Source of the DNA: Kordiimonas aquimaris
GTDB taxonomy: Bacteria > Pseudomonadota > Alphaproteobacteria > Sphingomonadales > Kordiimonadaceae
Length of the DNA stretch: 64,000 nt
Reading direction: 5' to 3'
NCBI RefSeq assembly: GCF_025574485.1
Contig: NZ_JAOBPO010000003.1
Span: 535,867 to 599,866 of the forward strand
Shown here: positions 1-64,000 of the stretch, piece after piece
How positions within the stretch are numbered: the stretch's first letter is position 1
Layout: every line of letters begins with the position of its first letter
The notes under the pieces: model-generated
The model's database searches: none
Told to the model about the DNA's origin: nothing
Seen by the model: the letters and a program-made list of their open reading frames with translations, nothing else
Translations under genes and position numbers: made by a program

Positions 1-2
1 TT

Positions 3-1397
3 TCAAAACCGCATGCGACAGTTGCCACATTTACTGCAGCAGGGTTTGTTCGCAGAGGCTTAATAGCAAACGGCTTTTCTATTCAAAAAACGCCAGGATT
101 TGGCCGCAAGCGTGAGCGGCTTGTTGGAAAGTATAAAAGCCCTGACAGCAAACAAACACAGATACCCCCGTCCGTGCCTCAGTGGGCAAGGTATGAGCCC
201 TCCAACCATAAAACTGTTGCCATTATTGGGGCCGGCATTGGTGGTTTAATGGTTGCGCATGCATTGAAAAAACGTGGTGTAGATGTCTTGCTATTTAAAG
301 ACCCTGCGTCAGGCAACACTTCAGAAAAACTACCTGCCGCCATTTTAGCCCCCAAATTTATTATGGGGGCATCGCCTGAACAACGCTTTTACTCAATGGC
401 ATTTGCTTTTGCCGCACAGCACGCTGCATACATTGACGAGAAACATTCTGTTCAAGGCATAAGGTTTGTTGCAAAAACGCTTGAAGACAAAGCCCGTTTG
501 AAAAAAATTGCCGCATTATATCAATGGCCTGACAACTGGATGGCATTAGACGGCGAGCATATTGTTTTACCCAAAGGGCACTCGCTAAACCCCAGAGCTA
601 TTATACCGAAGCTGTCGGAAGACTTACGGATAGAAACCCATCCTATTCAAAAAATACAACACTCTAATGGCGGGTGGCAACTACTGGACCCAAGCAATAA
701 CCTGATCATAGAAGCTGATACTGTAGTGTTGGCAGCGGGCCTCGATAGCCATAATATTTTAAAGCAGTCAAATCTGGAAGGCGTTTACGGTAAACGACAT
801 CCAGAGTTGCGCGCTAACGCAGGTCAAATGGAAATTGTTGCAAATAACAGCGCATCGTTGGCATCTCAAATGGCAATATCCTTTGATGGTTACCTGACAG
901 CACCACTGCCTTCTGATGATGAAAACAGCTTCCGCGGCATTGGCTCCACATACGAACGACTGGAAGCTATTCCAAATGCACCACCGCCATCAACGATGCA
1001 CAAACGCCAGGAAATTCTGCAAAATTTATATGACAACACCGGTATTCGCATCAAAAACACAGATGTAGCAAATTCATGGACCGGGCTGCGGGCAACAGTT
1101 TTTGATCATCTTCCATTTGCCGGCCCTATCCCGCAATGGGGTGATTTAATTGAAGTTTGTCAGCCGTTAACATTAGATGCAAAAAATAGATTACACCGCG
1201 ATGTAAAATTGCATGCAGGCCTTTATATGCTTGCGGGCCTAGGCTCTAAAGGTTTTCAATATGCGCCAATTCTCGGCGAATATATTGCCGCAATGATTAC
1301 TGATGACCCTCTACCATTGCCAACAGATTTAATGGCCCGCTTACACCCAGCGCGCGGTATCATACGAGAGCTGGTTCGCAGTAATAAGAATCTGTAA
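3..1397 (+). CDS. mnmC: tRNA mnm5s2U biosynthesis bifunctional protein MnmC (5'-truncated by window edge)
   Basis: The frame is open from the first bases of the window, so the gene starts outside it; 464 residues are visible. The first ~35 visible residues (containing ATFTAAGFVRRGL and GFGRKRERL) match the end of the N-terminal MnmD methyltransferase domain. After a linker comes an FAD-dependent oxidoreductase (MnmC1) with the dinucleotide motif AIIGAGIGG at about residues 74-82 and a C-terminal GLGSKGFQYAP typical of the family. MnmC finishes the 5-methylaminomethyl group on wobble uridine: the FAD domain removes the carboxymethyl group and the SAM domain methylates the amine. An internal GTG at 174 could look like a start, but the upstream frame is clearly coding. 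No operon partner is visible downstream. Confidence 0.93.
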   Translation, partial: SKPHATVATFTAAGFVRRGLIANGFSIQKTPGFGRKRERLVGKYKSPDSKQTQIPPSVPQWARYEPSNHKTVAIIGAGIGGLMVAHALKKRGVDVLLFKDPASGNTSEKLPAAILAPKFIMGASPEQRFYSMAFAFAAQHAAYIDEKHSVQGIRFVAKTLEDKARLKKIAALYQWPDNWMALDGEHIVLPKGHSLNPRAIIPKLSEDLRIETHPIQKIQHSNGGWQLLDPSNNLIIEADTVVLAAGLDSHNILKQSNLEGVYGKRHPELRANAGQMEIVANNSASLASQMAISFDGYLTAPLPSDDENSFRGIGSTYERLEAIPNAPPPSTMHKRQEILQNLYDNTGIRIKNTDVANSWTGLRATVFDHLPFAGPIPQWGDLIEVCQPLTLDAKNRLHRDVKLHAGLYMLAGLGSKGFQYAPILGEYIAAMITDDPLPLPTDLMARLHPARGIIRELVRSNKNL

Positions 1398-1463
1398 AAC
1401 AAACACCTGTCGTGTAATTACCAAATAGATTTAGTTTTACGTTCATTTTTTCATACAAGAAAA

Positions 1464-1485
1464 CCGCGCCCATATATGGGCGCGG
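1464..1485 (-). terminator. Hairpin terminator downstream of the small TPR gene
   Basis: A perfect 22-base palindrome of alternating CCGCGCCC and GGGCGCGG arms around CATATATG. On the minus strand it is followed by TTTTCTTG, which fits a Rho-independent terminator of the gene ending at 1518. It lies between convergent genes and may act in both directions. Confidence 0.7.
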
Positions 1486-1517
1486 TCCACGTAAAGCGTT
1501 AATGGGGAGAGCTCGCT

Positions 1518-1991
1518 TTACGGTGCAGATGCAAGTAACGTTGCCTGTTTACTTTCAAATTGTGCCAATGCATTTTTGGCAATGCTGGCTCCGGGTTTAA
1601 ATTTAACCGCCTTTAGAAAGTCCTTATGCGCAGCCTCATCATTGCCAAGCGCCACACGCGCGTTACCGCGGTTGACATATGCTCGCCAATAATGACGGTT
1701 CTCACCAATCGCTTCAGAGCATGCTTTTTCTGCTTTGCTATAGTTACCAATTGCGTATTCAACAGCACATAAATTGTTAAGTGCAGGCACCAGTCTTGCA
1801 GCACCAAGATCCGTTCTAACAGCGCGCCTATAATAGGTTGCCGCGCTTTCAAATTCGCCTGCCTTCATTGCACTCATGGCGCGCGTCAAGTTGCTATCCT
1901 GCGCACCGTATATGACTTGCGCATGGCTCACTGATGATAAGGCTACCATTGTGCCAATCGCTATTGTTAAAGTTTTTACATAACGGAACAT
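1518..1991 (-). CDS. Exported small TPR-repeat protein
   Basis: 157 residues. The ATG at 1991 is chosen because GAGAGGAA lies six bases upstream; two in-frame ATGs further up have no such spacing. Residues 1-24 form a signal peptide ending SHA-Q. The rest contains about three TPR-like helix pairs (about residues 35-140), including a canonical WRAYVNRGNARVALG repeat. TPRs mediate protein-protein contacts; the partner cannot be named. It is probably periplasmic. The gene is monocistronic, convergent with mnmC and divergent from the LysR gene, with a strong hairpin just past its stop. Confidence 0.75.
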   Translation of the reverse strand: MFRYVKTLTIAIGTMVALSSVSHAQVIYGAQDSNLTRAMSAMKAGEFESAATYYRRAVRTDLGAARLVPALNNLCAVEYAIGNYSKAEKACSEAIGENRHYWRAYVNRGNARVALGNDEAAHKDFLKAVKFKPGASIAKNALAQFESKQATLLASAP

Positions 1992-2166
1992 AATCATTTC
2001 CTCTCGCATCGTATTTCAATTCGGTCATGCCGGTCTCGCCTAGTTTCTTCGGGGTTTCAGCGCCGACAACCTTAATTTGGTAATTCTTTTTTACATGTTA
2101 ATTGCATTTTAATGCATCTTTAGTATACATTTATGAATACATGGTTGACTGATGATAGAAGACGGT

Positions 2167-3066
2167 ATGATTAATTGGGATGATCTAAAGTATTTCCTTG
2201 CGATGGCAGAAGAAGGCAGCCTTTCAGCGGCTGCACGCAAACTCGGCGTTAGTCAGCCAACGCTCTCACGACGCTTAACTGCACTGGAAGAAGATGTCGG
2301 CTCTGACCTGTTTATGCGAACGCGCACTGGGTTAGAAATGACCAGCATTGGCGAACGCATGATAAGCTACGCTACCCACATGCGTGATGATGTCTATTCT
2401 ATTGAACGCTTACTGACTGGCCATGACAGCAGTTTGCGCGGCAGTGTCGTTATATCATGCATTGCTATTTTGGGAGCCGATTGGCTTGTTCATCAAACAC
2501 GCCCATTCAGAGAACAATTTCCCGGCATTACAGTGGAGTTTAAAGTTGAAAACAATGCTTCTGACCTGCTGCGCCGTGAAGCTGATATTGCCATTCGAAT
2601 GTTCCGACCAGTACAAAACGACCTTATCGCAAAACGTGTCGGCACAATGACTTATGGATATTATGCCAGCAAACAATATATTGAAAAACACGGCATGCCA
2701 GAAACCCTGGACGAGGTCAGCGATCATTCATTTATTTTGCCTCATGATGAGATTCTCGCTTACACCAACAAGTATGTGAAGCGCCCAATGCACCCGCGCG
2801 GCCAGATAGCCTTCAGGTCCAACAGCCTTATCACATTGGCATCTGCAGTTCGTGAAGGGTATGGCATTGGTGCCTATTCCTGCATCATGGCAGATCAAGA
2901 TAGTAATCTTGTGCGTTTATTCGGTGATGTGGTGGTCTTTAGTTCAGACATCTGGCTTGTTACCCACGCTGAACTAAAACGCAGTGCACGTATACGCGCT
3001 ATGTATGATTTCCTGACTGATGTTTTCAAGGAACACGCCGATGCCTTTGAAGGTATTCAGCGTTAG
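2167..3066 (+). CDS. LysR-family transcriptional regulator
   Basis: 299 residues from the ATG at 2167, which gives the usual LysR beginning (INWDDLKYFLAMAEEGS); an ATG at 2152 is the alternative. The N-terminal winged helix-turn-helix (residues ~1-60, LSAAARKLGVSQPTLSRRL) is complete and is followed by a periplasmic-binding-like effector domain (~90-295). The variant resembles the single-effector LysR regulators common in Alphaproteobacteria. Its target is unknown: the upstream gene is divergent with ~175 bases between them, so the small TPR gene is one possible target. It is convergent with the kinase gene, and their stop codons overlap as TTAG at 3063-3066. Confidence 0.88.
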   Translation: MINWDDLKYFLAMAEEGSLSAAARKLGVSQPTLSRRLTALEEDVGSDLFMRTRTGLEMTSIGERMISYATHMRDDVYSIERLLTGHDSSLRGSVVISCIAILGADWLVHQTRPFREQFPGITVEFKVENNASDLLRREADIAIRMFRPVQNDLIAKRVGTMTYGYYASKQYIEKHGMPETLDEVSDHSFILPHDEILAYTNKYVKRPMHPRGQIAFRSNSLITLASAVREGYGIGAYSCIMADQDSNLVRLFGDVVVFSSDIWLVTHAELKRSARIRAMYDFLTDVFKEHADAFEGIQR

Positions 3067-3980
3067 CTATCGGCTAATGAACATGTGTGAACCGCACGTA
3101 CCTCATTGCCGCATCCATGATAGCTCAGTGAAGAAAAACAACCTTTAGCCATCACGATACCGCGCCCGTGTTTCTTTTCGTGCCCATGGCTTGCGCTCAT
3201 ATAAGTTTCATGGTCAAAACCAGGGCCTGGATCGCGAACAACAAAAAACAATGATTTTTCATCACGTTTAAAGTCAACCGTAGCTACCTTGTCAGAGAAT
3301 TGCTTCAACTTTTGTCGGCGAGAAATTTCCTCTGCAAGCTGGCCTGTTTCCAGTAGTTGGCCTTTTTCATCATGGCCGATCTCCAGGCACCCATGTTCAA
3401 TCGCATTCACAAACAATTCCGTAAGGCCAATGGCAACGGGCATAGGTTCATTGCAAGTTAAAGACAACATTGTTGCCAGATTTTGCGCCTCTCTACGTGT
3501 TTTAAACTGGAAAATGCCTTGCACAATTTGGCCGATAGCCGATGTACGCTTTTCAATTTCGCTTCTAAGCGCACTCACGATTGAATAACGTTCAATTTCT
3601 TCAGCAATAAAACGACGTAGTGCACGCTCGCCAAGATTACTATCTATTACTTTAGAGTTATTAATATTGATGATTGGATCGTGTGCTTCTGGTTCTCCGT
3701 CAGTTAAAATTATAACCGGGCCACCATCTTCAATAAAACGCGCGTTTACATTCGACACCGCTTCTTCGAGCGTCTCGAGCCCTACTGTCGCATCAATAAT
3801 TATAGCTGACAGCTTGTGTTCTGGCTTTGATGAATATTCCGTCAAGCAGCTCAGGGATTTTGCTTGTACAACCGTCAGTTCATTCGAATCTAGTTCTGTA
3901 AATACGTTGTATGAATTGCTCTGTTCAGAATCGAGAACAACAGCAACAGGTACATTTGAGCGAATAATCTGCGATGTCAT
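3063..3980 (-). CDS. HATPase (RsbW-like) protein with receiver-like N-terminus
   Basis: 305 residues. The C-terminal half is a GHKL ATPase: N-box GLTELFVNAIEHG (~residues 184-196), G1 box VRDPGPGF (~252-259) and G2 box HGRGIVMA. This matches anti-sigma-factor kinases of the RsbW/SpoIIAB type. The first ~120 residues look like a degenerate receiver domain (AIIIDATVG and IILTDG strands), which is unusual for RsbW proteins. The ATG overlaps the stop of the phosphatase gene upstream by four bases, so the two are translationally coupled. The expected role is to phosphorylate the STAS protein at 5239-5538 and to sequester a sigma factor or other target, which is not encoded nearby. Confidence 0.85.
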   Translation of the reverse strand: MTSQIIRSNVPVAVVLDSEQSNSYNVFTELDSNELTVVQAKSLSCLTEYSSKPEHKLSAIIIDATVGLETLEEAVSNVNARFIEDGGPVIILTDGEPEAHDPIININNSKVIDSNLGERALRRFIAEEIERYSIVSALRSEIEKRTSAIGQIVQGIFQFKTRREAQNLATMLSLTCNEPMPVAIGLTELFVNAIEHGCLEIGHDEKGQLLETGQLAEEISRRQKLKQFSDKVATVDFKRDEKSLFFVVRDPGPGFDHETYMSASHGHEKKHGRGIVMAKGCFSSLSYHGCGNEVRAVHTCSLADS

Positions 3981-5197
3981 GGCAAGCCCGCCTCAGCAGC
4001 ACGATGCAGCGCTATTGCTGTTAAATCATCGGGCAGGTGCTCTTTTTGCGTCTCGTAGAATTCGTCAAGAAAGCGTTTTACAATGCTATTTCGGTCACCT
4101 GTATCAAGCAATTCAATCATTTTTTGCTCGAGCCCCTCTTCCCCCAACATACTGCCATCAGGCCTGTCTGCTTCAATCAAGACATCTGAATAGCAAAACA
4201 GGCTCTCTCCCGGTTCAAACCTATCTTCTAAATTCTCATAAGTAGCAGAACGCACAATACCAACAGGCAAACCGCTACTATCTAACTTACGCAAGCCATT
4301 AGCCCCAAAGATGAACGGCTGGGGGGCGCCAGCACCAGCATAAACCAAGTCGTGTGTCTGACAGTCTAAAACGGCGTAAAACATTGTGGCAAACTTACCG
4401 GTTTTCATGGTGTTAGCCATTGTCTGATTAACTGCAGACAAAAAAGCGGCTGGATCATGTTTTTTGTCTTCAAAGCGTGCCATTGTTGCATGCAAACTAA
4501 ATGTATTCAGTGCCGCACCAACACCGTGGCCAGACACATCCAAAACAAAGACACCCACTTTTTCATCTGCAATAGGCCATGTACCCCATAAATCACCGCC
4601 AAGTTCAAAAGATGCTTTATAAAACGCCTCAATTACAGACTGTGACCGCACCTCAACAGTTTTTACCACGCCGTCGCCGGGCAAAAGAGAGTGTTGCATT
4701 TCACGCGCCATTTTTAGTTCATCTTGCATGCGCGTCTGAAAATCGCTCAAATTTCTGATTAGAAAACGATTTTCCAAATGCATACATACCCGGGCAAGCA
4801 ATTCTGGCTGATTAATCGGTTTAGATACAAAGTCAGTTGCCCCAACTGCAAAAACTTCCACTCTTTCTTCCGGTGTTTCTGATGCTGATTGAACAAGTAT
4901 TGGCAGAGATGCCGTTTTAGGGTCCGCTCTTAGTTTCTTGCAAACATCATAACCAGACACGTTGGGCATATTGATATCCAATATGACAAGGTCTGGGATA
5001 TTCTCAGAAATTTTATTTAAAGCATCGTCACCGTCTTCGGCATATGTAAGATTTTCAAAGCCACTGCGTTCCAATGACATTCCGATCATTTTCCGCATCA
5101 ATGCCATATCGTCAACGATCAAGATATGCGCATCTTTAACGCCGTCAGGCAAGGCATCACTTCGGCCAGGAACGGTCATCGTATCATCAGAATTCAT
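3977..5197 (-). CDS. Response regulator with PP2C (RsbU/SpoIIE-type) phosphatase output
   Basis: 406 residues. Receiver domain ~24-140 with acidic pair DD29-30, phospho-acceptor Asp74 (VILDINMP) and Lys126 (VSKPI). A helical linker (~145-170) leads to a SpoIIE-type phosphatase with metal ligands in GGDLWG, DVSGHGVGAAL, YSDVLIEA and DDLTAIALH. Two positions deviate from the usual consensus (GGDxYD and YSDGLxE), but the core aspartates remain. The inferred job is phosphorylation-controlled dephosphorylation of the STAS antagonist, releasing the target held by the downstream kinase. No histidine kinase for its receiver is in the window. It is second of three genes in the cassette. Confidence 0.88.
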   Translation of the reverse strand: MNSDDTMTVPGRSDALPDGVKDAHILIVDDMALMRKMIGMSLERSGFENLTYAEDGDDALNKISENIPDLVILDINMPNVSGYDVCKKLRADPKTASLPILVQSASETPEERVEVFAVGATDFVSKPINQPELLARVCMHLENRFLIRNLSDFQTRMQDELKMAREMQHSLLPGDGVVKTVEVRSQSVIEAFYKASFELGGDLWGTWPIADEKVGVFVLDVSGHGVGAALNTFSLHATMARFEDKKHDPAAFLSAVNQTMANTMKTGKFATMFYAVLDCQTHDLVYAGAGAPQPFIFGANGLRKLDSSGLPVGIVRSATYENLEDRFEPGESLFCYSDVLIEADRPDGSMLGEEGLEQKMIELLDTGDRNSIVKRFLDEFYETQKEHLPDDLTAIALHRAAEAGLP

Positions 5198-5238
5198 CGC
5201 AGTGTCATCCTGTCATCGCTGGTTTTGGACAAATGAAA

Positions 5239-5538
5239 TCAGCTAGACAACAAATCAGACAACTTGGTAAGTTTTAGCATGCTGGCAACATGCCCTTGTG
5301 CGCCAGTAACGGACAGTTTCCACCCAGCAGTATCTGCTTGTTCTTTCGCAATTAAGAACATTCCCAATCCAGCTGAATCAACCATATCAACACCTTCCAG
5401 GTCAAACACACACGTGCTGACATCATTTTCAGAAAGTTCTTTCAAAACCTGACGAAAACTGACATTTTCCGAGAAAGTGATACCGCCACTAAACAAGACC
5501 CTGATATCAGTGTCATTCTTCTCAATACGGTATTCCAT
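5239..5538 (-). CDS. STAS-domain anti-sigma factor antagonist (RsbV-like)
   Basis: 99 residues, the normal size for SpoIIAA/RsbV proteins. The phosphorylation motif DMVDSAGLGMFL places the target serine at Ser55. The unphosphorylated form should bind the HATPase kinase and free its partner; phosphorylation by the kinase reverses this. It is the first gene of the STAS / PP2C / HATPase operon, 41 bases upstream of the phosphatase gene. AAGGATATTAG precedes the ATG. Confidence 0.88.
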   Translation of the reverse strand: MEYRIEKNDTDIRVLFSGGITFSENVSFRQVLKELSENDVSTCVFDLEGVDMVDSAGLGMFLIAKEQADTAGWKLSVTGAQGHVASMLKLTKLSDLLSS

Positions 5539-5717
5539 CTAATATCCTTTACTTGGTTGAAGGTACTAATGCTGTCTTATTTTTTAACATTATACCGATA
5601 TAATTAAGCGAAACTTAAGCCTATTAAACCTGCATATACATACCGCGTCTACAAAATATGAAGTCGCAGCTGAGAAGACTGAAGCTCTGACAATGAAACT
5701 TTAAACATGACGATATG

Positions 5718-8210
5718 TTACTCATCTCTATTATGACTTTGCGCAACAGCATCAAATTCCATCAACTTTTTCTCAATCGCCTGTATCGTCATACCTTTTC
5801 CGGCCCTCTCAAGGTCAAGCAGCGCTTTGCGAACAATATCAGTATTTCCAGGCTCACTATCATCCGCATCGATAACTTCTTGAATGTACGATTGAGCTTC
5901 GGCGTCATTAAGTGCTAGCTCGCTCGCCAACCACTCCCCGAACATACGGTTACGCGCATGAATACGCTCACGCTCAGCTTGAAGTTGCGCCTGTTTTGCA
6001 GCTTCTGCTGCCAATTGCTCTTCTGATGTAGTCACCTCACTCGCGCCAGCCTCTGCTTGGATACGGGCTTCTTCGGCAAGCTGCGCTTCCCGAGCCAAAC
6101 GGTCTTCTTCATCAGCTTTACGATTGGCCTCTGCAAGAGCGCGCAACTCGGCCAAAACTTTAGCATTTTCATCTTCGCTATCTTCACTGGTGATCGAATC
6201 AGCTTTCAATGCTTCACGGAGTTCTCGCTCTTCTGCGCGTTCAGCATCGATCTTCGCGAACTCTTCCTGCCGCGCGACTAACTCACTTGCCTCAACCTCT
6301 GATTTCGCCTGCTCCCAAGCTGCGCTCTTTTCTTCGAGGTATGCTACAAACTCGTTATTATTAGGTGCAAGCGTGCGTGCCCTGCGCGCTTGTGTCAATG
6401 CTGATGAATAATAACCTGTTTCTGCAAGTGCCTCGGCATAATCAGCTGCAACAATGGCAACATTTGGCATAAGAGTTACTGCACGTTGAAGCTGCTCCGA
6501 TGCTAACTCTGCATCACCTGTTTCCAGCAAAGCCCGCCCATGCATAGCGATAAGTTGAGCATCATTGGACGCGGACTTAATCACAATCTCAATATCTGCA
6601 AGGGCTTTTTCAAAATCACGGATAGTTATATATGTTAATGCTCTGTTTTTTAAGGCCGATTGATATGAAGGATTAGCCTCCAAAGCTTGTGTATAAGAGG
6701 CAATAGCTTCTTCATAACGCTCCTGCCTATGCCGAACTGCACCAACAATGCTGGCACCTGCGGGGTGCCCCGGCTGAACGGACAATATTTGCTTCGCTGT
6801 TTGCTCCGCAGCAGTGAAGTCTCCAGACGCCATTAACATATTTGCTTTGTGCGAAAGTATAGACACATCAGGGTTTGCCTCAGATATAGTAGTTAAGAGC
6901 GAGGTTGCCTTGTCAACATCACCGTCTAGATACAAAGCTGAAGCGTAGCGCCTTTTTATATCTTCGATACGTGCAAGGTCCAGCTCAGGCTCTTGTTCCG
7001 CGAGGCTGAGTGCGCCTTCCAAATACTTGCGAGCAGCGCTGACATCGCTCTGACCCAAAGCCGACACAGCAGCATACGTCAGCCCCTGAATATTTACAGT
7101 ATTATCTGTATAAAGCTTGAGCACCTCCAATGCCTGCGTGAATTGGCCGCGTTGATTTAAACTATCCGCCAAAGCCAATCGAGTATTATCATCGTTAGGA
7201 TAGAACCTAATTGCCTGTTTAAGAAGTGCAATTGCTGTAGGAAAATCTTTCAATTCATAATTTGCCAGACCGTAAACTCGTGTTGCCGGCGGGTACGCCC
7301 GGGTAAAGTCTTCCGTACGCAACAATATATCTTCAGCTTCGTCGACTTTTCCTTCAGTTATAAGAGTTAAAGCTGTGTAATAATTGGCCATCGCATTGTT
7401 CGGCGAACGTGTATAGATAATATCAAGCTGAGCTTGAGCAGCCTCGAAATTATCTTGCAGTAAATGAACCCCTACAATTTCAATGCGCGCTAACATATTT
7501 GTGTCATTTAACTCCAACGCGCGGGTAAAATGAGAATTCGCAGCATCCAAATCCCCAGAATAGCGCGCAATCATACCTTGAACATAACTTACTATCGAAT
7601 CGTCCTGAATACGCTCTGCTGCAGCAGTCGCATACTTTTCCGCCTTATTAAGATCAGCTAACTGAATAGCCAACAGCGCAATTGCTGCATGGCCGCGAAA
7701 ATCCGTTGGATCTACTTCAATAGCCAGCTCGTAGAACGCTTCTGCTTTTGCGTAATTTTCAGTTGAACGCGCGACGTCACCGCGCAACAAAAATGCCTCA
7801 AATGATTGATCAACGGGAATTTTGGCTACAGATAGAGCGAGATCAGCATCTTCAAACCGATTTTGCAGCATCACTGATTGCGCTAACAGGACAGCTGTAT
7901 CTTCATCACTCATACCCCTGACACGCAATCGCTCAACCAACGTCTCAGCCGCTATACCGTCGCCGGCAGCAACATAAAGTTCTGCAAGCAGAAAGAGGTG
8001 CTCGTTGGTTGCGGTATCTTGATCTCTATAATAATTAATTGCGTCAATCGCCTGACTTAGATCGCCTGTTTCCTTGAAGGCCCTCAGGTCATTCATTGTG
8101 TATGATTCATAGAGTTTCGCCTTCTCTGCAGCCTCGTTATCGCCGCTGCAAGCAACGAGAGAAACAGCAATCACTGCTATCGAAAAGATTCTAAACGAAC
8201 GCTGTTTCAT
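5718..8210 (-). CDS. Large TPR-repeat lipoprotein with a C-terminal ATP-synthase zeta-like (DUF1476) domain
   Basis: 830 residues. A type II signal peptide ends in SLVAC, giving lipidated Cys21. Residues ~35-630 are continuous TPR-type helix pairs (for example AKAEAFYELAIEVDPTDF and EEAIASYTQALEANP), similar in build to the TPR lipoproteins that accompany PEP-CTERM/exosortase systems. Residues ~640-745 form a highly charged E/K/R/A coiled coil. Residues ~747-826 (bases ~5733-5972) align with the zeta-subunit protein encoded at 9165-9491: RNRMFGEWLA against RNRLFGEWLA, then D-I-V-R-K against D-V-I-R-K, and matching MT..A.E.KL.F. The inhibitory N-terminus of zeta is absent. The lipobox predicts a cell-envelope location, whereas zeta proteins act in the cytoplasm. 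The divergent neighbour is a PEP-CTERM protein. Confidence 0.85.
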   Translation of the reverse strand: MKQRSFRIFSIAVIAVSLVACSGDNEAAEKAKLYESYTMNDLRAFKETGDLSQAIDAINYYRDQDTATNEHLFLLAELYVAAGDGIAAETLVERLRVRGMSDEDTAVLLAQSVMLQNRFEDADLALSVAKIPVDQSFEAFLLRGDVARSTENYAKAEAFYELAIEVDPTDFRGHAAIALLAIQLADLNKAEKYATAAAERIQDDSIVSYVQGMIARYSGDLDAANSHFTRALELNDTNMLARIEIVGVHLLQDNFEAAQAQLDIIYTRSPNNAMANYYTALTLITEGKVDEAEDILLRTEDFTRAYPPATRVYGLANYELKDFPTAIALLKQAIRFYPNDDNTRLALADSLNQRGQFTQALEVLKLYTDNTVNIQGLTYAAVSALGQSDVSAARKYLEGALSLAEQEPELDLARIEDIKRRYASALYLDGDVDKATSLLTTISEANPDVSILSHKANMLMASGDFTAAEQTAKQILSVQPGHPAGASIVGAVRHRQERYEEAIASYTQALEANPSYQSALKNRALTYITIRDFEKALADIEIVIKSASNDAQLIAMHGRALLETGDAELASEQLQRAVTLMPNVAIVAADYAEALAETGYYSSALTQARRARTLAPNNNEFVAYLEEKSAAWEQAKSEVEASELVARQEEFAKIDAERAEERELREALKADSITSEDSEDENAKVLAELRALAEANRKADEEDRLAREAQLAEEARIQAEAGASEVTTSEEQLAAEAAKQAQLQAERERIHARNRMFGEWLASELALNDAEAQSYIQEVIDADDSEPGNTDIVRKALLDLERAGKGMTIQAIEKKLMEFDAVAQSHNRDE

Positions 8211-8423
8211 AATAATTCCAGAATTTTCTTTTTCAAAACAAAGCTGATGAGCCTGCCTAAAGCATTATATGCAATCAATATTGTAGCTTTTACCATCAAT
8301 GTTTTTATTGATTTATTAACAAATGTAAATTAAAAGCTCTCTTAATGGTGGTCTAAAATAAATTCAAATTCTGTAGTTCAACTATTTGTGCTGCAGTAAT
8401 ACTTTATACAAGAAGAGTGTATT

Positions 8424-9086
8424 GTGAAAATTATAGACACTGTTATTAAGGCAGCTTCATTAAGCCTGATCATCTCATTTAGCGCAAATGCAACATATTC
8501 TCGATATTGGGATGTAGAAGCTGATGCGGGTTCATACGCTCCCGTTGAACTTGGCGATAACATCACCCTCAACGCATGCGGCTCGGATGTTCATAGAGCT
8601 GGTGTTCCATCAGAATCATATGCACTTTGCGACATAAGCGATACATCAAACTTAAGTGTCAATTGGTATGTACGTAACAACACGACCAACGTTGGCCAAT
8701 GGCTAACCGGAAATGTTTCCATAGGTAACGAGAACTTTGGTAACGTTAACACAAATGAACTACTCTCAATAACAACTGGCGCTGGCTCTTTCTTCAATAC
8801 CGTTGGCACATACACAATCGGACTGTACTTGGCTGCACGCAACAGTTCTGAGCTGACACTTGGTGGTATTCTCGGTAACTTCTGGTCAGATTCAGCAACA
8901 AACTTTGGTGATGCGGTAACTTACAATACTGAGCTTAACAATGGTAAGAATTACGCCACACTCACTATTAACGAGGCGGTGGTTACACCAGTCCCCGAGC
9001 CTGAATCACTTTTGATTTTGCTGCCAGCGCTTGCAGTAATTGCGCGCAGGCAAAGACGCCGAGGCTTAACCGCAAAAAAAGTTTAA
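8424..9086 (+). CDS. PEP-CTERM sorting-domain exported protein
   Basis: 220 residues. Residues 1-23 form a signal peptide. The body is rich in Asn, Thr, Ser and Gly, as expected of a secreted beta-rich protein, with one possible Cys pair. Residues ~192-214 are a PEP-CTERM tail: VPEPESLLILL, a hydrophobic stretch and a basic end (ARRQRRRG). Such tails are cleaved by an exosortase, which is not in the window. No homologous domain in the body was recognised. The gene is divergent from the TPR-zeta lipoprotein (213-base spacer) and convergent with the zeta-subunit gene, from which it is separated by a bidirectional hairpin terminator. Confidence 0.82.
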   Translation: MKIIDTVIKAASLSLIISFSANATYSRYWDVEADAGSYAPVELGDNITLNACGSDVHRAGVPSESYALCDISDTSNLSVNWYVRNNTTNVGQWLTGNVSIGNENFGNVNTNELLSITTGAGSFFNTVGTYTIGLYLAARNSSELTLGGILGNFWSDSATNFGDAVTYNTELNNGKNYATLTINEAVVTPVPEPESLLILLPALAVIARRQRRRGLTAKKV

Positions 9087-9094
9087 CGGTTACA

Positions 9095-9140
9095 TACAAA
9101 CAAAAAAAACGGAGCCTGATTAGCTCCGTTTTTTGTTTGT
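9095..9140. terminator. Bidirectional Rho-independent terminator
   Basis: Arms ACAAAC-A-run-CGGAGC and GCTCCG-T-run-GTTTGT around a short loop, with T-runs available on both strands. It separates the PEP-CTERM gene (+) from the zeta-subunit gene (-). Confidence 0.9.
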
Positions 9141-9164
9141 TCTACTTAAACAGTAAAAGCTGGT

Positions 9165-9491
9165 TTATTTGACCTCAGACATAATCTGTTCTTTAGCGAC
9201 CGGCATAAATGATACAAGTTTTGCCTCTAGTGCTGAAGCTGTCATATCCAGACCTTTCGCCTCAACATCTGCCACAACTTTACGAATCACATCGCCGTCG
9301 CCTTCTTCTTCAAGGTCAGCAGCAACAACCGAACCTGCATATTCTTTAACAGCGTCACCGCTCAGGCCTAATAGACCCGCCAACCATTCGCCAAACAAAC
9401 GGTTACGGCGCGCACGTGCCTTGAAGATCATTTCTTCATCATGTGCAAACTTGTTCTCAAATGCTTTTTCGCGACTGTCGAAAGTAGTCAT
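9165..9491 (-). CDS. F1F0-ATPase zeta subunit (DUF1476 inhibitor protein)
   Basis: 108 residues, the normal family length. The N-terminus TTFDSREKAFENKFAHDEE matches the inhibitory segment that blocks ATP hydrolysis by F1 in Paracoccus-type alphaproteobacteria. The four-helix body carries ARRNRLFGEWLAGLLGL and the conserved DVIRKVVADVE. It should act in the cytoplasm on the alpha3beta3gamma core. AAAAGGA precedes the ATG by nine bases. The family is confined largely to Alphaproteobacteria, where it often sits beside purC as here. A second, fused copy of its body domain is found in the lipoprotein at 5718-8210. Confidence 0.93.
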   Translation of the reverse strand: MTTFDSREKAFENKFAHDEEMIFKARARRNRLFGEWLAGLLGLSGDAVKEYAGSVVAADLEEEGDGDVIRKVVADVEAKGLDMTASALEAKLVSFMPVAKEQIMSEVK

Positions 9492-9719
9492 TTACATCAT
9501 TCCTTTTGACTGATTCTCACTCGAAATGGGGTTAGAGCGCGTTTATTTCAACCCAACATGATTGTTTATTCGCCTCATTCCGTATCAAATTCAACCGTTA
9601 TTACGAATTATTACAGAAAGATCATCGCAAACATTGTCGCGCGCGAAGACTTCGGCTATTGTCCGCGAAAATTTGGACCAATCCTTCAGCGTATAAACGC
9701 CATTAAAGGAAAAACGACG

Positions 9720-10499
9720 ATGTCCCGCAAAAACAAGCTCTACGAAGGCAAAGCAAAAGTTCTTTTCGAAGGGCCAGAACCTGGCACCATAATCCAGTAT
9801 TTCAAAGATGATGCGACCGCGTTTAATGCGCAAAAAACGGGAACATTGTCCGGTAAGGGTGTCGTTAACAATCATATCTCCGAATATCTGTTCAAAGCAC
9901 TCGGCAATATTGGTATCCCTCATCATTTTATCGAACGCATTTCGATGCGCGAGCAACTGGTAAAAGCAGTAGAGATCATTCCTGTTGAAGTTATTGTTCG
10001 CAATATCGCAGCAGGCAGCATGTCTCAGCGTCTCGGAATTGAAGAAGGTACTCCTCTTCCTAATCCTCTTGTTGAATTCTGCTATAAGTCGGACGAACTG
10101 AGCGACCCATTGATAGCAGAAGAACATATTTTGACATTTGGCTGGGCGGAAGAACAGGAAATCGATGAGATGATGTTTTACGCTCTGCGTGTAAACGATT
10201 TCTTGTCCGGCATGTTTGCAGGCATAGGTATCAAACTTGTAGACTTCAAATTAGAGTTTGGCCGTTTTTACGAAGACGAAAACTGTATTACCATTCTCGC
10301 TGATGAAATTAGTCCCGATGGCTGCCGCTTGTGGGATATGAAAACCGGTGAAAAAATGGATAAAGACCGTTTTCGCCGTGACCTTGGCGGTGAGATGGAA
10401 GCCTATCAAGAGGTTGCACGTCGACTTGGTATCTTGCCATCTGCAGATGTCACCGAGATCGCAGACCACAAAAACAAAACTTCAAAATCACGCAGCTAA
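9720..10499 (+). CDS. purC: Phosphoribosylaminoimidazole-succinocarboxamide synthase
   Basis: 259 residues from the ATG at 9720, preceded by AAAGGA; the frame is open for 54 more codons upstream, but that part does not resemble PurC. SAICAR synthetase joins CAIR and aspartate with ATP in purine synthesis. Family marks: [11 protein letters not shown] at the start, [10 protein letters not shown], and [13 protein letters not shown] near residue 175. The C-terminus has a basic tail (KNKTSKSRS) beyond the catalytic fold. It is first of purC-purS-purQ-purL, all on the plus strand with short gaps. Confidence 0.97.
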
Positions 10500-10526
10500 A
10501 GCGCCATAACTTCAGGGGAGCACACC

Positions 10527-10766
10527 ATGAAAGCCCGTATCCACGTAACACTTAAAAACGGGGTTCTGGACCCTCAAGGAAAAGCGATTGAACATGCCTT
10601 GTCCAACATGGGGTTTGGCGGTGTGGACGAAGCACGCCAAGGCAAGTTCATTGAATTAGAACTATCGGAAACTGATAAAGATAAAGCACACGAAAATGTT
10701 GATGCCATGTGCCGCAAATTGCTAGCGAACACGGTCATCGAAAACTACAGCATTGAGCTGGAGTAG
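10527..10766 (+). CDS. purS: Phosphoribosylformylglycinamidine synthase subunit PurS
   Basis: 79 residues, typical of PurS. It contains [16 protein letters not shown] at the start and the dimer fold ending NYSIELE. PurS bridges PurQ and PurL in the three-part FGAM synthase found in Gram-positives and Alphaproteobacteria. AGGGGAG precedes the ATG. It lies 27 bases after purC and 5 bases before purQ. Confidence 0.96.
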
Positions 10767-10771
10767 CGCCC

Positions 10772-11434
10772 ATGAAATCCGCTGTTATTGTATTTCCCGG
10801 TTCTAATTGCGATCGGGATATGGCCGTTGCACTTACAAAAATTACCGGCAACAAGCCGTTGATGGTATGGCATCAGGAAACTGATTTTGACACTGTCGAC
10901 TTCATCGCCCTGCCCGGTGGCTTCTCCTACGGTGATTATTTGCGCTGCGGTGCCATGTCAGCAAAATCAAATATTATGAAGGAAGTTATTCGCCGCGCCG
11001 AAGATGGCGTGCCTATTTTTGGCGTTTGTAACGGCTTTCAGGTGCTGACTGAAACAGGCCTTTTACCGGGCGCATTAATGCGGAACGCAAACCTGAGCTT
11101 CGTTTGTAAAGATGTAAAAATGACAGTTGCAAACAATGATACGATGTTCACTGCCGATTATGCTGAAGATGAAGAAATATTGATCCCCGTTGCACATCAT
11201 GATGGTAACTACTTCGCCGATGAAAACACACTTGATACTTTAGAAGGCGAAGGACAAGTTGCTTTTCGCTACAATGAAGACATCAACGGCGCACAGCGGG
11301 CAATAGCGGGTATTACTAACAAACGCGGAAATATTCTGGGTATGATGCCACACCCTGAACGCATGATAGAGCCAGCCCTAGGCGGCTCTGATGGCCGCAA
11401 GCTTTTCACCTCGGTCATGAACCGCCTTTCGTAA
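10772..11434 (+). CDS. purQ: Phosphoribosylformylglycinamidine synthase glutaminase subunit PurQ
   Basis: 220 residues. This class I glutamine amidotransferase supplies ammonia to PurL. The nucleophile Cys lies in [10 protein letters not shown] (~residue 87), and the His/Glu pair lies in MMPHPERM near the C-terminus. The oxyanion segment [10 protein letters not shown] is present. GGAG overlaps the end of purS, so translation is probably coupled. Confidence 0.97.
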
Positions 11435-11458
11435 ATTGTCAGCACTAGGTTTCTCAAC

Positions 11459-13654
11459 ATGAATGATATCAAAATCACCCCTGAGATCGTCAAGGAACAC
11501 GGTCTGACTGAAGCAGAATATGATCGTATCGTTTCTGCAATGGGCCGCGAACCAAACTATACCGAACTTGGCATATACAGCGTGATGTGGTCAGAACACT
11601 GCTCATACAAGTCGTCACGCTTTCATTTAAAAAAGCTTCCCACAGAAGCACCTTGGGTAATATGTGGCCCCGGTGAAAATGCCGGCGTTATTGACATTGG
11701 TGATGGCCAAGCCGTCATCTTTAAAATGGAAAGCCATAATCACCCGAGTTACATTGAACCATACCAAGGTGCAGCCACAGGTGTTGGCGGCATTCTGCGC
11801 GATGTATTCACGATGGGTGCTCGCCCGGTCGCGAACATGAATGCACTGCGTTTCGGTGAGCCAAGCCACCCAAAAACCAAACACTTGCTTGCTGGTGTAG
11901 TTGAGGGCATTGGCGGCTACGGAAACTGCGTTGGCGTACCAACTGTTGGCGGCGAAACCAATTTCGACCCATCTTATAATGGTAATATCCTTGTCAATGC
12001 CATGACCGTTGGTCTCGCTGACAAAGACAAGATTTTTTACAGTGCAGCCGCAGGTGTCGGCAACCCTGTTGTTTATGTTGGCAGTAAGACAGGCCGTGAT
12101 GGTATTCACGGTGCCACAATGGCATCTGCAGAGTTTACAGAAGACAGCGAAGAGAAGCGCCCAACAGTTCAAGTTGGTGACCCTTTCACTGAAAAACTGC
12201 TGATTGAAGCTTGCCTTGAGCTAATGGCAACAGATGCCATTATTGCGATCCAGGACATGGGTGCAGCAGGCCTCACTTCTTCATCTGTTGAGATGGCATC
12301 AAAAGGCGGCGTTGGGTTTGAGCTGAACCTCGACAAAGTACCACAGCGCGAAGCAAACATGACACCTTATGAAATGTGCCTGTCGGAAAGTCAGGAACGC
12401 ATGCTGATGGTGTTAAAACCGGGCCGCGAAGAGATGGCACAAGCCATCTTCGAAAAATGGGAACTTGATTTCGCTGTAATCGGCGAAATCACTGATACCG
12501 GCAAACTAACACTGACCTTTGGCGGCGACATTGTTGGCGACATGCCAATCGCGAGCCTTGTTGAAGATGCGCCGGAATATGAACGCCCTTATACGCCTAC
12601 GCCGACACGCCCAACTGCAGATGTTCCAGCGGTTAATGACCTCAATAAAGCTGTGATGGATATGGTAGGTGGGCCACACTTATGTTCTCGTCGCTGGATT
12701 TGGGAACAATATGACCACATGGTTATGGGCGACACAATAGGTCGCCCGGGCGGCGATGCTGCGGTTGTGCGCGTTCATGGTACTGATAAAGCCCTTGCCA
12801 TCAGCACAGATGTATCTCCGCGCTATTGTTTTGCCAATCCAGTTGAAGGGGGCCGTCAGGCTGTTGCAGAAACATGGCGTAATATAACCGCTGTCGGGGG
12901 TATGCCATTGGCTATCACAAACTGCCTGAACTTTGGCAACCCGGAACGCAAAGATATTATGGGTCAATTCGTTGGCTGCCTGGAGGGTATGGGCGAAGCT
13001 TGCCGCGCGCTGGATTACCCTATCGTGTCAGGCAATGTATCTTTGTATAACGAAACAAATGGTTCTGGCATTTTGCCAACACCAGCAATTGGCGGCGTGG
13101 GCATACTTAAAAACGCTGATGCCCGGGCAACAATCAACTTTAAAGCCGAAGGCGATACTATTCTGCTAATTGGCGAAACAAAAGATGAACTAGGCGCCAG
13201 CTTATATCAAAAACAACTGCTCGGCGAAGACAGTGGCATGCCACCGCATGTTGATTTAACTATCGAACGCCGCAATGGTGATTTTGTTCGTGCTCTTATT
13301 GAGAATGGACAAGTCAGCACATGTCATGATTTGTCAGATGGTGGCTTGATTGCAGGCCTTGCTGACATGGCTATAGCAGGTAGCATGGGCGCAAGCGTTA
13401 CACTCAACGATGACCAACCTCTGCATGTAAGCCTATTCAGTGAAACGCAGGCTCGCTATCTCATCAGTGCCGACGATGCCACAGCTGAAGATATCCGGCG
13501 TGAAGCAAAAGACGCTGGTATTCCCGTTACCATACTTGGTAAAACTGGTGGTAAGTGCTTAAATGTGAACGATGGAACCATTGACATAGCCATGAGTGAC
13601 CTGACATCAGCACATCGAGACTGGATGCCAAATTTCATGAAAAATGCGAGCTAA
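11459..13654 (+). CDS. purL: Phosphoribosylformylglycinamidine synthase subunit PurL (small type)
   Basis: 731 residues, the small PurL that needs separate PurS and PurQ. It performs the ATP-dependent amidation of FGAR to FGAM, the fourth step of purine synthesis. Visible family elements: [12 protein letters not shown] near residue 45, the metal/ATP segment [30 protein letters not shown] and [10 protein letters not shown]. It is the last gene of the purine run. A perfect AT-rich inverted repeat lies immediately past its stop. Confidence 0.97.
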
Positions 13655-13656
13655 TA

Positions 13657-13689
13657 TATGTATTGATAGTTCTTTACTATCAATACATA
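13657..13689. repeat. 13-bp perfect inverted repeat after purL
   Basis: Arms TATGTATTGATAG and CTATCAATACATA with a seven-base loop begin two bases after the purL stop. No T-run follows, so it is not a textbook intrinsic terminator. It could be an mRNA 3' stabiliser, a Rho-related element or a protein-binding site. Confidence 0.6.
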
Positions 13690-13765
13690 GCCCTAAGCAT
13701 AGTTACTAATGGTCATAAATAGTGTACATAGTTCCTGTCTCCAATTGCTTATTCGGGAAATGAAC

Positions 13766-14002
13766 ATGAAATACGTGACGATAACACTCGCGCTAGGTCT
13801 GATTGCATCACCCTCGACGTATGCTGAAGATGACAAAGCCTCGCAAACGGAAAACACAACAACACTTCAAAAATTGCTAGCAAACAAAAAATGTGAAACC
13901 GGCACGCCTGCAATTAAAGAAGTTGTTAAAACCGTGCCCAAAATGGTGGCCGGACGCATGGTCCCCACTTCCATACGCGAAGCCAAAGTTGTGTGCCTGT
14001 AA
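13766..14002 (+). CDS. Small exported protein of unknown function
   Basis: 78 residues from the ATG at 13766, which has GGGAA six bases upstream; a longer in-frame extension from 13709 lacks a signal-peptide start. Residues 1-20 form a signal peptide (ALGLIASPSTYA). The mature part is short and polar, with a Cys pair (KKCETGTP and VVCL at the very end) that could form a disulfide. No family was recognised. A lipoprotein gene follows about 100 bases downstream. Confidence 0.6.
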   Translation: MKYVTITLALGLIASPSTYAEDDKASQTENTTTLQKLLANKKCETGTPAIKEVVKTVPKMVAGRMVPTSIREAKVVCL

Positions 14003-14100
14003 TCTAATTCAAGTACAGCTCGCTATTAATGCATATACCGCCACAATTATGCTACAAGTACAGCTTACGTTGGGGGCGCGTGATTTTTAGGGAGCGACAC

Positions 14101-14562
14101 ATGAAATATTTAGCACAAATTACCGCCATTGCAGCTGCAGCCAGCCTTGCAGCTTGTAGCGACAACAAATCAGATCAAACGGCAGAATCTGCGGCAAACG
14201 AAACCGTAACAGCGAGCAGTGAAAACACTACCGGTGCAATGGAAAAAGCACAGGAAGTAGCAACACAAGTAGCCGAAAAAGCAGCAGCTGTTGCTGAGAA
14301 GTTAAAACTAGACACTAGTTCGCTGAGCGCATTCCAAACCAGCCTTGGTGACATGAAAAACTCTTTGAGTGATGATCAAGCTGGTCAACTTACAAGCGCG
14401 CTTAGTGCCCTTGCGAAAGATAGTGCAGGAGATAAAAAGGGGTTACTCAGCGCCGCAAAAAGCGTTGCATCTGGCGACTCAATGGAAGAAACGTTATACA
14501 AAAACCTTGGCGACAAGTTGGACGGCATGACCTTTGATGACATCCTAAAGCTTGCAAACTGA
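14101..14562 (+). CDS. Small Ala/Ser-rich lipoprotein
   Basis: 153 residues from the ATG at 14101, preceded by AGGGAGCGACAC; an in-frame extension from 14029 is rejected because it has no export signal at its start. Lipobox SLAAC gives lipidated Cys19. The mature part is low-complexity and helical (VAEKAAAVAEKL), followed by a region of alternating Ser/Leu/Asp. No catalytic motif is seen. It ends in front of a strong terminator. Confidence 0.72.
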   Translation: MKYLAQITAIAAAASLAACSDNKSDQTAESAANETVTASSENTTGAMEKAQEVATQVAEKAAAVAEKLKLDTSSLSAFQTSLGDMKNSLSDDQAGQLTSALSALAKDSAGDKKGLLSAAKSVASGDSMEETLYKNLGDKLDGMTFDDILKLAN

Positions 14563-14578
14563 ATTGACGGTAAAACAA

Positions 14579-14604
14579 AAAAGGGCGTTAAGTAACGCCC
14601 TTTT
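14579..14604. terminator. Bidirectional hairpin terminator
   Basis: AAAAGGGCGTTA and TAACGCCCTTTT arms around AG, with T- and A-runs at the two ends. It lies between convergent genes ending at 14562 (+) and 14627 (-). Confidence 0.88.
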
Positions 14605-14626
14605 AGATACCTTGTTTCGTATAGCG

Positions 14627-15070
14627 TTAAGTTTTCCGAGAATCTAAAAACAACATAACGCTACCAATCAGTACTAGAAGCATGCCGATTAAAAAGACAT
14701 AACCTCCCCACTCAAAATTAAGCACATTACTGAACAACTTTTGCGCAACTGTCTGTAATGGGTCAGCCGCTGCATCAGTCACTTTTCCGAGCAACCCTCC
14801 ATCTTCTTCTGGTCCAATATTCTTAAGTACGGGCCATAGAAGTACAATCCATGCTCCGAGAGCAGCAAACATGCTCAAAGATTGTTTACCGGCAAAAATC
14901 AGGCCTCCAGCAACTAATGCCAAGATAACAAGGACATATACTTGTGGATCAGCGGCATCCGCATATGTAACTGTTTTCAAGCCACTGATATTAATCATCG
15001 GTGAAAAAGCGCCAACAGCAACCATCAGCGCGCCTGCAATTGTCATGTAATCTTTATTGTTCAGTGTCAT
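14627..15070 (-). CDS. Four-helix integral membrane protein, unknown function
   Basis: 147 residues with four predicted hydrophobic segments (~10-28, 46-62, 66-84 and 121-141). A short polar loop (~30-44) follows the first helix, and an acidic/alanine-rich loop (PEEDGGLLGKVTDAAADP) lies between helices 3 and 4. The arrangement resembles generic small inner-membrane proteins, and no family was recognised. It is monocistronic and transcribed toward the lipoprotein gene. Confidence 0.65.
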   Translation of the reverse strand: MTLNNKDYMTIAGALMVAVGAFSPMINISGLKTVTYADAADPQVYVLVILALVAGGLIFAGKQSLSMFAALGAWIVLLWPVLKNIGPEEDGGLLGKVTDAAADPLQTVAQKLFSNVLNFEWGGYVFLIGMLLVLIGSVMLFLDSRKT

Positions 15071-15193
15071 ACTAATATCTCCCCTAGCTATGACCTCATG
15101 CCCCCGTCTAGCTAAAACAGTATAAGTCAGACAGCATGAATAGCCAAACCAAGTTTTGGATTACCAACATGTTTTCAGATAAAGAAAGGCGGA

Positions 15194-16084
15194 CTACCGT
15201 TCAGATAGATATATTTTTTTCGCAGCCATATCAAAGGCATACCGATAATTGTTCAGAAATGCAGTTCCAAGCACGCCATCAGCGGTAAAGCCACCTTTAG
15301 ATACGATGAGTACGTTCTGCTCTATTGGATCCATCCGGCCAACACCAAGCATACTAGGAACCACAATAGCTGTTGGTAAAGTTTCAGCGGGCGTTGCCAG
15401 TTCATCAACATTAAGGATTTCCAATTCACTTTCATTGGCAAACATCAACACGCCCGGAAAAGCAGTATCAATTATCATCAGCTTGTCTTGCGTTTCACCA
15501 GTATCACTGCGCGTAATTGATACAGAGACAGCCATATGCTCGTTTGTTTCAACTAACTGTAATACGGTATCATAGTGGTCTTCAAAATCTCGTCCGCTAT
15601 CGTACAGGCTGAGCATTCGCTCTCGTGGATCAACGGCAACTGCATATGTTGTAAACACATCGCGCCCTGCAATGGCATCATAATTCGGCGTCTCTCTACC
15701 AGGGAACAAGCCTGTTGGCTTCCAAGGGCCTGATACCCAGTTATTACTGGTGAATGTGTGCCGACCAAGCTCAATGGTAAACTGATTAATCAAACGAAAA
15801 CCTAAAAGTCTGTCCGTAAACGGAAAATATACGTGTTGATCTCTACCCAGCTTGCGAGAAACCATGTCTGTACCTGCGTGATCAAACAAAATTGAATTAG
15901 CAGCTGCCGTATCAAAAACAAGGCGCAACGGTATACCGTCAGAAGATTGTGTGCGTACATGCAAACCGCCACGTTCATTGCGTTCAAGGGGCAGCGTGAC
16001 AATTGGGTCAAGATCGCCCGCAGCCATTAGCGTGGGCAAAAACATCACAACCCAGAAACTTTTAAATTTGGCAAATCTCAACAA
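15194..16084 (-). CDS. Exported retropepsin-like aspartic protease with two D-T-A sites
   Basis: 296 residues if it starts at the TTG at 16084, which follows AAGAGGAAG and gives a proper signal peptide (FWVVMFLPTLMAAG); a GTG at 16120 is the alternative. Two retropepsin half-domains are visible: LRLVFDTAAANSIL (~residue 60) and MIIDTAFPGVLMF (~residue 205). Each keeps the catalytic Asp-Thr-Ala. This suggests a single-chain two-lobed aspartyl protease of the envelope, though Ala in place of Gly in D-T-G means activity is inferred. A distant relative at 39686-40573 has lost both aspartates. Confidence 0.72.
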   Translation of the reverse strand: MLRFAKFKSFWVVMFLPTLMAAGDLDPIVTLPLERNERGGLHVRTQSSDGIPLRLVFDTAAANSILFDHAGTDMVSRKLGRDQHVYFPFTDRLLGFRLINQFTIELGRHTFTSNNWVSGPWKPTGLFPGRETPNYDAIAGRDVFTTYAVAVDPRERMLSLYDSGRDFEDHYDTVLQLVETNEHMAVSVSITRSDTGETQDKLMIIDTAFPGVLMFANESELEILNVDELATPAETLPTAIVVPSMLGVGRMDPIEQNVLIVSKGGFTADGVLGTAFLNNYRYAFDMAAKKIYLSER

Positions 16085-16280
16085 GGTTTCATCTTCCTCT
16101 TGCCTAATACAACAATACACCTAAGGTTCTGCGCATCAAGGCAACAATAGATTAGCCGTGCCGGAAAGGCGATGTGTTGGGCATTTAATATCGCGGCATA
16201 GCTGTTCATAAGATTGTGTCTTGGGCAATCAGTTCGGTTCCCTTATGGTACCGCAACACTATTTTATCGGGAGAGGGTCT

Positions 16281-17702
16281 ATGATGAAATTGCTGGCAAA
16301 ATCGACGGCTGTTGCAAGCGCTCTATTATTGCAAACAACAGTAAGCGCACAAGAAAACGAGGCAACCGTTGATGCATACGCTGCGGGATATAAAGCTGCT
16401 TTTACCTGTAGTGCTATTTTTAACGCAGCCAAAACACTGCCTCAAATCAACTCACATGAATTTACAGGTATTTACCCCTTAGTGGCGGAAAAGGTTAAAG
16501 ACCTTGGCACACCAAGAGTTGATATGGGCAATAAACGTGTTAGCGTTTCATATACTACGGATATGCCGCCACGTGTAGCACAGTGGAGACCACATTTAGG
16601 ATGTGTACAACTGCCGGTGGGAGCTACCGTCGAAGAAATGTCAGGTAACTTACCTATGTTGCCTGATAACTTTGCCGACACAAATCCGCGTGCCGACAAC
16701 GGCGCACCTTGGACTAACTGGCCAGAAATTGATGCCCCGACAGGCAATGCAGCACTGGATACAGCTCTTAACAAAGCTTTCACGCGCGGCGCATACGGCA
16801 GCCATGCTCGAACCTCAGCTGTCATCATTGCAACGCCTGATACTATTATCGCAGAACATTATCTGGATGGCTTTACACCAACAACCTCACAGCGCACATG
16901 GTCTGTGGCAAAAAGTATTGCAGCCAGTGTTATTGGTGCAGCATCACACCAAGGCATCATTGATATAAAGTCCAACAAGCTGATGCCAGAGTGGTCTCGT
17001 CCAGGTGATCCACGCGGCAAAATCACACTTGAAAACCTGCTACACATGGGTTCTGGCCTTGATAGCAATCGCGCAGGCAACCGAACAGATCGCCTTTATA
17101 TTGGCGGCGGACTGGTTACAGATACGTCAACGCGTTCTGCCGTTGAAGCAACAGCTGGCACTCGCTGGAAATACGCTAACAATGACACATTGTTGGCAAT
17201 TCGCCACCTGCGTGCCGTAATGAATAACGACGCGGCCTATCTAGCATTCCCATATAAGTCACTCCTCCATAAAATTGGCATGGATCACACAGTGTTGGAA
17301 ACTGACTGGGAAGGTAACTTTGTGATGTCCAGTCAAGTATGGACTACATCACGCGACTTGCTTCGCCTCGGCCTGTTATACATGAATGACGGTGTCTGGA
17401 ACGGTGAACGCATTTTGCCGGAAGGCTGGGCAAAGTATGTGTCAACACCTGCTCCGGTTGAGCCGGCGAAGTCTGCTGACAGACCAACCCGTGGATATGG
17501 TGCACAGTGGTGGCTTTACCCTGATTTCCCGGGTGTTCCATCAGATGCATACGCTGCACTTGGTAACCGCGGGCAAATCCTGATGATTATCCCATCAAAG
17601 AACTTGATGATTGTTCGCCGTGGTTATGACCACGCTGGTGGACCTGGGTTTGACATGCCCGCATTTGCTGCAGATGTAATTAAGGCGCTAGAGAGCCAGT
17701 AA
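16281..17702 (+). CDS. Exported serine hydrolase, beta-lactamase (class C) fold
   Basis: 473 residues. The ATG at 16281 follows GGGAGAGGG; a frame extension from 16221 lacks features. The signal peptide ends TVSAQ. A ~150-residue N-terminal segment precedes the beta-lactamase domain. The SxxK motif is SVAK (in RTWSVAKSIAAS), the YxN motif is YANN, and the C-terminal part carries the RGYGAQWWLYP and GNRGQI segments usual in esterase/DD-peptidase-like members. The substrate is unknown; likely classes are esters, amides or short D-peptides. It is convergent with the alpha/beta hydrolase, whose stop is one base away. Confidence 0.82.
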   Translation: MMKLLAKSTAVASALLLQTTVSAQENEATVDAYAAGYKAAFTCSAIFNAAKTLPQINSHEFTGIYPLVAEKVKDLGTPRVDMGNKRVSVSYTTDMPPRVAQWRPHLGCVQLPVGATVEEMSGNLPMLPDNFADTNPRADNGAPWTNWPEIDAPTGNAALDTALNKAFTRGAYGSHARTSAVIIATPDTIIAEHYLDGFTPTTSQRTWSVAKSIAASVIGAASHQGIIDIKSNKLMPEWSRPGDPRGKITLENLLHMGSGLDSNRAGNRTDRLYIGGGLVTDTSTRSAVEATAGTRWKYANNDTLLAIRHLRAVMNNDAAYLAFPYKSLLHKIGMDHTVLETDWEGNFVMSSQVWTTSRDLLRLGLLYMNDGVWNGERILPEGWAKYVSTPAPVEPAKSADRPTRGYGAQWWLYPDFPGVPSDAYAALGNRGQILMIIPSKNLMIVRRGYDHAGGPGFDMPAFAADVIKALESQ

Positions 17703-18557
17703 TCATTTGTTATCTTGATCTTTTATATCTAACCACTCAAGAACGGCGCTGACGGCGCCGTTCGGCTTTCTGGCCCAATTAATGTGTCCAAGAAAGTCAC
17801 CCTGCTCTTTCGGGCCGAGTATTAAGCTTGTGATTTTTGCATTGTCGAACGGCGCACATGCACGCTTGATTGCACGCATTGTCATCATGTTATCATTGGC
17901 AATAGCGATCGAAAGCATACGACCGCTGTACGTTGCCATTTGTTGTTCAGTGCCCTTAAAGCCGTCAATGTCATACGTTCCGCGCTGAGTCCATTGTCGC
18001 CAATCTTCCATCAAACCAGTATACTCGCTACCGGCAAAACCTAATTTTTGACCAGGAAAGTAGCCAAAAAACCTTGCTGAAACTGGCACAAGCCCAGCAT
18101 ATATTTTAATCATCATCTTCCCGAGCAGTGAAAAGTCCGCAGGATACGGCATACCACACGCAAAATGTATTATGCCGGAAAATTCGTTTGGATGACGAGC
18201 TGCAAACATGGATGCAACATGCCCGCCCAGACTATGCCCTCCAATATAAGACGGCACGCCTTCCACATATTGTCTAAGCCAATCATGCGCTGCAGTTATA
18301 TCCGTTCGTAAATATTCAGTCAGTGAAAAAACACTACCATCACCTGCCCTATATGAACTTTCACCGTTACCGCGTTGCTCAACAACCACCGTTGTCACAC
18401 CACCGTCGGCAAGTCCTTGAGCTAATTTCCTATAAAATTTTGCCGGTACACCCAAAGCAGGCATAAGTATACAACTGGCAATTGGTTTCTTTTTTGAGGT
18501 AGCGACAAGCAAGGGTACGGCAATACCATTTTCGGCAACAACCTTGTGCCAATCCAT
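17703..18557 (-). CDS. Alpha/beta hydrolase
   Basis: 284 residues, cytoplasmic (no signal peptide). The nucleophile elbow is GGHSLGGH, with Ser at ~residue 109; an oxyanion-region MPALGVPAKFY lies near residue 33 and a late His in FLGHINW. This is the serine-hydrolase fold of esterases and lipases, and the substrate is unknown. Its ATG overlaps the stop of the sulfotransferase gene upstream (TAATG), so the two products are made together and may act on the same compound. Confidence 0.8.
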   Translation of the reverse strand: MDWHKVVAENGIAVPLLVATSKKKPIASCILMPALGVPAKFYRKLAQGLADGGVTTVVVEQRGNGESSYRAGDGSVFSLTEYLRTDITAAHDWLRQYVEGVPSYIGGHSLGGHVASMFAARHPNEFSGIIHFACGMPYPADFSLLGKMMIKIYAGLVPVSARFFGYFPGQKLGFAGSEYTGLMEDWRQWTQRGTYDIDGFKGTEQQMATYSGRMLSIAIANDNMMTMRAIKRACAPFDNAKITSLILGPKEQGDFLGHINWARKPNGAVSAVLEWLDIKDQDNK

Positions 18558-19603
18558 TAGGTATTCCTCAATGGCAAAGCTTGCTGCAAACGCTGCTCAA
18601 CTTTATTCTCTAGAGTCTGATAAAAAACATCATCATTGCTATGGTCATAGCCTGACGGTTTAGGTTCATATAAACCGTCCAGAGCACTCAGAGCTGTATC
18701 ACCCGAGCCAATAGCATTCATAAGCGTTGTAATTTTGCCGTTGAAATCCTGATTAAGCTCATCGTAATCCAGAAATACATCAGCGTCTCTCAACGCAAAC
18801 AATTCTGACAGCCTTGAAATCAGGTAATGTATCTCATAAGGGTGCGTTTCATCCGGATCTGACCATAGAAATGGAAACGTTAAAGATAAGTCACGGTACC
18901 AGGACAGAAGGTAAAACCGACACAGACCATCGAAACTAGTCAAGGTCCATTCCTGATTATTTTCTGCCCCATTCAGCGTCGATCGCCACGTATCTCTGTG
19001 CTCTCTGCGAAGGTGAATAATTTTAGCTTCAGGAAACCTTGCTTTTAAGAATGGCAAGCGGAAATCTACCCGGTTGAACTGTAAAACCGGGCGCTTAGGC
19101 GCAGCTTCAACCATCGCCTGAACGTATTTCTCCAGCCTCTTTTCTTTGCTCTCACTGCCAAGCGCTAGCCGGTGATACGTCCAGTCTTCTCTAAAGAACT
19201 GACCTAAATGCGCCAGGTTTTCATAATTAACCGCATAGTCAGATACACCGCGATGTGTGTTATCAATTCTGTCGCCTCGATGTTCTCGGTCAAACCACCG
19301 TCGCTCATTCAACGGTTCGTAGTATGACGTAAAGCCTTTTAACCTGTGAAAAACCTGCCAAAGCAATGTGGAACCACTTCTAAAACGCGCTGTGATAAAG
19401 AGCGGATTATTTGCAGGCATCAATTGCGCAGATTCGACAGGAAAAGGTTCCAATGGTGACACATAAGCAGGAAGAGCTATATGTGAGCGAAGTACCGAAA
19501 TTACAGAGGAAGCAACGCGGTGCAGCGTGGGCCGTGTCATCAAATTGCGCTTTATCTTAGCCGATAGCATACTGAATAGCTTCTCTTCGTTCCTTGACAT
19601 CAT
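18557..19603 (-). CDS. Sulfotransferase-family protein
   Basis: 348 residues. A P-loop-like PAPS-binding segment, ITARFRSGSTLLWQVF, lies near residue 70, followed by YYEPLNERRWF and a second conserved stretch HLRREHRDTWRSTL (~residue 190) that would bind the 3'-phosphate. These are features of the Sulfotransfer_1/3 clan; the acceptor is unknown. It is the first gene of a two-gene unit with the alpha/beta hydrolase. The start could be either of two adjacent ATGs. Confidence 0.78.
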   Translation of the reverse strand: MMSRNEEKLFSMLSAKIKRNLMTRPTLHRVASSVISVLRSHIALPAYVSPLEPFPVESAQLMPANNPLFITARFRSGSTLLWQVFHRLKGFTSYYEPLNERRWFDREHRGDRIDNTHRGVSDYAVNYENLAHLGQFFREDWTYHRLALGSESKEKRLEKYVQAMVEAAPKRPVLQFNRVDFRLPFLKARFPEAKIIHLRREHRDTWRSTLNGAENNQEWTLTSFDGLCRFYLLSWYRDLSLTFPFLWSDPDETHPYEIHYLISRLSELFALRDADVFLDYDELNQDFNGKITTLMNAIGSGDTALSALDGLYEPKPSGYDHSNDDVFYQTLENKVEQRLQQALPLRNT

Positions 19604-19782
19604 CCATTAAGCACATTGATGGTCACTTGTGAACCATGCACTCGCATCAATCACAAGTTGAACGAATAGTGATAATTAAACGACCCTCATTGAACTGATT
19701 TTGGTGGCAGCTTTCCATTTTTAGGTTAGAATATGCTTTTAATGCAAATGTAAGCACTCTTCGTAAAATGTAGGGAATAAAG

Positions 19783-20016
19783 ATGGCAATGATCGCGGAC
19801 GATATTGAGCAGCTTATCCGGGAAGACATGCCTGGAGCTGAAGTGCGTATAGAAGACCTGCGCGGTGATGGTGACCATTATGCGGCCCATGTCGTATATG
19901 AAGGCTTTCGCGGCAAATCACGTGTGCAACAACACCAGATGGTATATAAAAGCCTCAAGGGGCGTATGGGCGGCGAGCTACACGCTTTAGCACTGCAAAC
20001 AAGTGTTCCAGAATAA
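19783..20016 (+). CDS. BolA-family protein
   Basis: 77 residues. It has the BolA fold, with VRIEDLRGDGDHYAAHVVYEGFRGK leading to the conserved VQQHQMVYKSL and a helical C-terminus. BolA proteins form [2Fe-2S]-bridged complexes with CGFS monothiol glutaredoxins, and the gene for one follows at 20146. In many Alphaproteobacteria this pair lies directly after purL; here ~6 kb of other genes intervene. Confidence 0.92.
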   Translation: MAMIADDIEQLIREDMPGAEVRIEDLRGDGDHYAAHVVYEGFRGKSRVQQHQMVYKSLKGRMGGELHALALQTSVPE

Positions 20017-20145
20017 TTAAATGACAAATTTCATGTTTAAGCCAATAATTAAGATTAATTTGGTCTTATTTTGACGCAGCCCCTTGGCATGAGGCGTTCT
20101 TAAGCTTATGTGTACTGCAAATGAGCATAAATCAGGATTATAGTG

Positions 20146-20478
20146 ATGAGTGAAAACCCAGTATTCGATCGTATCGAAACATATGTAAAAAAAGACGATG
20201 TCGTGTTGTTTATGAAAGGCACACCCATATTTCCACAATGTGGCTTTTCAAGTGTTGTCGCACAGGTTCTACAACACCTTGATGTTTCCTATGAAAGCTA
20301 CAATGTACTCGAAGACATGGAAATTCGCGAAGGCATTAAAGCTTACTCGGACTGGCCTACAATCCCTCAGCTTTATGTTAAGGGCGAGTTTGTTGGTGGC
20401 TGCGACATTATTAAAGAAATGTTTGAAGCTGGCGAATTACAGCAATTGCTGGCAGACCACAACTTAGTCAAAAACTAA
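20146..20478 (+). CDS. grxD: CGFS monothiol glutaredoxin (Grx4/GrxD type)
   Basis: 110 residues from the ATG at 20146; a GTG three bases upstream is possible. The active site [12 protein letters not shown] has a single Cys32 followed by GFS. Further marks are [19 protein letters not shown], with the cis-Pro and glutathione-binding GG. Such proteins carry and deliver [2Fe-2S] clusters and pair with BolA proteins. It sits downstream of the BolA gene on the same strand. Confidence 0.95.
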
Positions 20479-20513
20479 GTAGTACATACCCCACAAAAGG
20501 TAAGGATTTACTC

Positions 20514-21575
20514 ATGGAAATGCGTCAACTCGGCCGCACAGACATTCGTGTGAGTAAAATCTGCCTTGGAACAATGACGTGGGGCGAACAGAATACAGAA
20601 GCTGAAGGGCATGCCCAAATTGAATTGGCGCTAACCTACGGCGTCAATTTCCTTGATACTGCCGAAATGTATTCTGTGCCGGCACGACCTGAAACATATG
20701 GTCGCACTGAAGAAATTATCGGGTCCTGGCTCAAGAAATCAAGCAAACGCAAAGATGTGGTTATTGCAAGTAAAGTTGCGGGACCGATGCCAACATTAAA
20801 GCATATCCGCACAGATATGCTTAGAAACGGGCGAAATGACCTGGACCGTGCATCCGTAATTGCCGCGTGCGATGCAAGTTTGAAACGCCTCGGTACAGAC
20901 TATATAGACCTTTACCAAACTCATTGGCCAAGCAGGCCGACAAACTTCTTTGGCAAGCTGCACTATAGGTCATCGGGTAGCGAAGATTCCTCCGTCCCAC
21001 TAGAAGAAACGCTTTCTGCCATGCAAGAACTGGTGGCGGCAGGCAAAATACGCGCGGTTGGTTTGTCAAACGAAACGCCGTGGGGGGCTTCGCACGCGCT
21101 AAGGCTTTCTGAAACAAGCAATATGCCGCGTGTGGCAAGCGTGCAAAACCCGTATAACCTGCTAAACAGATCATATGAAATTGGACTGGCTGAAATTTCC
21201 GAGCGAGAAAATTGTGGCCTACTTGCATACTCTCCTCTGGCTTCAGGCTTTCTTACGGGCAAATATGCGAACGGAGCTCGTCCAGAAAATGGTCGCCTGG
21301 TAAAATTCCCGCAAACTTTTGGCCGGTATCTTACCAAAAACGGCGAAGCTGCAATGGAAAGCTATGTCGCGCTAGCACGAGACAATGGCTACGACCCGGC
21401 ACAGTTCGCCAATATCTTTGTGAACATGCAAACGTTCCTGACGTCAAACATAATTGGCGCAACTTCGTTAGAGCAGCTTGAAACTGCGCTAAAAACCCAT
21501 GATATGAGCTTACCCAAAGACCTGCTTAAAGAAGTCAACAAAGTTGAAAAGCAGTACCCAGTACCCTGCCCTTAA
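20514..21575 (+). CDS. Aldo/keto reductase (Tas-like)
   Basis: 353 residues. NADP(H)-dependent TIM barrel with LGTMTWGEQNTE near the start and the catalytic tetrad recognisable as D (NFLDTAEMY), Y, K (VIASKVAG) and H (YQTHWP). An insert around RPTNFFGKLHYR and the overall length resemble the Tas group of aldo/keto reductases. AAAAGGTAAGG precedes the ATG. The physiological substrate is unknown. It is 36 bases after grxD and may be cotranscribed. Confidence 0.88.
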   Translation: MEMRQLGRTDIRVSKICLGTMTWGEQNTEAEGHAQIELALTYGVNFLDTAEMYSVPARPETYGRTEEIIGSWLKKSSKRKDVVIASKVAGPMPTLKHIRTDMLRNGRNDLDRASVIAACDASLKRLGTDYIDLYQTHWPSRPTNFFGKLHYRSSGSEDSSVPLEETLSAMQELVAAGKIRAVGLSNETPWGASHALRLSETSNMPRVASVQNPYNLLNRSYEIGLAEISERENCGLLAYSPLASGFLTGKYANGARPENGRLVKFPQTFGRYLTKNGEAAMESYVALARDNGYDPAQFANIFVNMQTFLTSNIIGATSLEQLETALKTHDMSLPKDLLKEVNKVEKQYPVPCP

Positions 21576-21584
21576 GCCACCTAT

Positions 21585-22322
21585 TTAATTAAGCGGTTTA
21601 CGATAAAGATGTGTGAAGCGATCACTCTCGCCAATCGCCAAATGCTCATCGCGGCGCGGTCCGCGAGACGATGGTGGCAATGAATACACACCCATCGGAT
21701 GGTCTTTGTTATCAAGCGCATTACGGTTCACATCCGAAGTGCGGATCAATTCAAAGCCAACCTTCTCAGCCATTGCCTTGAAATAGCTCTCGTTTATATA
21801 CCCGTTCTGGCCGTATGGGTCTTGCTCAACACCTTCATCACCAGCATGGTCCACAATCGCAAAATATCCTCCAGGCTTCAACATCCGGTACAGGTCGGCT
21901 ACATGATCCTCTGCCGGTTCACCGTATATTAGAAAACCATGTGCTCTAAATACGAAAACCATATCTATATCACCGTAAGGAACACCGTCCGCAGAGCCTT
22001 CAGGCCAGCCAGAGCGACCGCGCACGGGAAAATATTTACCACCACCTTCGGTGATTAAAGGTTCAATAATGCGGCGGTACCAGCCACCGCGACCACCAGG
22101 AAAAACCTCAACGACAGATTCAGTAGGATCAATACCAAAGAAGGTTAATGTTTCCAGTGGGTGCCTATATTTGTCCCGCGCTCTGTGATTTGCTGGTCTG
22201 TCATCATTATTAATAAGAGCAGCCAATTTTTGCTGCGTAGCGTCGGTTGCTTCTGGCCTATCAGCCTGAACGGGCGTCACAAATATAACCAAAAGAAACG
22301 CAAGATATGATATTTTACCCAT
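21585..22322 (-). CDS. Exported methyltransferase-like protein, copy 1
   Basis: 245 residues with a signal peptide (LLVIFVTPVQA-D). The mature protein follows a plan shared with three other genes here: a leading ...RP....ARD...HP-ET--FFGI segment, a SAM-motif-I-like region (VVEVFPGGRGGWY), an acidic strand, then RMLKPGGYFAIVDHAG and a C-terminus RFTHLYRKP. The family corresponds to predicted methyltransferases of the COG4798 kind. Motif I departs from GxGxG, so SAM binding is not assured. Export of a SAM-dependent enzyme is puzzling, because no periplasmic SAM supply is established. It is convergent with the aldo/keto reductase. Confidence 0.75.
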   Translation of the reverse strand: MGKISYLAFLLVIFVTPVQADRPEATDATQQKLAALINNDDRPANHRARDKYRHPLETLTFFGIDPTESVVEVFPGGRGGWYRRIIEPLITEGGGKYFPVRGRSGWPEGSADGVPYGDIDMVFVFRAHGFLIYGEPAEDHVADLYRMLKPGGYFAIVDHAGDEGVEQDPYGQNGYINESYFKAMAEKVGFELIRTSDVNRNALDNKDHPMGVYSLPPSSRGPRRDEHLAIGESDRFTHLYRKPLN

Positions 22323-22482
22323 GATATTTCCTGAAATTTTCAGCAGTATTCATCAGACACGAAATGCATCAACACCACGTGCTTAAGGCCTAAAGTACAT
22401 CACACTATTCCCAACATAACTAATCAAGAAGCAGTGAAATAAACGTTAGTTATTGATTACAAACTTCTGAGGTAAAATAAAA

Positions 22483-22502
22483 AAGGGCGCCGAAGCACCC
22501 TT
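22483..22502 (-). terminator. UUCG-loop Rho-independent terminator
   Basis: On the minus strand, AAGGGTGC-TTCG-GCGCCCTT is followed by a T-run. It lies just past the stop of the methyltransferase-like gene at 22529. Confidence 0.88.
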
Positions 22503-22528
22503 GATTGCAATGATAGTCGTTCAATAAA

Positions 22529-23305
22529 TCACTTTACGAATTTAATGATGTACCGGTCTGTTTTACCGCGTAATTCAGGACTAAACGGTGAAGTAGTGCC
22601 ATTGTCCTCAGGGTTAGCGAGTATATCGCTTTCACTGTCCACTTTAAAGCCTACCGAGGCCACCTGCTCTTTTACAAATTCAGAATTTATGCGGTGCAAC
22701 TTATCACCCATTTCTGAACCAGTACCATCTTCCGCTTGATGATCAATCACCACAAAAGCACCACCAGGTTTCAATGAATTATAGATAGAGGTCAGTACAG
22801 CGTTCATATCTTCCGGTTGTTTACGGGCTTCGTGATTAAAGAAATAATCGTGATACGCCAACACCGACATAACAAGATCGACGCTATTTTCTGGTAAGTT
22901 TACAGATTCGCTATCTTCATTAACTGGCACAACATTTTTCAAGCGCTGCTCAAAGCGCGCTGGCGCCTTCTTCTGCATAAAGGCCCAATACACAGCACCA
23001 TTATGTGCATAAACCTTGCCTTCATCGCCAACAGCGTGAGACAGAATTTCTGTGTAATAGCCTGCAGCTGAATTGATATCCAACACAGTCATGCCTGGTT
23101 TAACACCAGCGAATAACAAGACATCAGTTGGCTTTCTGTTAACATCACGAGCCACTTCCTGTTCAGGGCGAGCGTCATTATTTACTGCAGCAACAATGTG
23201 CCCGTGATGGTCTGCTACAGCCGGAACAGACATCGCAATTGCGCTTGCTGCAACTGAGGCAAGCACGGCGGCCCCGCCAATCATTGATTTATACTTTAGC
23301 TTCAT
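22529..23305 (-). CDS. Exported methyltransferase-like protein, copy 2
   Basis: 258 residues from the ATG at 23305 (AGAGGGACGCAAACT upstream); a 33-base extension is discarded. The signal peptide ends VPAVADHH. It shows the shared plan: RPEQEVARDVNRKPTDVLLF, motif I VLDINSAAGYYTEIL, a VMSVLAYHDYFF segment, LKPGGAFVVIDHQAE, and C-terminal RYIIKFVK. Motif I, with D and GYY, is closer to working SAM-dependent methyltransferases than copy 1. It has its own terminator. The body is most similar to copy 4 at 38040. Confidence 0.78.
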   Translation of the reverse strand: MKLKYKSMIGGAAVLASVAASAIAMSVPAVADHHGHIVAAVNNDARPEQEVARDVNRKPTDVLLFAGVKPGMTVLDINSAAGYYTEILSHAVGDEGKVYAHNGAVYWAFMQKKAPARFEQRLKNVVPVNEDSESVNLPENSVDLVMSVLAYHDYFFNHEARKQPEDMNAVLTSIYNSLKPGGAFVVIDHQAEDGTGSEMGDKLHRINSEFVKEQVASVGFKVDSESDILANPEDNGTTSPFSPELRGKTDRYIIKFVK

Positions 23306-23499
23306 AGTTTGCGTCCCTCTTAAGTAATTTATCCTCACTAAGCCCTATATTCTAACATAACGAATACTATCATCATACTGTATATCGGAAATATGACTAC
23401 AAATGGATATGATGTACAATTGTTAGATTACGAGTCACTCTGGCAACATTAGTCAAGTGTATTGGGATAAATAAACGACAACAGGGATAAGAGAATACA

Positions 23500-23946
23500 A
23501 TGCGTAAGATTATTCTACCGCCGATCGTTACGGTGCTCTGCTTACTTGGCATATATATGCTTAGAAAGTTTATAAGTTTAACCGAAATGCATCTCGGCAA
23601 TATCGAAAATGCCGGCTATGCAATCGCAGCCATCGGTGTCGCATTGCCGTTATGGGGGTCGCATGTCTTCAAACAGGCACAGACAAATATTTTACCTTAT
23701 AATGATCCTGACAACATCGTAACGGATGGCCCGTTCAGGTTTTCACGTAACCCTATGTATCTGGGAATGCTTTTAATACTCTTAGGCGTATTTGTAAAAG
23801 TTGGTTACTGGGAGAATATTATCTTCCCCGTCATTTTCTTTGCTGTTGCCAACTGGTGGTATATCCCCTTTGAAGAAAGTCGCATGCGCGCCGCTTTTGG
23901 TGATACGTTTGATACATACACTCAAAAGGTGCGGCGCTGGATTTGA
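23500..23946 (+). CDS. ICMT/PEMT-type integral membrane methyltransferase
   Basis: 148 residues with three to four hydrophobic helices (~5-20, 40-55, 85-102 and 108-125). The SAM-binding signature of isoprenylcysteine carboxyl methyltransferase-like proteins is present: DGPFRFSRNPMYLGM near residue 76 and EESRMRAAFGDTFDTY near the C-terminus. Bacterial members methylate lipids, small thiols or unknown acceptors. It lies between copies 2 and 3 of the exported methyltransferase-like proteins but on the opposite strand. Confidence 0.82.
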   Translation: MRKIILPPIVTVLCLLGIYMLRKFISLTEMHLGNIENAGYAIAAIGVALPLWGSHVFKQAQTNILPYNDPDNIVTDGPFRFSRNPMYLGMLLILLGVFVKVGYWENIIFPVIFFAVANWWYIPFEESRMRAAFGDTFDTYTQKVRRWI

Positions 23947-23967
23947 CAGTTGTTAAATACCAATGAA

Positions 23968-23994
23968 AAAAGGCGAGCCCAAAGCTCGCCTTTT
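23968..23994. terminator. Bidirectional hairpin terminator
   Basis: AAAAGGCGAGC and GCTCGCCTTTT arms around CCAAA, between convergent genes ending at 23946 (+) and 24019 (-). Confidence 0.9.
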
Positions 23995-24018
23995 GTATAA
24001 GTAGTTAGTCCGTAGTGA

Positions 24019-24903
24019 TTATTCCGGCTTACGGAACTTCAAGGTCATCCGATCACTTTCACCGATAGCTTCACGCTCAGCGCGCAGCTCAGGGTTATCC
24101 TTTGTGCCGTTCAACACAGGCAGTAAACGCCAAACAAAATCTTCCTCCGTAGGTATATCACGCGGGTTAGCGTTGATTTCGCTCGAACCAACAAACTCAA
24201 AACCGGCTGCCTTCATGTTAGCAATCAACGGTTCCTGTTTAATGTAACCATTAAAACCACGCGCCCACTCGTCACTATTTCCTGCAGGAGCACGGTGCTG
24301 AACAATACCAACAACGCCGCCTGGCTTAAGCGCATCATAAATGTCCGCAAATGCTTCAGTACGTGTACCACCAGCTTCTTCATGCTTGTTTAAGTGGTGC
24401 ATGGCACGAAACAGCAAAAATACGTCCACAGTACCTTTCAGGTTTTCCGGCATATCGCCAAAAAGAAAAGCATCAATATCTGTTTTACCTTCACCGCGCC
24501 AACCTTCAGCTTCTGCCGTAAACCTTGCAGGGAAGCCTTTATGGCGTTCCATTCTTTCGGCATTGTCACCAAAATCTATTGCACGATGCTTCTCAGAATA
24601 TTGCACACCGATCAATTTACCTTCGTCGCCGAGGTATGGCAGCAAAATATTGCTGTAGTAACTACCCGGTAAGGTATCTGCTACAATCATACCGGGCTCA
24701 ATACCGAAAAACTGAAGTGTTTCTTTTGGGTGACGAAACCCATAGCGCTTAATGCTACTTGTTGGTTGATCGCGAAGAATGCTTTCCAACAATAGTTCAT
24801 TATCTTTCTCGCCGTGGTGTTCTGCATTCACAGCAACACCGATCATTCCAAGTGTGACGGCGGCAACCGTTGTACGTATAAATGCTTGCCCCAAATTAAT
24901 CAT
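24019..24903 (-). CDS. Exported methyltransferase-like protein, copy 3
   Basis: 294 residues from the ATG at 24903 (GGGAGAGACACG upstream); the open frame extends 20 codons further without a signal-peptide start. The signal peptide ends VAVNAEHH. It shares the family plan: QPTSSIKRYGFRHPKETLQF, motif I region IVADTLPGSYYSNIL, LFRAMHHLNKHEEAGG, LKPGGVVGIVQHRAP, and C-terminal RMTLKFRKPE. Motif I lacks the glycine ladder. It is larger than its relatives because of an extra ~25-residue segment around ARGFNGYIKQEP. Confidence 0.76.
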   Translation of the reverse strand: MINLGQAFIRTTVAAVTLGMIGVAVNAEHHGEKDNELLLESILRDQPTSSIKRYGFRHPKETLQFFGIEPGMIVADTLPGSYYSNILLPYLGDEGKLIGVQYSEKHRAIDFGDNAERMERHKGFPARFTAEAEGWRGEGKTDIDAFLFGDMPENLKGTVDVFLLFRAMHHLNKHEEAGGTRTEAFADIYDALKPGGVVGIVQHRAPAGNSDEWARGFNGYIKQEPLIANMKAAGFEFVGSSEINANPRDIPTEEDFVWRLLPVLNGTKDNPELRAEREAIGESDRMTLKFRKPE

Positions 24904-25129
24904 CGTGTCTCTCCCAAAGTGATAAACGATAGTACGTATAAAATTCGCGTGAAAGATAGCCAAAACATCACAGCTTTACTACCATGAGTGTATACAATCA
25001 CACAGCTGTGATAAAAACTGCCCAAAGAGCGCTATATCCATAGGAACAATTCACATTCAATTTATAATTAGTAAACTGACCTTCTTACTGTTTTACGTAT
25101 AGTGATGCTGATTGCAAAGAGGAATAAAC

Positions 25130-27097
25130 GTGGAATTCGTTCTCATATCGTCAAACATCGCAAACACGCATGCCAAAACAATTGAACAAGCCTTGGCAAG
25201 CGCACCGCGCATGGCAAGTGTTGATGGCCCCTTAAGACTTTATAACTTCGGCGGCCTTATGCTTGCAGCCAGCGGAACGCAAAAAACACCAAAAGAAGGC
25301 GAGGAAGAAGAAAACAATATTATATTGTGGGACGGGCACGGCGTAACCCGCACGCAAGCTTTCTCAAGCGGTACAGATGCATCTTTAGATGAAACATCTG
25401 CGAACAATTATATCAATTCTTGCCTCAAAGGAGAAAAAACAGATACACGCGGCGTTTTTACAGCGGTGCGCGTCAATGTAAATTCCAAGGCATTTACAGC
25501 AACTATCGATCCGCTATCACAGTATCCTCTTTTCATATACCAATTTGGTCATAGCCTCATCATCGGAAACAGCATTTATTTAGTTGAAGCTGCAGCTCGC
25601 GGTATAGGGCTTCCTGTAACGCGCAGTACACGTTCAGGTGCATTTGAAGCAGCGTTTGGGGTTGGCGCTGGTTTGGAAACTGGCATCAAAGAAATTAAGC
25701 TACTCCCGAATGGACGCGCCGTCACCGGTATAGGCGTTAATTCCCGGCTAGTCCCTGTCAGCGGCATGAACGCTTATGCGCATACCCCTTACGAGGAATT
25801 ACTTGAGCTTGCAGCTGATCGCCTCAGCGAATACATGTCACTTCTAAAGTTTACCACAGCACGCAGTGACCTCATCTTTGATCTGACAGGCGGCCTTGAC
25901 AGTCGCATCACCCTCGCCGCTGCGATAAATGCAGGCATCAAGGACCTTAAAATATTTTCAGGCGGCAGCGACCAGAGCGCAGACAAACAGATAGCTTACC
26001 AAATAGGCGATCGCTATAACGCGCGAGCCGTTAACTTTCCAGAAAACCACGCAGGTGCGCAACACACATCACAAACTATGGCTCGCCGTGCTATATACCG
26101 AAGCCAAGGCTCTTCGAACCTTTACGCATACAGCCTTGGCACCCAGCGCCTCGGCGGTACTTTTCGCGTACGAGGCGGCGCGGGTGAAATAACACGTTCA
26201 TTCATTGACCCTCCCGGCAAGTCTCTGTTTTGGCATAAACCCCTTAGTGGCCTTGGCAAGTTCTCACGCGGCGAGCCTGTTTTTTCAACGTGTATTGGTG
26301 CGCATTGGCGTGGTGTTTCAGACGAACGACTAAGACATGCCGCTTTGTGGGCACATGCATATTGCAACAGCCCAGCATCACATCACCAGTTGTACCGCGC
26401 TCGTTTCCTACGTGAAGGTACGAGCAGCGTCATCGACGGTTTAATGACACGTGCGCGCACAACACACTCGATGGGGATGGATTTTTACATGCGAGACCGG
26501 GCACGCCGGCATTTTGGCTTTATGTCGCGTGGGCTTAACATGGCATATGGTGCTTTTGAGCCGTTGATGGACCCCGTTATTATGGCTGCCGCTAACGCAC
26601 TGCCCTCAGAAGAACGCGCAGCCGGCAAATTAACATTTGATCTTATTGAAAAACTGGCTGGAAAAAGCCTGCTTAAAATTCCATTCGGGCCATCGTCTTT
26701 AAGTGCTGTTATGCAAACCGCTCTCGCTAGACGACTGGACGTCAAAGAAAAAACGCTGAAATTCAAGCCCGGGAAACTAACTGAACTCAAAAAAGCGCGT
26801 ATATTTTCAGCTAAGGCCCCAAACATTCAGTATACAGAAAAACCGCCCGCGGACCTCGGAAAATGGGCCCAAAGTCTTTGGCACAACCGCTATTACTTCG
26901 AAACACTCGCGGGTAGCATTCCCAGAGATAATGATTACTGGCAATATCTTGACAGGAACGTTTTCTTAAAAACTTTAAAATCAAACAGCTATTTCATGAA
27001 TAATGAAACTACCGCCATGCGCGGCATACGCCTGATGCATACACTTATATGGATGGCAGGCGAAGAAGATGCGACAAGTATAAAGACTGTTATCTAG
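25130..27097 (+). CDS. Asparagine-synthetase-related protein without the glutaminase Cys
   Basis: 655 residues. The GTG at 25130 follows GAGGAA and is preferred to an upstream in-frame start at 25112. The N-terminal half has the AsnB-type glutaminase fold (LYNFGGLMLAASG, DPLSQYPLFIY), but no Cys follows the initiator, so it should not hydrolyse glutamine. The C-terminal half has the ATP-pyrophosphatase loop DLTGGLDSRITL (~residue 250; Thr replaces the usual Ser) and FSGGSDQSADK. Such proteins form amide or other ATP-activated bonds in surface-glycan or peptide pathways. No precursor peptide or partner enzyme is adjacent. Confidence 0.78.
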   Translation: MEFVLISSNIANTHAKTIEQALASAPRMASVDGPLRLYNFGGLMLAASGTQKTPKEGEEEENNIILWDGHGVTRTQAFSSGTDASLDETSANNYINSCLKGEKTDTRGVFTAVRVNVNSKAFTATIDPLSQYPLFIYQFGHSLIIGNSIYLVEAAARGIGLPVTRSTRSGAFEAAFGVGAGLETGIKEIKLLPNGRAVTGIGVNSRLVPVSGMNAYAHTPYEELLELAADRLSEYMSLLKFTTARSDLIFDLTGGLDSRITLAAAINAGIKDLKIFSGGSDQSADKQIAYQIGDRYNARAVNFPENHAGAQHTSQTMARRAIYRSQGSSNLYAYSLGTQRLGGTFRVRGGAGEITRSFIDPPGKSLFWHKPLSGLGKFSRGEPVFSTCIGAHWRGVSDERLRHAALWAHAYCNSPASHHQLYRARFLREGTSSVIDGLMTRARTTHSMGMDFYMRDRARRHFGFMSRGLNMAYGAFEPLMDPVIMAAANALPSEERAAGKLTFDLIEKLAGKSLLKIPFGPSSLSAVMQTALARRLDVKEKTLKFKPGKLTELKKARIFSAKAPNIQYTEKPPADLGKWAQSLWHNRYYFETLAGSIPRDNDYWQYLDRNVFLKTLKSNSYFMNNETTAMRGIRLMHTLIWMAGEEDATSIKTVI

Positions 27098-27111
27098 GCA
27101 GTCTTTATACT
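27077..27111. repeat. 13-bp perfect inverted repeat across the stop of the Asn-synthetase-like gene
   Basis: Arms AGTATAAAGACTG and CAGTCTTTATACT, loop of nine, include the last codons and the TAG stop. No T-run follows on the plus strand. It may be a weak terminator or an mRNA-end structure, and it resembles in style the repeat after purL. Confidence 0.55.
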
Positions 27112-27133
27112 TCCCATTCATGACTTTATAAAT

Positions 27134-27850
27134 TTAGGACTCATCATCTTCAGGCGTAGAATTCAGTACTTTTCGTCCTGTAAACATTCCCGAAACAATA
27201 CCACCACCATGTTTGTTTTCTGTCCATACAACTGCAGCAATGTGCAAAACAATTAGCGAAATAATAATATAGAAATTCTGAACATGCACATCGAGGAAAT
27301 CACGGCGGAATGAACGCATTTCATCGTATGCAGCAGGATCAACAAGGCTACGGTCATACGGCAAAATAGCCGATGGATCTACACCGGGGGCGGCTATCCA
27401 TTCGGCAATCATTGCACCAAACGGCGGATAGTAAATATCTGTGCCAGCCAATACCAAACCCGTTACTGCTTGTGTGGTCATTGCAATCAAAAGTGCCGTT
27501 ACGGCCAATCGACCAAGCGGATTATGACCACGGTACGCCGTTTTCTCGCCAGACATATAGGCCTTGAGTTGTGCCATGTAGCCTTTTCCAAACGGCAGTA
27601 TGGCTCGCCAACGGGCAAATGGGCCACCTATAAATGCCCACACCAAACGCCACGCCAGATTAATCGCAAAAACATAGCCCGCATACACATGCACAGTTTT
27701 CAGAATGATTTTACCATCATTAGGAATACCCATTTTACCAGCGTTCAACAGTGCTACACCGCATGCAATCAGCACCAGTACTGCCAGAACGTTAATCCAA
27801 TGAAAAATGCGGGTTGTTCGGTCCCAAACTTTATATTCTGTCAATGCCAT
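27134..27850 (-). CDS. Cytochrome b561-type membrane protein
   Basis: 238 residues from the ATG at 27850 (GGAGGGCGCGC upstream). Four to five transmembrane helices carry the usual histidine pattern: WDRTTRIFHWINV (residue ~17), LKTVHVYAGYVF, and VHVQNFYIIISLIVLHIAAV. These bind two b hemes for transmembrane electron transfer. The RGHNPLGRLAVTALL segment is typical of the Ni-Fe-hydrogenase-type/b561 family. No partner cytochrome is adjacent; the small exported protein at 27953 lies upstream on the same strand. Confidence 0.85.
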   Translation of the reverse strand: MALTEYKVWDRTTRIFHWINVLAVLVLIACGVALLNAGKMGIPNDGKIILKTVHVYAGYVFAINLAWRLVWAFIGGPFARWRAILPFGKGYMAQLKAYMSGEKTAYRGHNPLGRLAVTALLIAMTTQAVTGLVLAGTDIYYPPFGAMIAEWIAAPGVDPSAILPYDRSLVDPAAYDEMRSFRRDFLDVHVQNFYIIISLIVLHIAAVVWTENKHGGGIVSGMFTGRKVLNSTPEDDES

Positions 27851-27952
27851 GCGCGCCCTCCCCATGCATAAAACATATCAAACAATAAGCTGCGCACACA
27901 AATCTGGCAACAGGCGGTTAGTTTATGGCTAAGGGAGAACTACAATGAAGCA

Positions 27953-28195
27953 CTACAGTGCGGTTGTGACTGTGCAGTCTTTGCACTCATAACCTGACAG
28001 CGCCAAATGGTCACAGGCGACCTTTCGACTATCAGAGCTTACAGCATGAACTTTGCCGTCTTCCTGCATGAAATCAGACACCGTCTGTTCAATCAAATCC
28101 TTACCGACATGATCGCCGGTTGACGTCATTTGGCCCATCAATGCAAAGGTGCCGATAAGCGCAATTGATAAGCATATATAAGTCAATGATTTCAT
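27953..28195 (-). CDS. Small exported protein, unknown
   Basis: 80 residues. A hydrophobic N-terminal segment (residues 4-20) could be a signal peptide or anchor. Three Cys lie near the C-terminus (VACDHLALSGYECKDC), spaced like a small metal or disulfide site. No family was recognised. It lies about 100 bases upstream of the cytochrome b561 gene on the same strand, so the Cys-rich end might relate to electron transfer; this is a guess. Confidence 0.5.
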   Translation of the reverse strand: MKSLTYICLSIALIGTFALMGQMTSTGDHVGKDLIEQTVSDFMQEDGKVHAVSSDSRKVACDHLALSGYECKDCTVTTAL

Positions 28196-28318
28196 GAGGT
28201 TGGCGCGTTCCTAGCTGTCACTAAATAGCAGTGTTTTTTTTATAAGAACAGCATCGTGCATTGGCAGAACAACTACAAGTAACGTTGGTGTGAAAATCCT
28301 GCCAGCAATTAGCAAATA

Positions 28319-28816
28319 CTATGCTTTGTCAGGATTAGCGTTAATCATGTTCCCGATTGGATCAAAAGCTTGCTTGAAATGAAACGCCAGCGGTGACGCC
28401 CCCTCTTCACGCAAGATATGCAGGCGGTCAATCGCTTCTTCAAGTGATGGCACGTGCCCAGCAGGTACCCACCACAACACAAAATGATTTTCCTGCGGCA
28501 TATGAAACCACTCTTTACGCCGCGCCATAATCTGTGCGTGTGCAGTTTTATATGTATAGCTAAACAGGCTTTGCACGTCCCGCCATACCGACATATTCAC
28601 AATAGTACCGTCGCCGTACGGATCAAAATCAAGGGCCGCGCCCTCATCATCCTGCAAGCGCCAAACAAACCCATCTGATGCATCAGCAAGCGCATTGATC
28701 TCATCCAGTGCATTAACAAAGCCAGCAACACTGGGATCATCCCGCGAAGTAAGAAACGAGGCAACATTTAACTGCGCCAATTGGTATCCATGCGTATGAT
28801 TATTGTTTTCTGACAT
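28319..28816 (-). CDS. DUF3291-family protein
   Basis: 165 residues. It carries the DUF3291 layout: YQLAQLNVA at the start, GFVWRLQDDEG, the NMSVWRDVQSLFSYTY segment and NHFVLWWVPAGHVPS. The fold belongs to the dimeric alpha+beta barrel group of ABM-type proteins. The function is unknown. It is last in a minus-strand run of small genes (28319-30021) that includes two ABM-like proteins. Confidence 0.82.
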   Translation of the reverse strand: MSENNNHTHGYQLAQLNVASFLTSRDDPSVAGFVNALDEINALADASDGFVWRLQDDEGAALDFDPYGDGTIVNMSVWRDVQSLFSYTYKTAHAQIMARRKEWFHMPQENHFVLWWVPAGHVPSLEEAIDRLHILREEGASPLAFHFKQAFDPIGNMINANPDKA

Positions 28817-28850
28817 TATTACCTGAACTCACTTTGTTACTGAATTACCG

Positions 28851-29243
28851 TTACATTGGCTTGTATTTCGGCGGCATTTTCTTAGCTGGCTTCTTCTTTT
28901 TCGGTGGCTCTGTGTCAATGAAATCAAGCGCAAGCGTAATCCATTCCATGAGCTGATCATCAGTTTTAAAGCCATCCGGCTCAATCAATAATATGGATTT
29001 CATCACCCGGCCCGTGAAATCACACAACCGCGCATGAGTGTTATCATCTGCAGCCTTTGCGGCACGTGTTTCGCCGCAGCGCACCATCAACTCACTGCCT
29101 TGGTTCTGGCCTGATGCACCCACGGTCATGTGGCCGTTCACCATAAAACACAGACCGCCAAACATTTTGCGTTCTTCAACGCTACGATCCAATGCCAAAA
29201 ATGCCATCCGAATACGTGCTGCAATGTCAGGATCAAATGCCAT
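28851..29243 (-). CDS. TfoX N-terminal-domain protein
   Basis: 130 residues. Matches the TfoX/Sxy N-terminal domain: ERKMFGGLCFMVNGHM near residue 25 and SELMVRCG. The C-terminus is a Lys/Pro-rich tail (KKKKPAKKMPPKYKP) that could bind nucleic acid. The full TfoX C-terminal domain is absent, so a role in competence should not be assumed. It is 8 bases downstream of the ABM-like gene at 29252. Confidence 0.85.
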   Translation of the reverse strand: MAFDPDIAARIRMAFLALDRSVEERKMFGGLCFMVNGHMTVGASGQNQGSELMVRCGETRAAKAADDNTHARLCDFTGRVMKSILLIEPDGFKTDDQLMEWITLALDFIDTEPPKKKKPAKKMPPKYKPM

Positions 29244-29251
29244 ACGTTGCC

Positions 29252-29611
29252 TTAACGATAAAACCCAGTCAGCGGCGCCATAATCGTAGCACCTGCTTTT
29301 TTCAGCATACTGGCAAGCTGTTCGTCAGGTGTGCCAAGCACCAACATGCTTTCAATTGTGCCAATCTTTGCCATTTTTTCACGTTGTTCAGGGCTCATTG
29401 CCTGCGAATGGGTAATGATAGCAGCAGAATCGCTGTAGCGCTCCAGCACGCAAACCATGGTTTGGTCATCGTCCAGAAACCATTCATACACTAGCGTGCC
29501 AGGCTCCGTGCTTTCAACATGGCTGGTCAGCTTATCAAGAATGCCTCTGCTTTTTTCAGTTAACGGCTCGGCTAGCTTCAGTTTAACAATAATGGAAATT
29601 TCTGTGCTCAT
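29252..29611 (-). CDS. ABM-like (antibiotic biosynthesis monooxygenase-fold) protein
   Basis: 119 residues from the ATG at 29611, six codons inside the longest frame. It has the ABM pattern: an initial beta strand (TEISIIVKLKL), a helix with LDKLTSHVESTEPGTLVYEWF and a later LERYSDSAAIITHSQ. Such proteins range from heme-degrading or quinol monooxygenases to non-enzymatic dimers. It shares a likely transcription unit with the TfoX-like gene downstream. Confidence 0.7.
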   Translation of the reverse strand: MSTEISIIVKLKLAEPLTEKSRGILDKLTSHVESTEPGTLVYEWFLDDDQTMVCVLERYSDSAAIITHSQAMSPEQREKMAKIGTIESMLVLGTPDEQLASMLKKAGATIMAPLTGFYR

Positions 29612-29715
29612 GTGATGACCCTTCGTCATTAATACTGTTCATGCAATGAAAGAACTAGGGCGATCCTCAACCCCGCACAACCTTCATTCAATTAAAGCAC
29701 CGTTACACAAACAAC

Positions 29716-30021
29716 CTATCCCATTTTAACTTCATCAGCTGCGAAAACCTTCATGTCCGGCGGCCCTGCCGCCAGCGTTGTGAGCGCACTTGCAAATGCC
29801 TGGCTTTCCGGCACACCAAAATGCGTTTTCAACGCCGCAATGTCAGCCCAGTATTCTACAAACACAAGCTTGGCCGGGTTTTCACAGTCCACATGCACGT
29901 TGTGGGCAATACATCCCGGCTCAGCGCGGGACCGTGCGCAGTGTTCCAAACTCATGCCCAGCATTTCATCGTGTGTATCGGGCGTAGTGATCACAGAACC
30001 AACGACAATAACCATGGACAT
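29716..30021 (-). CDS. Putative quinol monooxygenase (ABM family)
   Basis: 101 residues, the usual YgiN-like length. The pattern MVIVVGSVITTPD, SLEHCARSRAEPGCIAHNVH, FVEYWADIAALKTHFGVPE is characteristic of ABM monooxygenases. No cofactor site is expected, since the family oxidises quinol-like substrates without metal or flavin. It is the first gene of the 28.3-30.0 kb minus-strand run. Confidence 0.85.
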   Translation of the reverse strand: MSMVIVVGSVITTPDTHDEMLGMSLEHCARSRAEPGCIAHNVHVDCENPAKLVFVEYWADIAALKTHFGVPESQAFASALTTLAAGPPDMKVFAADEVKMG

Positions 30022-30240
30022 AGTGTATTCCTTTTTTGCTGCTTTATGGGCTGCATATCAGCGCGCCATATCGTTCATGTCATCACTTTAGCCAGATACA
30101 CATGCACCCGCAACCAAGCGGTCTGTTTTGGCAGATTTAAGGTAAGCTTAATGCACCTTAAGCGTTGTTTCTTCCTATGTTCCCTCTCGTGGTTGCTGCC
30201 TTGCAGTACCCTCCCGTGGCAATAAAGGAGCTTGGCTACA

Positions 30241-31173
30241 TTGCGTATCACCATAATTCTAACTATTGCCGCCGTACTTTATATACCCGCAGTCACAGCG
30301 CAGGTCTCCACCGGCGCTGTGACACCCACCATTCCTGAAGTTTTTGTTGATGAACCCTTTCGCGGTACGGAAGGTTTAACATTCAATAATGAAGGCCGCC
30401 TGTTTGTTTCAGGCAACCGTGCAGTATGGGAAATCATGCTTGATGGCACGGTGCGCAAGCTCACCGACCTTGATAGCAATCTGGGGCTGGTAGCCTTCGG
30501 TGAACGGGACATTCTGGCCGCAGACTTTGGCCCCACCAATGCCTTTCGCCATCAACGCAACAACGATGGTGTTGTGTGGCGCATCACACCCGAAGGCGAC
30601 AAAACACCCTACATCACCGGCCTTGGCGATCCCAACGCACTTGTAGTGCGGGATGATGGTTCTGTGCTGGTGTCAGACGATGCCACCAACGAGATTTTTG
30701 TTTTTGACGAGGAAAACGGCCTGCGGCTTTTCACCACCGCCGTCAATCACCCCAATGGCATCGTGCTATCACACGACCGCAAAACCCTTTATGTCGCACA
30801 AATATTCAAAAGCATTCGCCCTGTTATCCGCGATGACAGCCTGTGGGCCATTGCACTGGGGGAAGACGGCAATCCGCTACGTGTTGCGCCGAAACGTGTG
30901 GCACGCACAGGCCCTATGGCCGCAAATGACGGATTGGCGATAGACCGCGAAGGCCGCATATACATTGCAGCCAACGGCGCTGCAGGCGAAGTGTGGCGCT
31001 ATGACCCTGAAACAGAGCAAGTATCACGCATTGCAGCCAACATGCCGGGTGCGGCGAGCCTCGCGTTTGGCCGCGGGGAGTTTGGTGAAAACACGCTGTA
31101 TGTAACAACCACCTTCTCAGGTGATAGAGGCGGAAAAATTTATCGCATTGAGATGGATACAAAGACTAATTAG
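30241..31173 (+). CDS. Exported SMP-30/gluconolactonase-like beta-propeller
   Basis: 310 residues from the TTG at 30241, ten bases after AAAGGAG; a TTG at 30232 is too close to that site. The signal peptide ends AVTAQ. The body is a six-bladed propeller: EGLTFNNEGRLFVSG, LADFGPTNAFR-like strands, VSDDATNEIFVF, NHPNGIVLSHDRKTLYVA, and NDGLAIDREGRIYIA. The metal-binding Glu, Asn and Asp of SMP-30 lactonases are plausible in these segments (E near residue 43, N of NHPNG, D of NDGLA). The substrate is unknown; lactones or aldonates are possible. Confidence 0.82.
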   Translation: MRITIILTIAAVLYIPAVTAQVSTGAVTPTIPEVFVDEPFRGTEGLTFNNEGRLFVSGNRAVWEIMLDGTVRKLTDLDSNLGLVAFGERDILAADFGPTNAFRHQRNNDGVVWRITPEGDKTPYITGLGDPNALVVRDDGSVLVSDDATNEIFVFDEENGLRLFTTAVNHPNGIVLSHDRKTLYVAQIFKSIRPVIRDDSLWAIALGEDGNPLRVAPKRVARTGPMAANDGLAIDREGRIYIAANGAAGEVWRYDPETEQVSRIAANMPGAASLAFGRGEFGENTLYVTTTFSGDRGGKIYRIEMDTKTN

Positions 31174-31221
31174 TTTTAAACAATATAATCACCCAACTTA
31201 ATCTAAGTTAAGTGTATATTT

Positions 31222-32673
31222 TCATTCATTTTTTATTGCATTAGAGGTGAATTTTTCAATAACCTCTTGAGATGGCGGTTTGTCTCCATGCCTACCGTCC
31301 AAAGTTTCAGATGCATTTTTTGTAATGGTAGTGATAGTGCTTTCTATTAGTTGGGACATTAAAGCGGTATCTTCCTTACCTAACTCTTCTATCTGTTGCT
31401 TAAAGCCTTGATAAGACTCGGCCAAAGCTTCCTTATGCGCATACTCTTGTTGAAGCCTTTGACTTTCACTACGGCGTGTAGAAGCAAATATAGCCAACCA
31501 GATTAAAGGCACCAATAGAGGGAGCTTTAAGACTAAATTACTCCCAAGTTCAGCGAGGACATTCAAATCCATGAATTCAATGTAAAACCATCCAACTGAC
31601 TTAACGGCAAAAAATAACGCTATAATAAAAATGCCCGCGATAGCTCCGTAGAATATTCTTGAATAATTTTTTATTGGATCATCAAAAGAGATTTTAAGAT
31701 CGTTATATGCTTTAGCTAAGCCTGCACTAGTAGCACCAGGCAGAAGGCTTTCAATTCTATCCTTTAGAGCGGCGTATTGAAGTTTTTGCTCTTCATCAAA
31801 CTCTGTTAATTCTTCTCTTCTCTGATATATTTCTTGTTTAAGGCCACCCTCGCGCTCACCATCATCATTAGTTTTACCATATACATCAGTATAAAAGCGC
31901 TCCAATCTCTCCAATTTCGAAATTGTGTTCTGCAGAAGATCAGATACTTCCTCACTATTTGACAATGCAGACTCTCTTGAACTATCAATTTGCGCAACAA
32001 TTGAGGTTTCAGAATCATCGTCATTACCATTTAATTTCTCATGGTAATTTTCGAAATCAGAGTGCCAAGACTCAATATTTTTTGCCAGAATAGACATGCG
32101 TGTTTTAAGTCCTTGTACACTCTCTGTATCTTCAAAATACTCGTTGCCAAGTTTTTCTATTTTTTCTACTAAGTTCTCAATCCCATTAGTCATTTCAATA
32201 GATTTTTTCTTTTGAATCGCAATCTCATCCGTTAAATTTTTTGACGTTGTTTTGGTATTTTCTAACGAGCGTTTTATTGCTTTTGTATATTCACGAATAG
32301 CTGCTTGCATCGACCTGGAGCTTTTACCTGTGGCCATTGCATAAGCACTTATAGCGCCATGAATTTGATCGAGATTAGTATTGGCATTCTGGACATGTCC
32401 AATTGTATTATTAGACTTGTATGAATTTAGCTGACCCATACAATCAGCGGCTCTACTGTTAACTGAATTCCAAACGTTAATGGGCACCAATTCAGGGTCT
32501 ATTCCTTTTATTATGCCATCAAGGTAAGTTGCCACTTTGCAAAAACGTGCATATTCCAATGTATCAGTTGAGCTAGCATCTTTATGAACGCTTTGTTGGT
32601 TGCAAAACTCTAATATATTTTTCCATTGACTCTGAAATGCATGATTATCAAATTCATTAATCCAACGACTCAT
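31222..32673 (-). CDS. Orphan coiled-coil protein with two central membrane helices
   Basis: 483 residues from the ATG at 32673, with GGGAG just upstream. It has four parts. The N-terminal ~110 residues are globular (SRWINEFDNHAFQSQWKNIL). A long coiled coil follows (~115-325), ending in LLPGATSAGLAKAY. Two transmembrane helices lie at ~341-358 and ~379-397. A short C-terminal coiled coil finishes the protein (~400-470). There is no signal peptide, so both ends probably face the cytoplasm. Base composition is clearly more AT-rich than the purine or gyrase-family genes nearby. It is alone, with no recognisable partner. A structural or stress/defence role is conceivable but unproven. Confidence 0.75.
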   Translation of the reverse strand: MSRWINEFDNHAFQSQWKNILEFCNQQSVHKDASSTDTLEYARFCKVATYLDGIIKGIDPELVPINVWNSVNSRAADCMGQLNSYKSNNTIGHVQNANTNLDQIHGAISAYAMATGKSSRSMQAAIREYTKAIKRSLENTKTTSKNLTDEIAIQKKKSIEMTNGIENLVEKIEKLGNEYFEDTESVQGLKTRMSILAKNIESWHSDFENYHEKLNGNDDDSETSIVAQIDSSRESALSNSEEVSDLLQNTISKLERLERFYTDVYGKTNDDGEREGGLKQEIYQRREELTEFDEEQKLQYAALKDRIESLLPGATSAGLAKAYNDLKISFDDPIKNYSRIFYGAIAGIFIIALFFAVKSVGWFYIEFMDLNVLAELGSNLVLKLPLLVPLIWLAIFASTRRSESQRLQQEYAHKEALAESYQGFKQQIEELGKEDTALMSQLIESTITTITKNASETLDGRHGDKPPSQEVIEKFTSNAIKNE

Positions 32674-32721
32674 AACCTCTCCCACCTCGCTAAAAAACGA
32701 GCGTTTATGCTTCTGCGGATA

Positions 32722-32757
32722 ATAGTTAGTTATTGTATCTTTCGCAACTACTCTGCT
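32722..32757 (-). pseudogene. Degenerate copy of the thiC 3' end (stop codon and flank)
   Basis: This segment matches 35757-35792, the end of the intact thiC. A 12-base identity (TAGTTATTGTAT), a four-base spacer, an 11-base identity (CGCAACTACTC) and scattered further matches fall in the same order, about 27 of 32 aligned bases. The shared part includes the thiC stop codon and its downstream flank. Upstream of the stop the resemblance to ThiC fades quickly. Confidence 0.7.
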
Positions 32758-32898
32758 GTAAAGGCCTTTACCCTACCCGAAAATGTAGACTTGAACCGCA
32801 TTTTAAGTACTATTACCGTGTACTCTTGCGTGTTCCAATCGTATCCAATTTCATGTTATGCACGGCGGCACCTGACCTTTACGAAAGCACCCCCATTC

Positions 32899-33171
32899 AT
32901 GCCAGAAATCGTTGAACTAGTCGGTTATTCCGCCGCTTTCCTGACCAGCCTTGCGTTTTTACCGCAAGCAATAATGGTATGACGCAATGACGATACGTGA
33001 TCTATTTCGCTGGGTATGTATACGCTGTTTGTGATTGGTGTGGCGCTGTGGGCGATATACGGGTTTATGCTGAGCCAAGGCCCACTTATTGCCTCGAATG
33101 TTTTCACGCTTGCTCTTTCCAGTTCTATTCTCTTTAAAAAGATTATGCACGTCCGTGTGGGCCAAGATTGA
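32899..33171 (+). pseudogene. SemiSWEET-type transporter broken by two in-frame TGA codons
   Basis: Read through, this 90-codon frame is a complete SemiSWEET: ELVGYSAAFLTSLAFLPQAI at the start, SISLGMYTLFVIGVALWAIYG in the middle, and a third helix to the end at 33171. Two TGA codons interrupt it, at 32980 (where homologues have Trp after QAIxV) and at 32998 (where they usually have Arg or Lys before SISLGMY). There is no frameshift, so the damage is two point mutations. Recoding is unlikely, because TGA ends other genes in the window (for example the motif-complete SemiSWEET frame itself ends in TGA). Confidence 0.85.
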
Positions 33172-33289
33172 ACATTCAGTATTATGGTCAGCTGTTCAGG
33201 TACATCTGAAATACACAATAGACAAGCAACAATATTTTAAATACCGTATAAGGAACGCTATCCACTTTAGGCATGTAGAAAGGTGCATT

Positions 33290-33808
33290 ATGCGACGCCG
33301 TACAAACTCCGTTTATAGAATTCCATTAACGTTGTGCTTCGCATTTTTTGTGTACGCTTGTTCTGAAAACAGCAACCCAGAGGAGAGCGATCCTTCTGAA
33401 AGCAGCAATATCGAGAATAACGGTAGTGAAATACAAGAACAGCACGACACTGAAAATGCCTCGTATCCTGAAGAACCTGATTGGGAAATAAAATTAGATT
33501 TACTTGAACACGAAAACGGTCCGTTATCGAAAGCAGTTATCCTAAAAGTGAATGACGTCGACGGCACCCCTTTAGAACTATATGAAACAAGTGTCGTGGT
33601 TGTGGCGCCAAGAATTAAGGAATTCGAAACCACTAAATTGACGCTTAATCAACTCGAAGCCGGATATTATGCTGGTATACTTGAGGTCCCAGTTTCTGGA
33701 GATTACCATTTTGTCATCACGCTTTCAAAATTTCGAGAGTCCGGCGTATTAGATATGGTTAATGCTCAGTATAAACTCGCAGTTTTGGAGAACACTGGCA
33801 TAAAATAG
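33290..33808 (+). CDS. Lipoprotein with a FixH/YtkA-like C-terminal domain
   Basis: 172 residues from the ATG at 33290 (AAAGG nine bases upstream); the open frame extends 67 codons further but overlaps the SemiSWEET pseudogene. The lipobox FVYAC gives lipidated Cys24. An acidic Ser/Asn/Glu-rich linker (~25-62) leads to a beta-sandwich-like domain (~65-165) whose strands resemble FixH/YtkA proteins (VLKVNDVDGTPL and LEAGYYAGILEVPVSGDYHF); this match is weak. The last codons and stop lie inside a relict of thiC sequence (33794-33862), so the present C-terminus may be a junction product. Confidence 0.6.
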   Translation: MRRRTNSVYRIPLTLCFAFFVYACSENSNPEESDPSESSNIENNGSEIQEQHDTENASYPEEPDWEIKLDLLEHENGPLSKAVILKVNDVDGTPLELYETSVVVVAPRIKEFETTKLTLNQLEAGYYAGILEVPVSGDYHFVITLSKFRESGVLDMVNAQYKLAVLENTGIK

Positions 33809-33862
33809 CTCTGAGCCGCGTTTTTTTGAACTCTTAACTTGTGCACTTGAAGCCGGTTTCGA
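33794..33862 (-). pseudogene. Degenerate copy of thiC codons near its 3' end
   Basis: The segment 33805-33862 aligns with 35829-35886 inside thiC at about 44 of 57 bases with one gap, and the similarity extends a little further left through CTGGCA. Read on the minus strand it gives E-T-G-F-K-C-T-S-stop-E-F-K-K, a one-base insertion in the A-run, then R-G-S-E-L. The intact gene reads [18 protein letters not shown]. Several differences are synonymous, which suggests it diverged as a working gene before it decayed. Confidence 0.75.
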
Positions 33863-33986
33863 CACTTGATTCTTCACTCACGTTCAGCATGACGCCGCTT
33901 CTCTTCTTCCTCAGAGCGTATTATCTGCTATGCATTTTTTACACGTTTCATATACGCTTTGCTGAAGATATGGCTGCTAACTTCTA

Positions 33987-35705
33987 TTATCGTATAATAT
34001 CAGCATTACCTGCCTGCAACCGATCAAACCAATCGTCAACGCAAAGTACTGACTCTTGCCGAGCACAAACCCTATCTAGGGCAACAACAACTGCACCAGG
34101 CCACGCTAAAAAAGCCTGAGCATATAATTGAAGCGCTTTTCGATAATCACCTTTTTGTTCTTCTATGCTGCCAAAGCCCATAATAGCTGCTGACTCGTAA
34201 TATGGCTGGTCAGCTTCACGCGATAAGGCTTGAAGTTCTTCGAAGATAGATTGTGCTACACTGAACTCTTTATTTTTCAATGCTGCATAGCCTTTGTCCG
34301 TTACATCCGCCAATTGATCAGCCGTAATTTCATCAGGTCCCTTAGGGCATTCATCCAAATAGAAATTTTCATGCTGCCTTTTAATAAAGTCCAGCTCTAA
34401 CCACATATCCTGAACACATACTTGTTTGTCATCGATATCCTGATTTCGATAAAATGTTCGGATCATTGTCAAAATTTCAGTAAACTCTGAAATATTATAT
34501 TCGCCATATCTTGATATCCATTCTTCACCTCCAGCAGCACGCTTAACTCCAGAACGTATAAATTCCGTAAAAATGCCCTGAGCACTTTCAAGTAAATCCT
34601 GACGTTTATTTTGCCAAGCTATTTCAGGCACATCTCTTTTATGATTATTCAAAACATCGGAAAATAAACTAATTATTCGCGAGATATAATCCTTGTCTGA
34701 TAATGGCTTTGCACGTGCATTCAAAAGCACAGTTCGACGCCCGTCACCAATAAGCTTCGAGCGAAAACTGAAATCAAACAGATCCTCTTTATATTTCTTG
34801 ATTAAAGTAGAATAAGCTTGAACCATCACGTCCATCGATGCCCACTCTTCAATCCCTACTAGCGATCGTCGATACAGGTCGTAAGCATCCTCATGATTAT
34901 ATCGTATGCGGCTAACGTCCGCCAATTCTTGAAATATTGCATATACAAACCGCTGACAGCCTAATGCCTCTAGTTGTTCGCCAGCATATAACCATAAATC
35001 CAAAATTTTCCTCTCGTCGTCATCAAACGGGAGTTTCAGGGTATTCGCTTCTATAGTAGTCGCATACTTTACTTTCCCGGGTCGTTGTATCGCTCCAGAA
35101 ATGCTCGTAATCTGCTGCGTCCAACTAAGCTTGGCGAGCTCATAAGCAGACCATGCCTGCCAAAAAGGCGACTTCTGGTTTTTATGAAAATCTTTTATGA
35201 GTTGCTCAGTATTCTTGGTATTGGAAGCATTATTTTCAAAAGTGCTATAAATGGCCCATAAATAAGCTAGATTGTTTGCAGTTGTATTTGCCAACACTTC
35301 TAATGCCATACGAGACTCAGTCTCCAAATCATAATCTAGACTCGCATACACGCCGAGAGCAAAAGCTAACTCACTACGCACCTTAGGCGTTTGATTAGCG
35401 GCAAGCTGCTCAAAGTAAAAACTTTTTACAGATTCATAGTTTTGCACTTCAATATCAGACAAAACATCTGAAAGATTACTTAACTTCTGGCTATATAAGT
35501 GTGCGAAAGCAGCCTTGGAGGAAAACTCTTCCATCAGAGTGCGGCTGTTACCAGATGGGTATTGTATAACGCCTCCGTCAGCGACATATAGCTTAATGGA
35601 TTCAATCTGTGATGAGCTCCAAAGGTTTGATGTACATTGATCATCTGCAACAACAAAATCTGTTGCAATCATAAAAGTAATTATAAAATAATAAATTATC
35701 CGCAT
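33987..35705 (-). CDS. Large exported TPR-containing protein of unknown function
   Basis: 572 residues; GGGGGGAAGGT directly precedes the ATG. Residues 1-20 form a signal peptide (IITFMIATDFVVADD). The mature protein is almost entirely helical. The clearest TPR pair is at ~470-545 (GYAALKNKEFSVAQSIFEEL and GDYRKALQLYAQAFLAWPG); earlier helices look like diverged repeats. There are several Cys (C23, and pairs near 445-475 and 548-558). No catalytic motif was found. It lies between a decayed thiC tail and the intact thiC, is AT-rich, and begins just beyond thiC's terminator. Confidence 0.68.
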   Translation of the reverse strand: MRIIYYFIITFMIATDFVVADDQCTSNLWSSSQIESIKLYVADGGVIQYPSGNSRTLMEEFSSKAAFAHLYSQKLSNLSDVLSDIEVQNYESVKSFYFEQLAANQTPKVRSELAFALGVYASLDYDLETESRMALEVLANTTANNLAYLWAIYSTFENNASNTKNTEQLIKDFHKNQKSPFWQAWSAYELAKLSWTQQITSISGAIQRPGKVKYATTIEANTLKLPFDDDERKILDLWLYAGEQLEALGCQRFVYAIFQELADVSRIRYNHEDAYDLYRRSLVGIEEWASMDVMVQAYSTLIKKYKEDLFDFSFRSKLIGDGRRTVLLNARAKPLSDKDYISRIISLFSDVLNNHKRDVPEIAWQNKRQDLLESAQGIFTEFIRSGVKRAAGGEEWISRYGEYNISEFTEILTMIRTFYRNQDIDDKQVCVQDMWLELDFIKRQHENFYLDECPKGPDEITADQLADVTDKGYAALKNKEFSVAQSIFEELQALSREADQPYYESAAIMGFGSIEEQKGDYRKALQLYAQAFLAWPGAVVVALDRVCARQESVLCVDDWFDRLQAGNADIIR

Positions 35706-35723
35706 ACCTTCCCCCCCAACAAA

Positions 35724-35751
35724 AAAGCTGAGGCATATATGCCTCAGCTTT
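35724..35751. terminator. Perfect-palindrome terminator after thiC
   Basis: A 28-base palindrome with AAAGCTGAGG and CCTCAGCTTT arms, followed by a T-run on the minus strand. It terminates thiC and isolates it from the gene starting at 35705. Confidence 0.92.
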
Positions 35752-35781
35752 CAGGTTAGCTAGTTATTGTATTATGCGCAA

Positions 35782-37757
<1,976 letters not shown>

Positions 37758-38039
37758 GTTAAATTGAAGACGACAGACTAAGCCCAGACCCGAGCGGGCG
37801 CAAGCTGTTTCGAATGATAAATAACGCTCCTAAAGGCTGCCGCCTTGAACAACTTTCTGTGAACAGAACAAGGCCATATTTTAGATGTTATCTGGTTAAA
37901 CCATTATAAGAAATATGCTTTCCCGTGTTTATCACAATAGTGATCTGTCGCTATGTCCAAAGTTGATGTTGTGGGCCATCAAGCCAAGGCATAGCCTATT
38001 AATGTGAGCTTATAATATTACAGTAGAGGGAGAGACATC

Positions 38040-38810
38040 ATGAACCACCAGAGTTATAACAGAGTGAAAACCGCACTTATTACCGGCGCAGCTTGCCTGA
38101 CCATGGGCTTTGCGGCAGTTGCTGATGGCCACGTTGCCAAAATCATCGAAAAACTGGACCGCCCAGAGGCAGAAGTTGCTCGCGATGCAGGGCGCAAACC
38201 TGCTGAAGTGATGGAGTTTTTGGGCGTTAAGCCCGGCATGACCATATGGGATCATGCATCATCAAGCGGATACTACAGCGCACTGTTTGCTGGCGTTGTT
38301 GGACCTGAAGGCAAGGTGTATGCACAAAACAGCGAACGTGGCTGGGAGCGCGGAAAAGCAACTCTTGAACCACGCTATGCAGCAATGCCGAATGTGGAAG
38401 CATTTGTTGGCCAGATCACTGATTTTGATGGCCCAGATGCCAGTGTAGACATGCTGTTTACCGGGTTGATCTATCACCATATGCACTATAACGAGAACAC
38501 AGGCGATGCGACACCGGATGCCTCCAAGGAATTCTATGCAAAAGCAATGTCTATGCTGAAACCTGGCGGGACTTATGTGATCATTGAACACCAAGCACCA
38601 GACGGCACACCGCGTGCTCAAAGTGCTGCATGGCACCGCGCATCACTTGCTAACGCAATAGCTGACCTAACAGCTGCAGGCTTTGAATATGTTGGAAATT
38701 CTAATGTGCTCGCTAATCCTGATGACCCGCAGAACATCCATTTCCGTGAGTTAACAAGTGGCCGTGACACAAGCCAGCGGATGGTGGCTAAATTCCGTAA
38801 GCCGCGATAA
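38040..38810 (+). CDS. Exported methyltransferase-like protein, copy 4
   Basis: 256 residues; AGGGAGAGACATC precedes the ATG. The signal peptide ends AAVADGH. Family plan: DRPEAEVARDAGRKPAEVME, motif I region IWDHASSSGYYSALF, an LIYHHMHYNENTGD segment, LKPGGTYVIIEHQAPDG, and C-terminal RMVAKFRKPR. It is closest to copy 2 (22529) and lies ~15 kb away from the other three, so the family is not simply one tandem array. The leader differs from the ordinary SAM motif at the first glycine. A hairpin terminator follows. Confidence 0.8.
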   Translation: MNHQSYNRVKTALITGAACLTMGFAAVADGHVAKIIEKLDRPEAEVARDAGRKPAEVMEFLGVKPGMTIWDHASSSGYYSALFAGVVGPEGKVYAQNSERGWERGKATLEPRYAAMPNVEAFVGQITDFDGPDASVDMLFTGLIYHHMHYNENTGDATPDASKEFYAKAMSMLKPGGTYVIIEHQAPDGTPRAQSAAWHRASLANAIADLTAAGFEYVGNSNVLANPDDPQNIHFRELTSGRDTSQRMVAKFRKPR

Positions 38811-38835
38811 GAAAACGGCTTTGAACATTCAGATC

Positions 38836-38866
38836 AAGGGCTGCAGATAGAATTCTGCGGCCCTTT
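38836..38866 (+). terminator. Hairpin terminator
   Basis: AAGGGCTGCAGA and TCTGCGGCCCTT arms, followed by a run of T, directly after the methyltransferase-like gene. Confidence 0.8.
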
Positions 38867-38877
38867 TTTTACCAATA

Positions 38878-39570
38878 TTACTGACCGCAGCGCAGGTTGG
38901 AAGGAACAGCAACATCAAGGTTTTTAGGGTTGGGTAAATTTAGGCCATTCATCAACGCCACGTAATCCTGAACATTTGATACCTGCAGGCGCGGATTATG
39001 TATCTTTTCTGCACCAATGGTGCTGCTGGTACGCCCCTTATAATCATGCCCCGGATAGACGATGGTATCATCAGGCAAGACAAGAAGCTTTTTTGTTAAG
39101 CTGTAATATTGAGCCTCTGGGTCGCCATTTTGAAAATCAGTGCGTCCAGTACCGCCAATCAATAAGGTATCACCTGTAAAAACCATTGTTTTATCTTTAT
39201 TTTCAATCATATAGCAGCAGCTTTCAGCTGTATGGCCTGGTGTTTCGATCGTTTTCAGGCGCTGGGCACCAAAATGCAGACTGTCACCATCCTTCAGCAT
39301 AATGTCTGCACATGTTACGGGCGCATGTTGTCCGATTGCCAACTGAGCGCCAAACCGTTTTTTTAAAGCAGAAGCCGCCGTTACATGGTCTGCATGAACA
39401 TGTGTTTCAATTGAATACAAAAGAGCAAGATCGTGACTATCCAGAAAACTCACATATTGATCATACTGCGTAATAACAGGATCAATAATAAGCGCTTCCT
39501 GCGCCTCGAGGTCAGCTACTATGTATGTGTAGCTATCCGTTTCAGGGTCACGCACTTGTTGAATTAGCAT
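38878..39570 (-). CDS. Persulfide dioxygenase-like MBL-fold enzyme (ETHE1 type)
   Basis: 230 residues from the ATG at 39570 (CGGAG seven bases upstream); the frame extends 21 codons further without family resemblance. Metallo-beta-lactamase motifs: THVHADHVTAAS, GHTAESCCYMIE, FTGDTLLIGGTGRTDFQ, and YPGHDYKGRTSST. The G-T-G-R-T-D-F and Y-P-G-H-D-Y segments are those of ETHE1-like persulfide dioxygenases, which bind one iron and oxidise glutathione persulfide to sulfite. No rhodanese domain is fused. It is convergent with the methyltransferase-like gene. Confidence 0.9.
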   Translation of the reverse strand: MLIQQVRDPETDSYTYIVADLEAQEALIIDPVITQYDQYVSFLDSHDLALLYSIETHVHADHVTAASALKKRFGAQLAIGQHAPVTCADIMLKDGDSLHFGAQRLKTIETPGHTAESCCYMIENKDKTMVFTGDTLLIGGTGRTDFQNGDPEAQYYSLTKKLLVLPDDTIVYPGHDYKGRTSSTIGAEKIHNPRLQVSNVQDYVALMNGLNLPNPKNLDVAVPSNLRCGQ

Positions 39571-39685
39571 GAAAAACTCCGTATACAAAAAATATGCGGA
39601 GTAAATACTATATTCAGAGATGAATGAATACAATTAAACTAGCTGTAAAGATTAATTGAGAAATTACCTAAGCACAATATAGCCT

Positions 39686-40573
39686 CTATCGCTGATTGTC
39701 CGGATACCAAATTTGGAAGTCACGGTAATCAAGCGTAAATTCTCTGCTTGTCATCACATCTGCGCCCAATATCAACAGCAATGCATCACCAGAACTCGCG
39801 TTATCGCTTACGTTTAGTTTTGATGTAACAACCTCAATATCACCTAGTGCCCAACCACCAATTTTAAAATCTGGCAACAATTGTGTGGGTATAACAGTTG
39901 TAGTGGCATTGATGCCTGTCATAACATCAGCAAAACCACCGCGCTTCTTACGGGCAGGCAAGCCCTGCTTCAACGCACTGTATGCCTTCAAATCCAGCAT
40001 TGAATGGCTAACACTGGACGCAAACAACACATCAAGCATCACACCCATGTATTCAACCTGAACAATGATGCCGCCGTACCGGTTATTGCGCCCATTGATA
40101 ATATGCCATCCTTGAGAAGCAAAATTACCAGCATGAGCGTGCAGGCCAACAATTTGCGATGCCGGATTAATATGAACCAGCTGTTCACCAAATGCATCGA
40201 AACCAATGACGCCTGCCACCGCCGACTTCTCATTAAAAATAGTGACATAGCGATCAAGAATTGGGCGATTAGCTAACGTCATCTTCGGTAAGCCACCCAT
40301 TGGAAGCTTTACCTCACCTGTAATAGAGAATTCCTCCAGAACCGATCGCCGGAAGCGCTTTATGTTTAGCGCATCTAAGTTACCGTCCCTGACCCCAATT
40401 CGCCGCGACGATGTAGCAAGCAAGTAGTTATAAACTTGGTCGCCAAAGTGAACCGGTACAAGAATTCGCCCATGTTCATCCTTCTTGTAAGTTACATCGG
40501 CAGCAAAAGCGTTTGCAAAACTCAGAACAGCAACACAAAAACCAAATACAATAATACGGAAACCTACAAACAC
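39686..40573 (-). CDS. Exported retropepsin-like protein lacking catalytic Asp
   Basis: 295 residues with a signal peptide (VLSFANAFAAD). The fold resembles two-lobed retropepsins such as the protein at 15194. The first lobe reads YNYLLATSSRRIGV where an active enzyme has D-T-G/A, and the second reads DVLFASSVSHSML. Both catalytic aspartates are therefore missing, so it is probably an inactive, ligand- or partner-binding relative. The start is a GTG placed directly after the stop codon of the sulfotransferase gene upstream, so translational coupling is likely. Confidence 0.65.
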   Translation of the reverse strand: MFVGFRIIVFGFCVAVLSFANAFAADVTYKKDEHGRILVPVHFGDQVYNYLLATSSRRIGVRDGNLDALNIKRFRRSVLEEFSITGEVKLPMGGLPKMTLANRPILDRYVTIFNEKSAVAGVIGFDAFGEQLVHINPASQIVGLHAHAGNFASQGWHIINGRNNRYGGIIVQVEYMGVMLDVLFASSVSHSMLDLKAYSALKQGLPARKKRGGFADVMTGINATTTVIPTQLLPDFKIGGWALGDIEVVTSKLNVSDNASSGDALLLILGADVMTSREFTLDYRDFQIWYPDNQR

Positions 40574-41455
40574 TTATACGGCCTTTCGCAACGCATCATA
40601 TGTTTCAAAACCAAGCTTAGGCGTGATAATTTCCGACCAACGAGCATCAAGCATATTGATCGTCTCAGCGCTAAGGCCCTGTTTGGCGCTGCCAACATGA
40701 CCGATGCTCACTTTCGTAGCGCCAACATCTTTTGGTAAGCCAAGTGCAGTGTTTCGCGCCTGCGGAACGAGATGATCATCAAACTGCGGCTCATGATCCT
40801 TCATGAACTTAAAAGAAGCCTGCTTGATCGCAATTTCCGCAGTATCCGGGCAGTTAATAAAATTTGCTATTTTACCGACCACTGACTGCAAGTCAGCTTT
40901 CATATCTTCAAAGCTGGTGACTAACACATTTTCATGGTCTTTTACTTGCCACCAACTGAGCAAATATGCCCAATAGCTACCATAAAGATAATCGCCTAGA
41001 AAAACTTCCTGAACAAACTCATCAACGGAAACCGTACCGGGTTCAATCAGCCAGCCGTTCATGAAATTATAAAACGAGAGCGCCACATCCTTAGGGTCAC
41101 GCATAACCCATATATAACGCGCACCTTTGGGCACAGTGTCATACGTGTGATGCACCTTGAAGGCGCGAAAGGCACCTTTTTGCGGCGCGTTTAAGTCAAT
41201 GCCTAAATCATATGCCATTTCTATCCACGGAACAGCCTCAGTAATTTCACCGAAGTCCATATCACCGTTTGTGCGTAAGCCGTGCACTATTTGCTGCATC
41301 CAAGTGGTGCCGCATTTAGGAAATGTAGCGATAATTACATCTGAGGGTCTTGGCACAAATGTATCGGCGTAAGCATGACCAGCCTCACTAACGAACTTTG
41401 GCCGCTTCTCAAGATATTCATCAACGCTTGTTGCACGTCTTAGTTCTTTCATCAT
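40574..41455 (-). CDS. Cytosolic-type sulfotransferase
   Basis: 293 residues, close to the length of classical PAPS-dependent sulfotransferases. The 5'-phosphosulfate loop is TFPKCGTTWMQQIV (~residue 45), the 3'-phosphate site is VMRDPKDVALSFYNF, and a late region contains HVGSAKQGLS, which corresponds to the C-terminal nucleotide-binding segment. The acceptor is unknown (hydroxyl or amine of a small molecule, steroid or glycan). It is cotranscribed with the retropepsin-like gene, which starts at its stop. Confidence 0.9.
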   Translation of the reverse strand: MMKELRRATSVDEYLEKRPKFVSEAGHAYADTFVPRPSDVIIATFPKCGTTWMQQIVHGLRTNGDMDFGEITEAVPWIEMAYDLGIDLNAPQKGAFRAFKVHHTYDTVPKGARYIWVMRDPKDVALSFYNFMNGWLIEPGTVSVDEFVQEVFLGDYLYGSYWAYLLSWWQVKDHENVLVTSFEDMKADLQSVVGKIANFINCPDTAEIAIKQASFKFMKDHEPQFDDHLVPQARNTALGLPKDVGATKVSIGHVGSAKQGLSAETINMLDARWSEIITPKLGFETYDALRKAV

Positions 41456-41462
41456 TTTTCCA

Positions 41463-41497
41463 ATAAAAAACCGCCCAGCACCAAAAGTACTGAGCGG
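41463..41497 (-). terminator. Terminator after rpsD
   Basis: On the minus strand, a CCGCTCAGTAC and GTGCTGGGCGG hairpin (with wobble pairs) is followed by TTTTTTATT. It separates rpsD from the sulfotransferase gene. Confidence 0.8.
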
Positions 41498-41545
41498 TTC
41501 TGAATTTGTCTAGCAGCCAATCCTAAACAGGATCGGCGCTGAAGA

Positions 41546-42157
41546 TTAGCGTGAGTAAAACTCGACAACCAGATTAGGTTCCATAATCACAGCGTACGGA
41601 ACTTCGTCCAGTGTTGGAACACGTACATATGTTGCCTTGAAACCATCAACGCTGATGTACTCAGGGTGTTCACGCTCTGGGCTTTGACCTGCTTCGATAA
41701 CCATTGGAATAGCACGTGATTTTTCGCGCACTTCAACAACGTCACCAGCTTTTAGTAGGCGTGAAGGAATATTACAACGCTTGCCGTTTACAAGAACGTG
41801 GCCGTGGTTCACGAACTGACGTGCACCAAATACAGTCGGTACAAACTTGGAACGGTAAACAACCGCATCCAAACGACATTCTAGAATACCGATCAAGTTT
41901 TCACCAGTATCACCTTTGCGGCGATCAGCTTCTGCATAATAACGGCGGAATTGTTTTTCAGTGATGTTACCGTAGTAACCTTTCAGTTTTTGCTTAGCGC
42001 GTAACTGAATACCAAAATCAGACAGTTTACCTTTACGGCGCTGACCATGTTGGCCTGGGCCATAGTCACGGTTATTCACTGGGGACTTGGCGCGGCCCCA
42101 AATGTTTTCGCCCATACGGCGGTCGATCTTGTATTTCGCTTGAATACGCTTGGACAT
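41546..42157 (-). CDS. rpsD: 30S ribosomal protein S4
   Basis: 203 residues. Full-length S4: [19 protein letters not shown] at the start, the S4 RNA-binding signature ([30 protein letters not shown]), and a C-terminal [10 protein letters not shown] region. S4 nucleates assembly of the 30S 5' domain. It is a single gene here rather than part of the alpha operon, which is usual in Alphaproteobacteria. AAAGGAGCG precedes the ATG, and the ~110-base leader is GC-rich and likely structured. Confidence 0.98.
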
Positions 42158-42272
42158 GCGAATCGCTCCTTTTAAGCTGGCGCCACGAGCGTGTGCGGTC
42201 CGTAGTCAGTGCACTGTGTTGCTCGCGCGGACAGAAGCGTTATTGCCCTGTCCATTCATTAATGATGCGGGA

Positions 42273-42299
42273 TTTATAGGTGCCGGATGCGAAAGTCAA
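42273..42299 (-). promoter_or_regulatory. Probable sigma-70-type promoter for rpsD
   Basis: On the minus strand, TTGACT (42299-42294) and TATAAA (42278-42273) are separated by 15 bases. This places a start site near 42266 and gives a leader of about 110 bases. Confidence 0.5.
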
Positions 42300-42357
42300 A
42301 CGAATTATGCAAGATAATCCACATTAAAACGCAGCAAACTGGGGTTTAATGAAGTTT

Positions 42358-43704
42358 TTATTGGCTTTCACTGTCAAGGGCTGCAATAGCCTGCTTAACA
42401 GTAATATTATCAGGGTTAATCAACAGCGCAGCCTCAAAGCTGCTGCGCGCGCGAACATTATCACCATTGCCGAGCAAAACCTCACCCAAAACCTGATGAA
42501 ATCTATCGTCTTTCTGGTTCAATGCCACCAAACCCTCAAGCCATGCCACGATGTTATCGTGCTCAATATGGCTTTGCCTATACAGTTCCAGATAAACCAC
42601 AAGCGCATGAAAATTATCAGGCTGTTCAACAAGCGCACTATTAAGCTCTCGCTTGGCTAATTCATAATTCCCTAGTTGCTGTGCCAACCTGCCCTCAGCA
42701 AGGTGCAATCGCGCACGCAACTTCTGACGTTCCAACCCCATTGCATTGAATGTGGCTGCTATCGCATTAATTGTTTCTGGCTTCCAGGAAGCTTCGGAAT
42801 TTTTCTGGTCTTTAGGACTCGGCGTCTCCAACTTTAAGCCATAAGCCTCGCGCAAGTACTTTATACCATCAGCAAATTCTACTGCCCGCCCATCAACAAC
42901 AGCTGTATCAATCTTGAAGCGCTCACCAGGAATGCCCGTGAAATCAAGGTGTGAGGCACGCATCGGATTCCAGCGCCCGTCTTCATATGCCGGGAATTGC
43001 CGATTGATTGAGTCTGCAATCAAAAACGCTTCATGGCTCAGACTTTGGTTTTCACTATATACTTCCATACGGGAAAGAAGTGCATCAGAGATACCTACCG
43101 CTTCAGCAAAATCAGCAACTGCGTCACCATTTTTCAAGTATCTTCTATCAAATTCGCGCACATCCATATTCTCAACACCAAATGCATTTGCAAATTTCTT
43201 CGATACGTTCGGCGCATAAAACTTGTAGTCGGCATAATTATCCTCAACAGGAATGCCAACTTTTACACGCTGTTGATACGAAGACGTTATTTGACTGAGA
43301 GGATGACGAATATAATAGATGACTTTCACTTCCTCAGCGAACTGCTTGAGGTAAGTAAAAAGCTCATGACAGGCTGCTTTGGATGTGCTCGGGAAGAACT
43401 CTGACGACAAAATCAAGTTCTCACACTTGCTTTCTCTGGCATCCTGCTCAAAACGTGTCATCTCAGCTTTGTGATATTCATCAATCACAGCACGCGTAAG
43501 CCGGCCTCTCTTTTTATGAAAAATCATTTCCTCAGGATTATCCCTGAAGCGAGAAGCCAGAAAAACATGGTTAGACGCATTTGCTGGATAGAAGAAACCG
43601 GCTTCTTTAAGATGTGCCCGGTTATTGAACAACGTATACTGAATGCTCGACGTACCCGTCTTGGGAGCACCGATATGCAAAAAGCATGTCTTGAATAAAG
43701 TCAT
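42358..43704 (-). CDS. Sulfotransferase-like protein with C-terminal TPR repeats
   Basis: 448 residues. The PAPS-binding loop HIGAPKTGTSSIQYTL opens the protein (~residue 10), and the second nucleotide site VIYYIRHPLSQITSSYQQ lies near residue 130. The sulfotransferase part runs to ~310; residues ~330-445 are TPR-like (EGRLAQQLGNYELAKRELNSAL, GDNVRARSSFEAALLINPDN). Sulfotransferase/TPR combinations are frequent in marine Alphaproteobacteria and probably act on glycans or proteins. The gene is isolated, downstream of nrtS on the same strand. Confidence 0.82.
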   Translation of the reverse strand: MTLFKTCFLHIGAPKTGTSSIQYTLFNNRAHLKEAGFFYPANASNHVFLASRFRDNPEEMIFHKKRGRLTRAVIDEYHKAEMTRFEQDARESKCENLILSSEFFPSTSKAACHELFTYLKQFAEEVKVIYYIRHPLSQITSSYQQRVKVGIPVEDNYADYKFYAPNVSKKFANAFGVENMDVREFDRRYLKNGDAVADFAEAVGISDALLSRMEVYSENQSLSHEAFLIADSINRQFPAYEDGRWNPMRASHLDFTGIPGERFKIDTAVVDGRAVEFADGIKYLREAYGLKLETPSPKDQKNSEASWKPETINAIAATFNAMGLERQKLRARLHLAEGRLAQQLGNYELAKRELNSALVEQPDNFHALVVYLELYRQSHIEHDNIVAWLEGLVALNQKDDRFHQVLGEVLLGNGDNVRARSSFEAALLINPDNITVKQAIAALDSESQ

Positions 43705-43819
43705 TCAATATATTCCGTCTTATAACCAAGTATGGACGACTGGTTAGAGTTTATAATGTCGCCATCAACGATGTCGCTAGCCAATATATTAGAAGAAATT
43801 CAGCATAAAAGGCACACAA

Positions 43820-44068
43820 TCAATCTGTATTGGGTTTGTTAAATTCCAGATACGCCATAACAGCCGAGTAACTGGAAACACAATAGGGCACCATGTAGGT
43901 TAATATAACTTTCAAAACATCAAAAGGCGCATCTCCCGAAACGGCCTCCCATTGATTGATAGTCACAAGAACGGTGCCTACAATCAACCCGACACGTGTA
44001 GCTCGACGTACAGTTGCGCGCGCAGTCAACAGCTCCCATACGGATGGATCATGATCACCTTTATCCAC
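43820..44068 (-). CDS. nrtS: NrtS-family small membrane protein (nitrate/nitrite transport)
   Basis: 82 residues with two transmembrane helices (~25-40 and 50-70). RRATRVGLIVGTVLVTINQ and LKVILTYMVPYCVSSYSAV match the NrtS family, first described as a nitrate transporter in marine cyanobacteria and found in many marine bacteria. The ATG overlaps the end of the upstream dehydrogenase gene by eight bases, although no functional link between the two is obvious. Confidence 0.8.
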   Translation of the reverse strand: MDKGDHDPSVWELLTARATVRRATRVGLIVGTVLVTINQWEAVSGDAPFDVLKVILTYMVPYCVSSYSAVMAYLEFNKPNTD

Positions 44069-44945
44069 GGAAACGCCTGATCAAGCTTGATGTGTCATTA
44101 CGATTGCCGCCCATGTTTTGGACATCGCCGTAGAATTGGTCCACCAACGCTGTCACAGGCAGTGAAACGCCGAGACTTTTTGCCTCATTTAAAACGATAT
44201 CCAAATCCTTACGCATCCAGTCGACAGCAAACCCAAAATCAAAACTACCGTCAATCATTGTGACAGCACGATTGTCCATTTGCCAGCTTTGTGCTGCTCC
44301 TTTGCTGATCACATCAACAACGGCGTTAGCGTCTAACCCTGCCTCCATCGCAAAATGGAGCGCTTCTGCTAACCCTTGCACAACTCCCGCAATGCAAATC
44401 TGGTTAACCATCTTGGTTTGCTGACCAGACCCTACTTCACCAAGCAATTTGATAGATTTTGCATATGCATTAATAATGGGTTCAACAGCATCAAAATAGC
44501 GGGGTTCACCGCCGCACATAACCGTCAAAGCACCATTAACCGCACCGGCTTCTCCACCCGAAACTGGCGCATCAACAAACCCAATGTTATGTTTTGCGGC
44601 AGCAGATGCCATGCTCCGCGCACACTCTGCAGAGGCCGTGGTATGATCAACAAAAATACTACCGCTTTTCATTGCAGCAAACGCGCCTTCATCACCGACA
44701 CAAACTTCGGCAACATCTTTGTCTGCGCCCACACAAGCAAAAACAACGTCTGCATCAGCTACTGCCCCAGCCGGCGTTGGCGCAGCAAACAATTCAACGC
44801 CATCACATTCTGAATACTGCTCAATCCACTGTTCGGCTTTAGTAATGGTTCGGTTGTAAACGCTGACATTATGTCCCGCTTGCGCCAAATGTCCCGCCAT
44901 GGGGTATCCCATGACACCCAAACCAAGAAATGCAACATTTGCCAT
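44061..44945 (-). CDS. NAD(P)-dependent beta-hydroxyacid dehydrogenase (HIBADH family)
   Basis: 294 residues from the ATG at 44945 (GGAGG seven bases upstream). Rossmann motif FLGLGVMGYPMAGHLAQAG at the start; substrate-binding VDAPVSGGEAGAVNGALTVM; catalytic-lysine segment GSGQQTKMVNQI. These match 3-hydroxyisobutyrate and related (tartronate semialdehyde, glyoxylate/succinic semialdehyde) reductases. The exact substrate cannot be told by eye. It is translationally overlapped with nrtS. Confidence 0.9.
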   Translation of the reverse strand: MANVAFLGLGVMGYPMAGHLAQAGHNVSVYNRTITKAEQWIEQYSECDGVELFAAPTPAGAVADADVVFACVGADKDVAEVCVGDEGAFAAMKSGSIFVDHTTASAECARSMASAAAKHNIGFVDAPVSGGEAGAVNGALTVMCGGEPRYFDAVEPIINAYAKSIKLLGEVGSGQQTKMVNQICIAGVVQGLAEALHFAMEAGLDANAVVDVISKGAAQSWQMDNRAVTMIDGSFDFGFAVDWMRKDLDIVLNEAKSLGVSLPVTALVDQFYGDVQNMGGNRNDTSSLIRRFRG

Positions 44946-45061
44946 AACAACCTCCACCAATTCCACGTACGCCCAAAAACATCAATAACGATTGGCTCTG
45001 ATCACTAAGCGAGGCCTGTCATCTTGTCCAGCAAGGATATGAAAAGAGTTGCAAGTAACGC

Positions 45062-45595
45062 TTAAAATTTTGCCTTTACACCAAACAAATCTTTCGCTTC
45101 CAGTTCCCAGCGTTTGTCGGCAACCACACGAAATTTCAAGCTATTTGTTTTCCACATTTCAAGTTTGGTTTGATTTTCAAACAAGAACAATTTCCCGTCT
45201 TCTACCGCAAAGGCCGATGGGTCAGCTTGCACCCGCAGGTGTTCAGCCATGGCAAAAGCACAGTGTCCTGCATATTGCGGTGCGTATTTTTTAGGGTTCT
45301 CGGCAAACCGGCTCCGGCTTTCCAATGTTACAAAGTGATAAACTTGCCCTTCATAGGTATAGCTGATCGATGTATCACCTTGCCTTGGCACGCCGCCTGC
45401 GAAATATAGTGTTGGGTCAAATCCACCCATGGCGATTTCCACAATGTCGCGGTGATTATCAGAAACCGTTTCAAAATTCACATTTTCAGCAATTAGAGCC
45501 GCATCTACACCGCTGATGTCCCGGGCTAAAGCTGGGGACATTATAGAAGTAGCAAGCCCGACCAGCGCAAAACCTTTTGCAATTTCTCTTTTCAT
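45062..45595 (-). CDS. Exported YHS-domain protein
   Basis: 177 residues with a signal peptide (TSIMSPALARD). The central region DPTLYFAGGVPRQGDTSISY, followed by YHFVTLESRSRFAENPKKYAPQYAGHCA, is the YHS-domain layout seen in many exported alphaproteobacterial proteins and may bind metal through its Cys/His. The C-terminal third repeats a beta pattern (KLFLFENQTKLEMW). The function is unknown. Confidence 0.8.
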   Translation of the reverse strand: MKREIAKGFALVGLATSIMSPALARDISGVDAALIAENVNFETVSDNHRDIVEIAMGGFDPTLYFAGGVPRQGDTSISYTYEGQVYHFVTLESRSRFAENPKKYAPQYAGHCAFAMAEHLRVQADPSAFAVEDGKLFLFENQTKLEMWKTNSLKFRVVADKRWELEAKDLFGVKAKF

Positions 45596-45794
45596 GATTC
45601 CATTCCTTTATCTGATTTAATTAAACCTTAGAGCAAGAAGCAAAGAAATGGTGTCACGTCCCATAACTAAAGGGTGACGGTGACGTTACTGACTAGACGC
45701 ATCAGTCCAGAAAAGGTATCCATCATTCAGGTTAATACTGAAAAAGCGGCTGTATTGTTGATATTGAGACAATCACGAACAAGTTAGGGATATT

Positions 45795-48242
45795 ATGCGC
45801 ACTATCAAATTCTGGTTAATTTTCATTGGCTCATTACTATTGACGTTTGCAATCATAGCTTTCGGCTGGATGAAAAGTAGCCTCCCCGAGATTGATGGTA
45901 CATTCTACCTTGATGGCCCAAGTGCAGAAATAATTGTTGCCCGGGATCAGCGCGGTGTCCCTCATATAGATGCAGCCAATGAGCAAGACTTGGCATTTGC
46001 AGCTGGCTATGTTCATGCTCAGGACCGCTTGTGGCAAATGGAAATGAATCGCCGCATTGGTCACGGACGTGTTGCAGAAGTTTTAGGTGAAGCCGGGCTT
46101 GGATTTGACCGCTATTTTAGGACACTTGGTTTTACGCACCGTGCCCAAAGCGCCCTTGATCATCTACCCGCTGATGTAACGGACAACCTTGAGAAATACG
46201 CTGACGGTGTAAATGCTTATTTAAATGAGCATAAAGGCGCATTACCGCCAGAATTTCTGCTAACAGGCATTACACCTGAACCATGGAAAACAATAGACAC
46301 ACTAGTCTGGCAAAAGATGATGTGGCTGGATCTCTCAGGTAACGCGCGCCAAGAACTAGCTCGCGCACGCTTACTCACGAAACTAACTCCGGCGCAAGTC
46401 GCGAGCATATATGCACCTTACCCGGGCGACAGCGCGCTACCTCTGCCGGAACTAAAAGACATATTTTCCGCCAGCCCTATCGCTGCCGCCGCTTTGGCAA
46501 TGGGTCCTGAAAAACCTGCTGGTTATGGCTCCAACAATTGGGTTGTTGACGGCACTCATACAGAAAGTGGCATGCCGCTACTGGCAAATGACCCTCACCT
46601 TGGCCTTACAACACCTTCAATCTGGTACTTGATGCGCCTACATAATCGCTCAAACGGTGAAAATGTTGTTGGTGTGACTTTCCCTGGGTCACCCTCGATT
46701 GTATTGGGGCGTAATGATAAGATTTCTTGGGGCTTTACCAATACCGCGCCTGATATCATGGACCTTTACATTGAAAAAGTGGTCGGTGAAGACAGCTATC
46801 TTACGCCAACGGGGACAGCACGATTCAAAACCAGAACTGAAACAATTCTTATTCGCGGCGGCGCCCGAGAAGAACTGGTCGTGCGAGAGACTCGCCATGG
46901 TCCCGTTGTTTCTGACATATACACAGGCTCTAAAGACATCCTGGACGACGATCATGTTATTGCATTGCAGTGGACGGCGCTAATGGACCGTGATGATGGT
47001 GTCGTTGGTTTGCAAAAATTAGGTGCAGCAATAGATTTTGCATCGTTTCAAGCAGCCGGCAGTTTTTATGCAGGCCCACAGCAAAATATGATTTATGCAG
47101 ATACCGACGGTAATATTGGTTATTATGCACCGGGTATGGTGCCTGTGCGTCATCCTGATAACCAAATTGGCGGGCGTCTACCCTCGCCAGGTTGGGATGC
47201 AACATATGACTGGCAAGGTTTCATCCCTTACAATGAATTACCAACACGTTTTAACCCTGATGGCGGCGTGATCGCGACAGCTAACGAGAAGATTGTCGAC
47301 GACAATTATCCTCATTTTATCACAGGTGATTGGGCTTTACCTTATCGTGGCAACCGCATTCGTCATCAACTAGCAAGTGTTGAGAAACATACGTTAGGTA
47401 CTTTCGGTGAACTACACAGCGATGTCGTTTCCGATATGGCTCGAGATATTATGCCCTGGCTTTTAAGTGCCGTTCAAGACAGCACGCACAAAACCATGCT
47501 CGCAGACTGGAATGGCGCAATGAATGCAGACGCGGCGGAGCCATTGATTTTTTACACATGGATTCGCCATTATCAGAAACTATTGGTGAGTGACGAATTA
47601 GGTGATCTTTATTCAAACTACACTGGTCACAGGCCTCGGTTAGTCAAATCATCACTTTACTGGTCACAAACCAAGGGAGAAAACAACGATGACTGGAACA
47701 CGGGCTATTATGCTCTACCGGTGTTAGATCAAGATATCTCTCTAAGTTGGTGTGATGATGTGACAACTAATGACAGTTCAGAAACATGTACTGAGCTGGC
47801 TAATCAGGCAATGAACACGGCCATTGCTGAACTGAGTACGCGCTACGGAAACGACGCTAATGCATGGCAATGGGGTGCAGAGCACCTGCTGTTCCAAAGC
47901 CACCGTCCAATGAGCCAGATACCCGGCATGAAAGGTATTTATGAACTTGCTGCTCCTGTACCAGGGGGGCGTTTCACCGTTAATGTAGGCGGCGTCAGTC
48001 AAAACCCTAATACAATGAACCATTCAACTTATGGCCCAAGTTACCGTGGTATTTTCGATATGTCCGACCCAGACAAGTCTCTTTATGTTCAACCTACTGG
48101 TCAATCAGGTAATCCGTTTTCCGATCACTACGGCGACATGTTCCAGACATGGCTTGATGTTGATTACTTTACTATTCCGACAGCAACCACTGTACCTGAA
48201 AATGTGACGGCCATTATGACATTACGGCCCCGAAATGAATGA
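45795..48242 (+). CDS. Penicillin acylase-family Ntn hydrolase
   Basis: 815 residues. An N-terminal hydrophobic segment (residues ~7-25) acts as signal or anchor. The alpha-chain region contains the typical VPHIDAANEQDLAFAAGYVHAQDRLWQME. The autocatalytic site is GYGSNNWVVDG, so the Ser before NNW becomes the nucleophile after cleavage (~residue 237). ANDPHLGLTTPSIWY and the long beta chain with NEKIVDDNYPHFITGDW complete the family pattern. Members hydrolyse beta-lactams, acyl-homoserine lactones or other amides; the substrate here is unknown. It is divergent from the YHS gene. Confidence 0.92.
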   Translation: MRTIKFWLIFIGSLLLTFAIIAFGWMKSSLPEIDGTFYLDGPSAEIIVARDQRGVPHIDAANEQDLAFAAGYVHAQDRLWQMEMNRRIGHGRVAEVLGEAGLGFDRYFRTLGFTHRAQSALDHLPADVTDNLEKYADGVNAYLNEHKGALPPEFLLTGITPEPWKTIDTLVWQKMMWLDLSGNARQELARARLLTKLTPAQVASIYAPYPGDSALPLPELKDIFSASPIAAAALAMGPEKPAGYGSNNWVVDGTHTESGMPLLANDPHLGLTTPSIWYLMRLHNRSNGENVVGVTFPGSPSIVLGRNDKISWGFTNTAPDIMDLYIEKVVGEDSYLTPTGTARFKTRTETILIRGGAREELVVRETRHGPVVSDIYTGSKDILDDDHVIALQWTALMDRDDGVVGLQKLGAAIDFASFQAAGSFYAGPQQNMIYADTDGNIGYYAPGMVPVRHPDNQIGGRLPSPGWDATYDWQGFIPYNELPTRFNPDGGVIATANEKIVDDNYPHFITGDWALPYRGNRIRHQLASVEKHTLGTFGELHSDVVSDMARDIMPWLLSAVQDSTHKTMLADWNGAMNADAAEPLIFYTWIRHYQKLLVSDELGDLYSNYTGHRPRLVKSSLYWSQTKGENNDDWNTGYYALPVLDQDISLSWCDDVTTNDSSETCTELANQAMNTAIAELSTRYGNDANAWQWGAEHLLFQSHRPMSQIPGMKGIYELAAPVPGGRFTVNVGGVSQNPNTMNHSTYGPSYRGIFDMSDPDKSLYVQPTGQSGNPFSDHYGDMFQTWLDVDYFTIPTATTVPENVTAIMTLRPRNE

Positions 48243-48307
48243 GGTAACGCTTATTTCATTATGAAACCGGTATAAACACCGACAATTTCAACTACTTGTT
48301 AACCTTC

Positions 48308-48330
48308 TCGGGCGATAAATAATCACCCGA
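48308..48330. repeat. 9-bp inverted repeat upstream of motB
   Basis: TCGGGCGAT and ATCACCCGA arms (one mismatch) around AAATA, ending 19 bases before the TTG start. It could be an operator, or a stem in the 5' leader that limits translation. Confidence 0.4.
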
Positions 48331-48349
48331 AATCAAACGAGTATACACA

Positions 48350-49273
48350 TTGGCTGGCGACGACGAAAAACCTAGACCGATTATCAAAAAGATAAAGAAG
48401 GTCGAAGGAGGTGGACACCATGGTGGCGCCTGGAAAGTTGCCTATGCTGATTTTGCAACTGCAATGATGGCATTTTTCATGCTTTTATGGCTGTTGAATG
48501 TTGCACCGCCAGAAACTCTTGCTGGTCTTGCTGATTACTTTGCGCCAACAACAGCGGCAGTCTCAGGGCGTTCAGGTGTTGATGCTATCAATGCGCCAAC
48601 CGAAGACTCCGTTGGCTCAAACCCCTCACCTGCTGTGCTTATCTCCAATCCCGGCCCTCCGCAATCTGGACCGACAAGCGGCGACAATGAAGGCGCCGAC
48701 AGCGAGGGTGGTGGTGACCCTACTATTCAGGATGTAATTGCAGAAGCTAACCGTATTCGAGAGCAAGAGGATGTTGCTTTTGAGCAAATGCAGGAAAGAC
48801 TAAGACTTGCTATCCAGCAATCTCCAACGCTTTCGGAACTGCAGGACCAGTTAATACTGGAAGTAACAGAAGACGGCATGAAAATTCAACTTCATGACAA
48901 AGATCGCCGCGCCATGTTCAGAAAAGGCTCAGACGAATTATACAATTATGCGCGTGATCTCTTATCTGAAATTGGCCGCTCTGTTCAAGACCTCCCTAAC
49001 CGCATCACTATTCAGGGTCATACTGATGGTGGCTCATTCACCGGTTCAAATGGAAGTACAAACTGGGAGTTGAGCGCAGACCGCGCCAATTCAGCACGCC
49101 GTGTATTAGATACATCTGGCGTCACAGAAGATCGTTTCTTTGAAGTTATCGGCAAAGCAGGTACCGACCCGCTATATCCTGATCAACCAACACGCACTGA
49201 AAACCGCCGTATTACAATTCTTGTTTTACGCGAAGCACCTGTTGTGCCACCTAACCTCACAGGCGGCAACTAG
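48350..49273 (+). CDS. motB: MotB-like flagellar motor protein
   Basis: 307 residues from a TTG at 48350. The N-terminus has the basic MotB leader (RPIIKKIKKVEGGGHHGG), then AWKVAYADFATAMMAFFMLLW: a single transmembrane helix with the proton-carrying Asp of the AYADF motif. A Gly/Ser/Pro-rich linker (~75-125) precedes the OmpA/MotB peptidoglycan-binding domain (ITIQGHTDG, SADRANSARRVL, ENRRITILV). MotB anchors the stator to peptidoglycan. MotA, normally adjacent, is not found in this window, and no other flagellar gene is present. Confidence 0.9.
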   Translation: MAGDDEKPRPIIKKIKKVEGGGHHGGAWKVAYADFATAMMAFFMLLWLLNVAPPETLAGLADYFAPTTAAVSGRSGVDAINAPTEDSVGSNPSPAVLISNPGPPQSGPTSGDNEGADSEGGGDPTIQDVIAEANRIREQEDVAFEQMQERLRLAIQQSPTLSELQDQLILEVTEDGMKIQLHDKDRRAMFRKGSDELYNYARDLLSEIGRSVQDLPNRITIQGHTDGGSFTGSNGSTNWELSADRANSARRVLDTSGVTEDRFFEVIGKAGTDPLYPDQPTRTENRRITILVLREAPVVPPNLTGGN

Positions 49274-49436
49274 CCTTATTGCCCTCCTAACCATTCAATA
49301 CTTATTCAATGTATAAATGAACTTCTGCCAAGTTGTATCTGCAAATGATTGTGACTTGCCCATCGTTTGTCCTTGTTCAACATGAAGTCTCTCGTTAAAA
49401 ATAATGCCTACACACTGTTGATGGAGCATTGTTGCT

Positions 49437-51272
49437 GTGGAGATCATTGAGCCTACGATTCAAATGTGGCTAACATTCGCAATCGTCGTTGGTGCTATTG
49501 CAGCTTATTCGTACGATCGAATTCCTCTTGAGCTATCATCAATAGCAACTGTTGCTATCCTATTGATCTTATTCGAATTCATGCCGCTTCACGGCGAAGA
49601 CGGATCGAAAATAATAGGTGTACGTGACATCCTGATGGGGTTTGCTGACCCATCCCTAATCACTATCATGGCGCTACTGGTGGTTGGGCAAGGCCTCGTA
49701 CAAACAGGTGCGCTTAATGGCCCCGCACAGATGTTGGTAGGTTGGGGGCAAAATCACCCCAACACAGTATTAACTGTCAGTTTTCTTGTTGTGATGCTGA
49801 TATCAGGTATTATGAATAATACACCTGTTGTTGTTATATTTATCCCTATTCTTGCCTCACTTGCAGACAAGCTTGGTAAACCACCAGGCCAAGTCATGAT
49901 GCCACTAAGCTTTGCAGCAATTCTAGGCGGCAACATGACAAAAATTGGTTCCAGCACAAACCTACTTGCTGCAGGCGCTTATGAACAGGTTAACGGCGGT
50001 ACCATTAACTTCTTTGACTTTACTATACCCGGCGCAGCGCTTGCCGTTGTTGGCTTCTTTTATGTAATCTTCGTTGCCCCACGCCTATTGGAGGACCGTG
50101 CAGGCATCGCCAAACGCGTAGCAGGAAGCAACGGCAAACAGTTTTTGTTCCAAATGGAGTTGTCATACGACAACGGCATGGTCGGCCAAACGGCAATTGC
50201 AGGCATGTTCCCCGGATTAAAAGATGTAACGGTGCGAATGATCCAACGCGGCCATCAAAAACTATTACCGCCTTATGATGACGTAACACTTCAAGTCGGC
50301 GACATCGTGATGGTCGCTGCAACACGCAATGTTATGACGGATATTCTGAATGCTTCACCAGATGTGGTTGCAGATGCAGAGGGTGATGATACTAATGATG
50401 AACAAGCAGGAAAACGCCGGATTCTGGCAGAAGCCGTTATAGCACCTGCCTCGCGCCTTGATGGACGCACACTGTCTCAATCAGGTTTCCGGGCGGAAAC
50501 AGGCTGTTCCGTTCTCGGCGTACAACGTCGCAGCCGGATGATCCGTGCCGCTATATCACAGTTACGCATGGAAGCTGGCGACGTGTTGCTGCTAATGGGC
50601 GCAAGAGACAACATTCTTGATCTTCGATCTAATCAAGATGTGCTGCTAATGGAATCATCAGCAACTGATGTACCAATGAAAGAATTTGCAGTTCGCGCAC
50701 TCATGGTTTTTGTCGGCGTTGTATTCACAGCAGCACTTGAAATCATGCCTATCACGGTATCGGCCCTTCTAGGCGCTACTATGATGATGGTACTGCGCTG
50801 TTTGAATGTACGGCAAGCGAGCCGCGCTATTGATCGTCGGGTATTTACTATCGTTGGCGCTGCCCTTGCTCTCGGCACGGCAATGCAAGGTACAGGTGGT
50901 GCTGAATGGCTTGCTCAGACAGCAATGAACCAAATGATGGGGGCACCCATATGGATGATCTTGTCCGGTTTCTTTATCCTGGTGGCATTACTGACCAATG
51001 TGTTGTCAAACAACGCAACGGCAGTGTTGTTCACGCCAATTGCGGTATCAGTTGCCCATACACTTGAGGCACCAACTATGCCATTCTTGCTTGCTGTTAT
51101 CTTCGGTGCGAACTGTAGCTTTGCAACACCGATGAGCTATCAGACCAACCTGCTTGTCATGGCCCCAGGGCATTATAGTTTCTCTGATTTCATGAAAGTT
51201 GGAACACCCCTTATTTTCATTATGTGGATTGTATTTACGTTATTTGTTCCATGGTATTATGGGTTATTGTAA
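49437..51272 (+). CDS. SLC13-type permease with central TrkA-C domains
   Basis: 611 residues from a GTG at 49437 (GGAG ~14 bases upstream). The two halves of a DASS/SLC13 ion transporter (~residues 1-225 and ~430-611) flank two RCK_C/TrkA-C regulatory domains (~230-420, TVRMIQRGHQKLLPPYDD and RAAISQLRMEAGDVLLLMGA). The Na+/substrate hairpins are MNNTPVVVIFIPI with GSSTNLL in the first half and LSNNATAVLFTPI in the second. Relatives move sulfate, dicarboxylates or other anions with Na+. Confidence 0.9.
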   Translation: MEIIEPTIQMWLTFAIVVGAIAAYSYDRIPLELSSIATVAILLILFEFMPLHGEDGSKIIGVRDILMGFADPSLITIMALLVVGQGLVQTGALNGPAQMLVGWGQNHPNTVLTVSFLVVMLISGIMNNTPVVVIFIPILASLADKLGKPPGQVMMPLSFAAILGGNMTKIGSSTNLLAAGAYEQVNGGTINFFDFTIPGAALAVVGFFYVIFVAPRLLEDRAGIAKRVAGSNGKQFLFQMELSYDNGMVGQTAIAGMFPGLKDVTVRMIQRGHQKLLPPYDDVTLQVGDIVMVAATRNVMTDILNASPDVVADAEGDDTNDEQAGKRRILAEAVIAPASRLDGRTLSQSGFRAETGCSVLGVQRRSRMIRAAISQLRMEAGDVLLLMGARDNILDLRSNQDVLLMESSATDVPMKEFAVRALMVFVGVVFTAALEIMPITVSALLGATMMMVLRCLNVRQASRAIDRRVFTIVGAALALGTAMQGTGGAEWLAQTAMNQMMGAPIWMILSGFFILVALLTNVLSNNATAVLFTPIAVSVAHTLEAPTMPFLLAVIFGANCSFATPMSYQTNLLVMAPGHYSFSDFMKVGTPLIFIMWIVFTLFVPWYYGLL

Positions 51273-51320
51273 TGCATAAAACCATCGTATTCATTTTACA
51301 AACTCACAAGCTGGTCCGTT

Positions 51321-52058
51321 ATGACTAATCAGAACTTACAGTTTCCCAAGTTCTACGTTACTGCATCCGCAGCGTGTCCTTACTTGGACGGTGAAGAGGA
51401 ACGCAAAGTTTTCACCGAACTCCAAGGGCCGGATGCAAACGCTCTCAATGAAGCACTTGGCAAGGTGGGTTTCCGGCGTAGCCAGAATGTTGTGTATAGA
51501 CCAGCATGCGAAGCATGTGCCGAGTGCGTATCGGTGCGAGTTGATGCGCTTGCACACACACCGAGCAAATCAATTAAACGTATTGCACGTGCAAATGCCG
51601 ACATTCAGTCAGAAATACGCCCGCCTATAGCAACTCAGGAACAATACGATCTGCTTTCGCGTTATTTGAATACACGACACTCTGATGGCTCAATGGCAGA
51701 CATGACGTTTGAAGAATATAAAGACATGGTCGAGGCAAGCCCCGTTCAGACCATAACTATTGAATACAGGCGTGCTTTTAACGCAGAACTGATGGCAGTA
51801 GCACTAACTGATGAACTGTCCGACGGCTTTTCGATGGTATATAGCTTCTTTAACCCGGACGAGCCAAAGCGCTCTTTTGGCACGTACCTCATACATGATC
51901 ACATTAACCGAGCTCAGTTAGCGAATCAGCAATATATCTATCTAGGATATTTTGTCGAAGGCAGTACGAAAATGAACTATAAATCACGCTTCAAGCCACT
52001 TGAGCGGCTCGGGCCAAATGGTTGGTATCCATTTGATGCACATTCACAATCAGTTTAG
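51321..52058 (+). CDS. bpt: Aspartate/glutamate leucyl(arginyl)-tRNA-protein transferase
   Basis: 245 residues. Cys-rich N-terminal pattern ACPYLDGEEERKVF and YRPACEACAECVSVRV, then KRIARANAD, RHSDGSMADMTFEEY, and FSMVYSFFNPDE, which fit the bacterial N-degron transferase. Bpt adds Leu (or Arg, in Ate-like annotation) from aminoacyl-tRNA to N-terminal acidic residues and marks proteins for ClpS/ClpAP degradation. No neighbour is functionally connected. Confidence 0.94.
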   Translation: MTNQNLQFPKFYVTASAACPYLDGEEERKVFTELQGPDANALNEALGKVGFRRSQNVVYRPACEACAECVSVRVDALAHTPSKSIKRIARANADIQSEIRPPIATQEQYDLLSRYLNTRHSDGSMADMTFEEYKDMVEASPVQTITIEYRRAFNAELMAVALTDELSDGFSMVYSFFNPDEPKRSFGTYLIHDHINRAQLANQQYIYLGYFVEGSTKMNYKSRFKPLERLGPNGWYPFDAHSQSV

Positions 52059-52214
52059 GCACGTTTGAACGCTCTTTGCTTGCTCTGTATTGATCTCACC
52101 TTATACTGCGCACAGTTTCGAATGGTCACTGATATCAGGTAACATTCTGAAATTTCTGTTAGCAAGTGGGGCTAACACAGATTAAATATAATTTTGCGAA
52201 TATAATCCGGGGGC

Positions 52215-53405
52215 ATGCGCGTGACAAAAAAAGTCACTAAAACAGCAAAAAGCGAAAAATCGACTGATGCTGGTGATAACAAAGCAATTAATCGTCGGCA
52301 TTTGCTGCGCGGTGTAGGTGCAGTTGGCGCAGCAACCGCATTAGCGGCTTGCAGTGGCGGCACAGACACGGCAAATACCGGCACAGTGGACACTTCTGGT
52401 TTAAAACAACGACGTCTCAAAATGGTAACAGCGTGGCCTAAAAATTTCCCAGGCCTCGGCACCGGAGCTGAGCGTATTGCACGCAGAATTGAAGCGCTCT
52501 CAGGTGGAGCCATGTCTGTAAAATTATATGCAGCAAATGAACTTGTTTCAGGCCTCGAAGCTTTCGATGCCGTATCACAAGGCAAGGCAGACTTTTACCA
52601 CGGCGCAGAATATTATTGGCAAGGCAAATCACCCGCCTTCAATTTCTTCGCAGCTGTTCCAATGGGCATGACTGCCGCGGAAATTACCGGATGGATACGT
52701 TACGGCGGAGGCCAAGAACTATGGGACGAGCTGTCTGCTGGTTTTAACGTTAAGCCATTCCTCGGCGGCAATTCCGGTACACAAATGGGTGGATGGTTCG
52801 CAAAAGAGATTAATACTGTTGAAGACTTTCAGGGGCTGCGTATTCGCATGCCTGGCCTCGGCGGTGAAGTTTTGAAACGTTTGGGTGCATCGCCTGTCAC
52901 AAAAGCTGGCGGCGAAATATTCCAGGCCTTAAGTCAGGGCAACATTGACGCAACAGAATGGGTCGGGCCATGGAATGATCTCGCTTTTGGGTTTTATTCC
53001 ATAGTCAAAAATTATTATTACCCCGGCATCCACGAGCCCGGCACTGCCATTGCACTCGGCATGAACCTAGATCTATGGAATGATTTTAACGAGCATGAGC
53101 GTACAATCATTGAAACAGCATCAGCTGCCGAGAATGATATCATGTTGGCAGAATTTAATTCAAATAATGCACGCGCACTCGACACACTCATCAATGAACA
53201 TGATGTTATATTGCGGCGCTTTAGTGATGAGATACTAATTGAGCTCGGACGGATATCAGCAGAAGTTGTCGCTGAAACGGCCGATCATGATGACCTTACA
53301 CGCCGCATTTACGATAGCTATATCAAAGCGCGAATAGAAGGTATTCGTTGGGGGGCTCTTGCTGAGCAAGGCTATATGAATGCGCGTCAGCTCTCTGAAG
53401 GCTGA
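52215..53405 (+). CDS. TRAP transporter substrate-binding protein (TakP-like)
   Basis: 396 residues. The N-terminal signal combines a twin-arginine motif (NRRHLLRG) with a lipobox-like ALAACSGG, so it is probably a Tat-exported lipoprotein. The mature DctP fold starts KMVTAWPKNFPGLGTG and contains GLRIRMPGLGGEVLKRLGA and NIDATEWVGPWNDL, the pattern of the COG4663 group that includes TakP (2-oxoacid uptake). It is followed at once by the small and large permease genes, so the three form one transporter. Confidence 0.93.
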   Translation: MRVTKKVTKTAKSEKSTDAGDNKAINRRHLLRGVGAVGAATALAACSGGTDTANTGTVDTSGLKQRRLKMVTAWPKNFPGLGTGAERIARRIEALSGGAMSVKLYAANELVSGLEAFDAVSQGKADFYHGAEYYWQGKSPAFNFFAAVPMGMTAAEITGWIRYGGGQELWDELSAGFNVKPFLGGNSGTQMGGWFAKEINTVEDFQGLRIRMPGLGGEVLKRLGASPVTKAGGEIFQALSQGNIDATEWVGPWNDLAFGFYSIVKNYYYPGIHEPGTAIALGMNLDLWNDFNEHERTIIETASAAENDIMLAEFNSNNARALDTLINEHDVILRRFSDEILIELGRISAEVVAETADHDDLTRRIYDSYIKARIEGIRWGALAEQGYMNARQLSEG

Positions 53406-53413
53406 TCAAGTCT

Positions 53414-53938
53414 ATGATTGATACAATTATCAAGCGGCTTGACTATTTCGCTGAAACCAGTGGGAAAGTACTTTCAGTGTTACCGCTAGCTCTCGTGCTA
53501 GTTCAATTTACCGTTGTGTTGCTTGTTTATGTGTTCAATGTCGGCAGCATTCAATTGCAGGAAAGCTTGCAATACATCAATGCGATGATGTTTCTCGGTG
53601 GAGCTGGCTATACTGCCCTTAAAGATGAGCATGTTCGCGTCGACATATTTTACACGCGCTTCAGCGAAATAGGAAAATCATGGGTCAATTTCCTTGGCAC
53701 CCTGTTTTTGCTTATCCCCTTTCTTATTTTATTCTGGTCAGCGACTTTGCCTTATGTCCTTGAAAGCTGGGCGATAAAAGAAACCAGTGTTGAGTCAAGC
53801 GGCCTACCCTTCATTTATATTTTAAAAACTACACTCTTATTATTTGCGCTGACTATGTCACTGCATGCAGCGACTGATCTTTTGCGCACCGGTAAACAGC
53901 TGTTTGGAAAACAACAAACCAACAAGGCAGAAGCTTAA
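53414..53938 (+). CDS. TRAP transporter small permease (DctQ)
   Basis: 174 residues with four transmembrane helices (~22-40, 52-72, 90-112 and 133-153). The DctQ pattern AMMFLGGAGYTALKDEHVRVD and FYTRFS is clear. It partners the large permease, whose ATG overlaps its stop codon (TAATG). Confidence 0.93.
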   Translation: MIDTIIKRLDYFAETSGKVLSVLPLALVLVQFTVVLLVYVFNVGSIQLQESLQYINAMMFLGGAGYTALKDEHVRVDIFYTRFSEIGKSWVNFLGTLFLLIPFLILFWSATLPYVLESWAIKETSVESSGLPFIYILKTTLLLFALTMSLHAATDLLRTGKQLFGKQQTNKAEA

Positions 53939-55518
53939 TGGATATGTCAGTTATCATAACAATATCCATGTTTACGGTTCTTGTTGGTTTATTGCTAACA
54001 GGATTTCCTGTTGCATTTACATTAGCGGGCACAGGCCTATTATTTGGTGGCATTGGTTACGCCATTGATGTGCTTGACCCTAGTTTTCTGGAGATATTGC
54101 CCAATCGTCTTTTTGGAAACGTTGTTAGAAACGAGCTTTTGTTCGCAGTACCCCTGTTTGTCGCCATGGGTGTAATGCTAGAAAAATCTAACGTTGCTGA
54201 AGAACTGCTGGAAAGCATGGGTAAACTGTTTGGCACAATGAGAGGTGGTCTGGGTATTTCGGTAACCATTGTCGGCGCATTACTGGCAGCCTCCACCGGA
54301 ATTGTTGGTGCCACCGTCGTTACTATGGGCTTGTTATCATTACCAACAATGATGCGCCGTGGCTACAGCACGTCGCTTGCCACCGGATCCATTGCTGCAG
54401 CCGGCACACTCGGTCAAATAATTCCGCCTTCAATCGTGCTTATTTTACTCGCCGATGTAATGTCTAACGCATGGCAGCAAGCTCAACTTAATGCAGGCCT
54501 GTTTTCGCCCATACCGATGAGTGCTGGCGAACTGTTTGCCGGAGCACTGATACCTGGTCTTATGCTCGTTGGCATGTACATTCTATATCAAATTGCCATG
54601 GCTATTCTAAGGCCAGAGAGCTGCCCGGCAATACCGATTGATGAAGCAGAAAGAACAAAAGGGTTTTATAAACGCTTGTTCTTTGCGTTATTACCACCCC
54701 TTGTACTGATTATTGCAGTTCTTGGCTCCATTCTCACTGGCATTGCAACACCAACGGAAGCAGCCTCTGTTGGTGCTGTTGGCGCAATTCTACTTGGTGC
54801 GGCTCGCATGGGTCAAACGATGCAGCGTGTCGTCATTGTTACACTCGTGTCAGTTTTGGCGATGCTGCTGATCTCAACCAATTTCGACTTGCGCATGACG
54901 CGCGAAGTAATACCGACCTCCGATACATTTGCCTTTTGGGTTGCTATAATATTAGCGGTGTTCTTCGCTGCCGGCCTTATTACTGCACTTTGGAAGACCC
55001 ATAAATCAGGTGTTCTTTCTGAAGTTATGCGTTCAACTGTACGTATCTCCACAATGATTTACGCCATCCTTATCGGTGCCTCATTATTTTCTTTGGTGTT
55101 TCGCGGCGTTGGTGGTGACGATATTATCGAAGGAATGCTCCACAGCCTTCCCGGTGGTCAGTTCACAGCCATTCTTCTTGTAATGATTTTAATGTTTGTG
55201 CTCGGTTTCTTTCTTGATTTTATTGAAATCACTTTTGTCGTTGTGCCTGTTGTAGCCCCCGCACTGTTGGCTATGGATGGAACTTACGGCCCAATCTGGC
55301 TGGGCGTTCTGATGGCAATGAACCTACAAACCAGTTTCCTGACACCACCTTTTGGCTTTGCCTTGTTTTATCTACGCGGTGTTGTTCCAGAACACATTCC
55401 AACCACAGCAATATACAAAGGTGTTATTCCATTTGTAATTATACAAACCCTTGCTTTGCTGCTGATAGCAACTGTTCCTGAATTGGTTACATGGCTACCG
55501 TCACAGTTATTCAAATAG
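53938..55518 (+). CDS. TRAP transporter large permease (DctM)
   Basis: 526 residues, somewhat longer than the ~430 of many DctM proteins because of two inserted helices around residues 280-360. Key segments: LFAVPLFVAMGVMLEKSNVAEEL, ATVVTMGLLSLPTMMRRGY, GSIAAAGTLGQIIPPSI, and NLQTSFLTPPFGFALFYLRG. It is Na+-driven and works with the DctQ and binding-protein genes upstream. The insert matches the enlarged DctM of the TakP group. Confidence 0.95.
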   Translation: MDMSVIITISMFTVLVGLLLTGFPVAFTLAGTGLLFGGIGYAIDVLDPSFLEILPNRLFGNVVRNELLFAVPLFVAMGVMLEKSNVAEELLESMGKLFGTMRGGLGISVTIVGALLAASTGIVGATVVTMGLLSLPTMMRRGYSTSLATGSIAAAGTLGQIIPPSIVLILLADVMSNAWQQAQLNAGLFSPIPMSAGELFAGALIPGLMLVGMYILYQIAMAILRPESCPAIPIDEAERTKGFYKRLFFALLPPLVLIIAVLGSILTGIATPTEAASVGAVGAILLGAARMGQTMQRVVIVTLVSVLAMLLISTNFDLRMTREVIPTSDTFAFWVAIILAVFFAAGLITALWKTHKSGVLSEVMRSTVRISTMIYAILIGASLFSLVFRGVGGDDIIEGMLHSLPGGQFTAILLVMILMFVLGFFLDFIEITFVVVPVVAPALLAMDGTYGPIWLGVLMAMNLQTSFLTPPFGFALFYLRGVVPEHIPTTAIYKGVIPFVIIQTLALLLIATVPELVTWLPSQLFK

Positions 55519-55635
55519 GAAATAATATATATATCAAAGGGTTATTATGAATTTATAATTTCTTGATAAAGTCTTTATATAAAGTTGAGCTCACAATCCT
55601 TGCAGCAAATTGAACCGTGTTTATATGCTGTAGCC

Positions 55636-56094
55636 ATGACAAAAAAACAGCAAAACACAAAACCACGCAAACGGGTTTACCGCCGGATATTATTCACCTT
55701 TGGGTTCGTTCTCATGGTACCCGCCATTGCGGTCACATACATGATCAACCGATCATCATCTCCAATCATTCAGGGTTGGCAAGAGTATACACCTGCATAC
55801 TTTGAACGCCTGATGAAGGATGGTGATCCAATTCTGGTCGAGGTATATGCATCATGGTGTCCTATTTGCCTCCTTCAACACAGAGCATTGGAAGCTATGC
55901 AATCTGATGGGTACAAATTGCCAGCCAACGCCATTCGCGTTAATTTTGATAAAAACAAAGACTTTCTTGAACAGTTTGAATTTAAATACACAGGAACAAT
56001 GGTTTTGTTCAATAAAGGCAAAGAAGTTGCTCGCCAAACCGGGCTTACCTCGGCTGATAAAATCAAAGCCTTTCTCAGTGAAAATGGCTTATAG
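55636..56094 (+). CDS. Membrane-anchored thioredoxin-like protein, copy 1
   Basis: 152 residues from the ATG at 55636; an in-frame upstream start is discarded. A basic N-terminus and one transmembrane helix (~19-37) put the thioredoxin domain outside the membrane. The active site is YASWCPICLLQH, a WCxxC pair. At the position of the conserved cis-proline the sequence reads YTGTMVLF where ordinary thioredoxins have G-I-P-T-L, so Gly replaces Pro. A similar gene follows at 56173, so this is a tandem duplication. Confidence 0.78.
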   Translation: MTKKQQNTKPRKRVYRRILFTFGFVLMVPAIAVTYMINRSSSPIIQGWQEYTPAYFERLMKDGDPILVEVYASWCPICLLQHRALEAMQSDGYKLPANAIRVNFDKNKDFLEQFEFKYTGTMVLFNKGKEVARQTGLTSADKIKAFLSENGL

Positions 56095-56172
56095 TTCGGC
56101 AGATTTTACGGCTTACAGAAAGTTGATCTGACGTTTATTGCAAACTGTTTTTAACGCTGATAGGCAGCGTTC

Positions 56173-56649
56173 ATGAAAAATAAAGTAACAGTAACATTAA
56201 TCGCTCATTTAAAAAGAATATGGGTAAGCATTGGATTTGCAGGCCTATTAGCCATCATCCTTTTTGGCAATCTGATCTACATGAATTTGCGTTCTGCTGA
56301 TCCAATTTTGCCAGGTTGGGAAGAATACAACGCGCAACGCTTTAGCGCATTGATAGAACGCGGAGACCCTCTACTGGTTGAGGTATATGCTTCCTGGTGC
56401 CCAACTTGCCTTGCCCAACACAAGGCCTTTGAAAACCTTATCGAAGAAGGTCGGCAACCTAATGTACGGGCAATACGCGTAGATTTTGATCGTGATGTTG
56501 ATTTTCGCACCCGAAACAGCCTGAACTATACCGGAATCCTCATATTTTACCGCGATGGCAAAGAAGTCACACGCGTTGCAGGATTAACATCAGCGGACAA
56601 AATTGAAGCATTTCTTCTCTCTCAAGGCATCGGACCGATCAAAAGTTAA
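56173..56649 (+). CDS. Membrane-anchored thioredoxin-like protein, copy 2
   Basis: 158 residues. Same architecture as copy 1: one N-terminal transmembrane helix (~17-36), then GWEEYNAQRFSALIERGDPL, active site YASWCPTCLAQH, and RDGKEVTRVAGLTSADKIEAF. The cis-proline region reads YTGILIFY, again without proline. The two copies share about half their residues by eye in the thioredoxin domain. Partners and substrates are unknown; reduction or formation of envelope disulfides is plausible. Confidence 0.78.
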   Translation: MKNKVTVTLIAHLKRIWVSIGFAGLLAIILFGNLIYMNLRSADPILPGWEEYNAQRFSALIERGDPLLVEVYASWCPTCLAQHKAFENLIEEGRQPNVRAIRVDFDRDVDFRTRNSLNYTGILIFYRDGKEVTRVAGLTSADKIEAFLLSQGIGPIKS

Positions 56650-56766
56650 AACGCAACAATATTCAAAACTGAATGGCTGCTCTGCACATTTGCACCTTTT
56701 TATATGTATTTCTATCACCATTTAAGCTTTATACCGGCAAACATCGGAATAGAGAGGGAATACGAT

Positions 56767-57150
56767 ATGCTTGGATACGCAACTGTGGGAACAAACGATT
56801 TTGCTAAAGCGGCAGCATTTTATGACGAACTACTATCGATAGTAGGGGCGAAGCGCGTATGGGATGACCCTAGCTTTGTCGCGTGGGGTAATTCGCCAAC
56901 TGGCGCAGGCATTTCAATTGCGAAACCATTTGACGGCAACCCGGCAACAGTGGGCAATGGAACAATGATAGCCATTGTAGCACCTGATCGCGCAACCGTA
57001 GATAAAATATACGCTAAAGCCATAGCTCTGGGTGCAACAGATGAAGGCGGACCCGGCCTTCGAGGCGGCGATGACAGCACTTTTTATGCAGCCTATTTTC
57101 GTGACCTGGACGGAAACAAGCTCAATGCATTCTTCATGGGCACAGCTTAA
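56767..57150 (+). CDS. VOC-family (glyoxalase/dioxygenase superfamily) protein
   Basis: 127 residues from the ATG at 56767 (AGAGGGAATACG upstream). A single paired beta-alpha-beta unit: YATVGTNDFAKAAAFYDELL and AAYFRDLDGNKLNAFF. Probably a dimeric VOC protein of the type annotated as lactoylglutathione-lyase-related or dioxygenase. The substrate is unknown. A hairpin terminator follows. Confidence 0.88.
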   Translation: MLGYATVGTNDFAKAAAFYDELLSIVGAKRVWDDPSFVAWGNSPTGAGISIAKPFDGNPATVGNGTMIAIVAPDRATVDKIYAKAIALGATDEGGPGLRGGDDSTFYAAYFRDLDGNKLNAFFMGTA

Positions 57151-57192
57151 GTTTAAACATAAACAATACTAAATCCGAAACCCCCAACACCT

Positions 57193-57218
57193 AAAGGCGC
57201 TCCCTCCTGAGCGCCTTT
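57193..57218 (+). terminator. Terminator after the VOC gene
   Basis: AAAGGCGCT and AGCGCCTTT arms followed by TCTTTT. Confidence 0.85.
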
Positions 57219-57320
57219 TCTTTTACCTGCAAGCACATATCGTGTAAAAGCTTGTTCTTTATGCATAGATACAGGTTACAGGTGAAAGCATTATATCCTT
57301 CACCACTAGAAGTAATCTGG

Positions 57321-57713
57321 TTATTTAGCCATCTTCTGAAGCATTAAACCCATCATTTCATGAACCTTGTTCACTGCCTTTAACGGGCGCAACATCACTT
57401 TAAACTCGGTAATTTTACCATCATCGTTCCAAGTGATCATATCAATACCATCAATTTTGATACCATCAATTACGGTAATAAATTCAATTACCGCACCATT
57501 TTCAGAGAGATATTCGCCGACATACTCAAAATTATCACCACCAAGCACTTTCCCGGCTGACGCAAGATACGCAAAGGTAATCGCTTTACCTTCCTGCGGT
57601 GTGTGAACAACAGGTGAATGAAAAACTACATTGTCTGCCAACATATCGCGCAAGGCGTCCTGATCATGGTTTTCAACAAAATCATACCAACGTTGAAGAT
57701 TGTCTTTACTCAT
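57321..57713 (-). CDS. SnoaL-like (NTF2 superfamily) protein
   Basis: 130 residues. Pattern LQRWYDFVENHDQDALRDMLADNVVFHSPV near the start, DGIDMITWNDDGKITEFKVMLRP near the end, the usual cone-shaped NTF2 fold. Such proteins serve as cyclases, isomerases or orphan binding proteins. The active site cannot be assigned. It lies alone, convergent with the VOC gene. Confidence 0.85.
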   Translation of the reverse strand: MSKDNLQRWYDFVENHDQDALRDMLADNVVFHSPVVHTPQEGKAITFAYLASAGKVLGGDNFEYVGEYLSENGAVIEFITVIDGIKIDGIDMITWNDDGKITEFKVMLRPLKAVNKVHEMMGLMLQKMAK

Positions 57714-57896
57714 TCACCACTCCCATTCTTTGCCCGATGTACCTCATGAGTATGAAATAGAATTTTAAACCTAGTAAGCAAGAAGTCGAAGCAGTACGTA
57801 AGCCAGCATCATTCCCGCTGTACAAATTACTATTATAGGATGTTTTTTATATTCTTTTGATTGTATATTACAATTACACACAAACGGGAGGGCAAG

Positions 57897-59207
57897 ATGC
57901 AACAGAAACAGCAATCAACTGAAAGCGGCTTTTTCTTAGCAGTAGATGATTATGTCATTATAAATGGGTTTGGCCTTCACCCTGCTGAGACTGTTGATGC
58001 ACTTGGATTTAACAGCACTGCGTTTCCACTAACAATCAAGGGAAATGCACTCCCCCTTATTATTGGCGCTCCTAAAGACTTGCCACTGAAGTTAATAAGT
58101 GAAGCTGCGGTTTGGCATGATGACGGAGAAACAGCTCATATCTATAGAAGTGAGCAAGATATAATGCTGACTTGTGAAAATCTCCTTGAGATACCGTTTG
58201 AATTAGTGCCTCAAACACCAAATCACATTTCACTCACATCTGCCTGCGGCACTATCATCTATTCTTCGCTTGAAGTGTTTTCGTATGCAGTCACTGCCGT
58301 TATACCGACCATTTACATGCAAGCGGCGCCAGTAACAAAGACAGTCACGGAAGCAGAACTAAATACATATTTAGACCAAATTAAACTGATACTGAAGAAA
58401 GTGAGTATCGACCTTTGGCAATGTGTTCGTGCTGGTGTCAGTTTTGACAATATTGAAAACAGCATGACTGGAAAAATCGATCAAACCTTACTAGCAACAC
58501 CTGCCAACACACGCATCAGGCTGTCCCGCAGGCAGTGGCGCTCTATGTTGCTTGCTATCAAATGCGCAACAGCAGCCAATCGCGCAGACGTTGAAGAAGG
58601 TTTTCTTAGGCAAGCACTTTCGCAACTTTTGCATGAAGCAAGCCACCGTAAAGGTATGGTCGAGGGCGTGGCGCACACATCCATACCAAAGGAAGAAAAG
58701 CGCAACACCGAGTCACTCATTACTAAAATGTTAGAATTACTGGCAAAGATGACAGCCCGCATGACAACGCCAACAGGCGGCACAAAACCTGGCCTTGATG
58801 ATGGTAAAGGTCTGGAAGGTGAACCTGATCTTACCATCTGGTTTGAGCGTATTCTCACCGTGATCAAGCGCCAAAAAGTTTATCGATATGAATGGTCAGC
58901 AAAAGCAACTCTCCCTTGGGGGCGCAATGTTTATATAATTGAGCAACATTGGGGGCGTTTCCAGCGCGAGCTTGATACCATACGTGCCGATGCGACAAAA
59001 ACACCTGCGCAAAAACAAGCTGATGCAGTGGCAGCCTACAATCGGTTTAAAGTTGCTGCAGCTACGGACATTGCAGTGTTAGAGGCAGAATTTGGCGTAA
59101 CCATTACTTATGAGTATGACACAACAACCTTGAGGCCTAAAAGCGATCTCCCGAGCGTAGTATGCAATGGCACGTGGGGCGGAAACCCGCTGCCAACCTC
59201 ACCATAA
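57897..59207 (+). CDS. Uncharacterised 436-residue protein
   Basis: 436 residues from the ATG at 57897 (GGGAGGGCAAG upstream); a 12-codon extension is discarded. No family recognised. Residues ~10-155 look beta-rich with a hydrophobic segment LSSLEVFSYAVTAVIPTIYM-like near 130-150. Residues 160-330 are helical with a Lys/Met-rich stretch around 280. The C-terminal third (~330-436) carries RVYRYEWSAKATLPWGRNVY and LRPKSDLPSVVCNGTWG. No signal peptide, no clear membrane helix. Convergent with parC by 20 bases. Confidence 0.55.
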   Translation: MQQKQQSTESGFFLAVDDYVIINGFGLHPAETVDALGFNSTAFPLTIKGNALPLIIGAPKDLPLKLISEAAVWHDDGETAHIYRSEQDIMLTCENLLEIPFELVPQTPNHISLTSACGTIIYSSLEVFSYAVTAVIPTIYMQAAPVTKTVTEAELNTYLDQIKLILKKVSIDLWQCVRAGVSFDNIENSMTGKIDQTLLATPANTRIRLSRRQWRSMLLAIKCATAANRADVEEGFLRQALSQLLHEASHRKGMVEGVAHTSIPKEEKRNTESLITKMLELLAKMTARMTTPTGGTKPGLDDGKGLEGEPDLTIWFERILTVIKRQKVYRYEWSAKATLPWGRNVYIIEQHWGRFQRELDTIRADATKTPAQKQADAVAAYNRFKVAAATDIAVLEAEFGVTITYEYDTTTLRPKSDLPSVVCNGTWGGNPLPTSP

Positions 59208-59227
59208 TATATCTGACGACAACTACC

Positions 59228-61471
59228 TTAACGAAACTTGTTGTTACGCGGGAAACCCATTGGTGGCAAACGACCTGCGTTGCCGCGCTTGCCTGTCCAT
59301 GGTGTAAGCTCAGTTTCTGTGCGCCAACGATCACCTGAACCGCCCATTGGCCACGTCAGTCCGCTTTCACGGTGGAAGGTTATGATATCAACCATACCTC
59401 CATCTTTGTAACGTTGCAGTACAACGCCTTGTCCGCGGTTCATTGTCGGCAATTCATCGATAGAAAATACGAGCAATTTCCGGTTTTTGCCAATTACAGC
59501 AACGCTGTCACCCTCAACAGGCATACAGTGTGTTGCCACCGCGTCACCCGGTAAATTGATGATTTGCTTACCACCTTTTGTCATAGCAACAGCGTTATCA
59601 GCCTCAACGACAAAACCTTTGCCTATAGAACTGGCGACCAGCATCTTACCGCCCGGTATGTACGGTAATAAGCACACAACTTCGTCATTGGCATCCATAT
59701 CCACCATGATACGCAAGGGCTCGCCGTTACCACGCCCACCGGGCAGTTTATCACCACCGAGTGTGTATATCTTGCCGTTGCTACCAAATACGAAAATCTT
59801 ATCGGTTGTGTAGGCATGGAAACGAAACTTTTCTTCGTCACCTTCCTTATACTTCAGGACTTCCTCAGGTTTGGTATGGCCTTTAAGTGCCCGTATCCAA
59901 CCGCGCTTAGAGCATACAACGGTAATGGGCTCTTTCTCGATCATCGCTTCCAGCGGAATTGCTTCAGAAATCGGCGCCTCACCAAACTTGGTACGCCGTT
60001 TACCAAGTTCTGTTTCCTGACCAAATCGTTTCTTCACATCAGCAAACTTGTCACCAACTGCAAGCCACTGCAGTTTTTTTGACGCGACCAGCGCCTGTAA
60101 TTTGCTTTGTTCTTCTTCAAGCTTGTTATGCTCGGTGCGAATTTCCATCTCTTCAAGCTTACGCAAGGCGCGCAGTCTCATATTTAAAATGGCTTCGGCT
60201 TGATTGTCCGTTAGCTTAAAAGTCTGCATCAAAGACAGTTTGGCATCGTCTTCTTCGCGGATTATGCGGATCACTTCATCAAGATTAAGGTAGGCAATCA
60301 GATACCCTGATAATATCTCAAGACGGCGTTCAATTTTACGCAGGCGGAAATTACTACGCCGGATCAGCACATCAACCTGATGATCCAGGAAACTATCAAG
60401 CGTTTCTTTGAGTGAGAGCACACGTGGGCGCTGATCAGAAGCAATCACGTTGAGATTAAGGGAAAACCGTGTTTCAAGTTCTGTCAGCTTGAACAGGCTT
60501 TCCATCAACATCTTCTCGTCGATAGTTCGGTTTTTCGGCTCAAGTACAATGCGCATATCTTCAGCAGATTCATCCCGCACATCAGCCAAGATGGGCAGTT
60601 TCTTGTCTGAAACAAGCTCTGCAATTTTTTCTATCAACTTTGATTTTTGAACCTGATAGGGAATTTCAGTGATAACAATATTATACAGTCCGCGAGGCAA
60701 CTCTTCTTTTTCCCACTTAGCGCGCACACGGAAACTGCCACGACCAGTTTCATATGACTGAATAATACTTTCACGCGGCTCAACCATCAGACCGCCCGTT
60801 GGGAAATCAGGTCCCGGGATGTAGTCTAGAAGCTTTGCTGTTGTAACCTCCAAAGAAGGATCACGGCGCGCCTCAATCAACAATTGAAGGCCGTCCATCA
60901 ATTCGCCTACATTGTGAGGCGGGATATTCGTGGCCATGCCTACAGCAATACCACTGGAGCCATTGGCAAGTAAATTTGGGAAAGCACCAGGAAAGACGAG
61001 TGGTTCTTCGTCTTCACCGTCATATGTATCGCGGAAATCAACAGCGTCTTCGTCGAGGCCATCCATCAACAATGCCGCGACTTCGGTTAGGCGCGCCTCG
61101 GTGTACCGCATAGCTGCGGCGTTATCGCCGTCAATATTTCCGAAGTTACCCTGGCCGTCCACTAGCGGGTAGCGAACAGAGAAGTCCTGCGCCAAACGCA
61201 CCAATGCGTCATAAACTGACTGATCACCGTGCGGATGATATTTACCGATAACATCACCAACAACACGCGCACATTTCTTATAGCCGGTTTTAGGGTCCAG
61301 CTTCAAAAGCCGCATGGCATAAAGCAACCGCCTGTGTACCGGCTTTAATCCGTCACGCACATCAGGCAATGACCGCGACATGATTGTAGATAGCGCATAC
61401 GCTAAATAGCGTTCGCTCAAGGCGTCCGCAAACGGTGCCTCAACAATGTTTTCTGGTGCTAGTTCTGTCAT
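59228..61471 (-). CDS. parC: DNA topoisomerase IV subunit A
   Basis: 747 residues, normal for alphaproteobacterial ParC. The N-terminus has [27 protein letters not shown] and the active tyrosine in [10 protein letters not shown] (~residue 118). [15 protein letters not shown] is the quinolone-sensitive region, with Gln where E. coli has Ser80; this is the usual sequence in many alphaproteobacteria and not evidence of acquired resistance. The C-terminal beta-pinwheel follows (~500-740). Decatenates replicated chromosomes with ParE. It lies downstream of recO. Confidence 0.97.
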
Positions 61472-61573
61472 ACCTTGAATATATCAAGCAAATGACGAAA
61501 AACCACAAGATGTTGTGGTTATCCACAAAAAGTTTTCAAGCCTCAGTGTTTAGCCGTGAACTTCCGCCTGTGA

Positions 61574-62308
61574 CTAGCGTTGAATGCTTGAAACAAACCG
61601 TTCACGCGCATCAGGTTGGCCATTTCCTGCTACAATCCAGACGTTTCGCTCAAGAAAATATCCTGTTAATTTCAATCCTTGTATAGCGGACCGCATTGAC
61701 CGCTCACCTTCATCAGCATTTATCAAGAATGATGGCAACGCCAAAAGCTTATCCTTGTATGGTGCGCCTGCTTCACTTGATACTGCACAACCAGACTTTG
61801 GGGATACATAGATAAGATCATCCTGACGCCCGGTAGCCGCACAAGTAGTCAGGTCAAGGCCGTAACCAAGTTCGTTTAAAATACCATGTTCTATCTGCGC
61901 CAATGCGGCAGCCCAATGCGCTGACGTTCCTTCTTCGGCTTCAAGAAGTGAGACATAGCCTTGCAAAGCTTGATAAACGCCTTGATGAGATTCTCTTTCA
62001 GGCATTGTGCTGGCAACAACTGCTGTAACCGCGGCTAATGCAGACATCCGCCGTCCATCACTGATAAGATTACCGAGCGGGCTATGTATTAACTCTAGTT
62101 GAAAGCGCCCAAGATTTGCTTCAATTCGTGAACGCCAAGTAAGTGACAGCATATTGCCGGGCTGAAGGTTGGCTTTGTTCCGGCGCCCCATGCCTCCCTT
62201 AACAAAACCACGCGCACGTCCATGTGCACGGCTCATCACTTCTAGAACGGCGTCATTTTCACCAAAACGGTTGACGGAAAGCACTATACCCTCGTCCGTC
62301 CACTCCAC
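61574..62308 (-). CDS. recO: DNA repair protein RecO
   Basis: 244 residues. Start EWTDEGIVLSVNRFGENDAVLEVMSRAHG and the OB-fold, followed by the helical domain with CAATGRQDDLIYVSPKSGCAVS, fit RecO, which helps RecA load onto SSB-covered DNA through RecF/RecR. It lies 17 bases after era, in the common alphaproteobacterial order rnc-era-recO. Confidence 0.95.
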   Translation of the reverse strand: MEWTDEGIVLSVNRFGENDAVLEVMSRAHGRARGFVKGGMGRRNKANLQPGNMLSLTWRSRIEANLGRFQLELIHSPLGNLISDGRRMSALAAVTAVVASTMPERESHQGVYQALQGYVSLLEAEEGTSAHWAAALAQIEHGILNELGYGLDLTTCAATGRQDDLIYVSPKSGCAVSSEAGAPYKDKLLALPSFLINADEGERSMRSAIQGLKLTGYFLERNVWIVAGNGQPDARERFVSSIQR

Positions 62309-62325
62309 TTTATGTAGCTCTAATG

Positions 62326-63261
62326 TTAGTCAACATATTCAAGCCCCATATCCTGGAACATCGTTTTGTCGTCTGCCCACTTTTCAGTAACGCGCACATG
62401 CAGAAACAAGTGCACCTTACGGTCAAAGTTCTCGGTCATGTCTTCACGCGCCATTTGCCCAAGGGTTTTCAACATTGAACCACCTTTGCCAATCACAATG
62501 CCTTTTTGGGTATCGCGCTGCACATGGATAACCTGCTCAATTCTTACAGAACCATCAGGCTTGTCTTCCCACGCCTCAGTTTCAACTGTAATGGCATAAG
62601 GTAATTCTTCATGAAGACGCAGATACACTTTTTCGCGGGTTATTTCAGCCGCCAGCAAACGCATGGTTGTGTCCGAAATTTGATCCTCTGGATACATCCA
62701 TGGCCCAACAGGCGCAAGATCAGACAGATACCCCTTGAGGTCCGACACACCATCACCAGAGAGTGCTGAAATCATGAATATATCTGTGAATACATCTTTT
62801 TCATTCATACTTTGCGCAAGCGCGAGCAATGTATCTCGCTTGATGCTATCAATTTTATTGAGTGCCAAAACAGCATTTCGGCCAGCTGCTTTCAATCCGT
62901 CAATAATACGTTCAACTTCAGGCGTTAGCCCTTTTTTTGCGTCAACAACCAATACTGTTGTTTCCGCATCCTCGGAGCCTTTCCATGCAGCATTAACCAT
63001 TGCACGATCAAGGCGGCGCTTTGGCTCAAATATCCCGGGTGTGTCGATAAACACAAGTTGTGTATTTTCATGCATACCGATACCGGTAATGCGCGTGCGC
63101 GTTGTCTGTACCTTGTGGGTTACAATCGCAACCTTGGCACCAACCAGTTCATTTAGTAGCGTTGACTTACCAGCGTTAGGGGCACCAATAATGGCAACAA
63201 ACCCGCATTTTTCTGGGTTATCATTCGCGGAACCAACATGAGGTTCTTGGCTATCAGCCAT
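62326..63261 (-). CDS. era: GTPase Era
   Basis: 311 residues. G1 GAPNAGKSTLL, G3 DTPGIFEP, G4 NKID, and the C-terminal KH domain with IGKGGSMLKTLGQMARED. Era binds the 3' end of 16S rRNA and is needed for 30S maturation. Its ATG overlaps the rnc stop (TAATG). Confidence 0.98.
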   Translation of the reverse strand: MADSQEPHVGSANDNPEKCGFVAIIGAPNAGKSTLLNELVGAKVAIVTHKVQTTRTRITGIGMHENTQLVFIDTPGIFEPKRRLDRAMVNAAWKGSEDAETTVLVVDAKKGLTPEVERIIDGLKAAGRNAVLALNKIDSIKRDTLLALAQSMNEKDVFTDIFMISALSGDGVSDLKGYLSDLAPVGPWMYPEDQISDTTMRLLAAEITREKVYLRLHEELPYAITVETEAWEDKPDGSVRIEQVIHVQRDTQKGIVIGKGGSMLKTLGQMAREDMTENFDRKVHLFLHVRVTEKWADDKTMFQDMGLEYVD

Positions 63262-63950
63262 TAATTTTCTCCGGTTAAAATATCGAATAGTTCCTGCGCA
63301 GCGGCCTGCTCGGCTATGCGTTTAGCTGAACCTGATGCACGTGCTGTACCATGACCATCGATACTCACCTCGATGGTAAATACAGGATTATGGTCCGGCC
63401 CAGTCTGTTCGATTACATTATAATTTGGCACTGCAATGCTGCGCGCCTGACACCATTCCTGCAATATAGTTTTGCTATCTTTAAAAGCACTTGGCCCAGC
63501 GCCGATTAAAGATTTCCAATGTTCTCGAATAAAGACATTTGCAGCATCAAAACCACCATCAAGATATAGTGCGCCAATAAAAGACTCGCAAACATCCGCC
63601 TGGATAGCTTCTTTATCGCGCGTGCCTTCCTGCTCAGCGCCAGGGGTTAGCTTCAATGCCTTAACAATACCGAGCTTAACTGACATCTCAGCTAAAGTCT
63701 CTCTGCGTACAAGTGCGGTAAACCTTTGATTTAGCCTACCTTCTGCCTCGTTTGGATATTCCTCCAGCAGCCAAGTGGACACCACAAGCCCCAAAACACG
63801 GTCACCTAAAAACTCCAGACGTTGGTAATTATAGTTTCCTGACAAAGAAGGATGTGTGAGAGCCTCATCAAGCAAGCTGGTTTGGGTAAAGGTATATCCG
63901 GCAAGTTTTTTAATAAAACGGGATGGCTTCGACTTTGCTACACGTTCCAT
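63261..63950 (-). CDS. rnc: Ribonuclease III
   Basis: 229 residues. The RNase III signature YQRLEFLGDRVLGLVVS (~residue 43) contains the catalytic Glu and Asp, and QADVCESFIGALYLDGG the second pair. The C-terminal dsRNA-binding domain ends the protein (KRIAEQAAAQELFDILT). It processes rRNA precursors and structured mRNAs. It starts two bases after the stop of the gene running off the window edge. Confidence 0.97.
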   Translation of the reverse strand: MERVAKSKPSRFIKKLAGYTFTQTSLLDEALTHPSLSGNYNYQRLEFLGDRVLGLVVSTWLLEEYPNEAEGRLNQRFTALVRRETLAEMSVKLGIVKALKLTPGAEQEGTRDKEAIQADVCESFIGALYLDGGFDAANVFIREHWKSLIGAGPSAFKDSKTILQEWCQARSIAVPNYNVIEQTGPDHNPVFTIEVSIDGHGTARASGSAKRIAEQAAAQELFDILTGEN

Positions 63951-63952
63951 TC

Positions 63953-64000
63953 TTAAGCCCGAGCCTCATCCATGAGACGGCGCATTTGCTTAATGGACGC
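63953..64000 (-). CDS. C-terminal fragment of the gene upstream of rnc (window edge)
   Basis: Only the last 15 codons are visible, ending KQMRRLMDEARA. They are followed after two bases by the rnc start, so the genes are tightly coupled. In many Alphaproteobacteria lepB precedes rnc, but these residues are too few to identify the product. Confidence 0.5.
   Translation of the reverse strand, partial: ASIKQMRRLMDEARA

What the first reader, a model, noticed from the sequence alone, without database searches (positions are those of the whole stretch)
5718..8210. ATP-synthase zeta (DUF1476) domain fused to an exported TPR lipoprotein
The last ~80 residues of this lipobox-bearing TPR protein align along their whole length with the zeta-subunit protein encoded 1 kb away (RNRMFGEWLA against RNRLFGEWLA, DIVRK against DVIRK, MTIQAIEKKL against MTASALEAKL). 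Zeta proteins are known as cytoplasmic F1 inhibitors. Here the inhibitory N-terminus is replaced by a charged coiled coil, and the lipobox predicts anchoring in the envelope. Either the domain has a second, unrecorded binding role outside the cytoplasm, or the lipobox call is wrong and the protein is cytoplasmic. The domain swap looks previously undescribed.
Basis: partly seen in the sequence, partly recalled or inferred. Interest (0 to 1): 0.85.

Follow-up and report, generated by a model that had tools for sequence, protein, structure and literature searches.

The report
ATP-synthase inhibitor fold on exported lipoprotein
In part of one bacterial genus, most of a small protein that normally brakes the ATP synthase inside the cell, but not its braking tip, sits at the end of a long protein that is predicted to be exported, so the same fold is probably being re-used for a new binding job in the cell envelope.

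Summary
Residues ~750-824 of the 830-aa TPR protein are a zeta (PF07345/DUF1476) domain: 52.7 bits against a cut-off of 25, 44% identical over 72 residues to the zeta encoded 1 kb away, and the predicted model's three best PDB matches are the three solved zeta structures. It is no sequencing accident: 6 of 19 genomes of the genus carry it. It looks like one event: fused domains, their TPR parts and their partner genes each form one supported clade. Zeta's first 28 residues, with the known inhibitory stretch, are absent, so it cannot be filed as an F1 inhibitor.

A lipobox-type Cys is kept in 16 of 16. Best reading: a PrsT-like envelope lipoprotein whose stalk carries a non-inhibitory zeta head as a binding module. 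The head's ligand is unknown; localisation is predicted, not shown.

The parts
5718..8210 (-). TPR-zeta fusion lipoprotein, 830 aa
   Evidence: Pfam TPR families and PF07345 over cut-off; same architecture in 5 other genomes
8148..8159 (-). lipobox-type LVAC, residues 18-21 (only Cys of the protein)
   Evidence: lipobox-type Cys in 16 of 16 related TPR proteins (one, G008A, reads LHAC)
6357..8102 (-). TPR superhelix, about residues 37-618
   Evidence: TIGR02917 (PrsT) 167.8 bits, under its cut-off of 312.2
5973..6356 (-). charged helical stalk, about residues 619-746
   Evidence: helices 619-672, 679-721, 729-764 in the model, pLDDT under 50 at 671-682 and 717-732; residues 633-746 are 24% Glu and 24% Ala, no Pro
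5739..5963 (-). zeta (PF07345) domain, residues 750-824, without the inhibitory N-terminus
9165..9491 (-). complete zeta subunit gene (108 aa)
   Evidence: PF07345 131.1 bits, profile 1-102 of 102
8424..9086 (+). PEP-CTERM protein, divergent partner of the TPR gene
   Evidence: TIGR02595 18.3 bits, over its cut-off of 16, in the genome search but 14.6, under it, in the protein scan; PF07589 19.6 against a cut-off of 20.7; VPEP motif, hydrophobic stretch and Arg-rich end
9558..10499 (+). purC-like gene, neighbour of zeta (true start probably further in)
   Evidence: the name is recalled, the protein was not scanned

Best explanation
The gene encodes a PrsT-like TPR lipoprotein of the exosortase/PEP-CTERM system. 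It is exported, lipidated at C21 and anchored facing the periplasm, most likely at the outer membrane. It works together with the PEP-CTERM protein encoded divergently next to it. In the ancestor of one branch of this genus, the C-terminal four-helix part of an F1-ATPase zeta protein, probably from the neighbouring zeta gene, became joined to the charged helical tail of this lipoprotein. Zeta residues 1-28, with the inhibitory stretch, are absent, so the domain should not inhibit F1; and behind a Sec-type signal it would sit on the wrong side of the membrane anyway. The head has since been kept as a folded, non-inhibitory binding module at the end of a stalk of roughly 110-130 residues. Its most likely use is to widen the contacts of the TPR scaffold with its PEP-CTERM partner or with the export or exopolysaccharide machinery. 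Shown by computation: the domain, its fold, one origin, conserved pairing, conserved lipobox-type Cys. Inferred: localisation, lipidation, donor gene, binding role and partner.
Confidence: 0.62

Rival explanations
1. The zeta head is a passive leftover of a duplication and fusion: it folds and is tolerated as a stable cap on the tail but has no ligand of its own.
For: It evolves faster than the true zeta (own zeta 74.1% mean identity at residues 29-102 in the same six genomes, fused 55.8%); the cassette is missing in G010 and G016.
Against: Kept in 6 genomes whose fused proteins share only 44-81% identity in the TPR part, at a constraint like that of the TPR body and above the stalk; R29, N30, G34, W36, D59, G64, D67, R70, K71 and D75 of zeta are kept in 6 of 6.
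Confidence: 0.2
2. The head is a nucleotide-binding sensor in the periplasm: Paracoccus zeta is reported to have a low-affinity nucleotide site, and the lipoprotein may use it for extracellular ATP or ADP.
For: Reported weak nucleotide binding of Paracoccus zeta (PMC9317440, passages); conserved acidic and basic residues retained.
Against: The passages say the binding motif is unknown; nothing here tests binding; D46, V48, L60, E61, V72 and Q102, conserved in genus zetas, are changed in the fused domains.
Confidence: 0.08
3. The lipobox call is wrong: the protein stays in the cytoplasm and uses the head on F1 or on another cytoplasmic target.
For: Zeta's known partner is cytoplasmic F1; TPR proteins with charged tails also occur in the cytoplasm (recalled).
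Against: Lipobox-type Cys in 16 of 16 related TPR proteins and the only Cys in the window protein; a divergent PEP-CTERM gene in 16 of 16; inhibitory N-terminus absent in 6 of 6.
Confidence: 0.07
4. Chance or coiled-coil similarity, or an assembly join.
For: None found beyond the helical composition.
Against: Shuffle control 65.1 against at most 22.7 bits; six genomes; fold match.
Confidence: 0.01

Closest known systems
F1-ATPase zeta subunit (PF07345, DUF1476; structures 2LL0/2MDZ/5DN6 Paracoccus, 2KZC, 7VKV Sinorhizobium)
   Same: Sequence family, four-helix fold, ten invariant core residues
   Different: No N-terminal inhibitory stretch; joined to the stalk of a predicted lipoprotein; predicted to lie outside the cytoplasm; D46, V48, L60, E61, V72 and Q102 of genus zetas are changed
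PrsT, XrtA/PEP-CTERM system TPR lipoprotein (TIGR02917)
   Same: Lipoprotein-type N-terminus, TPR superhelix, PEP-CTERM gene neighbour, exosortase in the genome
   Different: Below the equivalog cut-off (167.8 against 312.2 bits); a true PrsT exists elsewhere in the genome (384.4 bits); extra zeta domain
Second zeta copies without the N-terminus in other alphaproteobacteria (G1083/L120, G883/L122)
   Same: Zeta domain without the inhibitory N-terminus
   Different: Open frames of 172 and 203 codons, no TPR part seen; found in passing

Membership tests
Zeta / PF07345 domain family | Score over Pfam's curated cut-off (25 bits) | tested here: met
   52.7 bits in the window protein; 45.7-64.1 bits in the five other fusions
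Zeta / PF07345 domain family | Four-helix zeta fold | tested here: met
   Model pLDDT 80.4, pTM 0.70; three best PDB matches are the three zeta structures. Own zeta was one of three rows of the input alignment; Foldseek E-values 0.0075-0.03
F1-inhibiting zeta subunit | Conserved N-terminal inhibitory stretch (first 14 residues in Paracoccus; PMC10469736, passages) | tested here: not met
   Zeta residues 1-28 have no counterpart in 6 of 6 fusions, while they are 86% identical on average among the same six genomes' own zetas
F1-inhibiting zeta subunit | Inhibits F1-ATPase | not testable with these tools
   Needs reconstitution with F1
PrsT (TIGR02917) | Equivalog cut-off 312.2 bits | tested here: not met
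   167.8 bits; four of the 15 relatives scanned give 197.9-224.4 bits
PrsT (TIGR02917) | Lipoprotein signal and TPR body | tested here: met
   (signal judged by motif; no predictor was available)
PEP-CTERM protein (neighbour 8424-9086) | TIGR02595 / PF07589 cut-offs | tested here: inconclusive
   TIGR02595 18.3 bits, over its cut-off of 16, in the genome search; 14.6, under it, in the protein scan; PF07589 19.6 against 20.7

The most novel reading that the evidence does not exclude
A cytoplasmic rotary-motor inhibitor fold has been recruited into the periplasm as a non-inhibitory binding head of an exosortase/PEP-CTERM lipoprotein; that is, the zeta C-terminal domain is an independent interaction module that works outside the cytoplasm and without F1.
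Probability: 0.55. Interest if true: 0.7.

Novelty: new variant of a known kind. Interest (0 to 1): 0.58.

Why it matters
In the papers I could see (passages), zeta is a subunit that brakes F1 in alphaproteobacteria, and its N-terminal inhibitory part is the well conserved one while the C-terminus diverges (PMC10469736). Here the C-terminal bundle is kept and the inhibitory tip is gone, on a protein predicted to be exported. If export is confirmed, the bundle is a binding module in its own right. Fused and unfused relatives in one genus would then give a clean way to find out what it binds, and what PrsT-like lipoproteins do for PEP-CTERM proteins, which is an open question.

Tried and rejected
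Chance similarity or coiled-coil artefact: rejected by shuffles and fold match. Assembly artefact: rejected, six genomes.

Other zeta fusions: none seen, but the survey is incomplete. In the order sample 382 of 396 genomes have a match and only the six fusion genomes show two; in the phylum sample 117 of 398 match; in the class sample 247 of 385 match. The samples overlap. The match tables were cut, so a lone fused copy could hide in unlisted rows. Seven phylum-sample genomes outside the genus have a second match; all sit in frames of 98-206 codons. Fourteen class-sample genomes with two matches were searched again: of 28 matches, 27 sit in frames of 61-207 codons and one (G1090) in a frame of 482. 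Long frames were read in G311, G128, G201, G666, G540, G684, G531 and G1090; each holds a complete zeta with its own ATG. Long frames of G1032 (745), G933, G947, G1091, G1103 and G974 were not read; their matches begin at profile position 1. G007 had no zeta match at all (80% complete assembly).

A sigma-54 site between the TPR and PEP-CTERM genes: none found in window 8201-8430 with two simple patterns. Remnants of a second PEP-CTERM gene between fusion and STAS gene, which a tandem-duplication route might leave: none found in six loci. The first TPR tree held fragmentary outgroup rows and was replaced. PrsK: 33 matches, none over cut-off. A Sphingomonas exopolysaccharide paper was checked and was not relevant (PMC11340318, one passage). 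The close-relative scan of genome contigs gave 2 loci, one of them (L012) only a 27% TPR match that was not used.

Full report
Check of the observation. The ORF at 5718-8210 (-) encodes 830 residues with a lipobox-like LVAC ending at C21. Pfam finds many TPR families over cut-off and PF07345 (ATPase inhibitor subunit zeta) at residues 735-824, 52.7 bits against a cut-off of 25; the last 84 residues alone match profile positions 28-100 with 60.2 bits, and the neighbouring 108-aa protein matches the whole profile with 131.1 bits. The two are 44% identical over 72 residues. Shuffled tails score at most 22.7 bits against 65.1 for the real one.

Distribution. A six-frame search for the family finds two copies in 6 of 19 genomes of the genus (G000, G003, G006, G014, G015, G018); in all six the second copy lies in an open frame of 828-848 codons. 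Twelve more have one copy and G007 (80% complete) none. Of the 10 genomes from other genera of the family, 9 have one copy and 1 has none. In an order sample 382 of 396 genomes match and only those six have two matches. Phylum and class samples (117 of 398 and 247 of 385 with a match) show second copies elsewhere; those I could see lie in frames of at most 207 codons, apart from one complete zeta with its own ATG in a longer frame. The listings were cut and the samples overlap, so absence elsewhere is not proven.

Relatives without the domain. A full-length search of the 19 genus genomes (49 matches, of which I took the 16 that lie in the neighbourhoods fetched) gives 6 fusions and 10 TPR genes without the domain, 682-717 residues long, one of them (G009) cut by a contig end. 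The 9 with a complete end finish in a charged, Glu/Ala/Lys/Arg-rich tail like the stalk of the fusions, so such a tail is older than the fusion. Five of the ten were scanned and showed no PF07345 in the listed families (two of the lists were cut at 25), and one search found no second copy in those genomes. A transporter gene of the MFS type (name recalled) lies beside the TPR gene in 11 of the fetched loci, with the PEP-CTERM gene and, where the contig reaches, zeta and purC on the other side; the window lacks it. In G010, G016 and G012 transporter and zeta are adjacent and the TPR/PEP-CTERM pair is missing. G010 and G016 group with fusion-bearing G015 on the zeta tree (96/87), which points to loss there.

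History. On a tree of 44 zeta domains (74 columns, few for so many rows; one very long branch, G201) the six fused domains form one clade (98/99) inside a supported fork (95/87) of 33 rows, the 27 family zetas used and the 6 fusions. They sit nearest to genus zetas, but the exact donor is unresolved (52/62). On a tree of the TPR parts, rooted with two true PrsT sequences, the six form one clade (100/100). Their PEP-CTERM partners form one clade too (96/94), on a tree in which two other rows are long. In all three the window's copy branches first. This fits one fusion, inherited together with its partner gene. The zeta gene next door is the likely donor; how it was copied is not known, and no remnant of a second PEP-CTERM gene was found downstream.

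Export and context. Fifteen of 16 TPR proteins have a site that fits my lipobox pattern near the start and the sixteenth reads LHAC; in G011 the script's first hit lay upstream of the start, and the site used is the one at C19. C21 is the window protein's only Cys, and none of the six fusions has a Cys after the lipobox. Start codons of some relatives are uncertain (TTG in G014). Residue +2 is Ser or Gly in the fusions, which by the rule I recall favours the outer membrane. All 16 TPR genes are transcribed divergently from a homologous gene whose product has two conserved Cys and, in 14 of 16, a VPEP-type C-terminus (G008B and G009 read VSEP and VAEP; G015's frame runs off the contig after the motif). 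In the window's genome all five PEP-CTERM matches found lie within about 5.3 kb of one of four PrsT or PrsT-like genes, and an exosortase (173.3 bits) lies about 12 kb from the true PrsT (384.4 bits). Against this: the window protein scores only 167.8 bits on the PrsT model, cut-off 312.2; sub-cut-off matches to that model occur in 13 of 14 control genomes; the short PEP-CTERM model rings in 7 of 14, over cut-off in 2. The label PrsT-like therefore rests on lipobox plus gene pairing, not on the score.

Known background. The zeta papers state that the family is essentially exclusive to alphaproteobacteria, that the inhibitory domain lies in the first 14 residues, that the N-terminus is strongly conserved, and that some zetas have lost inhibition; weak nucleotide binding is reported (PMC10469736 and PMC9317440, passages). 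A term search of these two texts found 'fusion' in neither, and 'fused', asked of the second only, not there either. PrsT was named from phylogenetic profiling as a TPR lipoprotein tied to PEP-CTERM genes (PMC1569441, passages), and prsT next to pepA is needed for floc formation in Aquincola (PMC9850573, passages). Searches for DUF1476 (3 papers, two of them looked into by passages, the third seen only in the listing) and for the zeta name with tetratricopeptide (0 papers) showed no description of this architecture; only open-licence PMC papers are covered.

Interpretation. The inhibitory stretch is absent and the predicted compartment is wrong for F1, so this should not be an F1 inhibitor. 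The simplest account is a binding head added to the stalk of an envelope TPR scaffold that serves a PEP-CTERM protein. The TPR/PEP-CTERM partnership is inferred from gene order and co-inheritance; the head's ligand is unknown. A passive leftover is the main rival.

Noticed in passing
window 5718-9086; L043-L061: A divergent pair of PEP-CTERM gene and PrsT-like TPR gene recurs in the genus, twice in a row in G001 and G008; in the window's genome all five PEP-CTERM matches found lie near such TPR genes.
   Followed up: partly
L120 (G1083), L122 (G883): Second zeta copies in other alphaproteobacteria that also lack the inhibitory N-terminus but lie in short open frames, hinting that the C-terminal bundle has uses of its own.
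   Followed up: partly
window 3063-5538: Neighbouring STAS protein, response-regulator/SpoIIE phosphatase and HATPase_c_2 protein look like a partner-switching module; homologues lie beside the cassette in the fusion-bearing genomes and next to zeta in G010 and G016.
   Followed up: no
L043 about 9283-11541, L044 about 9852-11873: In G006 and G018 a large oxidoreductase-like gene (name recalled, not scanned) lies between the PEP-CTERM gene and zeta.
   Followed up: no
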